Shown piece after piece: positions 1-64,000 of a DNA stretch of 64,000 nucleotides. Positions within the stretch are counted from its first letter, which is position 1. Every line of letters starts with the position of its first letter. The stretch lies in NCBI GenBank assembly GCA_022870745.1, contig CP085323.1, forward strand, positions 4,216,001 through 4,280,000, given 5' to 3'. Below the pieces are notes generated by a model. That model was given only the letters and a program-made list of their open reading frames with translations, was not told where the DNA came from and did not search any database. The translations under genes and the position numbers were made by a program. The stretch is from Silvibacterium acidisoli. Its GTDB lineage: Bacteria; Acidobacteriota; Terriglobia; Terriglobales; Acidobacteriaceae.

Positions 1-285
1 AACCGGCTTGCCGGTCTCGCGGTCCCAGACAATGGTCGTTTCACGCTGGTTGGTAATGCCGATGGCTGCGATATCGCGAGGCCGGAGCTGGGCGCGGCCC
101 AATACCTCGATCGCGCAACCGAGCTGCGAAGTCAGGATGTCGAAGGGGTCGTGCTCCACCCAGCCCGGTTTGGGATAAATCTGCCGGAATTCCTGGCGGG
201 CTTCCGCATGAACCTTACCGTCATGGGTGAAGAGGATGGCCCGCGAGCTGGTGGTTCCCTGGTCAAGCGCGAGGATGAAGGACAT
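1..285 (-). CDS. glpK: Glycerol kinase, N-terminal part (gene runs off the window)
   Basis: Only the first 95 codons are visible. The translation opens [19 protein letters not shown], the FGGY-kinase phosphate-1 motif with the DQGTTSSR signature of glycerol kinase, followed by the conserved stretches GWVEHDP and [13 protein letters not shown] that surround the glycerol-binding region. The enzyme phosphorylates glycerol with ATP in the cytoplasm, giving glycerol 3-phosphate. The ATG at 285 is the only start that preserves the N-terminal kinase motif. The gene is divergent from the RND efflux operon. The family call is certain; completeness of the gene cannot be judged. Confidence 0.95.
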
Positions 286-653
286 GAGTAGCTGTCTTAC
301 ATATTTGCAATGGAGATGGCAAGTGGCCCACAGGATTTAGGAGGCAGGCAGATTTCCAGACATCTATATAGCGCGGGTCTCCCATCTAAAACCCGCATGT
401 TGTCTCGCAGGGTGAGCTACAGTTTTTGGAATGATAACCTTATGGTGTTGTTACGAAACAATCTGAACCGCTCATCCGTCCAACTGCAAAAGGCCATCCG
501 ACTGGTATAGCTGACGCAGGTTGATGCCAACGCTGAATCCCTGTCCTGAGCCGAGCAGGCACCGCCTGACCGGACAAGATATTTTAAATTTTGTGAATTG
601 GCGCCGCGAAAGCGCGTCTTTACTAAAGCCTTCTGACGGTGCAAGACGACACA
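286..653. other. Divergent intergenic region between glpK and the RND operon
   Basis: About 370 bp without a convincing gene. It contains AT-rich patches (TATATA near 366-371, a TATTTTAAATTTTG stretch near 580-593) that could serve as -10 regions for the two divergent genes, but I could not pair either with a good -35 box. Short ORFs here have no ribosome-binding site or recognisable product. Confidence 0.5.
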
Positions 654-1913
654 ATGGAACAGAAACCGCCCGGTACACCCGTCCCCCCCGATCATCAACT
701 GCCTTCCTCTGTGGAAGCGCCTCCACCACCAAAGAAAAAGAGCCGGCAGTGGCTATGGATTGTTCTCCTGCTGGGTTTCGCTTTGATCCTCGTTCTGGTG
801 CTGCGTCACCATGGCGACTCGGAGAAACAGGCCGGCGGCAAGCAGGGCGGTGGCGGCAGGGGGCACGGCTTCCAGGGGCCGGTCACGCTGACTACAACGA
901 CCGCGAAAAAAGGCGATATCGGCGTTTATCTGGATGCCATCGGAACGGTCACGCCTGTCTATACCACCACGCTCTACAACCAGGTGACTGGCGTTATCAC
1001 GAAGGTCTATTACCGTGAAGGTCAGTCGGTGCGGAAGGGCGATCCGCTGGTGGAGATCGATCCCCGGCAGTATGCTGCGCAGGTAGACGTCGCGGCGGGA
1101 ACGCTCGAGCGCGACCAGGGCGTGCTGGCACAGGCGCAGATGGACCTTGAGCGCTACCAGGCTGCGTGGGCGAAGAACGCGATTCCCAAGCAGACGCTTG
1201 ACGACCAGGAAAAGCTCGTTCTGCAGGACCAGGGACTGGTGAAATCCGACCAGGGCACGCTCGAATACGACAAAGTGCAGCTGAGCTATACGCACATTGT
1301 TTCGCCGATCAACGGCAAGGTGGGCCTGCGTCTGGTTGACCCGGGCAACCTGGTGCAGTCGAGCGGTTCGACAGCTCTTGCCGTGGTTACTCAGATGAAT
1401 CCCATCACCGTGGTCTTCACCATCGCGCAGGATCATCTCAGCGACATCATTTCGCACATGCGCGGGACGGCGTTGACCGTCGATGCCTACGACCGGTCGC
1501 AGGAGAAGAAGCTCTCAACGGGCAAGCTGCTGGCTCTCGATAACCAGGTGGATACGACCACGGGCACCATCAAGTTGCGCGCGCAGTTCGACAACAGTAA
1601 AGAAGTCCTTTACCCGAACGAGTTCGTAAACACGCGCCTGCTGGTCGAAACCCAGCACAACATGACGCTGATTCCGTCGAATATCGTGCAGCACAACGGC
1701 GATGTGGCCTTCGTGTACGTGATCAAGGACGGCGTGGCCAAGATGCAGAAGGTCACCGAGGGCACGACGGACGCGGGACAGACAGCCGTGGAAGGCGTCG
1801 AGCCCGGCGATGTATTGGCTTCGAGCAGCTACGAGAAGCTGCAGGATGGCTCGAAGGTAGTCATCTCGAAGAAGCCTGTTCCCAAGAGCACAAGTGAGAG
1901 CGACGCACCGTGA
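654..1913 (+). CDS. RND efflux periplasmic adaptor subunit (MdtA/AcrA type)
   Basis: Membrane fusion protein of 419 residues bridging an inner-membrane RND pump to an outer-membrane channel. A proline/lysine-rich cytoplasmic leader is followed by one membrane anchor (about residues 33-50). A Gly-rich linker precedes the lipoyl/beta-barrel core, with IGTVTPVYTTTLYNQVTG and VDPGNLVQ matching the MdtA family. The frame is also open to a GTG at 639, but the ATG at 654 gives the more usual N terminus; no strong Shine-Dalgarno decides between them. The stop overlaps the GTG start of the first pump gene (GTGA), so the pair is translationally coupled. The role as third component of an MdtABC-like tripartite pump follows from the neighbours; the substrate is unknown. 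Confidence 0.93.
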   Translation: MEQKPPGTPVPPDHQLPSSVEAPPPPKKKSRQWLWIVLLLGFALILVLVLRHHGDSEKQAGGKQGGGGRGHGFQGPVTLTTTTAKKGDIGVYLDAIGTVTPVYTTTLYNQVTGVITKVYYREGQSVRKGDPLVEIDPRQYAAQVDVAAGTLERDQGVLAQAQMDLERYQAAWAKNAIPKQTLDDQEKLVLQDQGLVKSDQGTLEYDKVQLSYTHIVSPINGKVGLRLVDPGNLVQSSGSTALAVVTQMNPITVVFTIAQDHLSDIISHMRGTALTVDAYDRSQEKKLSTGKLLALDNQVDTTTGTIKLRAQFDNSKEVLYPNEFVNTRLLVETQHNMTLIPSNIVQHNGDVAFVYVIKDGVAKMQKVTEGTTDAGQTAVEGVEPGDVLASSSYEKLQDGSKVVISKKPVPKSTSESDAP

Positions 1914-4900
1914 GTCCGTCGCGCCCATTTATTCTGCGGCCGGTGGCAACCTCGTTGCTGATGGCCGCGATCCTGCTTGCCGGTCTGGTTGCCTTCACGC
2001 AGTTGCCTATCTCGGCGCTGCCTGAGGTCGACTACCCGACGATTCAGGTCCTCACGTTCTATCCGGGCGCGAGTCCTGAGGTCATGGCGCAGACCGTAAC
2101 GGCTCCGCTCGAACGCCAGTTCGGCGAAGTGCAGGGCCTGAGCCAGATGACCTCGACCAGCTCGGGCGGCACGTCGGTGATCGTGCTGCAGTTCAACCTG
2201 TCTGAGAATATCGACGTCGCCGAAGAAGAGGTGCAGGCCGCCATCAACGCCGGGCAGAGCTTCCTGCCATCGGTGCTGCCTACTCCTCCTGTTTACAGCA
2301 AGACCAATCCTGCAGACGCCCCGGTCCTGACGATGGCCATTACGTCAGACACGATGCCGCTTTCGCAGGTGGAAGATCTCGTCGATACGCGTCTGGCTCC
2401 GAAGATCTCGCAGCTCAGCGGCGTCGGTCTTGTAAGCATCAGCGGCGGGCAGAAGCCCGCGGTGCGCATCCAGGTGGACCCTGCCCAGCTCGCCTCCTAT
2501 GGCATCAACATGGAGGATGTGCGCACGGCCCTCACCGATGCCAGCACGAACACCGCGAAGGGCAACTTTGACGGCTCGCACCAGGATTTCCAGATCGATG
2601 CGAACGATCAGCTGCAGACCAGCGCCGACTACAAGAAGGTAGTCATTGCGTATCGCAATGGCGCACCTGTCTTCGTAAAAGATGTCGCCAACGTTGTCGA
2701 CGGTGTCGAGAACAGCAAGCAGGCTGCGTGGATGAACAACACGCCGGCTGTCGTCCTCAACGTACAGAGGCAGCCGGGCGCGAACACCATCAGCGTGGTC
2801 AAGAGCATCAAGAAGCTGATGCCGCAGCTGCAGGCGAACCTGCCCGCGGGCATCAAGGTCACCACGCTCACCGATCTTACGACCTCGATCCAGGCATCGG
2901 TCGACGACGTCGAGTTCGAACTGATGCTGACCATTGCGCTGGTCGTGATGGTGATCTTCCTCTTCCTGAGGAATATCTACGCCACCATCATTCCCAGCGT
3001 GGCCGCGCCGCTGTCACTGATCGGCACCTTCGCCGTGATGTACATGCTCGGCTACTCGCTCGACAACCTGTCGCTGATGGCATTGACCATCTCAACAGGT
3101 TTCGTCGTTGATGACGCGATCGTGATGATCGAGAACATCTCGCGTTATCTCGAAGAGGGCGATCCGCCGATGGAGGCCGCGCTCAAGGGCGCAGGGCAGA
3201 TCGGCTTCACCATCGTTTCGCTGACGGTTTCGCTGATCGCCGTGCTCATCCCCTTGCTTTTCATGGGCGATGTCGTGGGCCGTCTCTTCCGCGAGTTCGC
3301 AGTGACGCTGGCGGTAACGATCGTGATCTCGGCGGTGGTTTCGCTGACTCTTACGCCAATGATGTGCTCGCGCATTCTGCGGCACAATCCCGAAGCAACG
3401 CAGGGACGTTTCTACCGGGCTTCCGAGAACGTCTTCAATGCGATGATCCGCTTCTACGGGCGGACGCTCAGCTTCGTGCTTCGCTACCAGACGATCACGC
3501 TGCTGGTAGCGCTGGCAACGCTGGTGCTGACCGTTCTGATGTATATCGCGATCCCGAAGGGCTTCTTCCCGGTGCAGGATACCGGCGTGATCCAGGGTAT
3601 CTCGCAGGCTCCGCAGTCGATTTCCTTCCCGGCGATGGCTGATCTTCACAAGCAGCTTGCGAAGATTATCCTGGAAGATCCGGCGGTCGAGAGTCTCTCT
3701 TCCTTTATCGGCGCGGACGGTACCAACACCACGCTGAACAGCGGACGCTTCTCCATCAACCTTAAGCCGAAAGATCAGCGCGACCTCAGCGCCTCCGATG
3801 TGATTCGCAGGCTGCAGAGGAACCTCTCCGGCATAAAGGGGATAACCCTTTATATGCAGCCAGTGCAGAACATCACGGTAGACGATCGTGTAAGCCGCAC
3901 CCAGTATCAGTACTCGCTCGAAGACCCGGATATCAACGAACTGAACGAGTGGACCAACCGCTTCGTCGACAGACTAAAGAAGATCCCAGAACTTGAAGAC
4001 GTCGCGACCGACCAACAGACCGGAGCCAGCGCTGTCTCCCTGATGATCGACCGCATCACGGCATCGCGCCTCGGCGTCGCGCCTGCGACCGTGGACAACA
4101 CCCTGTATGACGCTTACGGCCAGCGCCAGATCAGCACGATGTACACGCAGTTGAACCAGTATCACGTGATCCTTGAAGCGAAGCCGCAGTTTCAGCAGGA
4201 TCCGGCGCAGTTGAACAAGCTGTTCATCCAGTCCGGTGCCTCGACAGGAACCAGCGGCCCCGGAGCCTCGACCTCCTTTGCTGCTTCTGGCTCTGCGTCG
4301 GCAGGCTCGAACGCAACGACCACTTCTGTGCAGTACACGCCGTCGTCTGACGTACTGACACCGCCGACCCGTGCGCTTTCCGGCACGAGTTCGTCTACGG
4401 CAAGTCCGACTCTCACCAGTTCTTCAGTGGGAGGTATCAACGCGGTGCCGCTCGGCGTCTTCGCGCAGATGTCGAAGACGACGGAAGCTCTCTCGATTGC
4501 ACACCAGGGCCAGTTCCCAGCGGTGACGGTGTCGTTCAACCTTGCTCCGGGCGCATCGCTCGGAACAGCGATCGATGAGATCACCAAGGTCCAGAAGGAT
4601 ATCCACTTCCCGCCAAGCCTGCAGGCAGACTTCCAGGGAACTGCCGCCTCGTTCCGCAACTCGCAGTCGAACGAAGCAATCCTGATTCTGGCCGCTCTGG
4701 TCACGGTGTACATCGTGCTCGGTGTGCTTTATGAGAGCTTCATTCACCCGATCACGATTCTTTCCACGCTGCCTTCGGCCGGTGTGGGAGCGCTGCTCGC
4801 GCTCATGCTCTTCCACCAGGATCTGAGCGTGGTGGCCATCATCGGCATCATCCTGCTGATCGGTATCGTGAAGAAGAACGGTATCATGATCGTCGACTTC

Positions 4901-5224
4901 GCGCTCGAAGCCGAGCGCGATCACGGGAAGACCTCGACCGAGGCGATCTACGAGGCCAGCCTGCTGCGCTTCCGCCCGATCATGATGACCACCATGGCGG
5001 CGCTGCTGGGCGGCGTGCCTCTGGCGCTGGGCAATGGCATCGGTTCGGAGCTGCGCCGTCCGCTGGGTATTTCGATGGTCGGCGGTCTGCTGCTGAGCCA
5101 AATCCTGACCCTTTACACGACTCCGGTTATCTACATCTTCTTCGATAACCTGGGCCGCAGAATCTCCGGCAAGCCGGTGGATCGCAGCCTGCCGCCGAAA
5201 GTGGAGGATGTTCACCACCCATGA
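1910..5224 (+). CDS. RND multidrug efflux transporter, MdtB-like (HAE1 family)
   Basis: Inner-membrane proton-driven pump of 1104 residues. It opens SRPFILRPVATSLLMAAILL (first transmembrane helix) and carries the TM4 proton-relay pair D401-D402 in STGFVVDDAIVMIEN; the second half repeats the fold with GIVKKNGIMIVDFA. It starts at a GTG overlapping the adaptor stop. It is about 65 residues longer than typical MdtB proteins because of a Ser/Thr/Gly-rich insertion at about residues 775-843 (DNA 4231-4437), in the second large periplasmic region where the downstream paralogue has only a short turn. The stop overlaps the ATG of the next pump (ATGA). Two dissimilar pumps in a row are the hallmark of MdtB/MdtC heteromultimeric systems. 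Confidence 0.95.
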   Translation: MSPSRPFILRPVATSLLMAAILLAGLVAFTQLPISALPEVDYPTIQVLTFYPGASPEVMAQTVTAPLERQFGEVQGLSQMTSTSSGGTSVIVLQFNLSENIDVAEEEVQAAINAGQSFLPSVLPTPPVYSKTNPADAPVLTMAITSDTMPLSQVEDLVDTRLAPKISQLSGVGLVSISGGQKPAVRIQVDPAQLASYGINMEDVRTALTDASTNTAKGNFDGSHQDFQIDANDQLQTSADYKKVVIAYRNGAPVFVKDVANVVDGVENSKQAAWMNNTPAVVLNVQRQPGANTISVVKSIKKLMPQLQANLPAGIKVTTLTDLTTSIQASVDDVEFELMLTIALVVMVIFLFLRNIYATIIPSVAAPLSLIGTFAVMYMLGYSLDNLSLMALTISTGFVVDDAIVMIENISRYLEEGDPPMEAALKGAGQIGFTIVSLTVSLIAVLIPLLFMGDVVGRLFREFAVTLAVTIVISAVVSLTLTPMMCSRILRHNPEATQGRFYRASENVFNAMIRFYGRTLSFVLRYQTITLLVALATLVLTVLMYIAIPKGFFPVQDTGVIQGISQAPQSISFPAMADLHKQLAKIILEDPAVESLSSFIGADGTNTTLNSGRFSINLKPKDQRDLSASDVIRRLQRNLSGIKGITLYMQPVQNITVDDRVSRTQYQYSLEDPDINELNEWTNRFVDRLKKIPELEDVATDQQTGASAVSLMIDRITASRLGVAPATVDNTLYDAYGQRQISTMYTQLNQYHVILEAKPQFQQDPAQLNKLFIQSGASTGTSGPGASTSFAASGSASAGSNATTTSVQYTPSSDVLTPPTRALSGTSSSTASPTLTSSSVGGINAVPLGVFAQMSKTTEALSIAHQGQFPAVTVSFNLAPGASLGTAIDEITKVQKDIHFPPSLQADFQGTAASFRNSQSNEAILILAALVTVYIVLGVLYESFIHPITILSTLPSAGVGALLALMLFHQDLSVVAIIGIILLIGIVKKNGIMIVDFALEAERDHGKTSTEAIYEASLLRFRPIMMTTMAALLGGVPLALGNGIGSELRRPLGISMVGGLLLSQILTLYTTPVIYIFFDNLGRRISGKPVDRSLPPKVEDVHHP

Positions 5225-8200
5225 ACATCTCCGCCCCATTCATTCGACGCCCCGTAGCCACCACGCTGCTGACCATTGCCGTGGCGATTGCGGGCGCGGT
5301 CGGATTTACCGTGTTGCCGGTTTCACCGCTGCCGCAGGTGGATTTCCCCACCATCTCGGTGCAGGCGTCGCTGTCGGGCGCCAGCGCGGAGATCATGGCT
5401 TCCTCGGTTGCCACGCCGCTTGAGCGCCAGTTCGGCCATATCGCCGGCGTGACGGAGATGACCTCGTCGAGCCAGCTCGGCAGCGTCAGCATCAATATTC
5501 AGTTCGATCTGAACCGCAACATCGACGCCGCGGCGCGCGACGTCGAAGCCGCCATCAACGCGGCGCGCAGCTACCTGCCCACCAATTTGCCGGGCAATCC
5601 GACTTACCGCAAGGTCAACCCGGCCGATGCGCCGATCATGATCATCGGCCTCACCTCCGATGTATATGACCGCGCCAAGCTGTACGACGAAGCCTCGACG
5701 GTGATGGAGCAGAAGCTCTCGCAGGTGCAGGGCGTCGGCCAGGTGGTCGTCGGCGGCGGCGCGCAGCCCTCGGTGCGTGTCGAGGTCAATCCCACGCTGC
5801 TGAACAGCATGGGCCTGACGCTGTCGAGCATTCAGTCGATTCTCAGCGTACAGAACTCAGATCTTGCACGTGGACAGATCTCCGACGGCAAGCACAGCTA
5901 CGACATCATCACGAATGGCCAGATGCGCCATGCCGACCAGTATGCGCCGCTTATCGTCGGCTATCACAACGGCCATGCTGTGCGTCTCTCCGATGTTGCC
6001 GAGGTCATCGACTCCACTTCAGACGTGCGCAATGCCGGATATCTGAATGGAAAGATTTCGATCCCGATCATCATCTTCCGCCAGCCGGGCGCGAACATCA
6101 TTCAGACGGTTGACCGTATCCGTGCGTCGCTGCCGTTCCTGAAGGCGACGATCCCGCAGGGAATCGAGATGACCGTGGTGATGGACCGCACCACGACCAT
6201 CCGCGCCTCGGTTACGGACGTCGAGCGATCGCTGATTATCTCGATCGTGCTGGTGATCTTCGTCGTCTTTATCTTCCTGCGCTCACCGCGTGCGACGTTG
6301 ATTCCGAGTGTTGCCGTTCCCGTATCGCTGATCGGTACGTTTGCCGTGATGTACCTGCTCGGCTTCAGCCTCGACAACCTGTCGCTGATGGCGCTGACCA
6401 TCTCGACCGGCTTCGTGGTGGATGACGCGATCGTGGTGATGGAGAACATCACGCGCCACCTGGAAGACGGCATGAAGCCGTTTCCCGCGGCGCTGAAGGG
6501 TGCAAAGGAGATCGGTTTTACCGTCTTCTCCATCAGCGTGTCGCTGGTGGCGGTGTTCATTCCCATTCTGATGATGGGCGGCATCGTCGGCAGGCTTTTC
6601 CGCGAGTTTGCCGTGACGCTTTCGACCGCGATCCTGGTATCGATGGTCATTTCGCTGACCACCACGCCTATGATGTGCGCGCATCTGCTGAAGGCGCACG
6701 ACAATGAACGGCATGGGCGCCTTTACCAGTGGAGCGAAAAGTTCTTCGACGGCATGCTCTTCGGCTATCGCAAGAGCCTGGAGTGGGTGCTTGAGAATCC
6801 GGGCCTCGTGCTCGTCATTCTCTTCATGGTGGTTGCGCTGAACGTGGTGCTGATTGCGAAGATTCCGAAAGGCTTCTTCCCGCAGCAGGATACGGGTGCG
6901 CTTGTCGGTGGCATTCAGGGCCCGCAGGACGCCTCTTTCCCGATCATGGATAAGTCCATCAAAGCGCTCGTCGGGGTGGTGAAGAAAGATCCGGCGGTCG
7001 CCAACGTGATCGGTTACGTTGGCAAAGGCAACGGCGGCTTCATGTATGTCGCCCTCAAGCCGCTGGACCAGAGAAAGATCGGGGCTGCAGAAGTTATCAA
7101 TAGACTGCGACCCAAGATGAACCGTCTGCCCGTTGCCCAGGCCTTTCTGCAGGCAGCGCAGGATATCCGCATCGGCGGCCGCGGCAGCAACGCGCTGTAC
7201 CAGTACACACTGCAGGGAGATAGCTTCAGCGATCTCGCTCACTGGGGACCGATTCTTCTGGCGGAGATGAAGAAGCTCCCGGGCCTGCAGGACGTGAACA
7301 CCGACATGCAGAATGGCGGCCTGAGCGAATACCTGGACTACGACCGTGCCACGGCGGCGCGTCTCGGTATTACGACGACCGGTATCAACTCTGCGCTGTA
7401 CTCGGCCTTTGGGCAGGAGCAGGTGTCGCTGATCTATACCGAGTTGAACCAGTACTACGTGGTGATGGAAGTCGCACCGCCGTACTGGCAGACCCCGGAG
7501 GGTCTGAAAGACATCTATCTCAACACGGCAGGCACGCCGACAGGCACAATTCCGCTGGCCGCAATTACAAAAGCAGAGCAGACGACAACTCCTTTGCAGT
7601 TAGCGCATACCGGCCTGTTTCCATCCACGACGATCTCGTTCAACCTTGCCCCGAATGTTTCGCTGAGCCAGGCTACGGAGCGTATCCAGGAGATGCAGGA
7701 CAAACTGGGAACGCCGCAGAGCATTCACGGTCAGTTCTCGGGAACGCTACAGGCATTTCAGCAATCGCTCAGTACTGAGCCAATGCTGATTCTCACGGCT
7801 CTGCTGGCGGTCTACATCGTGCTTGGCATCCTGTACGAGAGCCTGGTGCATCCGCTTACGATTCTTTCGACTCTGCCTTCGGCCAGTGTCGGCGCGGTGC
7901 TGGCGCTGATGCTGTTCGGGGTCGACCTGAATGTGATCTCGATCATCGGCATCATCCTTCTTATCGGTATCGTGAAGAAGAACGCCATTATGATGATCGA
8001 CTTTGCCCTGCAGGCAGAGCGCGAGCAGGGAATGACGACGGATAAGGCGATTTTTGAGGCTTGCATGCTGCGCTTCCGCCCGATTCTAATGACGACCATG
8101 GCGGCTCTGTTCGGTGCGCTGCCTCTGGCCTTTGGAACGGGAACGGGGTCGGAGCTGCGCAGGCCACTTGGCATCACGATTGTCGGCGGCCTCATTATGA

Positions 8201-8319
8201 GCCAGCTGCTGACGCTTTACACGACGCCGGTCGTTTACCTCTTCCTTGATCGCCTGCGCCTGCGTGTGATGGGCAAGCATCATGACACCTTCCATCCGGC
8301 GACGGGGGACCTTGGATGA
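5221..8319 (+). CDS. RND multidrug efflux transporter, MdtC-like (HAE1 family)
   Basis: Second RND subunit, 1032 residues, of ordinary length for the family. It begins SAPFIRRPVATTLLTIAVAI, has the TM4 aspartate pair D401-D402 in STGFVVDDAIVVMENI, and a C-terminal half with GIVKKNAIMMIDFALQAERE. The ATG overlaps the stop of the MdtB-like gene and the end overlaps the extended reading frame of the TolC-like gene. By analogy with MdtABC (established family knowledge) it should assemble with the preceding pump into one heterotrimer. Both copies keep the proton-relay aspartates, so both look catalytically competent. Confidence 0.95.
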   Translation: MNISAPFIRRPVATTLLTIAVAIAGAVGFTVLPVSPLPQVDFPTISVQASLSGASAEIMASSVATPLERQFGHIAGVTEMTSSSQLGSVSINIQFDLNRNIDAAARDVEAAINAARSYLPTNLPGNPTYRKVNPADAPIMIIGLTSDVYDRAKLYDEASTVMEQKLSQVQGVGQVVVGGGAQPSVRVEVNPTLLNSMGLTLSSIQSILSVQNSDLARGQISDGKHSYDIITNGQMRHADQYAPLIVGYHNGHAVRLSDVAEVIDSTSDVRNAGYLNGKISIPIIIFRQPGANIIQTVDRIRASLPFLKATIPQGIEMTVVMDRTTTIRASVTDVERSLIISIVLVIFVVFIFLRSPRATLIPSVAVPVSLIGTFAVMYLLGFSLDNLSLMALTISTGFVVDDAIVVMENITRHLEDGMKPFPAALKGAKEIGFTVFSISVSLVAVFIPILMMGGIVGRLFREFAVTLSTAILVSMVISLTTTPMMCAHLLKAHDNERHGRLYQWSEKFFDGMLFGYRKSLEWVLENPGLVLVILFMVVALNVVLIAKIPKGFFPQQDTGALVGGIQGPQDASFPIMDKSIKALVGVVKKDPAVANVIGYVGKGNGGFMYVALKPLDQRKIGAAEVINRLRPKMNRLPVAQAFLQAAQDIRIGGRGSNALYQYTLQGDSFSDLAHWGPILLAEMKKLPGLQDVNTDMQNGGLSEYLDYDRATAARLGITTTGINSALYSAFGQEQVSLIYTELNQYYVVMEVAPPYWQTPEGLKDIYLNTAGTPTGTIPLAAITKAEQTTTPLQLAHTGLFPSTTISFNLAPNVSLSQATERIQEMQDKLGTPQSIHGQFSGTLQAFQQSLSTEPMLILTALLAVYIVLGILYESLVHPLTILSTLPSASVGAVLALMLFGVDLNVISIIGIILLIGIVKKNAIMMIDFALQAEREQGMTTDKAIFEACMLRFRPILMTTMAALFGALPLAFGTGTGSELRRPLGITIVGGLIMSQLLTLYTTPVVYLFLDRLRLRVMGKHHDTFHPATGDLG

Positions 8320-8354
8320 TGGACGCGGCTACTGATCGAAACGGAAAGCTCTGT

Positions 8355-9869
8355 ATGAAGCGAACGAAACAACAAGCGGCATCGGCCTTTTGCCTGGGAC
8401 TTGTGGCTTTGCTGGCCGGGTGCAATGTCGGGCCCAAATATCGTCCTCCCTCGGCGCCCGCCCCGGTGGCTCCCGCCTACAAGGAAACGCCTGCCAATTT
8501 TCAGGATGCTGACGGCTGGAAGGTGGCCAACCCCAACGACGCGATGCTGCGCGGCAAATGGTGGGAGATTTACAACGAGCCTGAACTCAATTCGCTCGAA
8601 GAACAGCTCAACATCAACAACCAGAACATCAAGGTCTACTTCGAGAATTACATGGCCGCCCGCGCCATGACTCGCCAAGCTAAGGCTCAGTACTGGCCTA
8701 CAGTAACGACGAACCCCTCCTGGCAGCGTTCGCGCTCTTCGGCGAACCTGACAAACTCCTCCAACGCAAATACCGGCCAGCAGAGCACGACCTGGGCCTT
8801 TCCATTTGACGTTTCCTGGGAGCCGGATTTCTTCGGCAAGATCCGCAATGAAGTACGTGAAGCCGAATATGCCGCGCAGGTAAGCGCCGCGGACCTGGCA
8901 AATGAGCAGCTCGTCGAGCAGGCATCTCTGGCCGAATACTATTTCGAGCTTCGCGGGCAGGACGCGTTGCAGAAAATCCTCGACGACACCGTCGAAGCGG
9001 ACAAGAAGGCCCTCGAGTATAACCAGAATCAGTACGACACCGGTGTCGGCGATTACATCTCCGTCGTTGAGGCGAAGACAACCCTGCAGACGGCCGAGTC
9101 GCAGTCCCTGAACCTTGGCGTGTCGCGTGCGCAGTATGAGCACGCCATCGCGATGCTTATCGGAAAGCCGGCGACAGACTTCAAGCTCGCAGTAGAGCCC
9201 AAGCTGATCAAGCCTCCCGCAGTCCCAGTTGGCGTGCCTTCAAAACTGTTGGAGCGCCGCCCGGACGTTGCGGCAGCAGAACGAACGGTCGCAGAAGACA
9301 ACGCTACCATTGGCATCGGCTACGGAGCCTTTTTCCCCGATGTCACGCTGTCGGCTACCGGAGGTTTCGAGGCTTCGCAGTTCCAGCACTGGTTCGACTG
9401 GCCGAGCCGCCTCTGGTCGATCGGTCCTTCGATCTCGCAGACAATCTTCAACGGCGGGCTGTATCGCGCCGAGCTGAACCAGTACGTCGCGACCTATAAC
9501 GCCAACGTTGCCACCTACCGGCAGACGACCCTGACCGCTTTCCAGCAGGTTGAGGACTATCTTGCGGCGACCAGCATCCTGTCGAACCAGATCCTCAAGC
9601 AGCAGCAGGCGGTCGATTCTTCGAAGCAGTATCTCGACCTCGAGATGCAGCGCTACCAGATGGGCATCGATCCCTATCTCGATGTGACTGTCGCGCAGAC
9701 CACCCTTCTGAGCAATCAGCAGACGCTTGCGACCCTGCAGGTACAGGTCGCGACGGCGTCGGTGGAACTGGTGCAGGCGCTTGGCGGCGGATGGGATCGC
9801 GCGGATCTTCCTACTCCGCAGCAGACCGCTGTGAAGCCTAAGAAGGGCGAGTACAGCTACGAGAGATAA
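8355..9869 (+). CDS. Outer-membrane efflux channel lipoprotein (TolC/NodT family)
   Basis: Outer-membrane factor of 504 residues that completes the tripartite pump. I choose the ATG at 8355: it gives the lipoprotein signal MKRTKQQAASAFCLGLVALLAGC with lipobox LAGC, and GGAAAG lies just upstream. The frame extends back to 8316, overlapping the pump gene, but that start would put 13 polar residues before the signal. The mature protein begins NVGPKYRPP, the NodT-type N terminus, and contains two OEP repeats with ERRPDVAAAER between them. It is the last gene of the operon, followed by a hairpin terminator at 9871-9908. Confidence 0.94.
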   Translation: MKRTKQQAASAFCLGLVALLAGCNVGPKYRPPSAPAPVAPAYKETPANFQDADGWKVANPNDAMLRGKWWEIYNEPELNSLEEQLNINNQNIKVYFENYMAARAMTRQAKAQYWPTVTTNPSWQRSRSSANLTNSSNANTGQQSTTWAFPFDVSWEPDFFGKIRNEVREAEYAAQVSAADLANEQLVEQASLAEYYFELRGQDALQKILDDTVEADKKALEYNQNQYDTGVGDYISVVEAKTTLQTAESQSLNLGVSRAQYEHAIAMLIGKPATDFKLAVEPKLIKPPAVPVGVPSKLLERRPDVAAAERTVAEDNATIGIGYGAFFPDVTLSATGGFEASQFQHWFDWPSRLWSIGPSISQTIFNGGLYRAELNQYVATYNANVATYRQTTLTAFQQVEDYLAATSILSNQILKQQQAVDSSKQYLDLEMQRYQMGIDPYLDVTVAQTTLLSNQQTLATLQVQVATASVELVQALGGGWDRADLPTPQQTAVKPKKGEYSYER

Positions 9870-9870
9870 A

Positions 9871-9908
9871 GACAGCCCCGCATCTCGTGCTTGGGATGCG
9901 GGACTGTC
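9871..9908. terminator. Bidirectional hairpin terminator after the RND operon
   Basis: Inverted repeat GACAGCCCCGCATC / GATGCGGGACTGTC with a short loop, in the 42-bp gap between two convergent genes. On the minus strand the stem is followed by TTTAT. One near-central mismatch is present in the stem. Confidence 0.75.
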
Positions 9909-9911
9909 TGC

Positions 9912-10160
9912 TTAATTAGCTGAGGATGGGCGGTTGAAGTCCGGCCGCGAAGGCGAGCACGCATCTTCAAGCCAGCGGCTCACATAGAGGCTGGCATGAG
10001 CTTCACCGCAATAATGACGAGTACCCGGTTGTGACGCGGCTTCGTTATCCCACCTGCGGATCTTCAACTCATCGCTGTTGCACTGAATCATGAACCAGTG
10101 CACTGGATTGGAACTTTCGGTTCCGCAGATCTCACATTGAAATCGCGTAACAGCGGACAT
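9912..10160 (-). CDS. Small cysteine-rich protein of unknown function, possible zinc-binding
   Basis: An 82-residue protein starting MSAVTRFQCEICGTESS. The start at 10160 is chosen because AGAAAGG lies at the right distance upstream; the frame is open further to 10268 without a better site. CEIC near the N terminus and HYCGEAH near the middle suggest a Cys/His metal site (a zinc-ribbon-like arrangement; inference). I do not recognise a named family. It is convergent with the efflux operon and probably monocistronic. Confidence 0.7.
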   Translation of the reverse strand: MSAVTRFQCEICGTESSNPVHWFMIQCNSDELKIRRWDNEAASQPGTRHYCGEAHASLYVSRWLEDACSPSRPDFNRPSSAN

Positions 10161-10331
10161 GATGGACCTTTCTGGCGGCAGTTGCCTGGGTGCCGCATCC
10201 TTCGTATGAGCGCAAGGATAATTGAAAGCGTCACGTGGAAACAAAAACTGATATCGAGATTTGTCCAAGGAATCAGGAATTTAAAGAAGAGCGGCGCCCA
10301 TCCCGGTCCAAGGACTGTTTCTCGGAAAGAA

Positions 10332-10355
10332 ATGCCGGGCCCTGGGGCCCGGCAT
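10332..10355 (-). terminator. Intrinsic terminator for the outer-membrane protein gene
   Basis: GC-rich stem ATGCCGGGCCC / GGGCCCGGCAT, flanked by T-rich sequence on both strands. It begins 22 bp past the stop of the minus-strand gene ending at 10378. Confidence 0.8.
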
Positions 10356-10377
10356 TTTTCCGCAAAGAGCGAAGGCT

Positions 10378-11013
10378 TTAGCGTTTCAGGTGAAAGCCGG
10401 TGAAGGTGATGCCGGCCTTGGCCATGAAGCCTCCCGACCAGTCGCCATCGGTCTGTTTCGATGCCACGTATTCCGCGGGAATCAGCTGGAAGCTCACGGA
10501 TTTGCTCAGCCTGGAGTTGACGCCGATTCCCCCGGCAGTCGAGGCCATCCAGTTGATATAGCCATCTCGCGAGTCACGCACCGCGCCGCCTTCGGTAAAT
10601 ACGAATGGCTGCAGGTGATGACGGGGAGCAAGAGTCCACTCCGGGCCGCCCATGAACGCACGGACATTCTCTCCGGCATGAGCGTGGTAGTTTCCCAGAT
10701 CGTCAAATTCGCCGATCGCACTAAGGTGCCTGGTGAAGTAGTACTGCGGCATCGCATACCATCCGATGGTGTAGGTATTTGCTACCCCAGGGGTATTCAG
10801 CAGGTCTGTTTGCAGATAGCTGAAGCCGGCTGAAAATGCCACTTTCGGCGTCGAAAATTCCATCGGTTTTTGGGTTCCGGCGGTCGAAGACATCGAACTG
10901 GAAGTGATTTGAGAATTCTGCTGAGGCCCCGTTGTTGAATCTGCCTGTTGTGCGTGGGTGGAAGCGGCAAGAGACCCTGCAATCACTGCAGTGCAAAGCA
11001 GTTTGTACAGCAT
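10378..11013 (-). CDS. Predicted secreted outer-membrane beta-barrel protein
   Basis: A 211-residue protein with a clear signal peptide (MLYKLLCTAVIAGSLAAS, cleavage near THA-QQ). A Ser/Thr/Gln-rich segment is followed by alternating hydrophobic strands (VAFSAGFSYLQTDL, TIGWYAMPQYYFT, ITFTGFHLKR), the pattern of small OmpA/OmpX-like outer-membrane barrels. Conserved aromatic and glycine positions suit an eight-stranded barrel, but no specific family is recognised. The start has only a weak upstream CAGGGATTGG. A terminator follows at 10332-10355. Confidence 0.75.
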   Translation of the reverse strand: MLYKLLCTAVIAGSLAASTHAQQADSTTGPQQNSQITSSSMSSTAGTQKPMEFSTPKVAFSAGFSYLQTDLLNTPGVANTYTIGWYAMPQYYFTRHLSAIGEFDDLGNYHAHAGENVRAFMGGPEWTLAPRHHLQPFVFTEGGAVRDSRDGYINWMASTAGGIGVNSRLSKSVSFQLIPAEYVASKQTDGDWSGGFMAKAGITFTGFHLKR

Positions 11014-11314
11014 GAAACAACCAATCCCTGGAGCTATCCCCGTACGACAGCTCCGTGTGTATTTACGTCCTGTTAACAGAGATTGGTATGGGAGGGCATC
11101 GGTTGGTTTGTTTTTTACCAGTGAACCAAGTTTGATTACCGGTAAAAAATTGCATCCATGCGGGTTGCCTGGGATTACAGCAGGCCGTCACATTGCGGCG
11201 CAATTTCTGCGGAAAACTTCCCGTCGAGCCAGGGTCTCGATCTCTAGAGGTGGATCTCCGGCTGGTGATGCCCCATGGCTCGGAATCCAGACATGGGGCG
11301 CCCGTGTCATTCTT
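11014..11314. other. Intergenic region with two inverted repeats
   Basis: No gene seen. An inverted repeat with arms TTTTTTACC (11111-11119) and GGTAAAAAA (11141-11149) lies about 100 bp upstream of the outer-membrane protein start and may be an operator. A second hairpin, GCCCCATG (11270-11277) / CATGGGGC (11292-11299), follows the dehydrogenase stop and may end its transcript, though no T-run follows on the minus strand. Confidence 0.45.
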
Positions 11315-12271
11315 TTAGTAGCCTTGTTTCTTCTCGACCACATTCCTTAGCGGTTCGCTTTTTTCGAACCTTCCGTACTGCTCGATGAAAAAGCGCATGG
11401 CGTCGTCTAGCCACGTGGTTGTGTTGTCGGCGCAGTGCGGCGAAAGCAGCAGATTGTCGAGCTGGTAAAAAGGGTGGCCCGCAGGCAGCGGTTCCGTCTC
11501 GAAGACGTCGAGTCCCGCGCCCTTGATGGTTTTTTCCTTCAGTGCTTTCAGAAGCGGCCGCTCGTCGATGACGGGTCCGCGACCTACATTAATGACAACG
11601 GCTGAAGGCTTCATCGCGGCGAATTCGGCGTCGCTTACCAGATGGTGGGTTTCCGGTGTAAGCGGCGCGGCGACGATCACGTAGTCGCACTTCGCAATCA
11701 GCTTGCATCGGTCTTCCACCGGGTAGAACTTTGCGATCAGCGGATCGGGCTCGTCGGGCAGGCTGCGCTTGGTGGCGAGAATGCGCATGCCCATGGCGTG
11801 CAGGCGCGTGGCGATGGCCCGGCCGATGTCTCCGTAGCCCAGGATGCCGGCGGTCTGGCCGGCGATCTCTTCCACCTCGAACTGCGACCAGACGCCCGCG
11901 ATCTGGTTGCGGCGCATACGCGCGAAGTCCTTGGCGAAATAAAGCACCGCGCCCAGCACAAACTCACCGAGCGACTGGCTGAAGACGCCCTTGCCGTTGG
12001 TCAGCGTGACGGAGCTTTGCACCAGCTCGGGGAAGAGAACGGCATCGAGTCCTGCGGAGCGGGAGTGAACCCAGCGCAGTTTGGGGCAGGCATCGAAGAC
12101 AGTCCGAAGCATGGCTCTCGAACCGTTCCAGTTGAGAAGCACTTCGGCCTCTGCGGCGGAGGAGCCGAAGGCGGCGGTATCGGCTCCGATGATGTGGTGG
12201 ATGTCCTTGAGTTTGGCGAACTGGGGCTCCTGGCTTTTGGCCAGCACGAGTACGGGCTTCTTGTCGCTCAT
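11315..12271 (-). CDS. D-isomer-specific 2-hydroxyacid dehydrogenase (NAD(P)-dependent)
   Basis: Cytoplasmic oxidoreductase of 318 residues interconverting a 2-keto acid and its D-2-hydroxy acid. The Rossmann motif GYGDIG is at residues 145-150. The catalytic set R231 (NVGRGP), E260 (FETEPLP) and H279 (LSPHCADN) is in the expected order and spacing. The start at 12271 (MSDKKPVLVLAKS) is preferred; the frame is open for another 162 codons upstream, but that stretch overlaps the divergent adaptor gene and has no family similarity. The substrate (glyoxylate, hydroxypyruvate or another 2-keto acid) cannot be read from the sequence. Confidence 0.92.
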   Translation of the reverse strand: MSDKKPVLVLAKSQEPQFAKLKDIHHIIGADTAAFGSSAAEAEVLLNWNGSRAMLRTVFDACPKLRWVHSRSAGLDAVLFPELVQSSVTLTNGKGVFSQSLGEFVLGAVLYFAKDFARMRRNQIAGVWSQFEVEEIAGQTAGILGYGDIGRAIATRLHAMGMRILATKRSLPDEPDPLIAKFYPVEDRCKLIAKCDYVIVAAPLTPETHHLVSDAEFAAMKPSAVVINVGRGPVIDERPLLKALKEKTIKGAGLDVFETEPLPAGHPFYQLDNLLLSPHCADNTTTWLDDAMRFFIEQYGRFEKSEPLRNVVEKKQGY

Positions 12272-12322
12272 ACTTCGAGCGTAACGTTTTGTTGGACCTG
12301 AAGGGAAGCGCTTGCCGGATTG

Positions 12323-12338
12323 TGTCCGAAAACGGACA
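12323..12338. promoter_or_regulatory. Candidate enhancer site for the NtrC-type regulator
   Basis: Perfect inverted repeat TGTCCG-AAAA-CGGACA, flanked on both sides by direct repeats of GCCGGAT (12314-12320 and 12339-12345). It lies about 125 bp upstream of the adaptor start, a normal position for an upstream activator site of a Fis-type dimeric regulator, and the operon encodes such a regulator. The link is inference. Confidence 0.5.
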
Positions 12339-12395
12339 GCCGGATACAGATGTGGGCAGTGGCTTTTTCGCCGAGGAGTCACAAGCCGGTACAAG

Positions 12396-12411
12396 TGGCT
12401 TATTATGAGCA
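12396..12411 (+). promoter_or_regulatory. Possible sigma-54 promoter for the adaptor/ABC operon
   Basis: TGGC at -24 and GCA at -12 with GG-N10-GC spacing; the TT of the -12 consensus is absent. It would leave a leader of about 40 nt before the ATG at 12462. A second GG-N10-GC match at 12432-12447 (TGGC...GTGCA) fits the consensus better but would leave a leader of only about 4 nt. Such matches are common by chance in GC-rich DNA. Confidence 0.25.
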
Positions 12412-12461
12412 GCTTGCCTGTCGCGGAAAAATGGCCGTCGGCGTGCAATTCTTTGGGCGTG

Positions 12462-13727
12462 ATGGATATCGCACGGCCTGACATTCGGAAAAAGAAGCTT
12501 CGCCGCAACCTCGTATGGGGAGCGGCTGCGGTGGTTGTAGTCATTGCTGCGGCGGTTGGGGTGTATCGCCTCAAACCGGCCGCCCCAACAGTAGACGCGA
12601 GCACGATCTGGCCGGACACGGTGAAACGCGGGCCGATGGTGCGCCAGGTTCGCGGCCTGGGAACGCTGGTTCCGCGCGAGGACTCGATCGAGCTGATTCC
12701 TGCGCAGACCGACGCGACCGTGGTGCGCATCCGGGTGCTGCCCGGCACCAAGGTCACCCCGGATACGATCCTGATGGACCTCGCGGCTCCGGAGCTGCAG
12801 CAAAAGCTGCTCGATGCGCAGTTGCAGCTGAAGGGCGCGCAGGCCGATTACAAGAGCCTGCAGGCGACCCTGGCCAGTACGCTCATGGACAAGAAAACGG
12901 CTGCCGCCCAGGTCAACGCGGATTACGCACAGGACCAGCTGCAGGCGCAGACAGACAAGAAGCTCTATGACCTGGGCGTGATCTCGGGACTGGCTTACAG
13001 CAAGTCGAAGGGCACTGCCGACCAGCTCAACACGCAGCATGAGCTGAGCCAGCAGCAGGTCGAGACCAATCAGCACGCCATCGAAGTGCAGCTTGCCTCT
13101 TCCCAGGCGAAGATCGAGCAGGCGAAAGCGCTCCTCGATCTCTACCAGAAGCAGGAGAACGCGCTGCAGGTGAAGGCGGGCATCTCCGGCGTGCTTTCGA
13201 CGCTGGCCACGCCGGTGGGAGTGGGGCAGCATGTGACTGCGGGCACTTCGGTGGCCGAGGTCGTGCAGCCGGACAAGCTGAAGGCCGCTCTGAACATTGC
13301 CGAGACCCAGGCGCACGACATCCAGTTGGGCCAGGTGGCAGAGGTCGACACGCATAATGGCATCGTTACCGGCCACGTTACCAGAATTGATCCAACAGTA
13401 TTGAACGGAACGCGCGTCGTTGACGTAACTATGGATGGCGCGCTTCCTCCGGGGGCGGTGCCGCAGTTGAGTGTGGATGGAACCGTCGATCTGGAAAGGC
13501 TTTCCGATGTTCTCTACGTGGGCCGTCCGGCCTTCGGTAATGAGAACAGCACGATCAGCCTCTTCAAGCTCGGGCCGGATGGCAAGACAGCAGAACGGGT
13601 GCAGGTAAAGGTAGGAAAGGTGTCGGTCACACAGATCCAGATTCTCGAAGGACTGAAAGAAGGCGACCGCGTCATCCTTTCGGATATGTCGCGATACGAC
13701 GGCACAGACCGGGTTCGTTTGGATTAG
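12462..13727 (+). CDS. HlyD-family periplasmic adaptor of an ABC-type efflux system
   Basis: Adaptor of 421 residues. It starts MDIARPDIRKKKLRRN, followed by one transmembrane segment (VVVVIAAAVGVYRL) and TVKRGPMVRQVRGLGTLVP, the start of the lipoyl domain. A long coiled-coil hairpin rich in Q/A/K/D occupies roughly residues 110-225, then beta-barrel domains. The ATG at 12462 is chosen because the typical N-terminal anchor begins there; the frame is open back to 12312 but that stretch looks non-coding. It heads an operon of two ABC ATPases, a TolC-family protein and a two-component system, so it probably links an inner-membrane ABC transporter to the outer membrane. Confidence 0.93.
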   Translation: MDIARPDIRKKKLRRNLVWGAAAVVVVIAAAVGVYRLKPAAPTVDASTIWPDTVKRGPMVRQVRGLGTLVPREDSIELIPAQTDATVVRIRVLPGTKVTPDTILMDLAAPELQQKLLDAQLQLKGAQADYKSLQATLASTLMDKKTAAAQVNADYAQDQLQAQTDKKLYDLGVISGLAYSKSKGTADQLNTQHELSQQQVETNQHAIEVQLASSQAKIEQAKALLDLYQKQENALQVKAGISGVLSTLATPVGVGQHVTAGTSVAEVVQPDKLKAALNIAETQAHDIQLGQVAEVDTHNGIVTGHVTRIDPTVLNGTRVVDVTMDGALPPGAVPQLSVDGTVDLERLSDVLYVGRPAFGNENSTISLFKLGPDGKTAERVQVKVGKVSVTQIQILEGLKEGDRVILSDMSRYDGTDRVRLD

Positions 13728-13850
13728 CCATCCAGGCAGCCGCGCCTTTGGCGCCGTCCTTAGTACGGGCAGCAGCGGGCCTTCCTTTGGTCGGCTTTGG
13801 TTTATGGGCTGGTTTTGAAGAAATGCAGATGAAGTCTAGGAGCGTATGGA

Positions 13851-14564
13851 ATGGAAAACAGGCAGGCTTTGATTGAAATTGAGGGCCTAACGAAGGTCTT
13901 CTATACCGATGAAATCGAGACGCACGCGCTCTCGGGGATTCATCTGACGATTTCCAAAGGCGAGTACGTCGCCATGTCCGGCCCTTCAGGCTGCGGCAAG
14001 TCGACGCTGCTCTCGATCATCGGCCTGCTGGATACTCCGACCGGCGGCAAGTATATGCTGAACGGCCACGCGGTTGAGAATCTCAACTTCGCGCAACGCT
14101 CGCGCATCCGCAACCAGGAGATCGGCTTCATCTTCCAGAGCTTCAACCTGATCGGCGATCTCACTGTGTATGAGAATGTCGAGCTGCCGTTGACCTATCG
14201 CACCGGCATGTCTGCCGCTGAGAGAAAGCGCCGCGTACAGGAGTCGCTCGAGCGCGTTTCGATGGCGCACCGCATGAAGCACTATCCTTCGCAGCTTTCC
14301 GGCGGTCAGCAGCAGCGTGTAGCTGTGGCTCGCGCATTGGCGGGTTCGCCGTCGATCCTGCTGGCTGACGAACCGACCGGTAACCTCGACTCGCGCAACG
14401 GTGAAGCCGTGATGGAGCTGCTGCAGAACCTGCACCGTGAAGGTGCGACCATCTGCATGGTGACGCACGATCCCCGCTTTGCACGTCATGCCGAGCGCAA
14501 CATTCACCTCTTCGACGGCAAGGTGGTTGCCGAAGGCGAATTCGCAGAAGCGTCGATGCAATAG
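13851..14564 (+). CDS. ABC transporter ATP-binding protein (MacB/LolD type)
   Basis: A 237-residue nucleotide-binding domain. Walker A is GPSGCGKSTLL, the Q-loop is GFIFQSFNL, the signature is LSGGQQQRVAVARAL, Walker B is ILLADEPTGNLDS, and the H-loop is MVTHDP. All catalytic motifs are canonical. Its sequence class pairs with FtsX-like permeases (MacB, LolCDE), driving export or lipoprotein release rather than import. It lies 123 bp after the adaptor gene and 7 bp before a second ATPase gene; no permease gene is nearby. Confidence 0.94.
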   Translation: MENRQALIEIEGLTKVFYTDEIETHALSGIHLTISKGEYVAMSGPSGCGKSTLLSIIGLLDTPTGGKYMLNGHAVENLNFAQRSRIRNQEIGFIFQSFNLIGDLTVYENVELPLTYRTGMSAAERKRRVQESLERVSMAHRMKHYPSQLSGGQQQRVAVARALAGSPSILLADEPTGNLDSRNGEAVMELLQNLHREGATICMVTHDPRFARHAERNIHLFDGKVVAEGEFAEASMQ

Positions 14565-14571
14565 GGGCCTC

Positions 14572-15270
14572 ATGATTCAGCTGAAAAATATCGAACGCAG
14601 CTACAAGACCGGGGCCGGGCAGACGTGGGTGCTGCGCCGCATCAACCTGGAGATCCGCGAAGGAGAATTCCTGACCATCATGGGACCGTCGGGGGCGGGC
14701 AAGTCGTCGCTGCTGAACGTGCTTGCCCTGCTCGACGACCAGTGGGCAGGGGAGTACTGGCTCAAGGACGAGCCGGTACACCTGATGAATCGCAAGCAGC
14801 GCGCAGAAGTGGCCAAGCGGAATATCGGCATGGTCTTCCAGAGCTATCACCTGCTGGACGACCTGACTGTCGCGGAGAACATCGATCTGCCGCTGACGTA
14901 CAAAAATATGCCGCGCAACGAGCGGCAGGGCATGGTGGCCGATACGCTTGACCGCTTCCAGATCGTCGGCAAGAAGGACCTGTATCCCTCGCAGCTTTCC
15001 GGCGGACAACAGCAGCTTGTAGGCATTGCCCGCGCCGTGATTCACAAGCCCTCGCTGCTGCTTGCCGATGAACCCACCGGCAACCTGCACTCGAGCCAGG
15101 CGAAAGAGATCATGGAGCTCTTCAAGCAGCTCAACGAGCAGGGAACCACCATCGTGCAGGTGACGCACTCGGAGGCGAATGCAGCCTACGGTTCGCGCGT
15201 GATCGAGGTGCGCGATGGCTGGCTGACGATGGATACGGCGCATCCTGAACTGGCTGCTCCTACAGCCTGA
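14572..15270 (+). CDS. Second ABC transporter ATP-binding protein, degenerate D-loop
   Basis: A 232-residue paralogue of the preceding ATPase. The start at 14572 (MIQLKNIERSYKTG) has TAGGGGCC just upstream; an earlier in-frame start would overlap the first ATPase by 86 bp. Walker A GPSGAGKSSLL, Walker B LLADEPTGN and the H-loop VTHSE are intact, but the signature reads LSGGQQQLVGIARA (Leu for the usual Arg) and the D-loop is NLHSSQ, with His where Asp is expected. This suggests an asymmetric ATPase heterodimer with its neighbour, as in many heterodimeric exporters (inference). Confidence 0.93.
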   Translation: MIQLKNIERSYKTGAGQTWVLRRINLEIREGEFLTIMGPSGAGKSSLLNVLALLDDQWAGEYWLKDEPVHLMNRKQRAEVAKRNIGMVFQSYHLLDDLTVAENIDLPLTYKNMPRNERQGMVADTLDRFQIVGKKDLYPSQLSGGQQQLVGIARAVIHKPSLLLADEPTGNLHSSQAKEIMELFKQLNEQGTTIVQVTHSEANAAYGSRVIEVRDGWLTMDTAHPELAAPTA

Positions 15271-15324
15271 TTTGTGTTTTTAGATCTCGAATATAAGGCA
15301 GGAATTTCCTTGAGCAGGTTGAAG

Positions 15325-17298
15325 ATGACAGGGCGTGAAATACGAGTGTGGCAGCGGGTATCGGCGGGCTTGTTGAGCCTGGTGTTGACGCCGGGAGGCT
15401 TTGCGCAGACGACGCCCGAGGCTCCAGCAGCACAACAGCAGGCTGCGCCGCCGAGTATCGCGCAGCAGGCTCAACAGTCGCAGCAGGTAGGACCGGTAAC
15501 GGCGCAAGGGCAGGGGCCATTCCATTTACAGGTGCCCCGTTCGCATAATCCTTTCTCGCCATATATGCCTGCGACTGCGCCACCGCTGAATCTCACCAAC
15601 TCCTCGCGGCTTCACGATCTGATTCGGGACGGCAAGCTTTACCTCTCGCTTCGCGACTGCATTGCACTGGCACTTGAGAACAACCTCGACCTCGCCTACT
15701 TCCGCTACAACATGCCCATTGCGGAAGCCGATTTGTTGCGCACGAAAGCAGGCGGCTCGGCAAATGGTGTGAATACGAGCATCGCGCAGGGAACACAGGG
15801 CGGATTCAGCTCCGGCGGTGTAGGCAGCGGAGGCGGCTCGAGCAGTGGGGCGACGGCTGCCGGCGCTGGCGGTCTTGTTACGTCGACTCTCGGTAATGGT
15901 GCGGCTATCAACTCGTTCGATCCGCAGCTTGGCATACAGGGGTTTGTCGATCACACCACACAGGTACAGGTGAATCAGATTCAGTCCGGTGTGCCGATCC
16001 TGAAGCAAAACACCATTGAGCTGGAGTCCAGCTATTCGCAGGCGTTCCCGCTCGGCACCAATTTCACCGTGACGGACTTCGGCTATCGCGAAACCACGAA
16101 CAGTATTTTTAATATCCTTAGCCCGCAGCTCACGACCAACTTCAACTTCACTATCTATCAGCCGTTGTTGCAGGGTTTCGGGCTTGCTACCAACGAGCGC
16201 TTCATCCATATCGCCAAGAAGAACCTTGAGCTCACGGATCTGGGTTTCCGCGCACAGGTGATCGCCACCATCACTCAGGTGGAAAACATCTATTGGGACC
16301 TGGTGAGTTCCTATCAGGATGCGCAGACCAAGGAGCGTTCTCTAGCCTATGCGAACGAAACCCTTGCAGACGACCAGAAGCAGTTTGACCTCCAGAACAT
16401 TCCTGCCATGCAGGTGATGAAGGATCAGTCCGCCGTGGCGACCAGCGAAGGTGATTTGACGGTCGCAAGAGCGACGCTTCGGCTGAATGAGCTTCTCATC
16501 AAGAATGCCCTTACCAAGACCATCGAAGACCCGACGTTGGCAGAGATGCCGGTTATTCCTCTCGATCTGACGGGCGCAACAGACCCGAAGGAAGTGGAGC
16601 CGATCGATCAGCTCATAGCCGAGGCAGAGAAAAACCGGCCAGACGTCTCTGAAGATCAGATTCAGATGGAGATCGCGCAGAACAACCTGAAGACCATCAA
16701 GAACGAATTGCTTCCAAAGCTTTCTCTCTACGGAGAGTATGTTGGCTACGGCATTGGAGGTCAGCTCAATCCGGCTTGTGCTCTGGGTAACGAATGCAGC
16801 ACAACCCTACCCACGGGCTTTAGCGGTGCTTTTCAGGACACCTTTAACTACTCTTCCCCCGAATACCAGGTCGGTTTTGCGCTGAACATCACTCTCCGCA
16901 ACCGCCAGGCCAAGGCTGATCAGTTTCGTGCTGTGCTGGACTATCGCCAAAAGGAACTGACGTTCGAGCAGCAGAAGAAGAGCATCTTGCTCGACGTGCG
17001 CAACTCGCAGTATGCGCTGCAACAGGCTCAGGCTCGCGTGACGGCGGCGCTGAAGGCTCGCGATCTCGCGCAGAAGACCTTCGACATCGCCAAGCAGGAG
17101 CAGAAGCTGGGCGCGATGTCGAGCTATGACACGCTGACTTCCGAGCAGGCGCTGGCCGTTGCAGAGTCTTCCCTTGCAGTAGCTCAGAGCGCTTTCGAGA
17201 AAGCCAGGGTCGATATCGACCGTGCCACGGGTTCCACGCTAGAGCGTACCGGTGTCTCTCTTGATGACGCGAAGAGCGGCGTCGTAACTCATCAATAG
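15325..17298 (+). CDS. TolC-family outer-membrane efflux protein
   Basis: A 657-residue outer-membrane factor. The signal peptide MTGREIRVWQRVSAGLLSLVL is followed by an Ala/Gln/Pro-rich segment, then OEP-type helices and strands. A Gly/Ser-rich insertion of about 35 residues lies near 15780-15895. The start at 15325 keeps the signal peptide at the N terminus; the frame opens at a GTG at 15274. The long C-terminal helices rich in Q/A/K (YALQQAQARVTAALKARDLA) are the coiled-coil tunnel. The gene sits 54 bp after the second ATPase and should supply the outer-membrane exit duct for this system. Confidence 0.9.
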   Translation: MTGREIRVWQRVSAGLLSLVLTPGGFAQTTPEAPAAQQQAAPPSIAQQAQQSQQVGPVTAQGQGPFHLQVPRSHNPFSPYMPATAPPLNLTNSSRLHDLIRDGKLYLSLRDCIALALENNLDLAYFRYNMPIAEADLLRTKAGGSANGVNTSIAQGTQGGFSSGGVGSGGGSSSGATAAGAGGLVTSTLGNGAAINSFDPQLGIQGFVDHTTQVQVNQIQSGVPILKQNTIELESSYSQAFPLGTNFTVTDFGYRETTNSIFNILSPQLTTNFNFTIYQPLLQGFGLATNERFIHIAKKNLELTDLGFRAQVIATITQVENIYWDLVSSYQDAQTKERSLAYANETLADDQKQFDLQNIPAMQVMKDQSAVATSEGDLTVARATLRLNELLIKNALTKTIEDPTLAEMPVIPLDLTGATDPKEVEPIDQLIAEAEKNRPDVSEDQIQMEIAQNNLKTIKNELLPKLSLYGEYVGYGIGGQLNPACALGNECSTTLPTGFSGAFQDTFNYSSPEYQVGFALNITLRNRQAKADQFRAVLDYRQKELTFEQQKKSILLDVRNSQYALQQAQARVTAALKARDLAQKTFDIAKQEQKLGAMSSYDTLTSEQALAVAESSLAVAQSAFEKARVDIDRATGSTLERTGVSLDDAKSGVVTHQ

Positions 17299-17320
17299 GC
17301 TGCTTCTCGAATGCATTGGC

Positions 17321-17376
17321 GGGCGCGGGCTTCAGCCCGCGCCCTACGGATCAGCAGGAACGGGCCTTCGGGCCCC
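17321..17376. repeat. Pair of GC-rich hairpins between TolC-family and regulator genes
   Basis: Hairpin GGGCGCGGGC-TTCA-GCCCGCGCCC (17321-17344) is followed by GGGCC-TTC-GGGCCC (17362-17375) and a T-rich stretch. The first looks like a REP-type extragenic palindrome. The pair could attenuate transcription or protect mRNA between the pump genes and the two-component genes. Confidence 0.5.
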
Positions 17377-17414
17377 TGAGGTTTCTTTCAAGCGCCGGTA
17401 TACTAAGGCATTCG

Positions 17415-18815
17415 ATGGCGACGACCGTACATTCCGGCAGCAGCATACAGAGCTCCACGCAGCGAAAACCGCTGGTGCTGGTGGCTGACGACCAGCCTCA
17501 CATTCTTGAGGCGCTTGAGCTGTTGCTTGAGCCCGAAGGTTTTCGCATCGAGACAGCGCGTTCGCCGCTCATGGTGCTTGAGGCGCTGAAGTCGGAGACG
17601 TATGACGCGCTGCTGATCGATCTGAATTACACGCGTGACACCACGTCCGGCAAAGAAGGTCTTGACTTGCTTTCGCAGATCAAGGCGCACGACAGCCAGA
17701 TGCCGGTGATTGTGATGACGGCCTGGGCGAATGTCGAGGTTGCGGTCGAGGCAATGCGGCGCGGTGCGCAGGACTTCGTGCAGAAACCCTGGGACAACGC
17801 CCGGCTGCTGGCTATTCTGCGTACGCAGATCGATCTCCACCATGCGGTGCGGCGAGCGCAGCGGCTTGAGGCGGAGAATCGCCTGCTGCGTGCCGATGGG
17901 CTGCCGGAGATGATTGCTTCTGCTCCTTCGATGCAGCAGGTGCTGGCGACGATTGCGCGTATCGGCCCGTCGGATGCCAATGTAATGATCACCGGCGAGC
18001 ACGGCACCGGCAAAGAAGTGGTGGCGCAGACACTGCACGCGCTCTCTTCGCGCGCGTCTCGCTCGCTGGTTGCCGTGAACACTGGAGCCCTGCCCGAAGG
18101 CACTTTCGAGAGCGAGTTGTTCGGCCATGTAAAAGGCGCTTTTACCGATGCCCGAACGGAGCGCATCGGCCGCTTCGAGCTGGCGGACGGCGGCACGTTG
18201 TTCCTGGATGAGATCGCCAATGTCCCGCTACGGCAGCAGGCCAAGCTGCTGCGTGTGCTCGAGACGGGCGAGATGGAGCGCGTTGGCTCCTCGAAGACGC
18301 GGCGCGTCGATGTGCGCGTGCTCTCGGCGACCAATGCCGACCTTCATGCCGAGGCCGAAGCGGGACGCTTCCGCCCTGACCTGCTTTTCCGCCTGAACAC
18401 CGTTGAGATCCATCTGCCTCCGCTGCGCGAGCGGCGCGAGGACATTCCCGCGCTGGCAGCGCACTTTCTCGCGCGTTACGTGCAGCGCTACCGCAAGCAG
18501 GTATCGGGCCTCGATGCGGGAGCGATCCAGGCGATGTTGCTGCACGCGTGGCCGGGCAATGTGCGCGAGCTCGATCACACGATTGAGCGTGCGGTGCTGA
18601 TGGCTCGCGGTCCACAGATCGAGACCGCAGACCTGGGACTAAGCCCGGGCCGCATCTCCAGCCAGGGACTCGAAGAGATGAGTCTCGAGTCAGTTGAGAG
18701 TATTCTCATCCGCAAGGCCTTGTCGCGTTCCGCCGGGAACGTGAGCCAGGCCGCAGAGGCGCTCGGCCTGAGCCGTGGCGCGCTGTACCGGCGGATGGAA
18801 AAGTATGGCATCTAG
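17415..18815 (+). CDS. Sigma-54-dependent NtrC-family response regulator
   Basis: A 466-residue regulator in three parts. The receiver (about 18-140) has acidic pair D25/D26, phosphoacceptor D69, T102 and K124. The AAA+ domain has Walker A GEHGTGKE at 194-201 and Walker B LFLDE near 263-267. The C-terminal Fis-type helix-turn-helix ends NVSQAAEALGLSRGALYRR. The sigma-54 contact loop reads GAFTDA (241-246) instead of GAFTGA. The start at 17415 has AAGG upstream. It overlaps the kinase gene by 11 bp, so the two are a cognate pair. It probably activates the pump operon in which it lies. Confidence 0.94.
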   Translation: MATTVHSGSSIQSSTQRKPLVLVADDQPHILEALELLLEPEGFRIETARSPLMVLEALKSETYDALLIDLNYTRDTTSGKEGLDLLSQIKAHDSQMPVIVMTAWANVEVAVEAMRRGAQDFVQKPWDNARLLAILRTQIDLHHAVRRAQRLEAENRLLRADGLPEMIASAPSMQQVLATIARIGPSDANVMITGEHGTGKEVVAQTLHALSSRASRSLVAVNTGALPEGTFESELFGHVKGAFTDARTERIGRFELADGGTLFLDEIANVPLRQQAKLLRVLETGEMERVGSSKTRRVDVRVLSATNADLHAEAEAGRFRPDLLFRLNTVEIHLPPLRERREDIPALAAHFLARYVQRYRKQVSGLDAGAIQAMLLHAWPGNVRELDHTIERAVLMARGPQIETADLGLSPGRISSQGLEEMSLESVESILIRKALSRSAGNVSQAAEALGLSRGALYRRMEKYGI

Positions 18816-20280
18816 CTACAGGCGCCGCAGCCGCAGCAATCCGGGGCGTGACAGTCTTTCGTTTGAGAGAAAGCTGCAGCTCTTCTGCGCGCTGATGGCC
18901 CTGCCTGCCTTCGCGCTGCTGGCCATCCTGCTGTTTGTGCTGCAGCTATCGGCGGCAGCAATTGCAAGCATTCTTTCTATTTCGGCCCTGGCGCTGCTGC
19001 TTGCGATCGCGGCATTTATGGATCAGGTGATGCGTCCGCTGCAAACGCTGGCCAACGTGGTGGCTGCGTTGCGCGAAGAGGATTACTCCTTTCGCGCACG
19101 GGGAGCGCGTCGCGACGGGCCCTTCGGCGATCTCGCCATCGAGATCAATGCGCTGGCCGACATTCACCAGTCGCAGCGCCTGGCTTCGCTCGAGGCGGCA
19201 GCGCTTTTCCGCCGCGTAATCGCCGAACTGGATGCGCCGGTGCTGGCCTTCGATCATGGCAATCGTCTGCGTCTCATTAATCCGGCTGCGGAGAAGCTTT
19301 TCGCCGTGAACTCGGCGCGCGACCTGGGGCGCACGGTAGCGGAGCTGAAGCTCGAGCACCTGCTCGACCAGCCGGACGAGGGCGTACTTGTGCTCGATGG
19401 GCAGAGGCAGGCGGGTCCACCGTCGCGCTGGATGATCCGGCACAGCGATTTTCGCCAGCAGGGAGTGCCGCATCGACTGCTGTTGCTCTCTGACGTAAGC
19501 GCGGCTCTGCGTGAAGAAGAGCGCGTGGCATGGCGCAGACTGATTCGGGTCCTTGGGCATGAGATCAGTAATTCGCTGGCTCCCATCAAATCGATTGCCG
19601 GCAGCCTGCGCACTCGCCTGCCGCAGGGGGAGCAAGCCTTGCCGGATTTCGAGCGCGGACTGGGCGTGATCGAGGGCCGGGCCGAGGCGCTGAACCGGTT
19701 CGTACAGGCGTATCGGCAACTGGCGCAGCTTCCGGCGCCGGTGCGGCGGCGGGTGCAGGTGCGTCCGCTGCTCGATCGCGTGGTGGGCGTGGAAACCCGG
19801 ATCGAGGTGAAGTTAGCGACGCAGATCGAGGCAGAGTTGGTGGCCGATCCCGATCAGCTGGAGCAATTGCTGATCAACCTGGTGCGAAACGCGGTAGAGT
19901 CAGCGATCTCCGCTTATGAGGATGCGCTGAGCGAGGGCAGGCAGGCCGCGCAGCCCGCGGTTAAGATCGACTGCGAGGAACTGCGGGACGTGCTGCTTAT
20001 TCGCATCACGGATAACGGTATCGGGCTTACGAATCCGGGCAATCTTTTTGTGCCGTTCTACACCACCAAGAAGTCGGGCAGCGGTGTAGGTTTGGCCCTG
20101 GCACGGCAGATTGCCGAGGGGCATGGCGGAACCGTTGAGCTGCACAATCGCACAGATGCCACAGGTTGCGAGGCGGAATTGCGTATTCCTCTTCCGGTCC
20201 GGATGGATACCGATACGGAACGCGAATCCGAAGCCGCCGCCCAGCCGCAACCCTCAATCGATCCGGCTCCGGTACGATAG
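18805..20280 (+). CDS. Membrane sensor histidine kinase (NtrY/NtrB-like)
   Basis: A 491-residue kinase. Two transmembrane helices (about 26-49 and 52-72) form a tight hairpin with almost no periplasmic loop, so it probably senses a membrane or cytoplasmic signal. A HAMP segment and a PAS-like domain (about 130-230) precede the dimerisation box GHEISNSLAPIKS with phosphoacceptor H252. The ATPase domain has N-box LINLVRNAVESA, G1 DNGIGL, F-box FYTTK and G2 GSGVGLALA. The start at 18805 overlaps the regulator stop and has GGAAAAG upstream. The gene ends 28 bp before homoserine dehydrogenase. Confidence 0.93.
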   Translation: MASSYRRRSRSNPGRDSLSFERKLQLFCALMALPAFALLAILLFVLQLSAAAIASILSISALALLLAIAAFMDQVMRPLQTLANVVAALREEDYSFRARGARRDGPFGDLAIEINALADIHQSQRLASLEAAALFRRVIAELDAPVLAFDHGNRLRLINPAAEKLFAVNSARDLGRTVAELKLEHLLDQPDEGVLVLDGQRQAGPPSRWMIRHSDFRQQGVPHRLLLLSDVSAALREEERVAWRRLIRVLGHEISNSLAPIKSIAGSLRTRLPQGEQALPDFERGLGVIEGRAEALNRFVQAYRQLAQLPAPVRRRVQVRPLLDRVVGVETRIEVKLATQIEAELVADPDQLEQLLINLVRNAVESAISAYEDALSEGRQAAQPAVKIDCEELRDVLLIRITDNGIGLTNPGNLFVPFYTTKKSGSGVGLALARQIAEGHGGTVELHNRTDATGCEAELRIPLPVRMDTDTERESEAAAQPQPSIDPAPVR

Positions 20281-20308
20281 AGGAGAAAACGATTCGCTGG
20301 AGCAGAGT

Positions 20309-21580
20309 GTGAAGGAAGTTGTGACGGGATCAGTATCGAAGTTGAAGGTAGCCATTCTTGGCTTTGGAACTGTGGGCAGCTCGGTTGCGCGCATCCTGAC
20401 CGACATGAAGCCGGAAGGCATCGAGCTGACGCACATCTACAACCGCAATGTCGCGCGGAAGAAGGCCGACTGGGTCCCGCCGTCGGTGGTCTGGACCGAT
20501 GACGTCGAAACCATCTTCGCCTCTGACGTGGACGTGATCCTTGAACTTGCCGGCGGTCTCGACCCGGCAGGTGTCTGGGTTCGCCGTGCTCTGGAATCGG
20601 GCAAATCCGCGGTGACGGCGAACAAGAAGCTGATTTCGCTGCAGGGTATTGAGCTTGAGAAACTGGCACGCGCCAAGGGCGGTCACCTGCTCTACGGGGC
20701 GGCGGTTGCCGGGGGAATACCGGTCATTCCAGGTCTGCAGCAGGGGCTTGCGGGCGACAAGGTGGTGCGCATCGAAGGCATTCTCAACGGCACCTGTAAC
20801 TTCATCCTCAGCAAGATGGAAGAGGGCGCGGAGTTTGCCGATGTGCTAAAGGAAGCACAGGGACTCGGCTATGCCGAGGCAAATCCGACCGAAGACGTCG
20901 ATGGTTTCGACGCCCGTGCCAAGCTGGTCATCCTTTCGCGGCTGGCTCTGCGCGCCGACCTCGATCCAGAGCAGATCCCGTGCCGTTCGATTACCGAAGT
21001 TGCCGCGATTGACTTCGCCTACGCAAAGGAGCTGAACTGCACGATCCGCCAGATCTCGCGCGCCGAGTATCGCGAGGGCGATGTGCTGGCCAGTGTCGGT
21101 CCCATGCTGGTGCCGAAGGCTTCACCCCTCGCCTGGTCGCGCGGTACGGAAAATACGGTTCTTATCGGCGGCCACTACGGCGGCGACGTTGTCTTCTCCG
21201 GTCACGGCGCAGGCGGTCATCCCACGGCGGTCGCCGTGGTCTCTGACGTCATCAGCATTGCGCATGGATCCCGCGCGGTCGATCTGCCGAGCAGGAAGAC
21301 GGCCATTGGTGGGGAGTTCCTGCTACGCCACTCTATCCGCTTTGTTGTGCGCGACGAGCCAGGCATCATCGCCGAGATCGCCGAAGCGCTGGCCGAGCAG
21401 GGAATCAGCATTCACGCGATCTTCCAGCGCCCCGGCTACAGCAGGGATGCGCTGCCGTTCGTCGTCACAGTTGAGCCCTGCGCAAACTCGATGCTGAAGA
21501 AGGCGCTCGAACGCATCGGCAAGATGAAGTGCCTGCTCGAGAAGCCATTCGATATGCAGATTCTGGAGCCGGAAGAGTAG
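20309..21580 (+). CDS. hom: Homoserine dehydrogenase
   Basis: A 423-residue NAD(P)-dependent enzyme converting aspartate semialdehyde to homoserine, the branch point to threonine and methionine. The Rossmann motif is GFGTVGSSVA near the N terminus; the catalytic core has NGTCNFIL, GYAEANPTEDVDGFDA and the lysine in FDARAKLVILS. A C-terminal ACT domain (RFVVRDEPGIIAEIAEAL) suggests feedback control by threonine, known for this architecture. I prefer the GTG at 20309 (GGAG six bases upstream); a GTG at 20321 after AAGGAAG is also possible. The frame is open into the kinase gene. It may be partly cotranscribed with the kinase. Confidence 0.95.
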   Translation: MKEVVTGSVSKLKVAILGFGTVGSSVARILTDMKPEGIELTHIYNRNVARKKADWVPPSVVWTDDVETIFASDVDVILELAGGLDPAGVWVRRALESGKSAVTANKKLISLQGIELEKLARAKGGHLLYGAAVAGGIPVIPGLQQGLAGDKVVRIEGILNGTCNFILSKMEEGAEFADVLKEAQGLGYAEANPTEDVDGFDARAKLVILSRLALRADLDPEQIPCRSITEVAAIDFAYAKELNCTIRQISRAEYREGDVLASVGPMLVPKASPLAWSRGTENTVLIGGHYGGDVVFSGHGAGGHPTAVAVVSDVISIAHGSRAVDLPSRKTAIGGEFLLRHSIRFVVRDEPGIIAEIAEALAEQGISIHAIFQRPGYSRDALPFVVTVEPCANSMLKKALERIGKMKCLLEKPFDMQILEPEE

Positions 21581-21738
21581 GGAAGCAGGGGATTGAGAAC
21601 GGGGTCTTCTATGTCTGATTTTGAGAGATGGGCCCGACTTCTTTCCATGCTGGCAATTTTCGATTTGTTGAAATAGGATGTCTCCTCATCTCAAAGGCGG
21701 AATGCAGGACTTCCGCCAAATCGGGTACAGGAGGAATC

Positions 21739-21993
21739 ATGGCAAGCTGTGCCGCACAACAATTCACTGGCGTATCAGCTGAGCGTTTCGCGTGCCTTTT
21801 AGATAAGGCTCACGAAGCCGGTATCAACATCAATGGCGACAGTGGTTCGGCTACACAAGATGGAATCGAAATTTCGTGGAATTTCGATTCAGCTGCGCAA
21901 ACACTAACCATTCAATGTACTTCGTCGCCCTTTTATGTGCCTTGCGGAGTGATCAACTCCAGGATTCACGGGTTAGTAGATAGCTGTTTATAA
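21739..21993 (+). CDS. Small protein of unknown function (84 residues)
   Basis: It starts MASCAAQQFTGVSAERF behind a strong GGAGGAAT site, so translation is well supported. It contains four cysteines (one near the N terminus, three in the last two thirds), a helical first half and a beta-rich second half (IEISWNFDSAAQTLTIQC). No signal peptide or transmembrane segment is seen. I do not recognise a family. A hairpin follows at 22000-22025, so it is probably transcribed alone. Confidence 0.75.
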   Translation: MASCAAQQFTGVSAERFACLLDKAHEAGININGDSGSATQDGIEISWNFDSAAQTLTIQCTSSPFYVPCGVINSRIHGLVDSCL

Positions 21994-21999
21994 ACGACG

Positions 22000-22025
22000 C
22001 CCCTGTCTCGCTTCTGAGGCAGGGG
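22000..22025 (+). terminator. Hairpin after the 84-residue protein gene
   Basis: CCCCTGTCTC-GCTTCT-GAGGCAGGGG with one bulge. There is no T-run after the stem, so it may be a weak terminator or an mRNA 3' end structure. Confidence 0.55.
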
Positions 22026-22123
22026 TGAAACGTCCGCACCTCTGACATATCAACTCACAGAAGATGCGTAAGATCCCAAATCGCAAAAAATGAGATGTGG
22101 GCACCTGGCATTCCTCAGTTGAT

Positions 22124-22410
22124 CTAATCGACAGGCCATTCTTTTAGTTCCTGAATATCGTTGGCGACGGCGCGGCCGTCGCCATTATCTCGATAGCCGT
22201 AACAGTAGTCTGAGGGCGGTTCAAACAGGCTGGATGCTGGATCGAGCGAGAGATGTTCGAGTCCGGAGACGGTCAGCTGAGACCGTGAGGGGTTCCATCG
22301 ATGACTCGGATCACCAGCCGCATTACATCAGAAGTCCACACTTCGTGAATGCGCTTAACTACTTCGTGATTATCTGATCCTTCATGAGCGATCACTGACT
22401 TCATCTGCAT
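22124..22410 (-). pseudogene. Small gene apparently split by a one-base deletion in a C run
   Basis: An ATG at 22410 follows GGGAGAAAG and opens MQMKSVIAHEGSDNHEVV, but the frame stops at 22273 after 45 codons. In the -1 frame the sequence continues as plausible coding (LTVSGLEHLSLDPASS ... ELKEWPVD) to a TAG at 22124, yet that frame has no start codon of its own. Adding one C to the C4 run near 22288-22291 joins the two into a single protein of about 95 residues. A real deletion, a programmed -1 frameshift or a sequencing error could each explain this. No family recognised. A hairpin GGCGACGGC-GCG-GCCGTCGCC (22163-22183) lies inside the second part. Confidence 0.45.
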
Positions 22411-22495
22411 CTTTCTCCCTGCAGCTGAGATAGACGCTCGACGGTGGAAAAGCATTCGGGACTGGTGCCTCATCCCTAAGGGGCGCCGATGCAGC

Positions 22496-23170
22496 TCAAC
22501 TGCACAACTCTCTAAGAATCGCGCGTAGATGTGCCTCGGTGCAGTCCACATGAGGGAACTCGAACAAGCCTGCGGGCACTACGGAAAAATCGGTGCCGGC
22601 GAGGAGCACAGCATCGGCGCGCTCCCGTTCGAGTACTGCCGCGGCCAGCGCGTTCAGCTCAGCGATGTCGGACGGTTCTCCGTAGGCCTGCTGCGCAAGT
22701 TTCAGATAGAGTTCGTGAATCCGGTCGGTCTCTTCTGTTGACGGACTCGCAATCTCCACAACCCCGTCGAGGGCTTCAAACAGGTTCGATTTGATGACGT
22801 ATCTTGTTCCGAAGATTGTCACCCGCCGTAGCTTCCTCGACCGCACTTCATCCACGATCACTTCAAGCAGATCGATGATGGGCAACGGCGAAAATTCCTT
22901 GAGCCGTTTGATCGAGAAGTGGGGCGCAACGGCTGGGATGGCAGCGACAGTTGCTCCCGCACGTTTCACACGCTCGATGAGTCCCAGGAGATAGTTCGCC
23001 AATTTGTCCGAATCGTTAGCAGAAAGGCACTCCAGGACCGTTGGCAGGTCCGCATGCACCATGCAAAACTCCATCGGCCCGCGATCGCGTGGCCATTGCT
23101 GCGCGAGGGCCTTGTAGCAATGGCATGCAGAGCCGACGGCAAGACCGCCGACCAAGCCAATACAACGCAT
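22496..23170 (-). CDS. Aspartate/glutamate racemase-family protein lacking both catalytic cysteines
   Basis: A 224-residue protein starting MRCIGLVGGLAVGSACHCY behind AGGAGGT (start 23170). The fold markers are clear: GLVGG at the N terminus, VTIFGTRYVI mid-protein, and RADAVLLAGTDFS. In true Asp/Glu racemases the first catalytic Cys lies in a CNTxH-type motif; here the position reads PAVAPH. The second Cys lies in GCTE; here it is AGTD. The protein therefore cannot use the two-cysteine racemisation mechanism. A cysteine in VDCTEAH near the C terminus is not at a catalytic position. Neighbouring genes give no pathway hint. Confidence 0.8.
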   Translation of the reverse strand: MRCIGLVGGLAVGSACHCYKALAQQWPRDRGPMEFCMVHADLPTVLECLSANDSDKLANYLLGLIERVKRAGATVAAIPAVAPHFSIKRLKEFSPLPIIDLLEVIVDEVRSRKLRRVTIFGTRYVIKSNLFEALDGVVEIASPSTEETDRIHELYLKLAQQAYGEPSDIAELNALAAAVLERERADAVLLAGTDFSVVPAGLFEFPHVDCTEAHLRAILRELCS

Positions 23171-23342
23171 TCGTACCTCCTGTGAGAATTTAAGAATGCC
23201 ACACGCCACGAGTTTCACCGCCATGCACGCAGGGCAATTCGATAAGACAGCGATTCCGCGTCCGTTCGTCTAAGTCCACATTGATCCAATCGCGGGAACA
23301 ATTTAGGCTTGCGCCTGAGAAGATATTCGGATGGAGAGAGCC

Positions 23343-24044
23343 ATGCCCGCACTGGAACTGAAAGTTGCCGAGACTGTCCCCCCTGTCTCCAGCACGCGTC
23401 TGCGCGCCCTTCTGGAGAAACCAAATGCAGTGGTTCTGCGCCGCAATCACCTGGTGCAGCCTGCTACGGGTGATGATCCAACGCTGCACGGCCGTTTGCG
23501 CGTGACCTCGGTCCTCGCGGTCGATATTACGAATCCGCCCCAGGTGACGGCGGGCAAGGTATCGGGCCGGCAGGATGACGATTACAACCGCGACGAGGAA
23601 GAAACAGGGGCCGAGCTTGAGAAAGACGAGTTCGAGGAAAGCTTCGCCAAGGGGGTCGAGATCTTCATCGGCGGCGAGAAGCAGAGCTTTCTCGTGATGG
23701 TCGATTACGACGAGCTCTCCTCGGCTCTGTCTCTATTCGACGCCTATGGCCGTATATCGAAGTACGAGCCTGCATTTTTGAGACTCGATCAGCGGAGCCT
23801 TGGGATTACTTACACCTTCAAAGAGGGGCTGGTAGTCGGGCTGAGCGGAGACCCCGAGCAGTTTCGCGAAAAGGCCGAGAGTTTTTTTCATAATGTGCCG
23901 GTGCTGGCACATCCAGACGATTGCCGGCTGCGCAGTTTTTCTACGCGGCTTCCCCATAGCGGCATCGCTTACATGCAGGCTTTGTTGCAGGAGGCTTCGG
24001 AATGGCTGAATCAGAATTCCTACGGCAACATTCTCAGCGCCTGA
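23343..24044 (+). CDS. Conserved-looking protein of unknown function (233 residues)
   Basis: It starts MPALELKVAETVPPVSS; GGAGAG lies directly upstream of the ATG at 23343 and an in-frame ATG at 23331 is the alternative. There is no signal peptide or membrane segment. The middle holds a highly acidic stretch (DDDYNRDEEETGAELEKDE); the second half is mixed alpha/beta, including GVEIFIGGEKQSFLVMVDYDE. No family recognised. The next gene starts within its last 14 codons, so the two are translationally coupled. Confidence 0.75.
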   Translation: MPALELKVAETVPPVSSTRLRALLEKPNAVVLRRNHLVQPATGDDPTLHGRLRVTSVLAVDITNPPQVTAGKVSGRQDDDYNRDEEETGAELEKDEFEESFAKGVEIFIGGEKQSFLVMVDYDELSSALSLFDAYGRISKYEPAFLRLDQRSLGITYTFKEGLVVGLSGDPEQFREKAESFFHNVPVLAHPDDCRLRSFSTRLPHSGIAYMQALLQEASEWLNQNSYGNILSA

Positions 24045-24637
24045 AGATCGCCGGTCTCCTACTTGTCTTCGCCCCGTTTTGCATCGCGGCTGCCCAGTCC
24101 GCCCCTGGTGAGAAGACGGAGACAGGGCAGGGGACTACCGGCAACGGGCAGCCGGTGAGCTATACCATCCGTCTGCTCCCACTCGCTTCATTTCCTGAGC
24201 TTCCCGCGACGGTAGCGGCGGTCCTGCAGACGAAGAATTGCCTGGTTCCGCAGACCTTTGAGGCGCATGCGCCTGAAAATGTGATTCCTGGAGCGTTTGA
24301 GAAAGAGGGTTCGCAGGACTGGGCCGCGCTTTGCTCGGCGGATGGCGTGACGACCTTGTACGTCGTCTTCGGCTCGCATCCCGCTACTCCGGTGGCGCTG
24401 CGCAGTCAGCCGGACGCAAAGTGGCTCGGGTCGGAGCAGGCAGGAGTCTATGGTGCGGCCTGGGGTATTTCACGTCGTCCCGGCGACCAGCTTCGGCCGG
24501 CACGCATGCAGGTGCAGGGCGGCGGCTCGGTTCATTCCTATGATCATGACGGTATTGAGGATGCGTTTGTCGAAAAGAATTCGACGGTGCACTACTTCGA
24601 AGCCGGTCAGTGGCTGGTTCTTGAAAGCGGGCAGTAA
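24002..24637 (+). CDS. Secreted or membrane-anchored protein of unknown function
   Basis: A 211-residue protein starting MAESEFLRQHSQRLKIAGLLLVFAPFCIAAAQS, with a signal peptide or N-terminal anchor. The ATG at 24002 has GGAGGC upstream and overlaps the preceding gene by 43 bp. The mature part contains two cysteines (KNCLVP, LCSADG) that could form a disulfide in the periplasm, and a beta-rich C-terminal half. No family recognised. The overlap with the 233-residue gene suggests a shared function. Confidence 0.75.
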   Translation: MAESEFLRQHSQRLKIAGLLLVFAPFCIAAAQSAPGEKTETGQGTTGNGQPVSYTIRLLPLASFPELPATVAAVLQTKNCLVPQTFEAHAPENVIPGAFEKEGSQDWAALCSADGVTTLYVVFGSHPATPVALRSQPDAKWLGSEQAGVYGAAWGISRRPGDQLRPARMQVQGGGSVHSYDHDGIEDAFVEKNSTVHYFEAGQWLVLESGQ

Positions 24638-24954
24638 TTTTCATCGGCATGGTCCGGTGATCCGTTTTTTTGAGCTCTGAAAATTCCCTCATTTCTTCCC
24701 GCAACAAAACTTTACGTTCGGCGTTTATACTGGCGCAGCGCTGGATCTTTCCCGGATCTCCACATTTTTGAGTGAAGGGAGCCGATTCTGAATTGTGCAG
24801 GCCCCCACATGCACATCGTTAAAGCTCAGCCGGATGTTTAAGCGGAGACGCGATTGTCGTCAGCCGCCGCCGGTCTGACCGGATTGCAAGATCGTCATGC
24901 ATCGATAGAATGCAGCTTTCTTTTAGTACCCAAAGCGTCTGAACGTTTTTGAGG
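24638..24954. other. Intergenic region upstream of the S53 peptidase
   Basis: No gene seen. Apart from the promoter candidate at 24884-24911 I find no strong repeat or terminator. A T7 run (24665-24672 area) shortly after the preceding stop lacks a stable stem. Confidence 0.45.
24884..24911 (+). promoter_or_regulatory. Candidate sigma-70 promoter of the S53 peptidase gene
   Basis: TTGCAA (24884-24889), 16-bp spacer, TAGAAT (24906-24911), about 50 bp upstream of the start codon. The -10 box matches consensus in five of six positions. Confidence 0.4.
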
Positions 24955-24960
24955 ATGGCC

Positions 24961-27900
24961 ATGTTCCAGAAAACTCTCCGCACCGTCAGCACGGTTGTGC
25001 TCGCTTCCTTGTCTCTTCTCTCGCCGCATTTTCTGAATGCACAAACGGCGGCCAGCAATGCCAGCTCCCTGGTAGTAAACAGGCTGACTCAGACGATTAA
25101 TGAGAAATCGCTGGTTACGCTAAAGGGAACAGTGCATCCCCTGGCTCGCGCCGCGAACGACCGGGGGGCGGTGCCCGACGGCATGGCGCTCGACCGGCTG
25201 CAGGTTGTCCTGAAGCGCAGTGACGCGCAGGAATCGGCGCTGAAGCAGCTGATCAGCGACATGCATACGCCGGGCAAGGCGAGCTATCACAAGTGGCTGA
25301 CGCCGACGCAGTTCGGCGAGCAGTTCGGGGCCTCGGACCAGGACGTGCAGACGGTCGAGACATGGCTGCAGGCCAAGGGCTTCGCGGTGACGAAGGTGAA
25401 TCCGGGTAAAGGAACCATCGAGGTTTCCGGCAACGCCGGGCAGTTCCGCACCGCCTTCCATGCGCAGATTCACAAGTACATGGTCAACGGCGAGACACAC
25501 TACGCGAATGCCACCGATCCGCAGATTCCTTCGGCGCTGGCTCCGGTCTTCGGCGGATTCGCTTCTCTGAACAACTTCAAGCCGAAACGCCTGAGCCGCA
25601 CCCTCGGTAAGGCGACCTACGACCCGAAGACGGACAAGGCGAAACCACAGTGGACGATTGGCGACAGCACCAATGGGGTGACCTTCGCTGTCGGTCCGGG
25701 CGATTTTGCCGTGCAGTATGACCTGAATCCGCTTTATTCCGCAGGCACCAACGGCAGCGGACAGACCATCGGCATCATCAATGACTCGAATATCAATATC
25801 GCGACGGTGAATGCCTATCGCTCGCTCTTCGGTCTGCCTGCGAATCCGCCGCAGGTGATTATCGACGGCAACGATCCTGGCATCGACGGTGTGAACAATC
25901 CTGACGGGCCGAATGGTGACTCAATTGAGGCGTATCTCGACGTCGAAGTGGCTGGCTCGGTAGCCCCGAATGCCACGGTCGATCTCGTGATCGGGGCCGA
26001 TACCTCGTTGGAGAACGGCCTGATCCTGGCGGCGGAGCATGCCGTGTATGGAAATATCGCGCCGGTGCTCAGCATTAGCTTCGGCTTCGGTTGCGAATCG
26101 AGCCTGACCACCTTCAACACCTTTCTCAGCCAGCTTTGGGAGCAGGCGGCTGCGCAGGGCATCACCGTCATGGTCTCTACCGGCGACAGCGGTTCTGCGG
26201 GATGCGATAGCTCGACTGAAAACTATGCGGTCAACGGACTCGGAATCAGCGGACTCGCGTCGACTCCTTATAACGTAGCGGTGGGCGGTACGGACTTCTA
26301 CTACAGTGACTACGCAAGCGGCGCGAATAGCAGTTTCAACTACTGGAACTCGACGCCCAGCAACTCGAGCTATGCGGTTTCTCTGCAAACGCCGGTGCCC
26401 GAGCAGCCCTGGAACGACAGCCAGTTCGGTCTGAATGCGGCGAGCATCTACAATTCCTACGGCTACACCACGATTGCGGGCGGCTCGGGCGGTGTGAGCA
26501 GCTGTGGCATTGCGACTACTGATGGCACCGGAAATCCGAGTTGCGCCCCCTATCCCAAACCCGTATGGCAGACCGGTACCGGCGTGCCGGACGACAAGGC
26601 GCGTGACATCCCCGACGTATCGCTCTTTGCTGCCGACGGTTTGAATTACAGCTATTATCCAGTTTGCGCGGCAGATGCCGATTGCCAGACGGGCGGGAGC
26701 AATGTTCAGGTGACAGGCGTCGGAGGTACATCTGCCTCCAGCCCTGCGTTTGCCGGCATCATGGCACTGGTGAACCAGAAATATGGTCCGCAGGGGCAGG
26801 CGAACTACATACTCTATCCCCTTGCAAAGCAGTTTCCCGCGGCGTTCCACGATGTACAGAACGGAAACAACTCTGTGCCATGCAATGTGGACACGATCGC
26901 ATCCAACCTTACGCAATATACTCCGGTGGATTGCATCGCGGTCTCCAACCCGATTACCTTCGCCGATCCCAATTTCGGTTCTGTCGTTGAGGGCCAGCTG
27001 GGCACCGGATCGACGCCCGGTTACAACGCCGGCGCCGGATATGACACGGCAAGCGGCCTGGGCAGCGTGGACGCGAATGTACTGGTGTCGAACTGGGGTA
27101 ATGTCAAGTTCCAGCAGACGAATGTCACCCTTACTCCGTCTTCGACTTCCTTTACGCATGGGACGGCTGTCACCTTCAGCGGTTCGGTGAAGCCGGCTTC
27201 GGGCAGCGGTACGCCGACCGGCGATGTGGCGCTGATGACCGATAGCACCGAGACGGCAAACCAGGGCGAAACCTTCTTCACCCTCACCGACGGCGGATTC
27301 TCTAACCAGTCGGTTAAGTTCCTGCCTGGCGGCACCTACAACGTATGGGGACATTACGGCGGAGACTCGACGAATGCCGCGGCCGACTCCGACAAGACGC
27401 AGATTACGGTCGATCCGGAGAACAGCACTCTGACTCTGAGCGTCAATGATGTTGCTACCGGTCACGGTTATGGTTCGGCTATTACATCCGGTGCGACAGG
27501 TGTCCCTTACGGCACGCAGCTGATGCTCTCAGCGCAGGCAACGCCTTCGAGCTGTGGCACGAGCTGTTCCGGCTTTACTTCACCGACGGGCACGGTGGCC
27601 TTTACTGATGGCGGCCTGGCTCTGAACACTGCCATCATCAACGCAGAGGGAGACGCCGAATACAACGGGAACTGGGCCGTCGGCAGTCATTCCGTCACGG
27701 CAGCCTACTCTGGCGACAATAGCTATAACAAGTCGAGTGCGGCTTCGCCTTTCACCTTCACGGTCGTCAAGAACACGCCGCAGATTAATATCTACTCCGC
27801 GGTTGGCACACAGGACGGTTCGTTGGTAGGCGGTCAGGCGACCGTCGTCTCGATCCAGGTGCTTAACAGCGCGAATCTGAACAACGAGACCAATTTTGGA

Positions 27901-29373
27901 ATCGGCTTCTCCAATCCTACGGCTGCTCCGACGGGATCTGTCACGCTAACGGGCTTCCCGTCCGGCGTGCCTGCGACGGCTACTCTTCAACCGGTTGTGG
28001 ATGCTGGAAGCAATTCGGCGTCCGCCGTGGCTACAATCACGCTGCCGGCAAACACCTCCGCGAAGACCTATAACGTCACCGTCAATTACGCAGGTGACAG
28101 CAACTATAACTCGGCGAATACCTCCGGCTCGATCAACCTGGAAACAGTCGGTGGTACGGCGACAACAACTACAGCGAGCCTGAGCGGCAGCATCTCGCCG
28201 ACAACGCAGGTTGTATTGACGGGTACAGTCACGGGTTCATCCAGCCACGGTGCACCGACTGGCAACGTGCTCATTTATTCCTCGGGCTATATTCTCTACA
28301 GCCAGGTCGGTCTTACACCGAGCGGCGCAACCACTTCGAGTTTCACCACGGTATTGAACAGCCAGGTCCTGCTGCAGGGCACGAATACGATTACCGTGCA
28401 ATATCTTGGAGACTCAAACTACGGGGTATCGTCGACCACCCTCAGCAGCAACGTATCCAATCCGCTGTCGGATTTCTCGATGGTGCCGGATACGACGATC
28501 CTGCCTGTGGCAGCAGGCGCGAGCGCTACCGATAACATCGAGCTGTCTTCTACGAACAGCTTCAGTGGTGCGGTCAGCTTTACCTGCACGGCAGCTGCAG
28601 GCATAACTTGTTCCATCAGTCCGGCATCGAGCAACTTCACTGGTGGAGCTGCCAATACTGCCGTTCTTACGGTGAACGCCGATTCCTCCACAGCGAACGG
28701 CAACTACAACGTGCTGATTACGGCGACCGGCCCCAATGGCCTCTTCGTACACACGCTGGGCGTAACTGCCGCCGTTGGACAGGGTACAGGCACTGCGACT
28801 GCAGGATTCAATCTCACAAACAGTGGAAACCTCTCGCTGTCCGCTGGCGCTTCCAGCGGCAACACCGCAACAATCAATGTGAATCCGCTGAATGGATTTA
28901 CCGGAACAGTGAACCTGGCCTGCACCGTGGCTTCACCGACCGGAGCGAACCTGCCTGCGACCTGCACGGTGAATCAGTCGGTCAGTATCGGCAGTTCCGG
29001 CGCAACCACAGCTACGCTTACGGTGGCTACAACCGCCGCGACGACTACAACGGCATTCGAGACACCCTTACAGAAGCTTGCCGCAGTCGGCGGAGGGATC
29101 GCCGTAGCGGGGCTGCTGTTCTTCGGCATCCCGGCAAAGCGCCGCAGCTGGCGGACGATGCTCGGCATCATTGTCTTCGCGGTCGTCGTCGGATTTGGAA
29201 TCACCGGTTGCGGTTCGAGTAGCGGATCGAGCGGCGGTGGAGGTGGAGGCGGCGGTGGAGGTGGCGGCGGTACCACCACGCCTGGCACTACGGCTGGGAA
29301 CTACATCGTAACCGTGGCCGGCACCAGCGGATCTGTCACTGCTTCGACAAACGTAACCGTAACCGTCAACTAG
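24961..29373 (+). CDS. Secreted S53-family serine-carboxyl peptidase (pro-kumamolisin) with Ig-like repeats
   Basis: A 1470-residue secreted protease, active at acid pH by family knowledge. Signal peptide about 1-30 (start 24961, GAGG six bases upstream). The pro-kumamolisin activation domain spans about 45-190, followed by the S53 catalytic domain (about 235-695). Catalytic E323 and D327 are in SIEAYLD, oxyanion D409 in STGDSGSAG, and nucleophile S591 in GGTSASSP, so the enzyme looks active. Four or more Ig-like/Big_3-type beta domains follow. The tail is unusual: a hydrophobic helix, PAKRRSWR, a second hydrophobic helix, GCG, 13 glycines, and a final beta segment. It is monocistronic, with a terminator at 29390-29413. 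Confidence 0.94.
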   Translation: MFQKTLRTVSTVVLASLSLLSPHFLNAQTAASNASSLVVNRLTQTINEKSLVTLKGTVHPLARAANDRGAVPDGMALDRLQVVLKRSDAQESALKQLISDMHTPGKASYHKWLTPTQFGEQFGASDQDVQTVETWLQAKGFAVTKVNPGKGTIEVSGNAGQFRTAFHAQIHKYMVNGETHYANATDPQIPSALAPVFGGFASLNNFKPKRLSRTLGKATYDPKTDKAKPQWTIGDSTNGVTFAVGPGDFAVQYDLNPLYSAGTNGSGQTIGIINDSNINIATVNAYRSLFGLPANPPQVIIDGNDPGIDGVNNPDGPNGDSIEAYLDVEVAGSVAPNATVDLVIGADTSLENGLILAAEHAVYGNIAPVLSISFGFGCESSLTTFNTFLSQLWEQAAAQGITVMVSTGDSGSAGCDSSTENYAVNGLGISGLASTPYNVAVGGTDFYYSDYASGANSSFNYWNSTPSNSSYAVSLQTPVPEQPWNDSQFGLNAASIYNSYGYTTIAGGSGGVSSCGIATTDGTGNPSCAPYPKPVWQTGTGVPDDKARDIPDVSLFAADGLNYSYYPVCAADADCQTGGSNVQVTGVGGTSASSPAFAGIMALVNQKYGPQGQANYILYPLAKQFPAAFHDVQNGNNSVPCNVDTIASNLTQYTPVDCIAVSNPITFADPNFGSVVEGQLGTGSTPGYNAGAGYDTASGLGSVDANVLVSNWGNVKFQQTNVTLTPSSTSFTHGTAVTFSGSVKPASGSGTPTGDVALMTDSTETANQGETFFTLTDGGFSNQSVKFLPGGTYNVWGHYGGDSTNAAADSDKTQITVDPENSTLTLSVNDVATGHGYGSAITSGATGVPYGTQLMLSAQATPSSCGTSCSGFTSPTGTVAFTDGGLALNTAIINAEGDAEYNGNWAVGSHSVTAAYSGDNSYNKSSAASPFTFTVVKNTPQINIYSAVGTQDGSLVGGQATVVSIQVLNSANLNNETNFGIGFSNPTAAPTGSVTLTGFPSGVPATATLQPVVDAGSNSASAVATITLPANTSAKTYNVTVNYAGDSNYNSANTSGSINLETVGGTATTTTASLSGSISPTTQVVLTGTVTGSSSHGAPTGNVLIYSSGYILYSQVGLTPSGATTSSFTTVLNSQVLLQGTNTITVQYLGDSNYGVSSTTLSSNVSNPLSDFSMVPDTTILPVAAGASATDNIELSSTNSFSGAVSFTCTAAAGITCSISPASSNFTGGAANTAVLTVNADSSTANGNYNVLITATGPNGLFVHTLGVTAAVGQGTGTATAGFNLTNSGNLSLSAGASSGNTATINVNPLNGFTGTVNLACTVASPTGANLPATCTVNQSVSIGSSGATTATLTVATTAATTTTAFETPLQKLAAVGGGIAVAGLLFFGIPAKRRSWRTMLGIIVFAVVVGFGITGCGSSSGSSGGGGGGGGGGGGGTTTPGTTAGNYIVTVAGTSGSVTASTNVTVTVN

Positions 29374-29389
29374 CCTCAGCCCTTACCAG

Positions 29390-29413
29390 AAGGCCGCGTT
29401 CAAACGCGGCCTT
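29390..29413 (+). terminator. Intrinsic terminator after the S53 peptidase gene
   Basis: AAGGCCGCG-TTCAAA-CGCGGCCTT followed by TTTGCTTT; a perfect 9-bp stem. Confidence 0.9.
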
Positions 29414-29442
29414 TTGCTTTGCTGCAAGGGCTGAGACAATCG

Positions 29443-31095
29443 ATGCATCCCCTATTACTGGAGCGTTCGTTGACTCTTCTCCGCCGCATTCGTCTTGTTC
29501 TGCCTGCGCTGTCGCTTATATCTGTTTTCGGAGTCCTTCGTGCCGACGAGGCCCTGATGCCGAATCCGGGCTCATTGAACAAGCCTGAACGGCTGGAGTG
29601 GTTTCGCGATCAGGGCTTCGGGTTGTTCATTCACTGGAGCGTTGACAGCCAGCTTGGTGTGGTCATCAGCCATTCGCTGGTAGGCGCTTCGCCCGAGTAT
29701 GTCGATCGCTTTTACAACGAGCTACCGCAGACCTTCGATCCCGACGAATTTAAACCGCAGGAGTGGGCGCGGCTGGCGAAGCTGGCAGGCGTGCGCTACA
29801 TGATGTTCACGACCAAGCACCACTCCGGTTTTGCGATGTGGGATACGGCGACAACTCCATTCGGGGTCATGCACACGCCGTATCACTATGACATTACGCG
29901 GCAGATCTTCGATGCGTTTCGTTCGCAGGGCATCGCGGCTGGCGTTTACTACTCTCCCGACGATTTTTACTGGTTGCGTAAGCACGGTATCGCGATCAAC
30001 CGGAATATCCCTGACGTGCAGCCGAGCCACAATCCGGGATTGCTGGCCTACGATCAGGCGCAGCTGAAAGAGCTGCTGAGCAATTACGGCAAGGTAGACG
30101 CGCTGTTTCTTGATGGCGAAGCGAAGGGTCTGCGCGAAGAAGCCTGGAAGCTCAATCCCGACATCATTGTGACCCGCGGCGCGATCAGCACGCCCGAGTT
30201 GAACATCCCCGGCAAGCCTGCGCCGGGCGCCTGGGAAACGTGCATGACCATGGGTTCGGCATGGCAGTATCAGCCTCAGAATGAGCACTACAAGTCCGGC
30301 GGCGAACTGATCCGGATGCTGGTGCAGACGCGGGCGAAGGGCGGCAACTTTCTGCTGGACGTGGGGCCGAAGCCTAACGGTGAGCTGCCGATCGAGCAGG
30401 AAGAGCGGCTGCGGGAGATTGCACTGTGGATGTTCGTGAATTCGGACGCTATCTATGGCGTACGTCCCTGGGTTGTGACCAACGAAGGAGATATCTGGTT
30501 TACGAAGAAGAAGGATTCGAGCGCGCTATATGCGATCGTGGCAGCGAAGGATCCCTGGCCGCATGCTGCCTGGAAGGACATTGTTCTGCATTCGGTGAAG
30601 GCTACTGCAGCGACGAAGGTCAGCGTTCTCGGGCAGGACGACAAGGTGGTTGAGTATCATCCCGACGTCACTCCCACGACCAGCTGGCACCAGGAGAAAG
30701 ATGGCCTGCACATCCGGGCGATACGCGCCCAGCGTCTGCAGGATAACCTGCACTGGCCGAACCCGGTCGTACTGAAGATTACGGGCGCTGAACCCGCGCT
30801 GGCCCCGCCGCAGGTGCAGACGATCGCGGCGAGCGGAGGCATGCTGGAGGGTGAGGTGCTCGACATGGGGGATCGCCAGTCATTGGAAGCCGGTTTCGAG
30901 TATCGCAATATTGCGGGAGAGGATACGAACGCTCGCTCCGGCGTCTGGACGGCAACGAAGACAGTCACGGTCACCCATCCAGGAAAATTCAGCGTGGCGA
31001 TAGATGGCCTCCCGTCGGGTGGCACGTACGAGTTTCGTGCCGTGATCCATCATCCTTTGCTCGATGTATACGGGGCAGAATTGAAGATCAAATAG
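29443..31095 (+). CDS. Alpha-L-fucosidase (glycoside hydrolase family 29), secreted
   Basis: A 550-residue enzyme that removes terminal alpha-L-fucose from glycans. The N terminus has a signal peptide (RRIRLVLPALSLISVFG). The GH29 core begins RLEWFRDQGFGLFIHWS and has TTKHHSGFAMWDT and the nucleophile D224 in LFLDG. A C-terminal beta domain (about 420-550) follows. The ATG at 29443 is used; a TTG at 29470 with GGAG ahead of it is an alternative that also keeps the signal peptide. Export to the periplasm fits the adjacent secreted peptidase and the sugar-uptake locus further on. Confidence 0.92.
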   Translation: MHPLLLERSLTLLRRIRLVLPALSLISVFGVLRADEALMPNPGSLNKPERLEWFRDQGFGLFIHWSVDSQLGVVISHSLVGASPEYVDRFYNELPQTFDPDEFKPQEWARLAKLAGVRYMMFTTKHHSGFAMWDTATTPFGVMHTPYHYDITRQIFDAFRSQGIAAGVYYSPDDFYWLRKHGIAINRNIPDVQPSHNPGLLAYDQAQLKELLSNYGKVDALFLDGEAKGLREEAWKLNPDIIVTRGAISTPELNIPGKPAPGAWETCMTMGSAWQYQPQNEHYKSGGELIRMLVQTRAKGGNFLLDVGPKPNGELPIEQEERLREIALWMFVNSDAIYGVRPWVVTNEGDIWFTKKKDSSALYAIVAAKDPWPHAAWKDIVLHSVKATAATKVSVLGQDDKVVEYHPDVTPTTSWHQEKDGLHIRAIRAQRLQDNLHWPNPVVLKITGAEPALAPPQVQTIAASGGMLEGEVLDMGDRQSLEAGFEYRNIAGEDTNARSGVWTATKTVTVTHPGKFSVAIDGLPSGGTYEFRAVIHHPLLDVYGAELKIK

Positions 31096-31219
31096 GGTCT
31101 TTTGATGGCGTGAAAGAGCTTCAGTAACCGGTATGGGACGGGCCGCAGCTTTCCTGTCTGCGACTCTGAAGAGGATCGTTTCAGGCCGGTATCATAGGAG
31201 GTGCCGCGGCACTCTCACG

Positions 31220-32890
31220 ATGCCTCTTACACCCGTTCCCAACCCGCCATCCGCTTCTGCAACGGAACCGGTTGTCGAAGAGCACATCACCGGATTCGAA
31301 CCGTTGAAGTCGCCGCTCTTCCGCAATCTCTGGATTGCATCAACCGTCTCGAACCTCGGCGGCTGGATGCAGGACACGGCCGGCACCTGGCTGATGACGG
31401 TGCTGACGACCTCGCCGCTGCTGATTGCGCTGATGCAGACAGCAGCAAGCCTGCCGGTGGTCCTGCTGGGCCTGCTGGCCGGTGCGACAGCCGATATCTT
31501 CGATCGCCGTAGGCTGCTGATCTTCTGGCAGACATGGATGCTGGCAGCGGTTGCGCTGCTGAGCGTGTTGACCTTCTTCAACATCATCTCGCCATGGGTG
31601 CTGCTCTTCCTTACCTTCTTCCTGAACGTGGGTGCGGCGATGAACAGCCCAGCGTGGCAGGCGATCATGCCAGAGCTGGTGCCGCGAAAGCAGCTTCCCG
31701 AAGCAGTCTCTCTCAACAGTGCGGGCTTCAACCTTGCGCGTGCGCTCGGTCCGGCGCTGGGCGGCATCGGCATTGCGGCCTTCAAACATGCCGATACGGG
31801 AGCTGCATGGACATTCTCGCTGAATGCGCTCTCGTTTGTGGGCGTGATCCTTGTGCTTTACCAATGGAAGCGCACTCCGCTCTTCAAGTCGGCGCTTCCC
31901 GCGGAACGCATTCGCGGATCGATGCGTGCGGGGCTTCGCTACGTGCAGTACTCGCCGATGGTGAAGTCTGCCCTCACGCGAGCATTCCTGTTCACTATCT
32001 TCGTCAGTTCGGTATGGGCGCTGCTGGCCGTGGTGGCTGCGCGCGATCTGCACCAGGGTGCGCTCGGATACGGCATACTGAACGGCAGCATGGGGCTGGG
32101 CGCGGTGATCGGAGCGACGCTGCTTCCGCGCACGCGGAGAAAGTTCTCCGCGGATAAAATCATCCTCGCTTCAACCGGCGTCTTCATCGTAACGCTGCTC
32201 ATCCTTGCATTCGTGCATTTCCCGGTTGTGATCATTCCGATGCTCCTGGTGGCGGGCTTTGCCTGGACGAGCACGATGTCGACCTTCAATCTGGCAGTTC
32301 AGGTGACAGCTCCCGACTGGGTGCAGGCACGGGTTCTGGGAACGTACCAGATGGTGTTTTCAGGCGGCATGGCAATCGGAAGCGTGATCTGGGGCTTTAT
32401 TGCGGAGCACCTCTCCACACCGATCTCGCTCAGCGCAGCTGCGGCCGGATTGCTGATAACGCTGCCATTGAGTCGGAAGTTCCATGTACTACGGGGTGAG
32501 CTGCCTGATCTGAGCCCGTTTCGAATGGAGGACGTGCTGCCGCAGTTAACGAATGAGCCCGGCATGTCGGACGGCCCAGTGCGCATCCTGATCGACTACA
32601 TCGTGGCTCCGGAGAATTACAACGCTTTCGTTGCGGCAATTCACGAGCTGCGCGATGTGCGCCTGCGCGATGGCGCGATCCGCTGGGGTATTTTTCAGGA
32701 CGCGGACAATCCGCGTTATCTGAATGAGACCTTTGTGATGGAGTCATGGGTAGACTATCTGCGCCAGCGCGAACGCTTCACCGAGTCTGACCGCGAGATT
32801 CTTGAGAAGGTGCAGAGTATGCACATTGGCCCGGAGCCTCCGGCGATTCGCCATACGATTTATGCGAAGCAGCGTAACACTGCTGGCTGA
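31220..32890 (+). CDS. MFS exporter (MFS_3/EntS type) with C-terminal ABM-like domain
   Basis: A 556-residue major-facilitator protein. The cytoplasmic N terminus is followed by SPLFRNLWIASTVSNLGGWMQD, the MFS_3 signature, and by about 11-12 membrane helices to residue 440. The last 110 residues (RILIDYIVAPENYNAFVAAIHELR ...) form a soluble domain resembling antibiotic-biosynthesis-monooxygenase dimers, an arrangement known in this MFS subfamily. The ATG at 31220 starts the recognisable protein; the AGGAGGT upstream is 17 bases away, further than usual. The substrate is unknown. It is convergent with a TetR gene only one base beyond its stop. Confidence 0.88.
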   Translation: MPLTPVPNPPSASATEPVVEEHITGFEPLKSPLFRNLWIASTVSNLGGWMQDTAGTWLMTVLTTSPLLIALMQTAASLPVVLLGLLAGATADIFDRRRLLIFWQTWMLAAVALLSVLTFFNIISPWVLLFLTFFLNVGAAMNSPAWQAIMPELVPRKQLPEAVSLNSAGFNLARALGPALGGIGIAAFKHADTGAAWTFSLNALSFVGVILVLYQWKRTPLFKSALPAERIRGSMRAGLRYVQYSPMVKSALTRAFLFTIFVSSVWALLAVVAARDLHQGALGYGILNGSMGLGAVIGATLLPRTRRKFSADKIILASTGVFIVTLLILAFVHFPVVIIPMLLVAGFAWTSTMSTFNLAVQVTAPDWVQARVLGTYQMVFSGGMAIGSVIWGFIAEHLSTPISLSAAAAGLLITLPLSRKFHVLRGELPDLSPFRMEDVLPQLTNEPGMSDGPVRILIDYIVAPENYNAFVAAIHELRDVRLRDGAIRWGIFQDADNPRYLNETFVMESWVDYLRQRERFTESDREILEKVQSMHIGPEPPAIRHTIYAKQRNTAG

Positions 32891-32891
32891 G

Positions 32892-33539
32892 TCAGAGACC
32901 CTTCTCCACCATCAGCAGCAGGCGCTCGGCAAGATGTTCAACATCTTTCGGCGATGCGGCGTTCAATGGGCCGTCGATCACAAGATACGCCATGCCGTGC
33001 ACGGCCGACCATGCAAGATACTCAGCGTGAGGCCGTCGTGATTTGGGGAGTACTCCGGCTTGGGTCATCTGGTCGAGCGCGGAGCTGAGCAGCTCAAAAG
33101 GATTGAGCCCGCTGTCGCCCTGCTTTTCAGGGTCGTGATCGTTCGCTACCGGTTCGCGTACAGAAAATGCAGCGCGAAACAGTCCGGTCTCTCCAAGAGC
33201 AAATTTCAGATAGCCGGTACCGACAGCGCGAAGCGCGGCACGCGCTGATTCAGCGGGCTTTCGGATGCGCTTTGCTTGAACCATCTCGATTTCGATCATG
33301 CGTGCAAGCGTGGCGAGAGCCGTGGCACGCACGGCATGCAGCAATGCTTCATGATTTTCGAAGTGGCGATAGGCAGCATTTGGAGAAACGCCTGCGCGAC
33401 GGGTAGCCTCGCGCAAAACGACGGCTGTCGGACCGCCCTCGCGTGCGAGATCAATGGCAGCATTCAGCAGGGCTTCGCGCAGATTTCCGTGACGAAACGT
33501 AGTGCGCCCGGCTGGCAATTTCTTTCCCGTTTTTTTCAT
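32892..33539 (-). CDS. TetR-family transcriptional regulator
   Basis: A 215-residue repressor. The N-terminal helix-turn-helix is clear: NLREALLNAAIDLAREGG ... REATRRAGVSPNAAYRHF. The C-terminal ligand domain resembles TetR_C_33-like (WHG-type) regulators. The start at 33539 (MKKTGKKLPAG) has TAGGAACG upstream; longer starts would run into the operator region. Imperfect repeats just upstream (33548-33600) are likely autoregulatory sites. The divergent VOC genes and the convergent MFS exporter are candidate targets. Confidence 0.9.
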   Translation of the reverse strand: MKKTGKKLPAGRTTFRHGNLREALLNAAIDLAREGGPTAVVLREATRRAGVSPNAAYRHFENHEALLHAVRATALATLARMIEIEMVQAKRIRKPAESARAALRAVGTGYLKFALGETGLFRAAFSVREPVANDHDPEKQGDSGLNPFELLSSALDQMTQAGVLPKSRRPHAEYLAWSAVHGMAYLVIDGPLNAASPKDVEHLAERLLLMVEKGL

Positions 33540-33547
33540 CGTTCCTA

Positions 33548-33600
33548 TGTGGACAGTGTACACGTCTTTTGGTAGCGTTCTGTGGACGGCGCATGTAGAC
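33548..33600. promoter_or_regulatory. Two operator-like repeats between tetR-type and VOC genes
   Basis: Dyad GTGgACA-g-TGTaCAC at 33549-33563 (six of seven positions paired in each arm). A related sequence starting TGTGGAC recurs 33 bp away at 33581, about three helical turns. Placed 9-60 bp upstream of the TetR start and 40-90 bp upstream of the VOC gene, both genes could be controlled. Confidence 0.5.
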
Positions 33601-33640
33601 TTTCCGCCCCGCGCCGTGACTTTGCCGAATAGAGGCACTC

Positions 33641-34099
33641 ATGAGTGAGTTTCAGAATTATCCCCGCATCACGCCCTTTCTCTGGTTCGAAAGCAATGCG
33701 GAGGAAGCAGCCGACTTCTACGTCGGAATTTTCAAGAACTCACGCAAGCTCGATGCGTTGAAGAGCCCTGGTGGCGGACCTGCATTGACCGTAAGTTTTG
33801 AACTGGACGGCCAGAAATTTACCGCTCTCAATGGCGGTCCGCACCATCAGTTCAACGATGCAATCTCGCTGGTGATTCGCTGCGACACGCAGGAAGAGAT
33901 CGACTACTACTGGGACAAACTGACTGCCGACGGCGGCAGCGAGGTACAGTGCGGATGGCTGAAGGATAAGTTCGGCCTGTCGTGGCAGGTGACACCGGCA
34001 CGCATCGCCGAACTCGTAAGTAATCCTGCCGGTTTCAAGGCCATGCTGACGATGAAGAAGTTGAATATCGCGGAACTCGAGGGTGCAGTAGCTGGATAG
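33641..34099 (+). CDS. VOC-family protein (PhnB/3-demethylubiquinone-like glyoxalase fold)
   Basis: A 152-residue single VOC domain. It starts RITPFLWFESNAEEAADFYVGIF and contains GGPHHQFNDAISLVI and CGWLKDKFGLSWQVTP, the signature of the PhnB/PF06983 group. Related proteins act as small metal-dependent enzymes or binding proteins; no reaction can be assigned. AGAGG precedes the ATG. A second VOC gene starts 49 bp downstream on the same strand. Confidence 0.9.
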   Translation: MSEFQNYPRITPFLWFESNAEEAADFYVGIFKNSRKLDALKSPGGGPALTVSFELDGQKFTALNGGPHHQFNDAISLVIRCDTQEEIDYYWDKLTADGGSEVQCGWLKDKFGLSWQVTPARIAELVSNPAGFKAMLTMKKLNIAELEGAVAG

Positions 34100-34148
34100 A
34101 TGACTCTCGCAGAACGCCACAAACACACGTAACCCAAGGAGAGACAGG

Positions 34149-34961
34149 ATGAGCGCAACAGCGGAACAGGTGAAGGGAACAGCGGTCGCCAACGGTGACT
34201 TTATCTGGTACGAGCTGCGGACTACGGACACGAAGTCTGCACTCGATTTTTACACGCATGTGGTGGGATGGAAGGCCATGCCTTCAGGGAATCCAGGCGG
34301 TGTTGAATATACGCTGCTCGCCGTGGACAACATGCCGATCGTAGGAGTGATGCCGATTCTGCCGGATATGGCGCAGGCTGGCATGAAGCCTGCGTGGGCG
34401 GGTTTCATCGGCGTCGATGATGTGGATGCTTATGCAAAAAAGGCAGAGGCCGCGGGCGGCAAGGTGGTTCATCCGCCAACGGATATTCCTTCGGTGGGTC
34501 GCTTTGCGGCTTTGATCGATCCGCAGGGAGCCCATTTTCTGATCTTCAAGGGATCGCGGGAGATGGCGCCTCCGATGCCTGCTCCTGGCAGCACCGGAAC
34601 GATTGGATGGCATGAACTTTCGGCACGCGATGAGAAGTCCGCGTGGGAATTCTATTCCGGCGTCTTCGGCTGGAAGGAAGAAAGCCAGATGGACATGGGC
34701 CCGAACGGCATCTACCGGATCTTTCAAAACGGAGACAAGCCGCGCATGGGCGGCATGATGAAGATGATGAATGATTCGTCACCGGTGCCTTTCTGGCTGT
34801 ACTACTTCGCCGTGGATGAGATCGGTGCGGCGGAGGCTCGCATTCGTGAAAAGGGTGGCAACGTGGTGATGGGGCCTCATGAAGTTCCCGGAAAGGTCTA
34901 CATCATCATCGGTACAGATCCGCAGGGCGCGGTGTTCGCGGTGGTCGGGCCGAAGAAATAA
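34149..34961 (+). CDS. Two-domain VOC-family (glyoxalase-like) protein
   Basis: A 270-residue protein with two tandem VOC domains: residues about 15-130 (FIWYELRTTDTKSALDFYTHVVGWK) and 145-268 (IGWHELSARDEKSAWEFYSGVFGWK). The repeated xxWxEL and FYxxVxGWK motifs show an internal duplication. AAGGAGAGACAGG precedes the ATG. It is likely cotranscribed with the upstream VOC gene and may be under the TetR regulator. The biochemical role is unknown. Confidence 0.9.
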   Translation: MSATAEQVKGTAVANGDFIWYELRTTDTKSALDFYTHVVGWKAMPSGNPGGVEYTLLAVDNMPIVGVMPILPDMAQAGMKPAWAGFIGVDDVDAYAKKAEAAGGKVVHPPTDIPSVGRFAALIDPQGAHFLIFKGSREMAPPMPAPGSTGTIGWHELSARDEKSAWEFYSGVFGWKEESQMDMGPNGIYRIFQNGDKPRMGGMMKMMNDSSPVPFWLYYFAVDEIGAAEARIREKGGNVVMGPHEVPGKVYIIIGTDPQGAVFAVVGPKK

Positions 34962-35014
34962 GTGCTCGTGACGGTGGCGTTTCCCTACGGAGACGCGGTG
35001 ACCGCACAAAAAGA

Positions 35015-35039
35015 GGCCGAGGGCATGACGCCCTCGGCC
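35015..35039 (-). terminator. Intrinsic terminator of the sugar-utilisation operon
   Basis: GGCCGAGGGC-ATGAC-GCCCTCGGCC; on the minus strand it is followed by TCTTTTTG. It ends the operon whose last stop is at 35062. Confidence 0.88.
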
Positions 35040-35061
35040 CGGTTCAAGTGTTGGAGTGAAA

Positions 35062-37242
35062 CTACTGCGCGTCCTGCACGCAGCGGAAGCCGAGGGCACC
35101 GGAGCGGTCGTAGCTGGGTGACATCATGAGCAGCTTGCCGTGGTTGTCGTTGCGATACGCCTGCGGAAAATACCAGATAGAGCCTTGCGGCTGATAGTAG
35201 CTGCCGCCTCGTAGAATGCCTCCGCGCGTGCGATCGTCGACATACTCGTCTGTCCACTGCCAGACGTTGCCGACCATATCCATCACTCCGAAGGGGCTTG
35301 CGCCTTGCGGGTGGGCATCTACGTTGTCAGGTCCACGCATGGTGCGGCCTTTATCGGGAACAGGAACCGCCTTGTCATCCCAGCGATCTCCCCAGGGATA
35401 CGTGCGTTCATCCTTGCCTTGCGCGGCATACTGCCACTCCCACTCATGCGGCAGACGCTTGCCTGCCCACTTTGCATAGGCACGTGCGTCTTCAATGGAG
35501 ACCCATGTGACGGGCTTGTTGTCCCAACCAGCGGGATAGCTTCCGTTCTGCCAGTCCTTGAGAAAGTTCAGGCTGTCCTTGGGGCTATAGTGTGTCGCAT
35601 CCATGAACTTCTTAAACTCGGCGTTGGTGACAGGGTACTTGTCGATGTAGAAGGGCTTGATCTCCATCTTGTGTTCATGAAAGCGGCGTGGGCTGTCCTC
35701 CCAGGGAAACTGCACGTCTACTCCGATATCGTCCGAACCTTCGACCTCGATGCCCTGCACGCGGAAGACGTACTCGCCGCCATCGATTTTCACCATGTTT
35801 GCCGGAGTGGCCGTGGCGGCCTTCGTCGATGCAATCTCCACCAGTTGCTGCGGCATCCACTTCCACTCATGTGAGTAGCTCGACAGCGGACTCGTGGTGA
35901 GAGTCTTCATCTTCGTCATAAGCTTCTGCATCGCAGCGTTGGGCTCACCCTCGGCGGCATAAACCATGCCGAAGCCGTGTGCTTCTATGGGGAATGACAA
36001 TACGGCCTTGTCGCCTTCCACCTCAGGCTTGAGTTCCACACCGTGATAGACATCGTAGTACTTCATGCCGGGGCTGTAAGCGACGGTTATCTGGCGCCCC
36101 TGCACGTCGTATTCGTTGCGGTTGACGATCGTCCAGATGGTGCGATTCTCGAGCGGCCAGCGGCTTGAGTAGACACCGTAGCGATGCATCGGGTAAAGAG
36201 GCTCCCATCCGGTGCTGGCGAAGAAGGGCGCGACGGCACGTTCCATGGTCGCCATGCGGCGCGTGGCTTCGGCATCGCGCGGAGTCACGCCGTTCCAGAT
36301 GCCCCAGACATCTTCCCAGCTTTCCCATCCTTCGCCGTTGAAGAAGGCGTATTGCAGATCGTCAGTCTTATCGCGATTCCAGCGGCCCTGGATGTTGACC
36401 TGATGCCGGGGTTCAAGCCAGCGATATTTGTCCACGGTGGGGGCGAACTGGAAATCATACTGGCCCCAGGTCATCACATTCCATGCAAGGCCTTCATCTG
36501 CCGGTCCATTCTCTGGCTCGAAGACCAGTGGATGTCCGGCCTTGTCAGCAGCGAGCGAGAAGGCAAGAGGAACGCCATCCTGTGTATCGCCGTTGACGCC
36601 ATCTGCATCGATCGATTTCATGAACTCCGCTGTGGCTGTGTACCAGTCTTTACCGGGGTCGCGTGTACCCTGGTCCCACATCATGATCGGGAACAGTACC
36701 TTGACGCCGCGGCGATGGAAGTCTGCAACCATCTGCTTCACGCCTTCGACGCCGCCCGGCATGGAGGCGACCATATCCTCCTGGTTGCGGTTGTCGATGC
36801 CCATGTTTGGGTATGTCGCCCAGATGAGCACCGCATCGATGCCGCCATAACGCTTGTCCAGGTCATCGAGATAGCGATCGACCGTGTACTTGCCCGCGAC
36901 GGGGTCATAGAAGTAGCGGTCATGAACCATCATCTGCGGCTGAATGAAGGCCGATTGCGCCCACTTCAGCTCAGGCATGTTGTAACGCGAGCCATCGTAG
37001 CCTACGCGGATAAGCCGCTCCGTGCGCCAGTCTGTGATGGCCTTAAGCCATTCTTCATGCGCTTCCGGACTGCAGGGCGTGCTGCCGCCTTCCCAGGGAA
37101 AATGCATGGTGAGACATGCGGGAGGAGGAATTTGTTGCGCTTTAGGGTGGTAGCGGAAGTCCTGCGCCAGAGCGGGGAGAGCGAAGGTTGCAGCGAGGCA
37201 GCTTATGGCTACAGGACGTTTCAGTCTTGCGGAAATCTTCAT
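35062..37242 (-). CDS. Secreted glycoside-hydrolase-like protein fused to a SUMF1/FGE-type domain
   Basis: A 726-residue protein with signal peptide MKISARLKRPVAISCLAATF. Residues about 60-450 resemble a TIM-barrel sugar hydrolase (VLIWATYPNMGIDNR, GVKVLFPIMMWDQG, DADGVNGDT) with a following beta domain. Residues about 505-726 form a SUMF1/formylglycine-generating-enzyme fold (VKIDGGEYVF ... FYIDKYPVTNAEFKKF ... LRGGSYY ... GFRCVQD). The CYRYRC-type catalytic cysteine pair of true FGE is absent; only the terminal GFRC is kept, so sulfatase activation is unlikely. GGAGGAAG precedes the start, 17 bp after the ribokinase stop. It is the third gene of the LacI-controlled operon. Confidence 0.85.
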   Translation of the reverse strand: MKISARLKRPVAISCLAATFALPALAQDFRYHPKAQQIPPPACLTMHFPWEGGSTPCSPEAHEEWLKAITDWRTERLIRVGYDGSRYNMPELKWAQSAFIQPQMMVHDRYFYDPVAGKYTVDRYLDDLDKRYGGIDAVLIWATYPNMGIDNRNQEDMVASMPGGVEGVKQMVADFHRRGVKVLFPIMMWDQGTRDPGKDWYTATAEFMKSIDADGVNGDTQDGVPLAFSLAADKAGHPLVFEPENGPADEGLAWNVMTWGQYDFQFAPTVDKYRWLEPRHQVNIQGRWNRDKTDDLQYAFFNGEGWESWEDVWGIWNGVTPRDAEATRRMATMERAVAPFFASTGWEPLYPMHRYGVYSSRWPLENRTIWTIVNRNEYDVQGRQITVAYSPGMKYYDVYHGVELKPEVEGDKAVLSFPIEAHGFGMVYAAEGEPNAAMQKLMTKMKTLTTSPLSSYSHEWKWMPQQLVEIASTKAATATPANMVKIDGGEYVFRVQGIEVEGSDDIGVDVQFPWEDSPRRFHEHKMEIKPFYIDKYPVTNAEFKKFMDATHYSPKDSLNFLKDWQNGSYPAGWDNKPVTWVSIEDARAYAKWAGKRLPHEWEWQYAAQGKDERTYPWGDRWDDKAVPVPDKGRTMRGPDNVDAHPQGASPFGVMDMVGNVWQWTDEYVDDRTRGGILRGGSYYQPQGSIWYFPQAYRNDNHGKLLMMSPSYDRSGALGFRCVQDAQ

Positions 37243-37259
37243 CGTACTTCCTCCACTAC

Positions 37260-38195
37260 TTAATTGCTGCTGGTCGATCGCGCAAGAAGCTCCTCGACTT
37301 CGCTTCTCGACGGCATGGAGGGCTGTGCGCCGGCCCTGGTTACGGATAGTGCCGCGGCTGCGGCTGCGAAGAGCGCGCTGTCGCGTGCAGACTTGCCCAG
37401 CATCATGGCGGTGGCGAATGCTCCGTTGAAGGCGTCGCCCGCGGCGGTTGTGTCCACCGCCTGCACCGGGAACGACGGCACCTGGTCACGCAGGCCATCG
37501 GTCGATGCGAGGAACACTCCGCGCGGACCCATCTTGAGCACGACATTACGAATGTTCTTATTCAGCAGAGTCTGTGCTGTTTCATTCGGTTCAGTTGTGC
37601 CATTGTGTTCGACGAAAAAAGCTGCCTCTGTTTCGTTAGGTGTGAACCACTCGACCGAACTCAACAGGGCGGGGGAGAGGGTTGCTGCCGGCGCAGGATC
37701 GAGAACGAGCGGCACTCCCTCGCGCTTACAGACTTCCGCAAGATGTTCGACCGTGGCGATTGGAATTTCCAGCTGCGTAAGGACGATGCCGGCAGATCGG
37801 ATGAGATCGATGTTTGCGTCGATGTCCGCAGTTGTTACCAGTGCATTCGCACCGGCTGTGATGACAATACAGTTTTCTCCGTTGGCCGCTACGAGGATGT
37901 TCGCAACGCCGGAGCTGCCGGGAGTAGTTGCGACAGCGGATGCATCCACGCCCTCTCGTTCAAGATTGGCGCGGAGATCGTTGCCGAATGTGTCGTCGCC
38001 GAGGCGGCCAATCATCGCGACCGGATAACCGAGGCGCGCGGCTGCAACGGCCTGGTTTGCTCCTTTGCCTCCAGGATGAATCTGGAATCCTGTGCCCTCG
38101 ATGGTCTCTCCCTCTTTGGGAAGGCGTGCGGTTGTAGACACGAGATCGATATTGATACTTCCCACCACAACGATTGGCTTGTTCCCAGCGGCCAT
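37260..38195 (-). CDS. rbsK: Ribokinase (PfkB-family sugar kinase)
   Basis: A 311-residue cytoplasmic kinase phosphorylating ribose, or a related sugar, at O5. The N-terminal signature is VVVGSINIDLV, the first PfkB motif GGKGANQAVAAARLG, and the second DTTAAGDAFNGAFA with catalytic Asp. The start at 38195 (MAAGNKPIVVVG) has CAGGAGACC upstream; an extended frame to 38342 overlaps the transporter gene. It follows the GRP-type transporter by 23 bp and precedes the hydrolase-like gene by 17 bp, so transport and phosphorylation are coupled. Ribose is the default substrate, but specificity within PfkB kinases is hard to call. Confidence 0.9.
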   Translation of the reverse strand: MAAGNKPIVVVGSINIDLVSTTARLPKEGETIEGTGFQIHPGGKGANQAVAAARLGYPVAMIGRLGDDTFGNDLRANLEREGVDASAVATTPGSSGVANILVAANGENCIVITAGANALVTTADIDANIDLIRSAGIVLTQLEIPIATVEHLAEVCKREGVPLVLDPAPAATLSPALLSSVEWFTPNETEAAFFVEHNGTTEPNETAQTLLNKNIRNVVLKMGPRGVFLASTDGLRDQVPSFPVQAVDTTAAGDAFNGAFATAMMLGKSARDSALFAAAAAALSVTRAGAQPSMPSRSEVEELLARSTSSN

Positions 38196-38218
38196 AGGTC
38201 TCCTGAAGAAAACAGTGT

Positions 38219-39208
38219 TCAAAAGAGCGGAGCGAGCGCAATGGTGCTCAGTCCGCAAAGAAAGAAGAGAAACATCCAGGTAAGAAAGAGCCTTGCGCGC
38301 CGTGGAGAAGCGGCAAATTCCTTCCAGATAAAGACGCCCCATGCCGCCGAGATCATGGTGGCGCCCTGCCCGATAGAGTAGGACACAGCAGGGCCGACGA
38401 TATGTGCGCGGGATGCGACGAAGTTAAAGATGGCTCCAGTGACCCAGATGGCTCCGCCAAGGATACCCCAGAGATGCCACGATCCTCGCGCGGAGGCGTA
38501 TCCGCTCATGGCGACCGGCGCGCTGCCGTCGAGCGGCCTGCGCATCAGCAGCAGGTTGAAGGGAATGGCGCAGAGAGCCACGCCTGCGACGAAGTATAAC
38601 GATGCCGCATAGGGACCGGCGGCCGCCTCGCCCGACATGGATCGTGCGACGAAAGGATAGAAGCTGCCCATGAGCAACCCAGCGACCAGGCTTATGACAA
38701 CGCCGCGCGTGCTGAGCGCACGCTGCTGGCTCTCACGCAGCCGATAGGCGATGGCGTCGAAGACGATGGCGGCGACGACGAGTGCAATGCCGCCGAAGAG
38801 CATAAGCGCATTGCCGCTCGGTGCAAGAATATAGCTGCTGACGGCTCCGACCACGAGTGCGAGTCCGATGCCGATAGGGAAGGCGACGGCGAGCCCGGCG
38901 ATCTCAATCGCGGCGACCAGCAGAAGATTGGCAACGTTGAAGAGAATGCCGCCAACGAGTGCAAAGAGAATGTGAGAGCCGTCTACCTGCTGAAGATCGG
39001 CAAGAAATGTGAGTCCGGATGAGCCCATGCTGCCGAGTGTGAATCCCCAGGCAAGCGCGCCAAGAACGAGGCCGATGACGTAGTCCCAGTAAAAGAGCTG
39101 GAAGCGATAGCCGGGACAAAGCTTCATGGTGTTAGCCCATGACCCCCAGCACAGCATGCTGATGAACATGAACGAGAGCGCAAGACTGTAGGTCTCGGGC
39201 TGAAACAT
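38219..39208 (-). CDS. GRP-family sugar transporter (RbsU/GlcU-like)
   Basis: A 329-residue inner-membrane protein with about ten hydrophobic helices in two five-helix halves. The N terminus FMFISMLCWGSWANTMKL and the SIGQGATMISAAWGVFIWKEF stretch are typical of the GRP/ureide-permease branch of the DMT superfamily. Relatives take up glucose or ribose by proton symport. It is the first gene of the operon, so ribokinase downstream suggests ribose or a similar free monosaccharide. A TTGACA promoter (39286-39315) with a LacI-type operator at 39259-39272 drives it. Confidence 0.87.
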   Translation of the reverse strand: MFQPETYSLALSFMFISMLCWGSWANTMKLCPGYRFQLFYWDYVIGLVLGALAWGFTLGSMGSSGLTFLADLQQVDGSHILFALVGGILFNVANLLLVAAIEIAGLAVAFPIGIGLALVVGAVSSYILAPSGNALMLFGGIALVVAAIVFDAIAYRLRESQQRALSTRGVVISLVAGLLMGSFYPFVARSMSGEAAAGPYAASLYFVAGVALCAIPFNLLLMRRPLDGSAPVAMSGYASARGSWHLWGILGGAIWVTGAIFNFVASRAHIVGPAVSYSIGQGATMISAAWGVFIWKEFAASPRRARLFLTWMFLFFLCGLSTIALAPLF

Positions 39209-39258
39209 GGGACCGCCGCTCCTTTCCTAATCCCGCCGGGCTTTCTGCAGCAGCATAG

Positions 39259-39272
39259 TTGAAAGCTTTCAA
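39259..39272. promoter_or_regulatory. LacI-type operator, copy 1
   Basis: Perfect palindrome TTGAAAGCTTTCAA between the divergent transporter and lacI-type genes, just downstream of the transporter -10 box, where a bound repressor would block transcription. The same 14 bp recur at 40589-40602. Confidence 0.8.
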
Positions 39273-39285
39273 TCCGGGCTGTCGA

Positions 39286-39315
39286 AGCATAGAAATAGCA
39301 CTCCCGCTTTGTCAA
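39286..39315 (-). promoter_or_regulatory. Sigma-70 promoter of the sugar transporter operon
   Basis: On the minus strand: TTGACA (39315-39310), 18-bp spacer, TATGCT (39291-39286). The operator edge is 43 bp from the start of the -35 box. Confidence 0.65.
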
Positions 39316-39409
39316 GAAACTTCTTCAAATGGCGCCCCGGGCCCGGGCCGGTTCCGGGTTTATGCGACACTCAGGGTAAGTCCTGCTGCGAGGGGTGTAG
39401 AAGAGACCG

Positions 39410-40489
39410 ATGGCAAACATGAAGGAGATCGCGAAGCTGGCCGGCGTTTCGCTGGGGACGGTCTCTCATGTGCTGAATGGTTCAGCCACGGTTCGCGAGC
39501 CGCTGCGCAAGCGCGTAATGGACGCGGTAGCCTCCGCGGGATACCAGCCGAGTCAGTTGGCACGCGGGCTGCGTCGTGACAAGACGAACATGATCGGGAT
39601 GATCATTCCCGATGTAACGAATCCGTTTTTTCCGGCGGTCGTGCGCGGCGCCGAGGATGTTGCGTTCGAGCATGGCTATCGGTTGGTGCTCTGTAACACC
39701 GATAACGATCACGCGAAGGAAATCGTTCACATGAACGAACTGCGGACCTACCTTCCTTCGGGGCTGATCGTGATTCCATCCAGCTTCAGCGATCTGACGG
39801 CGCAGGCGGAGTCCTTTCGCCGGTCGGGCGCAGCAGTAGTCTGCGTCGATCGCCTGCCTTTGAACTGGAACGGAGATACGGTTACGGCCGATAACGAGAA
39901 GGGCGCGTACGACGCGACGAACTACATTCTGCGGCAGGGGCACAAGCAGCTGGCGATGATCACCGGGCCGCGTCACCTGACTAACTCGACGAACCGCCTC
40001 AAGGGATTTAAGCGCGCTCTGGCCGAGAAGAAGATTCATCTCGGCCCGGAGTACATACAGGAAGCGAATTTCGACCAGCACGGCGGCTATGCGAAGACGC
40101 TGTTGCTGCTGCGCATGATCCCGCGCCCTACGGTGATTTTCGCGGGAAACGACATGATCGCCTTCGGCGCACTCCTGGCCTTCCGCGAGATGGGGTTGCA
40201 CTGCCCGGATGACATCTCACTCTTCGGCTTCGACAATCTGGACCTGGCCGAGATGACAAGCCCTCCGCTTTCATCCGTATCGCAGCCGGGTTATCAGATG
40301 GGAACGACCGCGGCACAGATACTCATGGACCGTGTCCGGGGCGACGATGGACCGCCGAAGCACGTTGTTCTCGATACGGCGATCAAGATTCGCGATTCGG
40401 TAGGGAAGCCTGTCACTGGTGATAACGTTCACACGTCCCGCACGCCCGCACGTGCCGCGCGCGTTTCCAGGACCGGCCGCAAGCGTTAA
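39410..40489 (+). CDS. LacI-family transcriptional repressor
   Basis: A 359-residue regulator. The N-terminal DNA-binding region MKEIAKLAGVSLGTVSHVLNG and hinge (YQPSQLARGLR) are classic LacI. The periplasmic-binding-protein-like effector domain follows (MIGMIIPDVTNPFFPAVVRGAED ... VIFAGNDMIAFGALLAFREMG). The C terminus is basic. It lies between the transporter operon and the TonB receptor, both of which carry the same palindrome, so it almost certainly represses both and is released by a sugar or sugar phosphate. Its own promoter shares the intergenic region with operator copy 1. Confidence 0.93.
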   Translation: MANMKEIAKLAGVSLGTVSHVLNGSATVREPLRKRVMDAVASAGYQPSQLARGLRRDKTNMIGMIIPDVTNPFFPAVVRGAEDVAFEHGYRLVLCNTDNDHAKEIVHMNELRTYLPSGLIVIPSSFSDLTAQAESFRRSGAAVVCVDRLPLNWNGDTVTADNEKGAYDATNYILRQGHKQLAMITGPRHLTNSTNRLKGFKRALAEKKIHLGPEYIQEANFDQHGGYAKTLLLLRMIPRPTVIFAGNDMIAFGALLAFREMGLHCPDDISLFGFDNLDLAEMTSPPLSSVSQPGYQMGTTAAQILMDRVRGDDGPPKHVVLDTAIKIRDSVGKPVTGDNVHTSRTPARAARVSRTGRKR

Positions 40490-40544
40490 ACACCGTTCCC
40501 TCGCTTCATTCTCTCCAGCAATTGCCACTATTTTTATTTCTTCA

Positions 40545-40574
40545 TTGACAACTTAAAAATTTGCGTTCTAGTCT
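40545..40574 (+). promoter_or_regulatory. Promoter of the LacI-controlled TonB receptor
   Basis: TTGACA (40545-40550), 18-bp spacer, TAGTCT (40569-40574). The spacing and the 44-bp distance from -35 to the operator repeat the geometry seen at the transporter promoter. Confidence 0.55.
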
Positions 40575-40588
40575 TTGTCGCGGATTTA

Positions 40589-40602
40589 TTGAAAGCTTTC
40601 AA
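40589..40602. promoter_or_regulatory. LacI-type operator, copy 2
   Basis: Perfect palindrome TTGAAAGCTTTCAA, identical to copy 1, placed just after the predicted transcription start and about 75 bp upstream of the receptor ATG. Confidence 0.8.
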
Positions 40603-40676
40603 AATCCCTGGACTAGACGAAACCAGCGCGGTCGCAGAGACCCATTCCGGTGGATTTGATTTGCAGGAGGGGCAGT

Positions 40677-43600
40677 ATGTGTGGGTTGCTGACGACAAAA
40701 CTTTATCGGTGCAGGTTGCTCTGGATGAGCCTCCTCTGCCTTATCGCCGTATTCCCGGCGCTAGCACAGTACAGCAGCGGTATTAACGGCACCGCTATGG
40801 ACCAGAGCGGTGCGGTAATTGCCGGCGCAACGGCCACGCTTACCAACCAGGACACGCAGGTGCAGCAGACGGTAACGGCCAACGACCAGGGCTTCCTGCA
40901 GATTCTGCATATCCAGCCAGGGCGCTACACCATCAGCGTAAGTGCGCCGGGTTTCAGCACATGGCAGCAGAAGGACATCGATATTGAAGGCACAGACGTT
41001 CGCACCGTGTACCCGAAGCTGAACGTTGGCTCCGCACAGTCAACGGTGGAGGTGACGGCGAACAACTCCGCGGTCGAAACTACCAGCGGCACCATCAGCC
41101 GAACGCTCGAACAGCAGACAGTACAGAATGCTCCGCTTGTTGGCGAAAACCTCTACGCCAGTGTTGCGACGCTGGCTCCGGGTGTGACCGGCCTTGGCGG
41201 ATCGTTCGGTGGGGCCAGCGGTTCCGGCTCACAGGGAACCAACAGCTTCAACGCAGAGCCCGGCTTTCAGATTATCGGGGCAGGGCAGCGCCAGGAAGCG
41301 AATGAATACCAGGTTGATGGCACAAGCGTAAACGGAAACTCGCGCGATGGTATTACCAACCTTACGCCCGAGCCGGACAGCGTGGCCCAGATGAAGATCA
41401 GTACCGACGTTTTCTCGGCCGATAAGGGCCGCCAGAGCGGAGCGTTGATCGAAGTCTTCACCAAGCCTGGAACCAACCAGTTCCACGGCACGCTGTCAGA
41501 GTTCTATACCGGTTCGAGCCTGCAGGCCCGAACCGAGTTTCAGTCGCAGGTTCCTCGCTATCTTCGCAACGATTTTGGCGGATCAGTGGGCGGTCCCATC
41601 ATCAAGGACAAGACCTTCTTCTTCGGCTCGCTCTTCTGGAGCAAGAGCCAGCAGGGAGTAACGCTCACACAGCCGATGGAAACGCCGGAATTCGTCAACT
41701 ATGTTGAGACGAATTACCCGAACTCCCTCGCCGCGGCCTTCTTTAAAAATGCACCCTCTGGCGGAACACCAACGAGCGGATTTCAAACAGTGGCCCAGAT
41801 AGAGAGCCTTCTGCAGAGTCCTTACCCTGTGCCGGATATTCCGGGCAATCTCGTTGCGCTCGGAAACGTGTCCATCAACCAGTCGCCAATCAACAATGGC
41901 TTTCAAGGGCATGCACGTATCGACCACAACTTTAACAACGGCAACGACAAGCTCTTCTACAGTCTCTTCCGCAATACAACGCAGGGCGGCGTTGCGAATC
42001 CACGCCCGAAGCTGGCGTATGTAAGCCCGAACGCGACCTGGTATCACAAGATCGACTACATCCACACATTCTCGCCAAAGCTGTTGAATGAAGTGAGCAT
42101 GTCGTATGTGCGCGCTGATGGCGATCAGCCCGCGGCTCCGGGCGATCTGCCATCGCTGCCCAATGCCTATCCTTCAGGGCTTGGCGGAGGCTTCTCATCA
42201 TGGGGGCCTTCCGGTTGGGTGCACAACAACTGGAACTGGCATGATGTGCTGACCTATGTCCATGAAAATCACAATATTCGCGTGGGCATTGATGTTGATC
42301 GCCAACAGGATCTTGATAACTTCACCGCGGGCCTGGACCGCCCCAGCTTTAACTTTGCCAATATTGTGGATTTCGCTGTCGACCATCCCATCACGCAGAG
42401 TGGTCCGGTAGTGGATGTACGGAACGGGGGCACAGCCCAGAGCCTCTATTCGCGTGTACTGATGCTGCAGGTTGCGCCCTATGTGCAGGATGATTGGAAG
42501 GTCACGAATAAGCTGACGCTGAACATCGGTTTGCGCTGGGACTATTTTGGACATCTAGGCACGGTCACCTACGGACCGAATCCGATTGCGCTGTTTACGC
42601 CCGGCGCGGGCAACGACGAAGAAGCGCAGATCGGGAATGGATCGATGCTGGTACGCGGTTCGACCGGACAGGTGGTCGATAACCGGCTATGGCGCTTCGC
42701 TCCGCGCTTTGGATTTGCCTATGATGTCTTCGGCAATGGCTCTACCTCGGTTCACGGTGGGTGGGGTATTTACAACAACAAAATCGGTGATCTCTCGTAT
42801 GTAGATGGGATCCGCACCAACCCGCCACAGTTTGCAAGTCCGGGCATCAGCATCTTCAATGCAGGAACGACGCTTGCGAATTTCTCCTACGGTGTAAGCA
42901 GCACCGGAGGGCCCACCGGCTTTGCTCCACCACCTGGGCTCTCATATCAAGTGGATCCGCATGGAGGGTTGGTTGGCACTCGTATCGCTGTTGGTGGCCT
43001 GCAGGCAAACCTTGTGCCGCCGCTGGTGCAGAACTGGTCCATTGGAATACAGCGCAGCATTGGGACCAGCATCGTAGTGGAAGCAGACTACTTCGGGACA
43101 TCGGCGACGCACCTTTACTTCCAGACGGATTCGAACCGGTACGCAGGCGACCTGGTCCAGCATGGCGGTACGCTCGATCGCCTGAACCCAAGCTTTGAAT
43201 CGGTGATCTTCGGCCAAAGCATTGGCATCGCGAACGCCGAAGTGGCTGCCTTTGCGATCTCGAAGCGCTTCTCGCACGGGTGGTCAGCGCATGCGATTTA
43301 CAACCTTGGTAAAGCACTCGATTACACCAGTAGCAACGACAATGGCGTGGGCGGAGCCGAGAACGTAATCGATGTAAACAATCCGGCACGTAACTATGGC
43401 CGTTCCGATTATGACTCTCGCCATCGCATCTCGATCGATGCAGTGTGGAATGTGCCGGGAACCAAGGGGAGGATCACCAGCCTGATCACGAGCGGTTGGA
43501 CGCTGTCTCCAGTGCTGGTGCTCCAATCCGGTCAGCCGTTCACCGTCTACACTTCAGCGTCCTATCCTTCGGGTGACTTCAATGCCGACGGATATAACTA

Positions 43601-43961
43601 CGATGTCCCCAATGTGCCGAAGTTCGGAAGCAATCTCTCCACGAGCCGTTCCGACTTCCTGAAGGGTGTCTTTGCTGCAACCGACTTCCCATTGCCCGCG
43701 CTTGGATCAGAAGGCGATCTCGGTCGCAATACGTACAACGGGCCGGGCCTCGCAAACCTGAACATGGCCGCACAGAAGAACTTCCGCCTGCCGTTCCTCG
43801 GCGAGCAGGGGGGATTCGAGGTGAGGGGGGAAATTCTCAACCTATTCAACCGGGTCAACCTAGTGAACCCGGTGAGCGACTTGTCGAACGGTGAATTCGG
43901 CAAATCAACCGATCAGAACCTGCCCAGGAATATCCAGGTGCTTGGTCGGATTCGCTTCTGA
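40677..43961 (+). CDS. TonB-dependent outer-membrane receptor with carboxypeptidase-regulatory-like domain
   Basis: A 1094-residue outer-membrane transporter. The start at 40677 follows GGAGGGG and gives a signal peptide (LLWMSLLCLIAVFPALAQ). A CarboxypepD_reg-like beta domain (about 35-120, DQSGAVIAGATATLTN) and a plug with DGTSVNGNSRDGI come next, then a long beta-barrel ending GRIRF. This Oar-like architecture is widespread in Acidobacteriota for large substrates such as oligosaccharides. Its operator shows it belongs to the LacI regulon with the sugar transporter and kinase. A strong terminator follows at 43974-44010. Confidence 0.92.
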   Translation: MCGLLTTKLYRCRLLWMSLLCLIAVFPALAQYSSGINGTAMDQSGAVIAGATATLTNQDTQVQQTVTANDQGFLQILHIQPGRYTISVSAPGFSTWQQKDIDIEGTDVRTVYPKLNVGSAQSTVEVTANNSAVETTSGTISRTLEQQTVQNAPLVGENLYASVATLAPGVTGLGGSFGGASGSGSQGTNSFNAEPGFQIIGAGQRQEANEYQVDGTSVNGNSRDGITNLTPEPDSVAQMKISTDVFSADKGRQSGALIEVFTKPGTNQFHGTLSEFYTGSSLQARTEFQSQVPRYLRNDFGGSVGGPIIKDKTFFFGSLFWSKSQQGVTLTQPMETPEFVNYVETNYPNSLAAAFFKNAPSGGTPTSGFQTVAQIESLLQSPYPVPDIPGNLVALGNVSINQSPINNGFQGHARIDHNFNNGNDKLFYSLFRNTTQGGVANPRPKLAYVSPNATWYHKIDYIHTFSPKLLNEVSMSYVRADGDQPAAPGDLPSLPNAYPSGLGGGFSSWGPSGWVHNNWNWHDVLTYVHENHNIRVGIDVDRQQDLDNFTAGLDRPSFNFANIVDFAVDHPITQSGPVVDVRNGGTAQSLYSRVLMLQVAPYVQDDWKVTNKLTLNIGLRWDYFGHLGTVTYGPNPIALFTPGAGNDEEAQIGNGSMLVRGSTGQVVDNRLWRFAPRFGFAYDVFGNGSTSVHGGWGIYNNKIGDLSYVDGIRTNPPQFASPGISIFNAGTTLANFSYGVSSTGGPTGFAPPPGLSYQVDPHGGLVGTRIAVGGLQANLVPPLVQNWSIGIQRSIGTSIVVEADYFGTSATHLYFQTDSNRYAGDLVQHGGTLDRLNPSFESVIFGQSIGIANAEVAAFAISKRFSHGWSAHAIYNLGKALDYTSSNDNGVGGAENVIDVNNPARNYGRSDYDSRHRISIDAVWNVPGTKGRITSLITSGWTLSPVLVLQSGQPFTVYTSASYPSGDFNADGYNYDVPNVPKFGSNLSTSRSDFLKGVFAATDFPLPALGSEGDLGRNTYNGPGLANLNMAAQKNFRLPFLGEQGGFEVRGEILNLFNRVNLVNPVSDLSNGEFGKSTDQNLPRNIQVLGRIRF

Positions 43962-43973
43962 GCTTTGCTCAGG

Positions 43974-44010
43974 ACTGCGGCCCAGGAACGCCTCTATACT
44001 GGGCCGCAGT
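43974..44010 (+). terminator. Intrinsic terminator after the first TonB receptor
   Basis: A 12-bp perfect stem ACTGCGGCCCAG / CTGGGCCGCAGT with a 13-nt loop, followed by GGTTTTCTTT. The T-run ends only about 2 bases before the ATG of the next gene. Confidence 0.88.
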
Positions 44011-44021
44011 GGTTTTCTTTC

Positions 44022-45497
44022 ATGCGTGTTGCTTTGTTGTTTCTCTCCATCGCTGTTTCATCGCACATCCTTGCTGCGCCGCCGGCGAACGATGCCCGGC
44101 ACCAGGCGGCGGCAGCACTTCATGCGCAAAAATACGACGAGGCAATTCGTCTGCTCGATCCGCTGCTCAGGCAATCTCCGAACGATGCTTCTCTATGGAC
44201 ACTGCGCGGTATCGCCCTTGACGGGCAAAACCACGTACAGCAAAGCCTGGCAAGCTACGATCATGCGCTGACGATCGATGCGAACTATCTGCCGGCGTTG
44301 GAGGCCGCGTCGCAGACTGCTTATCATCGGCACAATCCGCAGGCCATGCGCTACCTGAAAAAGCTATTGGAGTTGATGCCTGAGAACAGGGTGGCCAATG
44401 CGATGGCAGGGACGGTTGCCTACCGCGGCCACGATTGCCCGGCATCGGTCGAATACTTTGAGCGCAGCCAGAGCGAAGTACTTCGGGATCGCAACGCGAT
44501 TGAGGAATACTCCGATTGTCTTTTGCAACAGCAACAGGCACAGAACGCTGTCGATCTCTTGCGGCGGGGTTCAGAGACTTATCCCGACAACAGGGACTTG
44601 AAATACAACCTCGCGATAGCTGAGCTTCGTAATCATCAGCCGGAAGATGCAATTCGTGTCCTTGAGCCTCTTGCCACCACGAAGGACGCGGATCTGCTCA
44701 ACCTACTGGCTGAGGCCTATACACAGGCGAAGCGGCCGGATGATGCATTTCGTGTACTGGAGCAGGCGATTGCCTTGAAGCCGAACGTTCCATCGAACTA
44801 TCTCGACCTGGCTGTGCTTTGCCTTGAACATAACCAGGAGAATCGTTCGGTTGCCGCAGCGACCGCGGGGATTGCCCGCATTCCCAAGGCCACGTCTCTT
44901 TACCTGATACGCGGAGTAGCATACGCGCAGCTCGCGCAGTACGAGAACGCGGAGAAAGACTTCGTATTCGCGGCGCAGATCGATCCGGATCAGCCGCACA
45001 GCACCATTGCGATGAGCCTGCTCTATTCTGATCGCAACCAGGTGGACAAAGAGAAGGCGCTTCTTACGCAGCAGTTGAAGAAGACCCCGAAGGATGCGGT
45101 CGCAAACTATCTGCTTGCCAACCTGCTGCTGCACGAAGGCGCGCGTCCTGATCAGCCGCAGTTTCAAGAGGCGGAAGAGCATCTGCGTCTCTCACTGGCA
45201 TCTCGTCCTGATTCAGCGGAAGCGCAGATCCTGATGGGAAAAGTTATGGACGATCAGGGGAAGCTTGCCGAAGCTGCCGAGCATTATCAAGCAGCGCTGA
45301 AGCTTGAGCCGGAGAATCGTAACGCGCTGAACCGTGAGTTTATTCTGCTGCGAAAGCTGCACCGCGACGACGAAGCGACCCAGGTGCTGGCGCAACTGAA
45401 GGCGGTGTTGAACGACGAGCTGAAGCGCGAAGATGCGTCGACGCGGCTGAAAGGCCTCACGGAGACGGGAGCAGATCATCCTGCGGATACACCTTGA
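44022..45497 (+). CDS. Secreted tetratricopeptide-repeat protein
   Basis: A 491-residue protein with signal peptide MRVALLFLSIAVSSHILAAPP. About a dozen TPR units fill the rest (for example AAAALHAQKYDEAIRLLDPL and AEAAEHYQAALKLEPENRNA), so it is a periplasmic protein-protein scaffold. The start at 44022 is immediately after the T-run of the preceding terminator, so it needs its own promoter, inside the receptor gene, or read-through. Its 3' end overlaps the convergent multiheme cytochrome gene by 41 bp. A shared role with the cytochrome is possible but not shown. Confidence 0.87.
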   Translation: MRVALLFLSIAVSSHILAAPPANDARHQAAAALHAQKYDEAIRLLDPLLRQSPNDASLWTLRGIALDGQNHVQQSLASYDHALTIDANYLPALEAASQTAYHRHNPQAMRYLKKLLELMPENRVANAMAGTVAYRGHDCPASVEYFERSQSEVLRDRNAIEEYSDCLLQQQQAQNAVDLLRRGSETYPDNRDLKYNLAIAELRNHQPEDAIRVLEPLATTKDADLLNLLAEAYTQAKRPDDAFRVLEQAIALKPNVPSNYLDLAVLCLEHNQENRSVAAATAGIARIPKATSLYLIRGVAYAQLAQYENAEKDFVFAAQIDPDQPHSTIAMSLLYSDRNQVDKEKALLTQQLKKTPKDAVANYLLANLLLHEGARPDQPQFQEAEEHLRLSLASRPDSAEAQILMGKVMDDQGKLAEAAEHYQAALKLEPENRNALNREFILLRKLHRDDEATQVLAQLKAVLNDELKREDASTRLKGLTETGADHPADTP

Positions 45498-46656
45498 TCC
45501 AGTGTGTGCGCATGGTCGTGCGGATTACACGGTCGGCTGTTTGAGAGACGATAGCGCTGGTCCGCTGTATCGGCATGTGGCAATCGATGCAGTTGCCGGC
45601 GATCTTTGGTCCCATTGTTTTCGACATGCCGCAGCTCTCGACCTTGTGGCAGCCGAGGCAGCGTGACGAATACGATGCGGCAGGTTTTTCTTCTGCGTGA
45701 ACGTTGTGACAGGTAGAGCAGGACATATCAGGCGACGAAAGATAGCAGCGGCTCTTCTTTAACAGTGCTACCTGGTTGGCGTGTACGTCCGGCTGCACGT
45801 CTTCCTCTGCGGGGTTGGCTCCGAGATATTCATCGAGCGGCTGCCCTGGAACATAGGCGAACGCCTTCCCGGTGAGTGTCTGTTGCGCGCCGTTGTGACA
45901 TAGGGCACAGAGGTCAACCTGGCGGTCACGAGAGAAGTGTGCCGGGTTGAGAATGGCTTCATCTACGGGTTTTGCAGCGCCGCTTTGGTGGATCGCAGCA
46001 TGTCGCGCTCCAGGGCCATGGCAGGTTTCGCATCCGATACCAACTTGCAGCGTCGATTTGTCGTAGTGATTGTTTGCGGGATCTGCGGAGAGTGGCTGGA
46101 TGAAGCCGGCATGGCACTCCATGCAGCGCGGCGAAGCGGGACGGTCGAAGTACGGAGGTCCGTTGCGATAACCGGGGCTATTGATCCATTGATGCCCGTC
46201 GGTCCAGTAGCTGACCGGCAATTCGTACAGGGCATCACCTTTCCAGTAAAGGTATGTCTGCCCACGATGGCCGGATCCGATGACGACATCGATACGCTCC
46301 GCATGGCTTTGCATTTTTCCCGTGAAGCCGGTGAGGGCATTGACGTAGTAACCGTCACTGCGCTTTTCCATACGGTAGGAGATGCCGGGGTCGTCGATGA
46401 TCGGCGCAGGTTCCGCGATCTTGAGAACGTTCTTTCCGGCAGCCAAAGAGCCCAGGATGGATTTTGCATCGGGCATCTGCGAGGTGAGGTGATGCATGGT
46501 GTGCACGTAACTGAGAGCCTGCTCGCTGTGACAACTAGTGCAGGCGGCATCTCCCGTATAGCCTGCACGGGGCTGCGTTGCGGTCGCTGCAGTTGGCTCG
46601 GGAAAGGGAAGTAAAGCAGCAAAAAGAAGGGCGCTGAACAGAACAGCCAGCCTCAT
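45457..46656 (-). CDS. Periplasmic seven-heme cytochrome c
   Basis: A 399-residue protein with signal peptide MRLAVLFSALLFAALLPFP and seven CxxCH sites: CTSCH, CMECH, CETCH, CALCH, CSTCH, CLGCH and CIDCH. It resembles the NrfA/cytochrome c554-like multiheme group used in periplasmic electron transfer, but no catalytic residue set identifies a specific reductase. AGGAGA precedes the ATG. The 3' end overlaps the convergent TPR gene. No quinol oxidase or terminal reductase is next to it, so the electron partner is unknown. Confidence 0.9.
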   Translation of the reverse strand: MRLAVLFSALLFAALLPFPEPTAATATQPRAGYTGDAACTSCHSEQALSYVHTMHHLTSQMPDAKSILGSLAAGKNVLKIAEPAPIIDDPGISYRMEKRSDGYYVNALTGFTGKMQSHAERIDVVIGSGHRGQTYLYWKGDALYELPVSYWTDGHQWINSPGYRNGPPYFDRPASPRCMECHAGFIQPLSADPANNHYDKSTLQVGIGCETCHGPGARHAAIHQSGAAKPVDEAILNPAHFSRDRQVDLCALCHNGAQQTLTGKAFAYVPGQPLDEYLGANPAEEDVQPDVHANQVALLKKSRCYLSSPDMSCSTCHNVHAEEKPAASYSSRCLGCHKVESCGMSKTMGPKIAGNCIDCHMPIQRTSAIVSQTADRVIRTTMRTHWIKVYPQDDLLPSP

Positions 46657-46755
46657 GGAATCTCCTGCGCCATCGTGTAGATGTTACGCGTGGAGGACCT
46701 GCAGCACGAGAAAAAAGATACACGTGCTGGGCCAGCTGTTCTGCAGTTGTCACTG

Positions 46756-48027
46756 CTACCCCCACCAGACCTCGCCAGGAGCGAGATGTGCCTTGGCGAC
46801 ATCCGGATCGAGTTCGATGCCGAGCCCCGGTTTGTCTTCAATGGTGAAGTAGCCGTCCTTCCAGAATGGCCCTTCATGCGTGACAAGTGTCGGCCACCAG
46901 TCGATCCACTTCGCCAGCTCGTGGATACGAAAGTTCCTCATAGCCGAAGCCGCGTGTGCAGAGGCGATAGTTCCGACCGGGCTTGCAGGATTGTGCGCAG
47001 CAGTCCAGATGTCGTAAAGGTCGGCAAAATCGGAGATGCGCTTAGACTCCATCAACCCACCGGACTTGGGTATGTCGATGTGCACGCCCGCGCAAGCCTG
47101 GCTTTCGATGAGCGTGCGGAAGCCGTGCAGTCCATAAAGATTTTCGCCGGTGCATATCGGAGTTCGTGTCATGCGGGCCAGCTTGGCCATTGCGTCGGTG
47201 TTTTCGGCGGGCAGCGGATCCTCGAGCCACATCGGCTCCACATGTTCCAGAGCGTTCAGTAACTTGATAGCGTCGCCCATGCTGTACTTCCAATGGCATT
47301 CGATCGCCATGTCTACATCGGGTCCGATGACCTGGCGATTTGTCTCCATGATGGAGACGATGCGATGAACATCCTTGTTCGTGAGCTGCAGTGTGTAGGG
47401 ATCGTGGCCAGGTTCCTTGAAGCCGGGGTCGGCCGTGGGCGGCACGCTATCGCCCTGGAACTTCAACGCAGTGAATCCGTACTTGTTGTCACTGATCGCT
47501 TTCTCCGCCTGGTCTTTCCAGGCAGCGGGATCGGCGGCATTGCCTGGAGGCACCTGCAAAGTTCGATAGAAGCGGACACGATCGCGAAAACGGCCGCCGA
47601 GCAGGTTACAGACGGGCGTTTGCAGAATGCGTCCAGCCAGATCCCACAGGGCAATCTCGACGCCGCTTGCCGCAGTGATGGTAACGCCACCAATGGCCCC
47701 GTAACCACCGCTCCGCAGCAGCATCTTCTTGTACAGGCGATCGACGTTCAGCGGATCCTCGCCTATCAAAAGCTGCTTGAATTGTTTCTCGATCATGTCG
47801 CGCACACCCGGTCCCCAATAGGCCTCGCCGATGCCGTAAAGCCCCGAGTCGGTTTCAATCTTGATCAGATTCCAGTCCCATGTGCCGCGAATGATCATCA
47901 GTTTGATGTCGGTGATTTTTACTTTTTTTCTGAGCGATTCGGCCATTGAGAGATAAGGTTCCGCAAAAACAGATGAGGCTCCGGCAAGCGTGGCGAGTTT
48001 CAGAAATGATCTGCGGTCGCTGATCAT
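46756..48027 (-). CDS. Tat-exported enolase-superfamily dehydratase (mandelate racemase/galactonate dehydratase-like)
   Basis: A 423-residue protein with an N-terminal twin-arginine signal (DRRSFLKLATLAGASSV). The enolase-superfamily capping domain is followed by a barrel with candidate metal ligands E243/H245 (ECHW), E269 (LEDP) and E295 (TGEN) and the general base H345 (AAHNPASP). The ECH and AHNP arrangement is closest to galactonate/mannonate-type sugar acid dehydratases (family inference). A Tat signal on this superfamily is less common and implies periplasmic action. It is divergent from a TonB receptor, so sugar-acid uptake is plausible. Confidence 0.85.
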   Translation of the reverse strand: MISDRRSFLKLATLAGASSVFAEPYLSMAESLRKKVKITDIKLMIIRGTWDWNLIKIETDSGLYGIGEAYWGPGVRDMIEKQFKQLLIGEDPLNVDRLYKKMLLRSGGYGAIGGVTITAASGVEIALWDLAGRILQTPVCNLLGGRFRDRVRFYRTLQVPPGNAADPAAWKDQAEKAISDNKYGFTALKFQGDSVPPTADPGFKEPGHDPYTLQLTNKDVHRIVSIMETNRQVIGPDVDMAIECHWKYSMGDAIKLLNALEHVEPMWLEDPLPAENTDAMAKLARMTRTPICTGENLYGLHGFRTLIESQACAGVHIDIPKSGGLMESKRISDFADLYDIWTAAHNPASPVGTIASAHAASAMRNFRIHELAKWIDWWPTLVTHEGPFWKDGYFTIEDKPGLGIELDPDVAKAHLAPGEVWWG

Positions 48028-48375
48028 GATTCCCCTTTTCTAAGTGGCGTGATGGTCACGTTCTCATAAGTCGGAAGTACTGTACGATGCGCCGATAGTC
48101 TCTTGAAATGGCGCACTGTTATGTACCGCTTTATGAGACGGCTTGCCGTTATATGCAATCGAGGCAACGAATGTCAATCATCCTGAAGGTGGTTTCTGTT
48201 CGCCTCGCAGCCACGACGGGCGTGATGAAAATAACTCAACTTTCCTTTGACAAGCTTCTTTGGAAATAGCTATAAATCGCTCGCAAATTTTTAAAAGTGA
48301 TAAGCATCTCGCTAAGTTGGCTTCACCGCTGGAAGATGCTGACTTCTGACTCGAACCTTTCCGGAGGCTCAATAG
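48028..48375. other. Divergent regulatory region between the dehydratase and second TonB receptor
   Basis: No gene. It holds a strong sigma-70 promoter (48247-48276, entered separately) and two inverted 8-bp arms TCTCATAA (48062-48069) and TTATGAGA (48131-48138), 69 bp apart, that could be paired operator half-sites. Confidence 0.45.
48247..48276 (+). promoter_or_regulatory. Sigma-70 promoter of the second TonB receptor
   Basis: Perfect -35 TTGACA (48247-48252), 18-bp spacer, -10 TATAAA (48271-48276), about 100 bp upstream of the receptor ATG. It is the best promoter match I see in the window. Confidence 0.7.
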
Positions 48376-51300
48376 ATGAAGCTTAGGGTTTCGATCGTTC
48401 TGCTCTTCATCCTTCTTACAGGTCTGCTGTTGCAGGCCAATGCGCAGATGACAACGGGAAGCATCCTGGGAACAGTAAGGGATGCTTCGGGTGCGGTAGT
48501 GGCCGGCGCGACCGTTACAGTGGTCGATAACGGCAAGGGGACTTCCAAGAGCGATGTCTCCGATGCTCAGGGTGAATACAACATCCCGTTCCTTTTGCCG
48601 GGGACATACAACGTCACGATCACAATGAAGGGCTTCAAGACCAGCATCTCCTCGAACATCACTGTCGACATCGATCAGAAGGCGCGCATCGACGTGACCC
48701 TTGAGCCGGGCGGTTCATCAGAGACGGTCAGGGTGGAGGCCACAGCTCCGCTCATTAAGCTGGAATCCTCGGAAACCGGCGATGTAATCGGGAAGACACA
48801 GGTGCAGAATCTTCCGTTGAACGGTCGCGATTTTGCGCAGCTCACTTATCTTGTCCCTGGTGTGACTGCCGGCCAGGCTGGAGAAAACCTTGGAGGGTCT
48901 TCTTCATTCAATCCACGTGCCGCGGTGAACTTCAATACGCTGGGCAGCCAGGCGAACAGTAACGCTTACCTCGTCGATGGCATCGTCGATAACGAATACA
49001 CCTTCAATACCGTGATGGTGCAGCCCTCGGTCGAGTCGATTGCGGAATTCAAAGTTCTGACAGGCTCCTATTCGGCGGAGTACGGAGGCGGGGCGGGCGT
49101 GCTCTCCGTATCGACTCGATCCGGGGCAGATCAGCTGCATGGCGAGCTGTTTCTTTACCTGCGCAACAGCGCGGTTGATGCCCGCAATTATTTCGCAACA
49201 GCAGGCGAAACACTTCAGCCTGCTTATCGACGCGGACAATTCGGCGGGGCGGTCGCCGGACCGATCATCCACAATAAGCTCTTTTACTTTGCAGACTACT
49301 ACGGTCAGCGCTCTCTCAAAGGAATCACCAACCTCAATAGCGTTCCCACGGCGGCGGAGAGAACCGGAGACTTCAGCGACTTCCGCGATGCAAGCGGCAA
49401 CCTGATCCCGATTTACGATCCCCTGACTACAGTAGCCTCGGGTACCGCGACACCTACCTATAGCCGTTCGCAGTTCATGGGTTGCGATGGTTTGCATCCC
49501 AACGTAATTTGTTCAAACCGCCTCTCACAGGTTGGGCTTAACGTTGCGAGTATCTACCCATTGCCGCAGACCGCTGGAAGCTTCAACAACTTCACCTCGG
49601 TTGCGAATCAGATCATCGATGACAACGGAGGCAACGTCCGTATCGACTATCACCTCAGTCCGAAGGACTCGATGTTTGGACGCTGGAGCTACGAAGAGTT
49701 TGTGCAGGCTTCGCCGAACCCGTTGACCGGCGGACAGGGAACATGCTGCCTCCCGACGCCACCTTCAGCCGCGGCACAGTTCGATCTGGGGCCTTACGTT
49801 GCGGGTATTCAGAATATCGATCTAAAGGCGCAGGGTCTGTCGTTAAACGAAACTCACATCTTCACACCGGAGCTCTTCAATGAGTTTCGTGCCGGCTATG
49901 CAAGAACGAACCCGTTCACCTTTCAGTCGGATTACGGACACGATTCTTCTACCTCGCTGGGCATCCAGGGCCTGAACGTGAGTCAGTACACGACCGGCTT
50001 GCCGAACTTCACGATCGGTAACTCATGCGGTGCGGAGTTCACCTGCCTGCAGGGTGGTACGGCATTTCTGCCTGCGCATCCTGTCCAGACAAACATACAG
50101 GTTGAAGACAACGTGACCAGTACGAAGGGGCCAAACACACTTAAAGTCGGTTTTCGATTCGTGCGTATTTACGCTTCACCCTTTACAAACACCACGACAC
50201 GCGGCGGCCTCACCTTCAACACTAACTTTACGAACAGCGGTACGAGTTCGTCCGGTGGCTCGGGACTCGCGGCGATTCTGCTGGGGTTTCCAAATGCAGG
50301 CTCAAGAAATTTCCTGATCAAGCCCTACTACGTGACCAGCAACATCTACTCGGCTTTCGTGCAGGATGACTGGAAGGTTTCTCCACGGCTCACGATGAAT
50401 ATGGGCCTGCGCTACGATGTCTTTACTCCTGATGTGGAGAAGAACGACCAGCTTGCGAATTTCGATTACCAGAATCTCGTCTTTGTTTTCGCCGGACAGA
50501 ATGGTGTGAGCCGCACCGCCGGTGTTCAGACCCGCTACGGAAATGTCGGCCCGCGCTTCGGCTTTGCCTATGACCTGGACGGGAAGGGTTCGACCGTGAT
50601 TCGCGGCGGCTTCGGCATCTCTTATTTCCTGTCTCCAGCTTCGGCTTCGGACGAGCTGGGGCAGAACCCGCCGTTTACCGTATCCCAGACCTTTGCGAGC
50701 CCGACGACCTATCCGCTGCCTGCTTCTTTCAGTGCGGCGAATCAATGCTCGGCGACAAATCTTTCCTCCACCTGCCAGCCGGTGTTAAACAACCCTTTTC
50801 CTGCTGGAGTCGTGACGGTGCCGATTGCCAGTCTGACGAACACGACTGCACTCAATGCAGCGGCGCCTGCCATCGTCAGCCATTCGATGACGAACAAGAC
50901 GCCGAGCATGCAGACCTACACGCTGAATGTACAGCGTCAGCTCCTGGGCGGAGTTTTCTCGGTCGGCTATGCAGGCAGCCACACGGCACACATCAACTAC
51001 AGCTTCAATCCGAATGAAGTGGGGTTGATCCAACCGAACGGCCCCACATCGCAGACAGCTCGCCGTCTGATTCAGCCGCTCAACCGTATCAACACCTGGG
51101 TAGAGCAGGAGCCGATCAACTCGTCGAACTACAACAGTCTTCAGGTGGAATACATCAAGCGTTACTCGCATGGCCTGACGGCGATTATGGATTACACCTA
51201 CAGCAAGTCGCTCGACTACGGTGGATCGGCTGCTTCAGGTGGAGGCGCAGCCGGCAATCCTCAGACGGTGACCAATCTGCATGCAGGCTACGGAGCTTCA

Positions 51301-51882
51301 GGATTCGATCAGAAGCATCGTTTCGTCAGCTCGATCAATTATGAGCTGCCGTTCGGTGCGAATCGCGCATACTTTCGCGATGGCATGATGTCGCATGTGC
51401 TTGGTGGATTCGAAGTGGACGCCATTACGACATACGGCTCCGGCGAACCCTTTAGCGTAAGCCTGAACAGTGGTGTGAACAGCGGAGCGCCCAGCTGGCC
51501 GAATCGGATCGGGCGGCGAGGCAAGATCGATCATGGCAACCCGCGGCGCTTCTTCAACGCATCCCTTTGTCCGACAGGTCAATCGACGCTCGCCGACGGG
51601 GCGCAGTGCGCCTTCGTTATCCCGGAGCCGAACACTTACGGCAATGTTGGCCGCTCCGTGCTCTATGGGCCCAGTACCAAAAACTGGGACATGAGTCTGC
51701 AGCGCCGTTTCGGGATTTACAAAGAGAAGCAGCTGGCGCTGAAGCTCGACGCGTTCAATATCTTCAACACGCCCAACTTCAGCACACCCAATACCGCTCT
51801 CGGATCAGCTACGGCTGGCACGATCACCGGCACGGTCAACGACAATCGCGATCTGCAGGCATCGTTCACCTTCTATTTCTAA
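48376..51882 (+). CDS. TonB-dependent outer-membrane receptor (Oar-like)
   Basis: An 1168-residue receptor with signal peptide MKLRVSIVLLFILLTGLLLQANAQ. The CarboxypepD_reg-like domain (about 30-120, DASGAVVAGATVTVVDNGKG) is followed by a plug with NLPLNGRDFAQL and VDGIVDNEYTF, then a beta-barrel ending in Phe (ASFTFYF). GGAGG lies just upstream of the ATG. It is not a close copy of the first receptor and lacks the LacI palindrome, so it is regulated separately. The divergent Tat-exported dehydratase suggests a sugar-acid or related substrate (inference). Confidence 0.92.
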   Translation: MKLRVSIVLLFILLTGLLLQANAQMTTGSILGTVRDASGAVVAGATVTVVDNGKGTSKSDVSDAQGEYNIPFLLPGTYNVTITMKGFKTSISSNITVDIDQKARIDVTLEPGGSSETVRVEATAPLIKLESSETGDVIGKTQVQNLPLNGRDFAQLTYLVPGVTAGQAGENLGGSSSFNPRAAVNFNTLGSQANSNAYLVDGIVDNEYTFNTVMVQPSVESIAEFKVLTGSYSAEYGGGAGVLSVSTRSGADQLHGELFLYLRNSAVDARNYFATAGETLQPAYRRGQFGGAVAGPIIHNKLFYFADYYGQRSLKGITNLNSVPTAAERTGDFSDFRDASGNLIPIYDPLTTVASGTATPTYSRSQFMGCDGLHPNVICSNRLSQVGLNVASIYPLPQTAGSFNNFTSVANQIIDDNGGNVRIDYHLSPKDSMFGRWSYEEFVQASPNPLTGGQGTCCLPTPPSAAAQFDLGPYVAGIQNIDLKAQGLSLNETHIFTPELFNEFRAGYARTNPFTFQSDYGHDSSTSLGIQGLNVSQYTTGLPNFTIGNSCGAEFTCLQGGTAFLPAHPVQTNIQVEDNVTSTKGPNTLKVGFRFVRIYASPFTNTTTRGGLTFNTNFTNSGTSSSGGSGLAAILLGFPNAGSRNFLIKPYYVTSNIYSAFVQDDWKVSPRLTMNMGLRYDVFTPDVEKNDQLANFDYQNLVFVFAGQNGVSRTAGVQTRYGNVGPRFGFAYDLDGKGSTVIRGGFGISYFLSPASASDELGQNPPFTVSQTFASPTTYPLPASFSAANQCSATNLSSTCQPVLNNPFPAGVVTVPIASLTNTTALNAAAPAIVSHSMTNKTPSMQTYTLNVQRQLLGGVFSVGYAGSHTAHINYSFNPNEVGLIQPNGPTSQTARRLIQPLNRINTWVEQEPINSSNYNSLQVEYIKRYSHGLTAIMDYTYSKSLDYGGSAASGGGAAGNPQTVTNLHAGYGASGFDQKHRFVSSINYELPFGANRAYFRDGMMSHVLGGFEVDAITTYGSGEPFSVSLNSGVNSGAPSWPNRIGRRGKIDHGNPRRFFNASLCPTGQSTLADGAQCAFVIPEPNTYGNVGRSVLYGPSTKNWDMSLQRRFGIYKEKQLALKLDAFNIFNTPNFSTPNTALGSATAGTITGTVNDNRDLQASFTFYF

Positions 51883-51932
51883 TCGCGCCTTGAGAGAGTC
51901 CGGCCTTTTGCTTTCCTCATTGCTCCTTCAGA

Positions 51933-52430
51933 ATGTTGAATGAGGACGTTATTGTGGCGGAGAAGCAAAGTGCCGGCCTGCTCATGTACCGGCTGAGAGG
52001 CAAAGAACTCGAAGTATTTCTGGTGCATCCGGGAGGGCCTTTCTGGGCGCGGAAAGATCTTGGCGCATGGACGATACCTAAAGGTGAATTCTCAGCGGAC
52101 GAAGAGCCGCTTGCCGCCGCCCGCCGGGAGTTTTCAGAGGAAACGTCATTTTCAGCAGAAGGGCCTTTTCACGAGCTGGGATCGGTTCGTCAGAAGAGCG
52201 GCAAGGTAGTGATCGCCTGGGCCTTTGAAGGCGATTGTGCTCCCTCGGAGCTGGTCAGTAACCGCTGCCTGATCGAATGGCCTCCGCGCTCGGGCAGGAA
52301 ACTCGAGATTCCTGAGGTCGACCGGGGAGAATGGTTTTCGCTCGCCGCCGCCCGTGACAAGATCCGGCCTGAGCAGCATTTGCTGCTGGATCGCCTGGAA
52401 ACCCGGCTCTCTTCGGCTTCACATTCCTAA
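51933..52430 (+). CDS. Nudix hydrolase
   Basis: A 165-residue protein with one Nudix domain. The Nudix box runs G-x5-E-x7-REFSEETSF (from GEFSADEE), with Thr where Gly is usual after EE. The N-terminal SAGLLMYR and PGGPFWARKDLGAWTIPKGE fit the diadenosine-polyphosphate/NTP-hydrolase-like class. The start could be the ATG at 51933 or a GTG at 51954, which has GAGGA seven bases upstream. It probably hydrolyses a nucleoside diphosphate linked to X; the substrate is unknown. Confidence 0.88.
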   Translation: MLNEDVIVAEKQSAGLLMYRLRGKELEVFLVHPGGPFWARKDLGAWTIPKGEFSADEEPLAAARREFSEETSFSAEGPFHELGSVRQKSGKVVIAWAFEGDCAPSELVSNRCLIEWPPRSGRKLEIPEVDRGEWFSLAAARDKIRPEQHLLLDRLETRLSSASHS

Positions 52431-52533
52431 AAAACATCTCCGTAAGCCGGGACAGCTCCCAGCAAGGCCCTCTATGAGCGAAAATAAGAGGTGATGGTCT
52501 TTTCACGTCTGTAAACAACCATTGGAGAGAGAA

Positions 52534-53769
52534 ATGTCACTTGAAAAACTTCGGGCGGACTACGCCGATCTGCAGCAGAGCGGGCTTAAGCTGGATCTGA
52601 CCCGCGGCAAGCCTGCACCGCAGCAGCTCGATTTCAGTTCCGCGCTCCTGGGAATGCCGGGAGAGTCTGATTTTCTGGATGAGAATAAGGTCGACGTCCG
52701 CAACTATGGCGGTCTTCAGGGCCTGACCGAAGCGCGCCGGCTTTTCACCAGCCTTGTGGGCGCTCCGGTGGAGCAGATCGTTCTTGGCAATAATGCCAGC
52801 CTTGCGCTGATGCATGATGTGATTACCTACTCGCTCCTGAAGGGAACAAGCGACAGCACGGAACCATGGTCAAAGCAGGGCGAGATCTCCTTCATCTGCC
52901 CGGTACCTGGATATGACCGCCACTTCAAGATCTGTGAAGACTACGGTATTCGCATGATCTCCGTGCCCATGCTCGAAGACGGTCCTGACATGGACGAAGT
53001 TGAGAAGCTCGTCGCCTCGGATGCGTCCATCAAGGGCATGTGGTGCATTCCGAAATACAACAACCCGACCGGCACGGTCTTTTCGGATAAGGTTATTGAC
53101 CGTCTCGCCGCGATGAAGACTGCCGCGGCAGACTTCCGTCTGATGTGGGACAACGCCTACGGCGTGCATCATCTCACCGAAGAAAAGATCGCCATAGCGA
53201 GCATTCTCGAACGCTGCGAAGCTCATGGGAATCCGAACCGCGCGTTCGTCTTCGCTTCTACTTCGAAGATCACCTTCGCAGGCGCAGGCATCTCGGCCGT
53301 GGCAGCTTCCAAGGCCAACATCCAGTGGCTGCTCGCGCGGATGACGCCGCGCACCATCGGCCCTGACAAAGTGAATCAGCTGCGCCATGCACGTTTCCTG
53401 AAAGACGAAAACGGCATCACCGCATTGATGGATAAGCATCGTCAGCTGCTGGCGCCGAAGTTCCAGGCTGTGCTGGATATCTTCGCTGCCGAGCTCTCGG
53501 GCATTGAAGGCGTTTCGTGGACCACACCCAAGGGCGGATACTTCATCAGTCTTGAAGTTCCCAAGGGATGCGCAAAACGCATTGTCACTCTGGCCAAAGA
53601 AGCGGGCGTCGTTCTGACCGCGGCGGGAGCAACCCACCCGTACGGGAAGGATCCGGAAGATCGCACCATCCGCATCGCCCCGTCGTTCCCGGGCCTGCCG
53701 GAAGTGCAGGGAGCAGCGAAGGCGGTTGCTCTGTGTGTGAAGCTGGCTGCAGCGGAAGCCAAAGCCTGA
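52534..53769 (+). CDS. Aspartate-aminotransferase-family PLP enzyme (Asp_aminotransf group)
   Basis: A 411-residue fold-type I PLP enzyme. It begins MSLEKLRADYADLQQSGLKLDLTRGKP, typical of the PF12897 aminotransferase group. The PLP lysine is in ASTSKITFAGAG, the pyridine-binding Asp in LMWDNAYGVHHL, and NNPTG holds the substrate-binding loop. The C-terminal RIAPSFPGLP carries the arginine that binds the substrate carboxylate. GGAGAGAG lies just before the ATG at 52534. It most likely interconverts aspartate and oxaloacetate (family-based). It is monocistronic, with a strong terminator after it. Confidence 0.9.
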   Translation: MSLEKLRADYADLQQSGLKLDLTRGKPAPQQLDFSSALLGMPGESDFLDENKVDVRNYGGLQGLTEARRLFTSLVGAPVEQIVLGNNASLALMHDVITYSLLKGTSDSTEPWSKQGEISFICPVPGYDRHFKICEDYGIRMISVPMLEDGPDMDEVEKLVASDASIKGMWCIPKYNNPTGTVFSDKVIDRLAAMKTAAADFRLMWDNAYGVHHLTEEKIAIASILERCEAHGNPNRAFVFASTSKITFAGAGISAVAASKANIQWLLARMTPRTIGPDKVNQLRHARFLKDENGITALMDKHRQLLAPKFQAVLDIFAAELSGIEGVSWTTPKGGYFISLEVPKGCAKRIVTLAKEAGVVLTAAGATHPYGKDPEDRTIRIAPSFPGLPEVQGAAKAVALCVKLAAAEAKA

Positions 53770-53790
53770 GGCTGCTTTGAAAGCAAAAAG

Positions 53791-53820
53791 AAAAACCGCC
53801 CGGATCGCCGGGCGGTTTTT
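53791..53820. terminator. Bidirectional intrinsic terminator
   Basis: AAAAACCGCCCGG-ATCG-CCGGGCGGTTTTT, a perfect 13-bp stem with A/T arms that works on both strands, between the aminotransferase and the convergent aldo/keto reductase gene. Confidence 0.93.
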
Positions 53821-53832
53821 CTTTCGGTAAAG

Positions 53833-54894
53833 CTAGGCAGGCAGTTCCTCCACCTTTGGGAAGTTGTGCTGTGCACGGCCTTCGTCGCCGTCATACTTCA
53901 CAGAGCTCTTGTATAACTCGAAGCGGCCATCGTTGAACTGCTTGCCCTGATCGCGCAGAGCCTGCATCTCCGCGGCAGACAGCGGCTTGAAGTTGCGCAG
54001 GATCTCCAGGTTCTGATCCAGGACAAGCATCGAATCCATGCCGCTGATTGTTGTTGTCACCGGAAGGCTCATCGCGTAGGTGAGAGCTTCTTGTGGCGTG
54101 AACGCGCCTTTCGCGACAAGCTCGCCCGATCCGCCCATGCTTTTCATTCCAAACACGGCCATATGTTTTTCGTTCGCGACGGGGAGAACGTTTTTTTCGA
54201 AGCTGCGGTAGTTCGGATCGAGAGCGTTCAGCGGCATCTGGATCGAATCGAAATCGTAACCGTTGTGAAGCATCTTCAGGTGGATGTCCGGATGCTTGTG
54301 GCCGGTGAATCCGACAAAGCGAACCTTGCCTTGCTGCCTGGCTTTAGTCAATGCCTCGAGCACGCCGTCCGGAGCATAGATAAGGTCTGGGTCGGTGTAG
54401 TAGACGACCTCGTGCACCTGCCAGAAGTCTAGGTGATCGGTCTGCAGCCGGGTCAGCGATTCTTCAAGCATGCGCATGGCCACGTCCTTATTGCGACCAT
54501 GTGTGCAGACCTTCGTCATCAGCACAACTTGATCGCGCTTGCCCTTGAGCGCTGTGCCCATCTTCTCTTCACTCAATCCCTTGTGATATTCCCAGGCATT
54601 GTCGAAGAAATTGATACCGTGATCGATCGCTTTTGCGATCATGTTGTTGATCTCGTCTTGATCGCCGACCGTGCCGATGTGATAGCCTCCGACACCGAGG
54701 ATCGAGCACTCAAGTCCTGTCTTGCCCATCTGCCGCTTCGGCGCGGTGAACGTAGCCGCGCTTGCAGAGGATTTCTCAGAGTGGGCATTCGAAGCTTTCT
54801 CTGCTGGCATCACTGCTGTTACCCCCGTCAATGCTGCGCTTTTCAAAAAACCTCGACGCGTCAGCTCCGGACCGTTTTGCGGATCGTTATGCAT
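53833..54894 (-). CDS. Tat-exported aldo/keto reductase
   Basis: A 353-residue protein starting MHNDPQNGPELTRRGFLKSAALTG, with a twin-arginine signal, so it acts outside the cytoplasm. The AKR barrel follows: IGTVGDQDEI, then GINFFDNAWEYHKGLSEE with catalytic Asp and Tyr, KVCTHGRNK with the catalytic-lysine strand, and VGFTGHKHPDIH. The C-terminal end is acidic. GAGG lies upstream of the ATG at 54894. A second AKR gene ends 11 bp upstream on the same strand; the two are clearly paralogous and form an operon. The substrate is unknown. Confidence 0.88.
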   Translation of the reverse strand: MHNDPQNGPELTRRGFLKSAALTGVTAVMPAEKASNAHSEKSSASAATFTAPKRQMGKTGLECSILGVGGYHIGTVGDQDEINNMIAKAIDHGINFFDNAWEYHKGLSEEKMGTALKGKRDQVVLMTKVCTHGRNKDVAMRMLEESLTRLQTDHLDFWQVHEVVYYTDPDLIYAPDGVLEALTKARQQGKVRFVGFTGHKHPDIHLKMLHNGYDFDSIQMPLNALDPNYRSFEKNVLPVANEKHMAVFGMKSMGGSGELVAKGAFTPQEALTYAMSLPVTTTISGMDSMLVLDQNLEILRNFKPLSAAEMQALRDQGKQFNDGRFELYKSSVKYDGDEGRAQHNFPKVEELPA

Positions 54895-54905
54895 GAACCC
54901 CATCC

Positions 54906-55889
54906 TCAGCCTGATACCTGGGGCCATGCGCGGCCGGTGTTATCAGTTTCATGAATCATCTCCTTCACTTCAACCTGCATGGTGTCGAGAGGGAAGTCGT
55001 GCGCCAGCCGGGCCTCGGGGTTATCGAACTTAAGCGAGACCTTGTACATCTCGTATCGTCCGTCGCCTGCGTAATAGCGGCAGCGCTCGCGAAGCTTCTG
55101 CATCTCTTCCTGCGACATCGGAGTGAATTCCTGCGCGACTTTCAGATTCTGTTCCAGAATCATCGGCTCCTCCGCGCCACTGATCGTTGTGGCGACCGGA
55201 AGGCTCATCGCGTAACGCAATGCTTCCGTGGCTTTCAATACGCCCTGTTTCACAGCTTCTCCATGGCCATTGATCGGTTTCATGCCCAGCGGCGCGATGC
55301 CGCGCTGGTTCAACACCGGCAGCACCTTGGTCTCGAAGCTCGAGAATGAACCGGCATCGAAGGGATTGAGAGGCATCTGCACCGCATCGAAAGGAAATCC
55401 CGTGTTGAGCATGGCCATGTGTACATCCGGATCCTTGTGCCCCGTGAATCCGAAGAACCGAACCTTGCCCTGTTCCTTCGCCTTGTGCATCGCCTCGGCC
55501 GCGCCCCCAGCGCGAATGAAGAGATCGGGATCGTTCGGGAAGCCCATGCCATGCACCTGCCATAGATCGAGGTGGTCGGTCTGCAGGCGCTTGAGAGATT
55601 GTTCCAGCATCTGCATCGCCAGCGAACCATCGCGCCCGTGCGTGCAGAACTTAGTCATCAGGAAAACTTTGTCGCGCTTGCCTTGTAAGGCCGCCCCGAG
55701 CCACGACTCGCATTTTCCGCGATAGTATTCCCAGCAGTTGTCATAAAAAGTAATGCCGCCGTCGAGCGCTCGATGCACGATCTCGATGGCGGTCTTCTCA
55801 TCTTTCGCCGCGCCCAGGTGATGGCCGCCAAGACCAAGCGCTGAAATTTTTACGCCGGTCTTTCCAAAATCACGAAGAGGAATCGACAT
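54906..55889 (-). CDS. Cytoplasmic aldo/keto reductase, paralogue of the next gene
   Basis: A 327-residue AKR starting MSIPLRDFGKTGVKISALGLGG behind AAGGAGA (start 55889; the longer open frame reaches 56039). Catalytic elements are in ITFYDNCWEYYRGK, LMTKFCTHGRDG and FFGFTGHKDPDVH. It shares most core motifs with the Tat-exported AKR downstream but has no signal peptide, so the pair puts related activities on both sides of the membrane. The NADPH-binding C terminus is conserved. The function is not known beyond carbonyl/alcohol oxidoreduction. Confidence 0.9.
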   Translation of the reverse strand: MSIPLRDFGKTGVKISALGLGGHHLGAAKDEKTAIEIVHRALDGGITFYDNCWEYYRGKCESWLGAALQGKRDKVFLMTKFCTHGRDGSLAMQMLEQSLKRLQTDHLDLWQVHGMGFPNDPDLFIRAGGAAEAMHKAKEQGKVRFFGFTGHKDPDVHMAMLNTGFPFDAVQMPLNPFDAGSFSSFETKVLPVLNQRGIAPLGMKPINGHGEAVKQGVLKATEALRYAMSLPVATTISGAEEPMILEQNLKVAQEFTPMSQEEMQKLRERCRYYAGDGRYEMYKVSLKFDNPEARLAHDFPLDTMQVEVKEMIHETDNTGRAWPQVSG

Positions 55890-55971
55890 GGATCTCCTTG
55901 AGCTATCCAGGAGGTATGACGTCGATTCCTCTTTGGTGGTTGGAAGTGTCGCTTGAGCAACAATACGGCGG

Positions 55972-56673
55972 TTATGCCAGGTCGAAGACCAGCACCTCGC
56001 TCTTTGATCCATTTGTCGCAATCTCGAGCACGTGTTCATTGCTCACTGCCGCCGCGTCGCCAGTCTGCAGCTGCTGGCCGTTCACGGCAACATCGCCTTC
56101 GACGACATGCAGCCATACGTGCCGGCTTTCATCAACTGCGTAGTCCAGCTTTGTTGCAGGATCCAGCACCGCGACCGAGACCTTTGCATCCTGGTTGATC
56201 GTGGCGGCTCCCGCTACCGGCGTGGGCGATGCGAGCACCTTGAAGCGATTCTGCTTTTCGCTCTCGTCGAACTTCAACTGCTCGTACGAAGGCTTGATGC
56301 CACGCTGCTTCGGCTCAATCCAGATCTGAAAGAAGTGCACCGGATCTGTCTGCGAACCGTTGTACTCGCTGTGAAAGACGCCTGTTCCCGCGGACATCTT
56401 CTGGATCTCGTTGGGTCCAAGCACTTCTTCCTGGCCCATACTGTCCTTGTGCGCGAGCTTGCCGCTGCGGACATAGCTGAGAATCTCCATGTCCTGGTGC
56501 GGATGCGCGCCGAAGCCGCGTCCCGGCGCGACGCGATCTTCATTGATCACCCGCAACGAACGAAAGCCCATGTGCTTCGGATCGTAGTAATTAGCGAAAG
56601 AAAAGGTGTGGTGCGAATCCAGCCATCCGTGGTCTGCGTGGCCTCTCTCGTTGTTTCTGCGTACGGTAATCAT
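55972..56673 (-). CDS. Pirin-family protein (YhhW/quercetin 2,3-dioxygenase-like)
   Basis: A 233-residue bicupin. The N-terminal RGHADHGWLDSHHTFSFANY is the pirin signature; metal ligands H57, H59 (GAHPHQDME), H101 and E103 (FHSEYN) are all present, so it can bind iron. YhhW relatives oxidise quercetin in vitro; the in vivo role is often a redox or stress link. Its start overlaps the stop of the MarR gene (ATGA), with AAGGAAAAG upstream. The operon is controlled by the MarR regulator through the palindrome at 57166. Confidence 0.93.
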   Translation of the reverse strand: MITVRRNNERGHADHGWLDSHHTFSFANYYDPKHMGFRSLRVINEDRVAPGRGFGAHPHQDMEILSYVRSGKLAHKDSMGQEEVLGPNEIQKMSAGTGVFHSEYNGSQTDPVHFFQIWIEPKQRGIKPSYEQLKFDESEKQNRFKVLASPTPVAGAATINQDAKVSVAVLDPATKLDYAVDESRHVWLHVVEGDVAVNGQQLQTGDAAAVSNEHVLEIATNGSKSEVLVFDLA

Positions 56674-57131
56674 TGCTTTTCCTTTCCCCCGGTTGCCGCC
56701 TTCGCGGCGAACCCGATCTTCTTCAAGCCCCGATAAACAGCCTTTCGCTCTGTTTCAGAAAGATCTTTCATCAGGTCATTGAGACCCTGCTCATGACGCT
56801 TGTAGATCGCCTCGATCAGCTTCCGCCCGCGTGCGGTCAGAGCCACGCGGCGGATACGCCGGTCTTCGCCATCAAAGGTGCGAGCCGCAAGTGTTTTGCG
56901 CTCGAGCCTGTCGATGGCTGAGGTCATGGAAGCATTGGCTAGAAGCAGCTTGCGGGAGATCTCCGTCATGGTTAACGGACCCTTGTGCAGCAGGGCTTCC
57001 ATCACCATGAAGTCGCTCAGCCCGAGCCCTTCTGCGGCAATGCTTTCTTCGACCCATCCCGCCATCGAACCGTATGCCTTCGCAAGTACGATCCAGAGCC
57101 GGGCGGCGGTCACATTGGTTTGCTCTGTCAT
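56670..57131 (-). CDS. MarR-family transcriptional regulator
   Basis: A 153-residue winged-helix regulator. The core is LGLSDFMVMEALLHKGPLTMTEISRKLLLANASMTSAIDRLE, followed by the wing DGEDRRIRRVALTARGRKLI. No conserved OhrR-type redox cysteine is seen. It overlaps the pirin gene and lies just downstream of a perfect palindrome, so it is most likely an autorepressor of the MarR-pirin operon, released by a small aromatic or oxidative signal (family inference). Confidence 0.92.
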   Translation of the reverse strand: MTEQTNVTAARLWIVLAKAYGSMAGWVEESIAAEGLGLSDFMVMEALLHKGPLTMTEISRKLLLANASMTSAIDRLERKTLAARTFDGEDRRIRRVALTARGRKLIEAIYKRHEQGLNDLMKDLSETERKAVYRGLKKIGFAAKAATGGKEKQ

Positions 57132-57165
57132 CAGCAGGACCTCAATGTTTCTACGACATCAGATG

Positions 57166-57179
57166 TTTCGATATCGAAA
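57166..57179. promoter_or_regulatory. MarR-type operator upstream of the MarR-pirin operon
   Basis: Perfect 14-bp palindrome TTTCGATATCGAAA, 35 bp upstream of the MarR start codon, in the short gap to the DUF7009 gene. Confidence 0.7.
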
Positions 57180-57225
57180 TAAGATTCAAGTGTCTCTATC
57201 TGTCGAGATTGACGAGGGTTAGGAG

Positions 57226-57603
57226 TTAGCAGGCGGAGTGGGGATTAGGGAAGGTGTCGACGTTGTCGGCGTCGTCACGGTCGATGCAGGCGAAATCCTT
57301 TTCGATCACCACTTCCAGTGGGCCACGCGGGCCAATCTCTATGGAAGAGTAGATGCCCACCTGGGAGCCGGCCGCCCAGATGCGGATCTCCTCGGCAGGC
57401 ACGAGAACGGCCACTTCGGTTCCCTTGTGCTGCACGGTAACCGTGGTGAGCGCTGCGTCGGCGCTGAGGCTGTAGGTGAGCGAGGCATTCCCGGCAGGGG
57501 CAAAAAAGATTGTCTCTGACAGCGGATCGCCTGCTGCGAGCCGATCAACTTCGGTACGCAGCACGCGCAGCCGCATGGAGTTGCCTTTGATACGAAGCTT
57601 CAA
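57226..57603 (-). CDS. DUF7009 family protein
   Basis: A 125-residue protein starting MKLRIKGNSMRLRVLRTEVDRLA, the N-terminal signature of DUF7009, a small uncharacterised family common in Acidobacteriota. The rest is predicted beta-rich (TVTVQHKGTEVAVLVP, PLEVVIEKDFACIDR) with no signal peptide. It begins 10 bp after the YceH-FdhD fusion stop, so it is the last gene of the ispG operon. The function is unknown; linkage to FdhD hints at a role near formate dehydrogenase or metal/sulfur cofactor metabolism (weak inference). Confidence 0.88.
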   Translation of the reverse strand: MKLRIKGNSMRLRVLRTEVDRLAAGDPLSETIFFAPAGNASLTYSLSADAALTTVTVQHKGTEVAVLVPAEEIRIWAAGSQVGIYSSIEIGPRGPLEVVIEKDFACIDRDDADNVDTFPNPHSAC

Positions 57604-57613
57604 GTTATCTCCT

Positions 57614-59050
57614 CTACCGGCTTTGTAGCGAGCCCGTTAGATGCGCGGCCCCATGATAGACGTTGAAGTGATCGTCGCGCAGAAAGCCTACGAGGATCAC
57701 GTCGAACTCCTTCGCGACCTGCACCGCAAGGCTGGAGGGAGCGCCGACAGCAGCGACCATCGGGATTCCCGCCATCACGGCCTTCTGCAACAGCTCGAAG
57801 CTTGCGCGTCCCGAAAGCATCAACAGGCGATCCCGCAGCGGCGTGCGATCGGCGAGGAATTCCTGCCCGAGGAGCTTGTCCACCGCGTTATGGCGGCCCA
57901 CATCTTCACGAATCGCATGGAGTCTGCCTTCGCCGTCGAAGAGTCCAGCAGCGTGCAGCCCTCCGGTGCGACCGAATACGTTTTGCCCGGCGCGCAACCT
58001 TACAGGCAGCTTGTAGAGAATCGCCGGATCGAAGGTGAAGTCATTGGTGCGCCGCGGCGGGCAGACGGTTCGCAATGCAAGCAGTGAAGCTTTGCCGCAG
58101 ATGCCGCAGCTTGATGTCGTGTAGAAGTTGCGTTCGAGCGTACCAAGGCTGACTTTTACATCGGCAGCCAGTTCCACGCGCACGATGTTGCGGTGCGGCC
58201 GATAGGGAAGCGCAGCGTCTGCCATGTCCTGATCCGGCTCAACGGGACCTGCAATGTAACGAACGTCTTCGATCTCTCCTGCTTCCCGCACTACGCCTTC
58301 GGTCATCAGGAATCCGGCGGCCAGGTCGAAATCATGACCTGGAGTCCGCATGGTCACCGAGATTGACTTAACCTTGCGTTCCTCAGCGGGGCCGTAAACA
58401 AGTTGGATCTCAAGCGGCTCTTCGACGGCCAGCGTGTCTTCTGCAGATTGCGGATGCAGGCCGGCAAAGCGATCGATCGAAGTGGTCAGCACCGCACCGC
58501 TCTCGATCAGCTCACGCAAGGCCTCGGCTGAGGGTTCGCTTGCGGCAGCATTCTCCTGATCGGAGGTGAAGAGGTGGGTATAGCGTGCTTCGCGCGTTCC
58601 CGCCTGCTGCGGCAGCACCTTTGCCAGCGCCGGATTGCGCTGCATGAGCTTGCGCAGGGTTGAAAGCACATCTTCCAGCTCGGCAAAGGAGTGCATGCGC
58701 TCGCTGCGTCCACGCAGCTCGCCCGGAGTCTGCGGCCCGCGCAGCAGCAGCGTACAGATGAGCGCGCCCTCTCCGCGCGTGAAGTTGAACATCTCCTGCA
58801 TGTGGTGTTCGAACTTTGCCACGCGGCCGTCAGCGCGAGCCTTGCCCGCGAGTTTCTTTTGCTCAAGGCCACTGAGTGCCGAGCGCACCTCGTCTTCGCT
58901 GAGCGCCATCACCGGCTCGCGGTTGTTCTTCTGGTTACAGGCGTTGACGAGGGCGTTCAGCGAAAGAGGGTAATACTCCGGCGTCGTGCTCTCTTTCTCC
59001 ATAAGAGAACCGAGCACGCGCGCTTCGACGGCAGTCAGAGCGAGATCCAA
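57614..59050 (-). CDS. Single-ORF fusion of YceH (DUF480) and FdhD sulfurtransferase domains
   Basis: A 478-residue protein. Residues 1-163 are a YceH/DUF480 domain (LTAVEARVLGSLMEKESTTPE, NACNQKNNREPV, TLLLRGPQTPGELRGRSERM), two winged-helix-like repeats of unknown function. Residues about 190-475 are FdhD, the sulfurtransferase that passes sulfur from IscS to the bis-MGD cofactor of formate dehydrogenase. Its CxxC active site is C315/C318 in SSCGICGKAS, and REDVGRHNAVDKLLG is conserved. The acidic linker (164-189) replaces the coiled-coil tail of stand-alone YceH. There is no stop, frameshift or internal RBS at the junction. It is 15 bp after ispG and 10 bp before the DUF7009 gene. Confidence 0.93.
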   Translation of the reverse strand: MDLALTAVEARVLGSLMEKESTTPEYYPLSLNALVNACNQKNNREPVMALSEDEVRSALSGLEQKKLAGKARADGRVAKFEHHMQEMFNFTRGEGALICTLLLRGPQTPGELRGRSERMHSFAELEDVLSTLRKLMQRNPALAKVLPQQAGTREARYTHLFTSDQENAAASEPSAEALRELIESGAVLTTSIDRFAGLHPQSAEDTLAVEEPLEIQLVYGPAEERKVKSISVTMRTPGHDFDLAAGFLMTEGVVREAGEIEDVRYIAGPVEPDQDMADAALPYRPHRNIVRVELAADVKVSLGTLERNFYTTSSCGICGKASLLALRTVCPPRRTNDFTFDPAILYKLPVRLRAGQNVFGRTGGLHAAGLFDGEGRLHAIREDVGRHNAVDKLLGQEFLADRTPLRDRLLMLSGRASFELLQKAVMAGIPMVAAVGAPSSLAVQVAKEFDVILVGFLRDDHFNVYHGAAHLTGSLQSR

Positions 59051-59065
59051 GTGAGGGCCTTCGTT

Positions 59066-60316
59066 CTAGTGGACTTCGACCAGTTGTTCCGTGCGCTCCG
59101 CCGAGCCGTAACGGTTCTGCACGTACTCGTCCAGGATCTTCTTGAAGTCCGCAACAATGGTGTCTCCGCGCAGCGTTGTCATCAGGCGTCCATCGACGTA
59201 GACAGGAGCCTTTGGCTCTTCGAATGTTCCCGGAAGCGAGATGCCGATGTTGGCATGCTTCGATTCGCCGGGGCCATTGACCACGCAACCCATTACAGCA
59301 AGCTTCAGCTCTTCCACGCCGGGGTACTGCTCGCGCCAGACTGGCATCGACTCGCGCAGGTAAGCCTGCACCTGTTCCGCAAGCTCCTGGAAGTAAGTGG
59401 AGGTGGTGCGCCCGCAACCGGGGCATGCGGTGACCTGCGGAGTAAAGCTGCGGATGGAGAGCGACTGCAGAATCTGCTGGCCGGTCAGAACTTCTTCGGT
59501 GCGGTCACCGCCCGGCTTGGGGGTCAGTGAAACACGGATCGTATCGCCGATGCCTCTCAGAAGCAGGGGGGAAAGGCCAGCTGTCGAGGCGACAATGCCC
59601 TTCATGCCCATGCCGGCTTCGGTCAGGCCGAGGTGCAGGGGATAATCGCAGCGCCCGGCAAGCATCTCGTAGACGTCGATCAGGTCGCGCACGCCGCTTA
59701 CCTTGCCGCTGATGATGATCTGGTCGTGGCGCAGGCCGTACTTCTCCGCAGCAGCCGCGGAATCGAGCGCCGAGCGGCACATGGCTTCCATCATGACGTC
59801 GCGGGTATCGAGCGGCTGTGCCAGCTTCGAGTTCTCATCCATCATGCGGGTCAGCAGGGCCTGGTCGAGCGAGCCCCAGTTCACGCCGATGCGGACAGGC
59901 TTCTGGTTCGCGACCGCGACCTCGATCATCGCGCGGAAGTTGTCGTCATTCTTGCGGCCTACCGAGACGTTGCCCGGATTGATGCGGTACTTCGAGAGAG
60001 CCGTGGCGCAGGCGGGGTACTTCGTCAGCAGCAGGTGCCCGTTGTAGTGGAAGTCGCCGATGATCGGAACATGGATGCCGACCTTGTCGAGCCCTTCAAC
60101 GATGTAGGGAACAGCCTTCGCGGCTTCATCGTTGTTCACGGTCACACGTACCAGCTCCGATCCGGCCGTGGCCAGCGCGGCCACCTGCTGAATGGTGCCC
60201 TCCACATCGGCGGTGTCGGTGTTGGTCATCGACTGCACCACCACCGGGGCATCTGAACCTACGCGAACCTGTCCTACTTTGACCGTAACGGTCTTCCTGC
60301 GCACAATTTCCGGCAT
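59066..60316 (-). CDS. ispG: 4-hydroxy-3-methylbut-2-enyl diphosphate synthase (IspG/GcpE)
   Basis: A 416-residue enzyme of the MEP isoprenoid pathway reducing methylerythritol cyclodiphosphate to HMBPP. The N-terminal TIM barrel ([34 protein letters not shown]) is followed by the iron-sulfur domain with cluster cysteines C298, C301 (ACPGCGRT) and C344 ([11 protein letters not shown]). It is of standard bacterial length. AACGAGG precedes the ATG at 60316. It is the first gene of a three-gene operon and lies just downstream of an operator-like palindrome at 60330-60350. Confidence 0.96.
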
Positions 60317-60329
60317 AGAAACCTCGTTA

Positions 60330-60350
60330 CCAGTTTACTCCGTAAACTGG
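60330..60350. promoter_or_regulatory. Palindrome between ispG and the phosphofructokinase gene
   Basis: Perfect 9-bp arms CCAGTTTAC-TCC-GTAAACTGG, 14 bp upstream of the ispG start. Its position in the divergent promoter region and its symmetry suggest an operator that could coordinate both genes. Confidence 0.5.
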
Positions 60351-60400
60351 CAGCTATAAAGCGGCCGGCGGTGCTCCGGTCGGCCAGTGGCGGGCTGCGG

Positions 60401-60430
60401 CTGACCGATTCTGAGCTAACGCGCTATCAT
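60401..60430 (+). promoter_or_regulatory. Candidate sigma-70 promoter of the phosphofructokinase gene
   Basis: CTGACC (60401-60406), 18-bp spacer, TATCAT (60425-60430), ending about 30 bp before the start codon. Confidence 0.45.
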
Positions 60431-60462
60431 TCCGGGTGGTACACCTTACCCAGGAGAAAGCA

Positions 60463-61497
60463 ATGCGAGTTGGTCTGTTGACGGGCGGCGGCGATTGCCC
60501 GGGATTGAATGCGGTGATCCACGCCGTGGTGAAAAAGGGAATCAACCAGTACGGCGATGAATTCGTTGGGTTTCTTGAGGGCTGGCGTGGTGTGCTCGAA
60601 AACAACACGATTCCGCTGACGCTCGAGAAGGTTGACGGGATTCTCACCCAGGGCGGCACCATTCTGCGCACCTCACGTACAAATGTTCGCAAGATCGAGG
60701 GCGGCATCGAGAAGTGCGTCGCTAACCTCAAGGCTAACAAGATTGATGCGCTGATCGCCATCGGTGGCGACGACACCCAGTCGGTCACCAATGCGCTGAT
60801 CCAGGCTGGAGTTCCCGGCGTAGGAGTCCCCAAGACCATCGACAACGACCTTAACGGCACCGACGTCTGCTTCGGCTTCGATACCGCCGTGGGCATCGCG
60901 ACGGAAGCCGTTGACCGCCTGCACACCACCGCCGAGGCGCACAACCGCGTGATCGTTTGCGAGGTCATGGGCCGCGATGCTGGCTGGATTGCCCTGACTG
61001 CCGGTGTAGCGGGCAACGCGCATGTCGTTCTTGTGCCGGAAAAGCCCATCGACATCGATCACGTCTGCAAGCTGCTCAAGTACAACCACGATCACGGCAA
61101 GAAATACGGGATTGTCGTCGTCGCTGAAGGCGCCAAGCTCCCGAGCGGTGCCCAGGCTACAGTCGGCACCAAGGTCGATTCCTTCGGGCACGCCCAACTC
61201 AGCGGTATCGGCGCTGCCCTTGCCGAAGAGATCGAGAAGCGCACCGGCTACGAGACCCGCTCAGTGAATCTGGGGCACACCCAGCGCGGCGGATCGCCTT
61301 CGGCTTACGACCGGATGCTTGCCACCCGTTATGGGCTGGCCGCAATCGATCTGGTGCACAAAGGCGAGTTCGGCAGGCTCGTGGTTCTGCATGGCACGAA
61401 GATCGAAAGTATCCCGCTGGCCGAAGCGATTTCGAAGAACAGGACGGTGGATGAGAGCTTTCTCGAAATCCTTACCGGAATCGAGCCGAAGGTGTAA
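60463..61497 (+). CDS. pfkA: 6-phosphofructokinase with PPi-dependent residue signature
   Basis: A 344-residue phosphofructokinase starting MRVGLLTGGGDCPGLNAVIH behind AGGAGAAAG (start 60463). The catalytic segment PKTIDNDLNGTD and GQ/MGR motifs are present. The two residues that separate ATP- from pyrophosphate-dependent enzymes read D104 (GGDDT) and K124 (PKTID); ATP enzymes have Gly at 104 and usually at 124. The enzyme is therefore predicted to use PPi, making this step of glycolysis reversible. A terminator follows. Confidence 0.9.
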   Translation: MRVGLLTGGGDCPGLNAVIHAVVKKGINQYGDEFVGFLEGWRGVLENNTIPLTLEKVDGILTQGGTILRTSRTNVRKIEGGIEKCVANLKANKIDALIAIGGDDTQSVTNALIQAGVPGVGVPKTIDNDLNGTDVCFGFDTAVGIATEAVDRLHTTAEAHNRVIVCEVMGRDAGWIALTAGVAGNAHVVLVPEKPIDIDHVCKLLKYNHDHGKKYGIVVVAEGAKLPSGAQATVGTKVDSFGHAQLSGIGAALAEEIEKRTGYETRSVNLGHTQRGGSPSAYDRMLATRYGLAAIDLVHKGEFGRLVVLHGTKIESIPLAEAISKNRTVDESFLEILTGIEPKV

Positions 61498-61517
61498 TTC
61501 GCATCGCACCAAGAAAG

Positions 61518-61544
61518 AAAAGGCTTGCCTAAGGCAAGCCTTTT
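61518..61544 (+). terminator. Intrinsic terminator after phosphofructokinase gene
   Basis: AAAAGGCTTGCC-TAA-GGCAAGCCTTTT followed by CTTTTTCTT; a perfect 12-bp stem. Confidence 0.93.
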
Positions 61545-61743
61545 CTTTTTCTTAGGCTTGAAAGTTTAAAGTTTTGCTTTGTGGATGTCTCCTGCCGGTC
61601 ACTACGGCAGGAGAGGAATCAAGGCAACCAATAGCGATTTATGGTTCGAGCCTAAGTGGCTTGCTTGCAATGCTGTACGTGCAATTTGATGCATCTTTTC
61701 AAGATCCTTTAACGAAGATAACCGGGCAACCGCCGGAAATCCC

Positions 61744-61773
61744 TTGAACTGGCCCCCGAAAACACGGTATAAG
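61744..61773 (+). promoter_or_regulatory. Candidate sigma-70 promoter of the HTH protein gene
   Basis: TTGAAC (61744-61749), 18-bp spacer, TATAAG (61768-61773), both close to consensus. Confidence 0.55.
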
Positions 61774-61847
61774 CAGGGTCGCAGCCTTAGTTTTTCGCTA
61801 CCATTCCCCCGGCATTACCACCTGCTGTTCAACAACAGGAGAACCCC

Positions 61848-62150
61848 ATGAAGGGCCAGACGGCACGCACGAGTGAGATTCGGGAAGTAATGGATATCCG
61901 GCAGGCCTCGGATTACCTCGGCATCAGCCCGGATTCGCTTTACAAGTATGCGTCGGAGTCGTTTATTCCTGCTTTCAAGCTTGGAAACCGCTGGCGTTTC
62001 AAGCGGTCCCGGCTCGATGAGTGGATGGATCGGCAGTCGGGCATAGATGCCCAGCCGGAACCTGCGCCTCGCGCTGTTCGTCCGCGGCAGAAAAAGCCCG
62101 CAGCCTCTACGGCTGGCCGCAGTGCCGCGAAACGCGCCAGGGTCTCGTAA
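61848..62150 (+). CDS. Excisionase-type helix-turn-helix DNA-binding protein
   Basis: A 100-residue protein. Residues about 14-62 are an HTH_17/MerR-excisionase winged helix (MDIRQASDYLGISPDSLYKY ... FKLGNRWRFKRSRLDEWMDRQ). The tail is Ala/Arg/Lys/Pro-rich, like a disordered DNA-binding extension. Proteins of this type occur as chromosomal regulators as well as in mobile elements; no integrase or att-like repeat is near, so a chromosomal role is more likely. It has its own promoter and lies 26 bp before the acetyltransferase gene. Confidence 0.85.
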   Translation: MKGQTARTSEIREVMDIRQASDYLGISPDSLYKYASESFIPAFKLGNRWRFKRSRLDEWMDRQSGIDAQPEPAPRAVRPRQKKPAASTAGRSAAKRARVS

Positions 62151-62176
62151 CTTCCGGAAATCTGTAAAGATCAGGT

Positions 62177-62746
62177 ATGGACAATTCATCATCGGTAGAC
62201 CCTACGCTTCTACCGGCTCATTCTTTAGGCAACCGCGTCAGGCGGCTGCTCTGGAACGTTTGCTACGCGCTGTTTTATCGTCCCTCACCCCGGCCATTTC
62301 ACGGCTGGCGTTCGATGTTGCTCTCTATATTTGGAGCCAGGATGGGGGAAAAATGCCATTTCTACCCGAAGTCAAAAATCTGGGCTCCCTGGAACCTCAT
62401 CGCCGATGATCGATCCACGCTCGCTGACGACGCCGAGCTTTATAACCCTTCGCCCATGCGTCTCGGGTCTCATGCCATCGTTTCCCAGGGAGCCTATATT
62501 TGCGGGGCGACTCATGTTTATAACGATCCCGCATTTCCGCTGGTTTCGTTTCCCATGACCCTTGGAGCCTATAGCTGGATCTGCGCGCGCGCGTCTGTGA
62601 ATCCGGGCGTGAATGTAGGAGATGGAGCGATTCTCGCTCTTGGATCGATTGCAACGAAAGACCTCCAGCCCTTTGGTATCTACGCCGGTGTTCCGGCTCG
62701 GCTGGTGAAAGAACGTGAACGCTCAGCGGTGCCCGAAGTTCTGTAG
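62177..62746 (+). CDS. WcaF-like hexapeptide-repeat acetyltransferase
   Basis: A 189-residue left-handed beta-helix acyltransferase. The N-terminal segment NRVRRLLWNVCYALFYRPSPRPFHGWRSMLL is typical of colanic-acid/exopolysaccharide WcaF-type enzymes; hexapeptide repeats follow (LGSHAIVSQGAYICGATHVY, PGVNVGDGAILALGS). It transfers an acetyl group from acetyl-CoA to a sugar in a cell-surface polysaccharide (family inference). The stop touches the extended reading frame of the peptidase gene. No glycosyltransferases are in the window. Confidence 0.87.
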   Translation: MDNSSSVDPTLLPAHSLGNRVRRLLWNVCYALFYRPSPRPFHGWRSMLLSIFGARMGEKCHFYPKSKIWAPWNLIADDRSTLADDAELYNPSPMRLGSHAIVSQGAYICGATHVYNDPAFPLVSFPMTLGAYSWICARASVNPGVNVGDGAILALGSIATKDLQPFGIYAGVPARLVKERERSAVPEVL

Positions 62747-62763
62747 TGCCGGAAGGCGGTAAA

Positions 62764-63858
62764 ATGAAGAGGATGAACGATATCTCCCGTATGCGCGTTC
62801 TGCGCCGTGCCATGGCACAGCAGGAAATCGAGGCGCTACTCGTTACCCATCTTCCCGACGTCCGTTATCTTTGCGGTTTCACCGGCTCGAACGCCGCTCT
62901 CGCGATCACGGCTTCAAAGGCCGCCCTTTTCACCGACGGCCGCTATACCGTGCAGGCAAAGGAAGAGACGACGGACGCACGGGTCGTCATCGCAAAAAAG
63001 TCTGCGCTGAAGGAAGCCTGTGAGCTGCTGGATGCCTCGGCAAAGAACGCCGCCTTCGATCCTGAGAACACGACTGTCGCGACGTTGAACCTGATGCGTT
63101 CTGCGATTTCCGGGAATAGGCGGCGCGGTTTTTTCACCCCGCTTGAAAGGCGCATTGTCTCCGAGCTGCGGATGGTGAAAGATGCAGGCGAAATTCGCCG
63201 CATGACGGCTGCCGCGGAAGTTGGCAACAAGATCTTCCACGCGGTCCTGCCGCATATTCAAAGTGGCGTGCCTGAAACCGATATTGCAGCCAGCCTGGAG
63301 TTTTTTGCCCGAGGCATGGGTGCAGAGGGCATGTCCTTTGAGACGATTGTCGCTTCCGGGCCGCGTTCGGCGCTCCCACACGGTCGTGCCACGGCGCAGA
63401 AGACGCCTCGCAACGGCTTTGTTACCTTGGACTTCGGTGTTATCCTCAAGAGCTATTGCTCGGATATGACGCGTACCGTCTACCTGGGCAAGCCATCCGT
63501 GGCCGAACGCTCCGCTTATGACGCGGTGCTGGCGGCACAGGAAGCCGCCGTGGAAGCAGTCAGGCCGGGCGTGACCTGTGGTGAGGTAGACGAGGCGGCG
63601 CGCAGCGTACTGCGCAAAGCCGGCCTGGCAAAGTACTTCACCCACTCAACCGGGCATGGGGTGGGGCTTGAGATTCACGAAAGCCCCCGCGTAGGCGCGG
63701 GGCAGGAAACGAAGCTGGTACCGGGAATGGTTATCACTATCGAACCGGGTATTTATCTGGCTGGTAAGTTTGGAATTCGCATCGAAGATATGGTCGTGGT
63801 GACCGACCGGGGACACAAGGTATTGACCCCGGTACCTAAAACGCTGATTGAGCTGTAA
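62764..63858 (+). CDS. Xaa-Pro aminopeptidase family protein (M24B)
   Basis: A 364-residue cytoplasmic metallopeptidase cleaving N-terminal residues next to proline. The N-terminal creatinase-like domain (LLVTHLPDVRYLCGFTGSNA) precedes the pita-bread catalytic domain with metal ligands in TLDFGVILKSYCSDMTRT (two Asp), STGHGVGLEIHE (His), TIEPGIYL (Glu) and RIEDMVVVT (Glu). The ATG at 62764 follows GGAAGGCGG; a GTG at 62746 overlapping the acetyltransferase stop is less likely. It lies 18 bp before accB, an order common in bacteria. Confidence 0.92.
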   Translation: MKRMNDISRMRVLRRAMAQQEIEALLVTHLPDVRYLCGFTGSNAALAITASKAALFTDGRYTVQAKEETTDARVVIAKKSALKEACELLDASAKNAAFDPENTTVATLNLMRSAISGNRRRGFFTPLERRIVSELRMVKDAGEIRRMTAAAEVGNKIFHAVLPHIQSGVPETDIAASLEFFARGMGAEGMSFETIVASGPRSALPHGRATAQKTPRNGFVTLDFGVILKSYCSDMTRTVYLGKPSVAERSAYDAVLAAQEAAVEAVRPGVTCGEVDEAARSVLRKAGLAKYFTHSTGHGVGLEIHESPRVGAGQETKLVPGMVITIEPGIYLAGKFGIRIEDMVVVTDRGHKVLTPVPKTLIEL

Positions 63859-63876
63859 GACCGAACTGGACGAAAA

Positions 63877-64000
63877 ATGAATCCTGAAGAGATGAAAGAA
63901 CTGAAGGAACTGATCGAGTTCCTCAAGGAAAACAAGATCGGCGAGTTTGACCTGGAACGCGGCGATCTTAAGGTGCGCCTGAAGTTTGCGCAGGAAGGTC
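63877..64000 (+). CDS. accB: Acetyl-CoA carboxylase biotin carboxyl carrier protein, N-terminal part
   Basis: The first 41 codons are visible: MNPEEMKELKELIEFLKENK then IGEFDLERGDLKVRLKF, the conserved N-terminal helix and beta start of AccB. The biotinyl domain and probably accC lie beyond the window. It begins 18 bp after the M24 peptidase stop and is likely cotranscribed with it. AccB carries the carboxybiotin used to make malonyl-CoA for fatty acid synthesis. Confidence 0.88.
   Translation, partial: MNPEEMKELKELIEFLKENKIGEFDLERGDLKVRLKFAQEG

Follow-up and report, generated by a model that had tools for sequence, protein, structure and literature searches.

Silvibacterium acidisoli encodes YceH (DUF480) and FdhD as one protein. 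The yceH-fdhD fusion, an open reading frame of 478 aa with a TTG start, occupies 57614..59050 on the minus strand of the window (the whole 64,000-nucleotide stretch analyzed here), and the features of this locus given below lie on the same strand. Within the assembly, the fusion is genuine. We assign a probability of about 0.6 to its being a lineage-specific fusion in which the FdhD half works normally and the YceH half is unrelated to that work or of little role.

A preliminary description of this DNA had reported an uninterrupted frame of 478 codons that joins YceH to FdhD, and the ORF call, Pfam and NCBIfam all bear this out. There are zero internal stops over the 478 codons. The Pfam DUF480 model (PF04337) matched residues 5-151 with 198.5 bits (cut-off 25), covering profile positions 1-148 of 149, and FdhD-NarQ (PF02634) matched residues 228-470 with 204.4 bits (cut-off 27.2). 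The NCBIfam FdhD models NF001943 (residues 190-470; 287.4 vs. a cut-off of 269) and TIGR00129 (residues 288-469; 141.6 vs. 140.9, a narrow pass) agreed. From these hits and from fold matches, we place the FdhD part at residues 190-478 (57617..58483). Its CxxC motif (Cys315 and Cys318; 58097..58108) was also correctly given in the preliminary description and falls within a loop that AlphaFold2 models with low confidence (residues 311-319). The host genome, a single contig of 5,359,900 bases with an estimated completeness of 99.99%, contains one DUF480 match and one FdhD match, both within the fusion ORF. A gap of 15 bp separates the fusion from ispG on its upstream side, and a DUF7009 gene (identity by Pfam) begins after a gap of 10 bp on its downstream side, exactly the gaps first reported. 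Elsewhere in the window, at 53833-56039, two adjacent genes that are about 50% identical look by eye like aldo/keto reductases, with pirin-like and MarR-like genes beside them.

The claim that the N-terminal half carries YceH holds for the conserved core and fails for YceH as a whole, since the C-terminal tail is absent. Stand-alone YceH proteins are 209-255 aa long in 117/117 complete rows (query-offset lengths; duplicates included, own locus excluded; the full set comprised 124 rows, one of them incomplete). In the rows that we inspected (22 + 16), the core, which ends in RYxHLLSG in most of them, is followed by a variable stretch and then by a tail with L-E-x-E-V-x-x-L-R patterns that looks by eye like a coiled coil. 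The fusion retains the core (residues 1-165; 58556..59050, from the Pfam hit, the relatives' tails and the fold match), lacks a tail of this type and has FdhD in its place; it scored 163.3 bits against the NCBIfam YceH equivalog NF008413, below the cut-off of 321, in a test run on the fusion only. In E. coli YceH (5vyv), 215 residues are present in the sequence and 173 in the structure library, so the tail was probably disordered in that crystal.

On the other side of the junction, stand-alone FdhD begins with a short variable N-tail that precedes an EEPLE-like block (15 relatives), and the fusion has the YceH domain in place of this tail. Comparing where the YceH core ends with the FdhD N-tails puts the join between residue 165 and about residue 190, in a region that is variable in both families. 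When we scanned the window for leftovers of the YceH tail, the matches listed near the gene were at chance level, and the best of them (E 0.067) was simply where the YceH core ends. The motif DRFAGL of the fusion, which sits under the tail pattern in one alignment, was considered as YceH tail and rejected: one FdhD relative (L133) has DRFDGL and another (L122) NRFIG at the same place, so we read it as FdhD N-tail.

AlphaFold2 predicted a confident YceH core and a confident FdhD core (pTM 0.59) from a shallow alignment of 22 rows (the fusion, 16 YceH and 5 FdhD sequences); an earlier alignment of 55 fusion, YceH and FdhD rows was dropped because YceH rows had been misplaced onto the FdhD half. 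Between the cores, pLDDT fell below 50 over residues 166-175, 178-182 and 184-206. With the linker mostly below 50 and a pTM of 0.59, no fixed arrangement of the domains is supported. The model thus shows two confident domains on a predicted disordered tether of about 40 residues (residues 166-206; 58433..58555), the end of which is FdhD N-tail. The YceH half, in which DUF480 is nearly end to end, has the same fold as the YceH/DUF480/UPF0502 structures 5VYV, 5U8J and 3BZ6 (TM-scores on the targets 0.87-0.90), a core that we take to be winged-helix-like; the PDB titles of 5vyv and 5u8j mention membrane biogenesis. The FdhD half shares its fold and its CxxC with the E. coli (4PDE; Foldseek E 1.5e-15, TMt 0.74) and D. 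psychrophila (2PW9) proteins.

A likely client exists for the FdhD half. According to one published account (PMC10609526), FdhD receives sulfur from IscS, a cysteine desulfurase, passes it to the molybdenum cofactor and delivers the cofactor to formate dehydrogenase. Two cysteines of the E. coli protein lie in a loop, and sulfur transfer requires one of them, Cys121. In the 4pde match, residues 290-468 of the fusion pair with 96-272, an offset by which C315 would correspond to Cys121. The host genome encodes a formate dehydrogenase alpha subunit above the equivalog cut-off (TIGR01591; 816.1 bits vs. 666.25; gene at G000:C1:4177144); its gene lies beyond the window, some 95 kb away from the fusion.

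How widespread is the fusion? We searched 9 genus, 398 family and 396 phylum genomes (overlapping sets, own genome included) with the full protein, and the sole listed match over residues 1-478 was in the genome of origin. At most four candidates per genome were scored in the family and phylum searches, and matches were listed down to about 228 and 163 bits, respectively, so that a distant fusion could be missed or appear as one half. Frames of more than 400 aa around YceH in three genomes were considered as further fusions and found unsupported: FdhD is on another contig in one (G191) and gave no match in the other two (G131 and G175), the ORF chosen in G175 being 221 aa. No second YceH-FdhD fusion was found in plasmid records. 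The preliminary description knew of no account of this architecture; our literature search on both names likewise found no description of the fusion, and returned a B. subtilis transcription paper that names both. The closest named genomes by YceH are Acidicapsa and Paracidobacterium.

Among 200 family genomes, some of them incomplete and with identical proteins dropped, a DUF480 profile found YceH in 107 and the FdhD half as query found FdhD in 40, with both in 29; distant FdhDs may be missed in these counts because that search used a single protein. In 28 of the 29 two-gene genomes, yceH and fdhD are unlinked, either on different contigs (24) or 122-2663 kb apart on one contig (4). Each family also occurs alone: 11/40 genomes with FdhD have no YceH, and 78/107 with YceH have no FdhD. 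YceH is nonetheless present in 29/40 FdhD genomes vs. 78/160 others (Fisher p 0.008, ignoring kinship). Of 14 control genomes outside the phylum, 8 have FdhD, and E. coli alone has YceH.

We infer the route of joining, the production of the fused protein and the independence of its halves as follows. The fdhD-DUF7009 pair would have entered, or been moved to, the 3' end of yceH; the frames would have merged within the variable region that separates the YceH core from the FdhD core, with loss of the YceH tail; and the product would be a flexibly tethered two-domain protein. Its FdhD half would take sulfur via the CxxC and give the sulfurated molybdenum cofactor to the host formate dehydrogenase, and its YceH half would keep its own unrelated role, or little role. 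Two points weigh against this lineage-specific fusion of independent halves: YceH and FdhD co-occur above chance, and the YceH core is open and mostly intact, which argues against an old useless extension, since such an extension would not be expected to stay open.

The proposed origin draws on the neighbors. The DUF7009 gene (57226..57603; 125 aa, TTG start, strong Shine-Dalgarno sequence) is a conserved downstream neighbor of fdhD. FdhD and DUF7009 are both present in 14/200 family genomes (Fisher p 3e-7, ignoring kinship), and in 11 of the 14, the genome of origin included, DUF7009 follows within 50 bp on the same strand; in the remaining three it is divergent at a distance of 210 bp, sits 1.2 kb upstream, or is separated from fdhD by 13 kb. 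Six family genomes have DUF7009 and no FdhD match. In the fdhD surroundings compared in the genus relatives G117, G189 and G066, fdhD and the DUF7009 gene beside it are the only genes in common, the other shared matches being frames that overlap fdhD. Seventeen aligned DUF7009 members keep EKDFxC and nearly always have a Cys near the C-terminus. The preliminary description had proposed both neighbors as further partners; DUF7009 is supported as one by the conserved gene pair, and ispG is not, as its adjacency is not conserved. Judged from gene order, DUF7009 is a better-supported partner of FdhD than YceH, and a candidate new formate dehydrogenase maturation factor.

Downstream of ispG, fdhD and DUF7009 were not found in four genus relatives with at least 4.7 kb of sequence there, nor were yceH, fdhD and DUF7009 in at least 5 kb in G117, G066 and G189; in G141, G200 and G201 the sequence beyond ispG was too short to compare neighbors. 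The only one of the four relatives with yceH in this region is G159, where the gene is on the strand of ispG and 6 kb further downstream. The G159 YceH matches that of the window at 68% (52-55% for three other genus relatives), and FdhD was not found in the G159 genome. This arrangement is a plausible ancestral landing site for fdhD-DUF7009. We also observed two distant kinds of YceH within the genus. The proteins of G175, G066 and G117 (L118, L119 and L120) form a long-branched clade, and that of G159 (L117) shares a larger clade with the window YceH, a pattern suggestive of replacement or transfer.

The two halves differ in how closely they follow their families. Of the columns that 40 relatives conserve at the 95% level, the FdhD half keeps 80/80 (a wide test run without rows L197, L198, L199, L200 and L202), and against its 23 closest relatives it keeps 122/124 conserved columns; both changes are D to E, and 3/23 relatives match or exceed this count. 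In the YceH half, 4/63 columns conserved at the 95% level are changed, which 4/99 relatives match or exceed; three of the four lie beyond residue 178, the cut-point of the fusion in this test, leaving R148Q as the only core change. Against 91 closer rows, 2/51 columns at the 98% level are changed (0/91 relatives do so), as are 9/90 at the 90% level (2/91 match or exceed), with part of these columns falling in the tail. In core-only trees, built without YceH rows below 58% and FdhD rows below 55% identity, the terminal branch of the YceH half is the second longest of 94 (0.309 vs. a median of 0.067), and that of the FdhD half ranks 8 of 25. The branch and the column changes of YceH would fit eased constraint, and would also fit sparse sampling near the host genome.

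In one rival reading, FdhD would be made freely from an internal start, and the YceH half would be a decaying passenger or a separate product. An internal start at the junction was a concern of the preliminary description, and a candidate does exist, an in-frame GTG at codon 187 (58490..58492). A free FdhD is possible, given that the anti-Shine-Dalgarno duplex at this codon is predicted at −4.0 kcal/mol vs. −3.3 kcal/mol at the TTG of the fusion. The product would be 292 aa long, within the 275-322 aa of FdhD relatives (starts chosen by script), and its N-tail would be roughly of the short length seen in L127 and L128. The long branch, the departures at conserved columns and the lost tail of the YceH half point the same way. 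However, only one of the four departures at 95%-conserved columns is in the core, the core is modeled as a confident YceH fold, and the long branch may reflect missing close relatives. We consider this reading unlikely.

A second reading couples the halves, with the YceH domain acting as adaptor or regulator alongside FdhD in formate dehydrogenase maturation. The fusion itself, the single copies of both families and the weak co-occurrence would all fit, and the phylum holds a precedent: a 1039-aa frame (L198:4989-8108) in which FdhD follows an FdhF/YdeP-type oxidoreductase (model 525 bits vs. a cut-off of 582), plausibly a client-chaperone fusion. Both FdhDs have an N-terminal fusion partner, but that of L198 is a likely FdhD client and makes immediate functional sense, which YceH does not. 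Standing against coupling are the separation of the genes in nearly all two-gene genomes, the frequent presence of either family alone, the controls, in which FdhD mostly occurs without YceH, and the lack of a confident arrangement of the domains in the shallow-alignment model. The preliminary description had treated the fusion as Rosetta-stone evidence; the fusion stands, and the functional link drawn from it is weak, with one genome, mostly unlinked genes and independent presence. We therefore regard coupling as improbable, and a more specific version of it, in which the YceH core is a module dedicated to partnering FdhD and links its sulfuration of the cofactor to another process, such as nucleic-acid binding or client recruitment, and in which the FdhD dimer replaces the YceH tail, as highly doubtful.

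L198 was the only clear fusion among six loci with long FdhD frames (L197-L202) that we compared out of a larger number listed, and none of the six matched YceH. Two other long frames end in FdhD, L197:5234-10525 (1763 aa) and L199:5270-8302 (1010 aa); they have no second Pfam domain and so may be shadow frames of GC-rich DNA rather than fusions.

Finally, an assembly or sequencing error that hid an indel or stop codon separating two genes is very unlikely: there is one assembly from one strain of the species and the linker contains stops in each of the two other frames, but a frameshift would end YceH near residue 180 with the tail still absent, no frame of the junction shows the tail, the roughly 25 codons between the cores are too few to hold it, and the genome assembled into one nearly complete contig. 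Because the tail is absent in all frames and the cores are so close, the rearrangement would be structural even with a missed linker stop. The preliminary description had paired such a single-base error with separate genes in close relatives; separate genes are indeed the rule, and the error was not shown.

As an apparently one-off joining, a lineage-specific fusion of YceH to FdhD says little about the function of YceH, for which our literature search under YceH or DUF480 found no functional study; to our knowledge, the family has no established function. It serves as a caution that a fusion seen a single time gives weak evidence of function when its genes are elsewhere unlinked and occur independently of each other, and it is worth an annotation note. 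As a lead to a new formate dehydrogenase maturation factor, the conserved pair of fdhD and DUF7009 is more promising. If the fusion were functional, it would offer the first testable role for YceH, a family with three solved relatives in the PDB, and if the YceH core were in truth a dedicated partner module of FdhD, YceH would gain its first functional handle.
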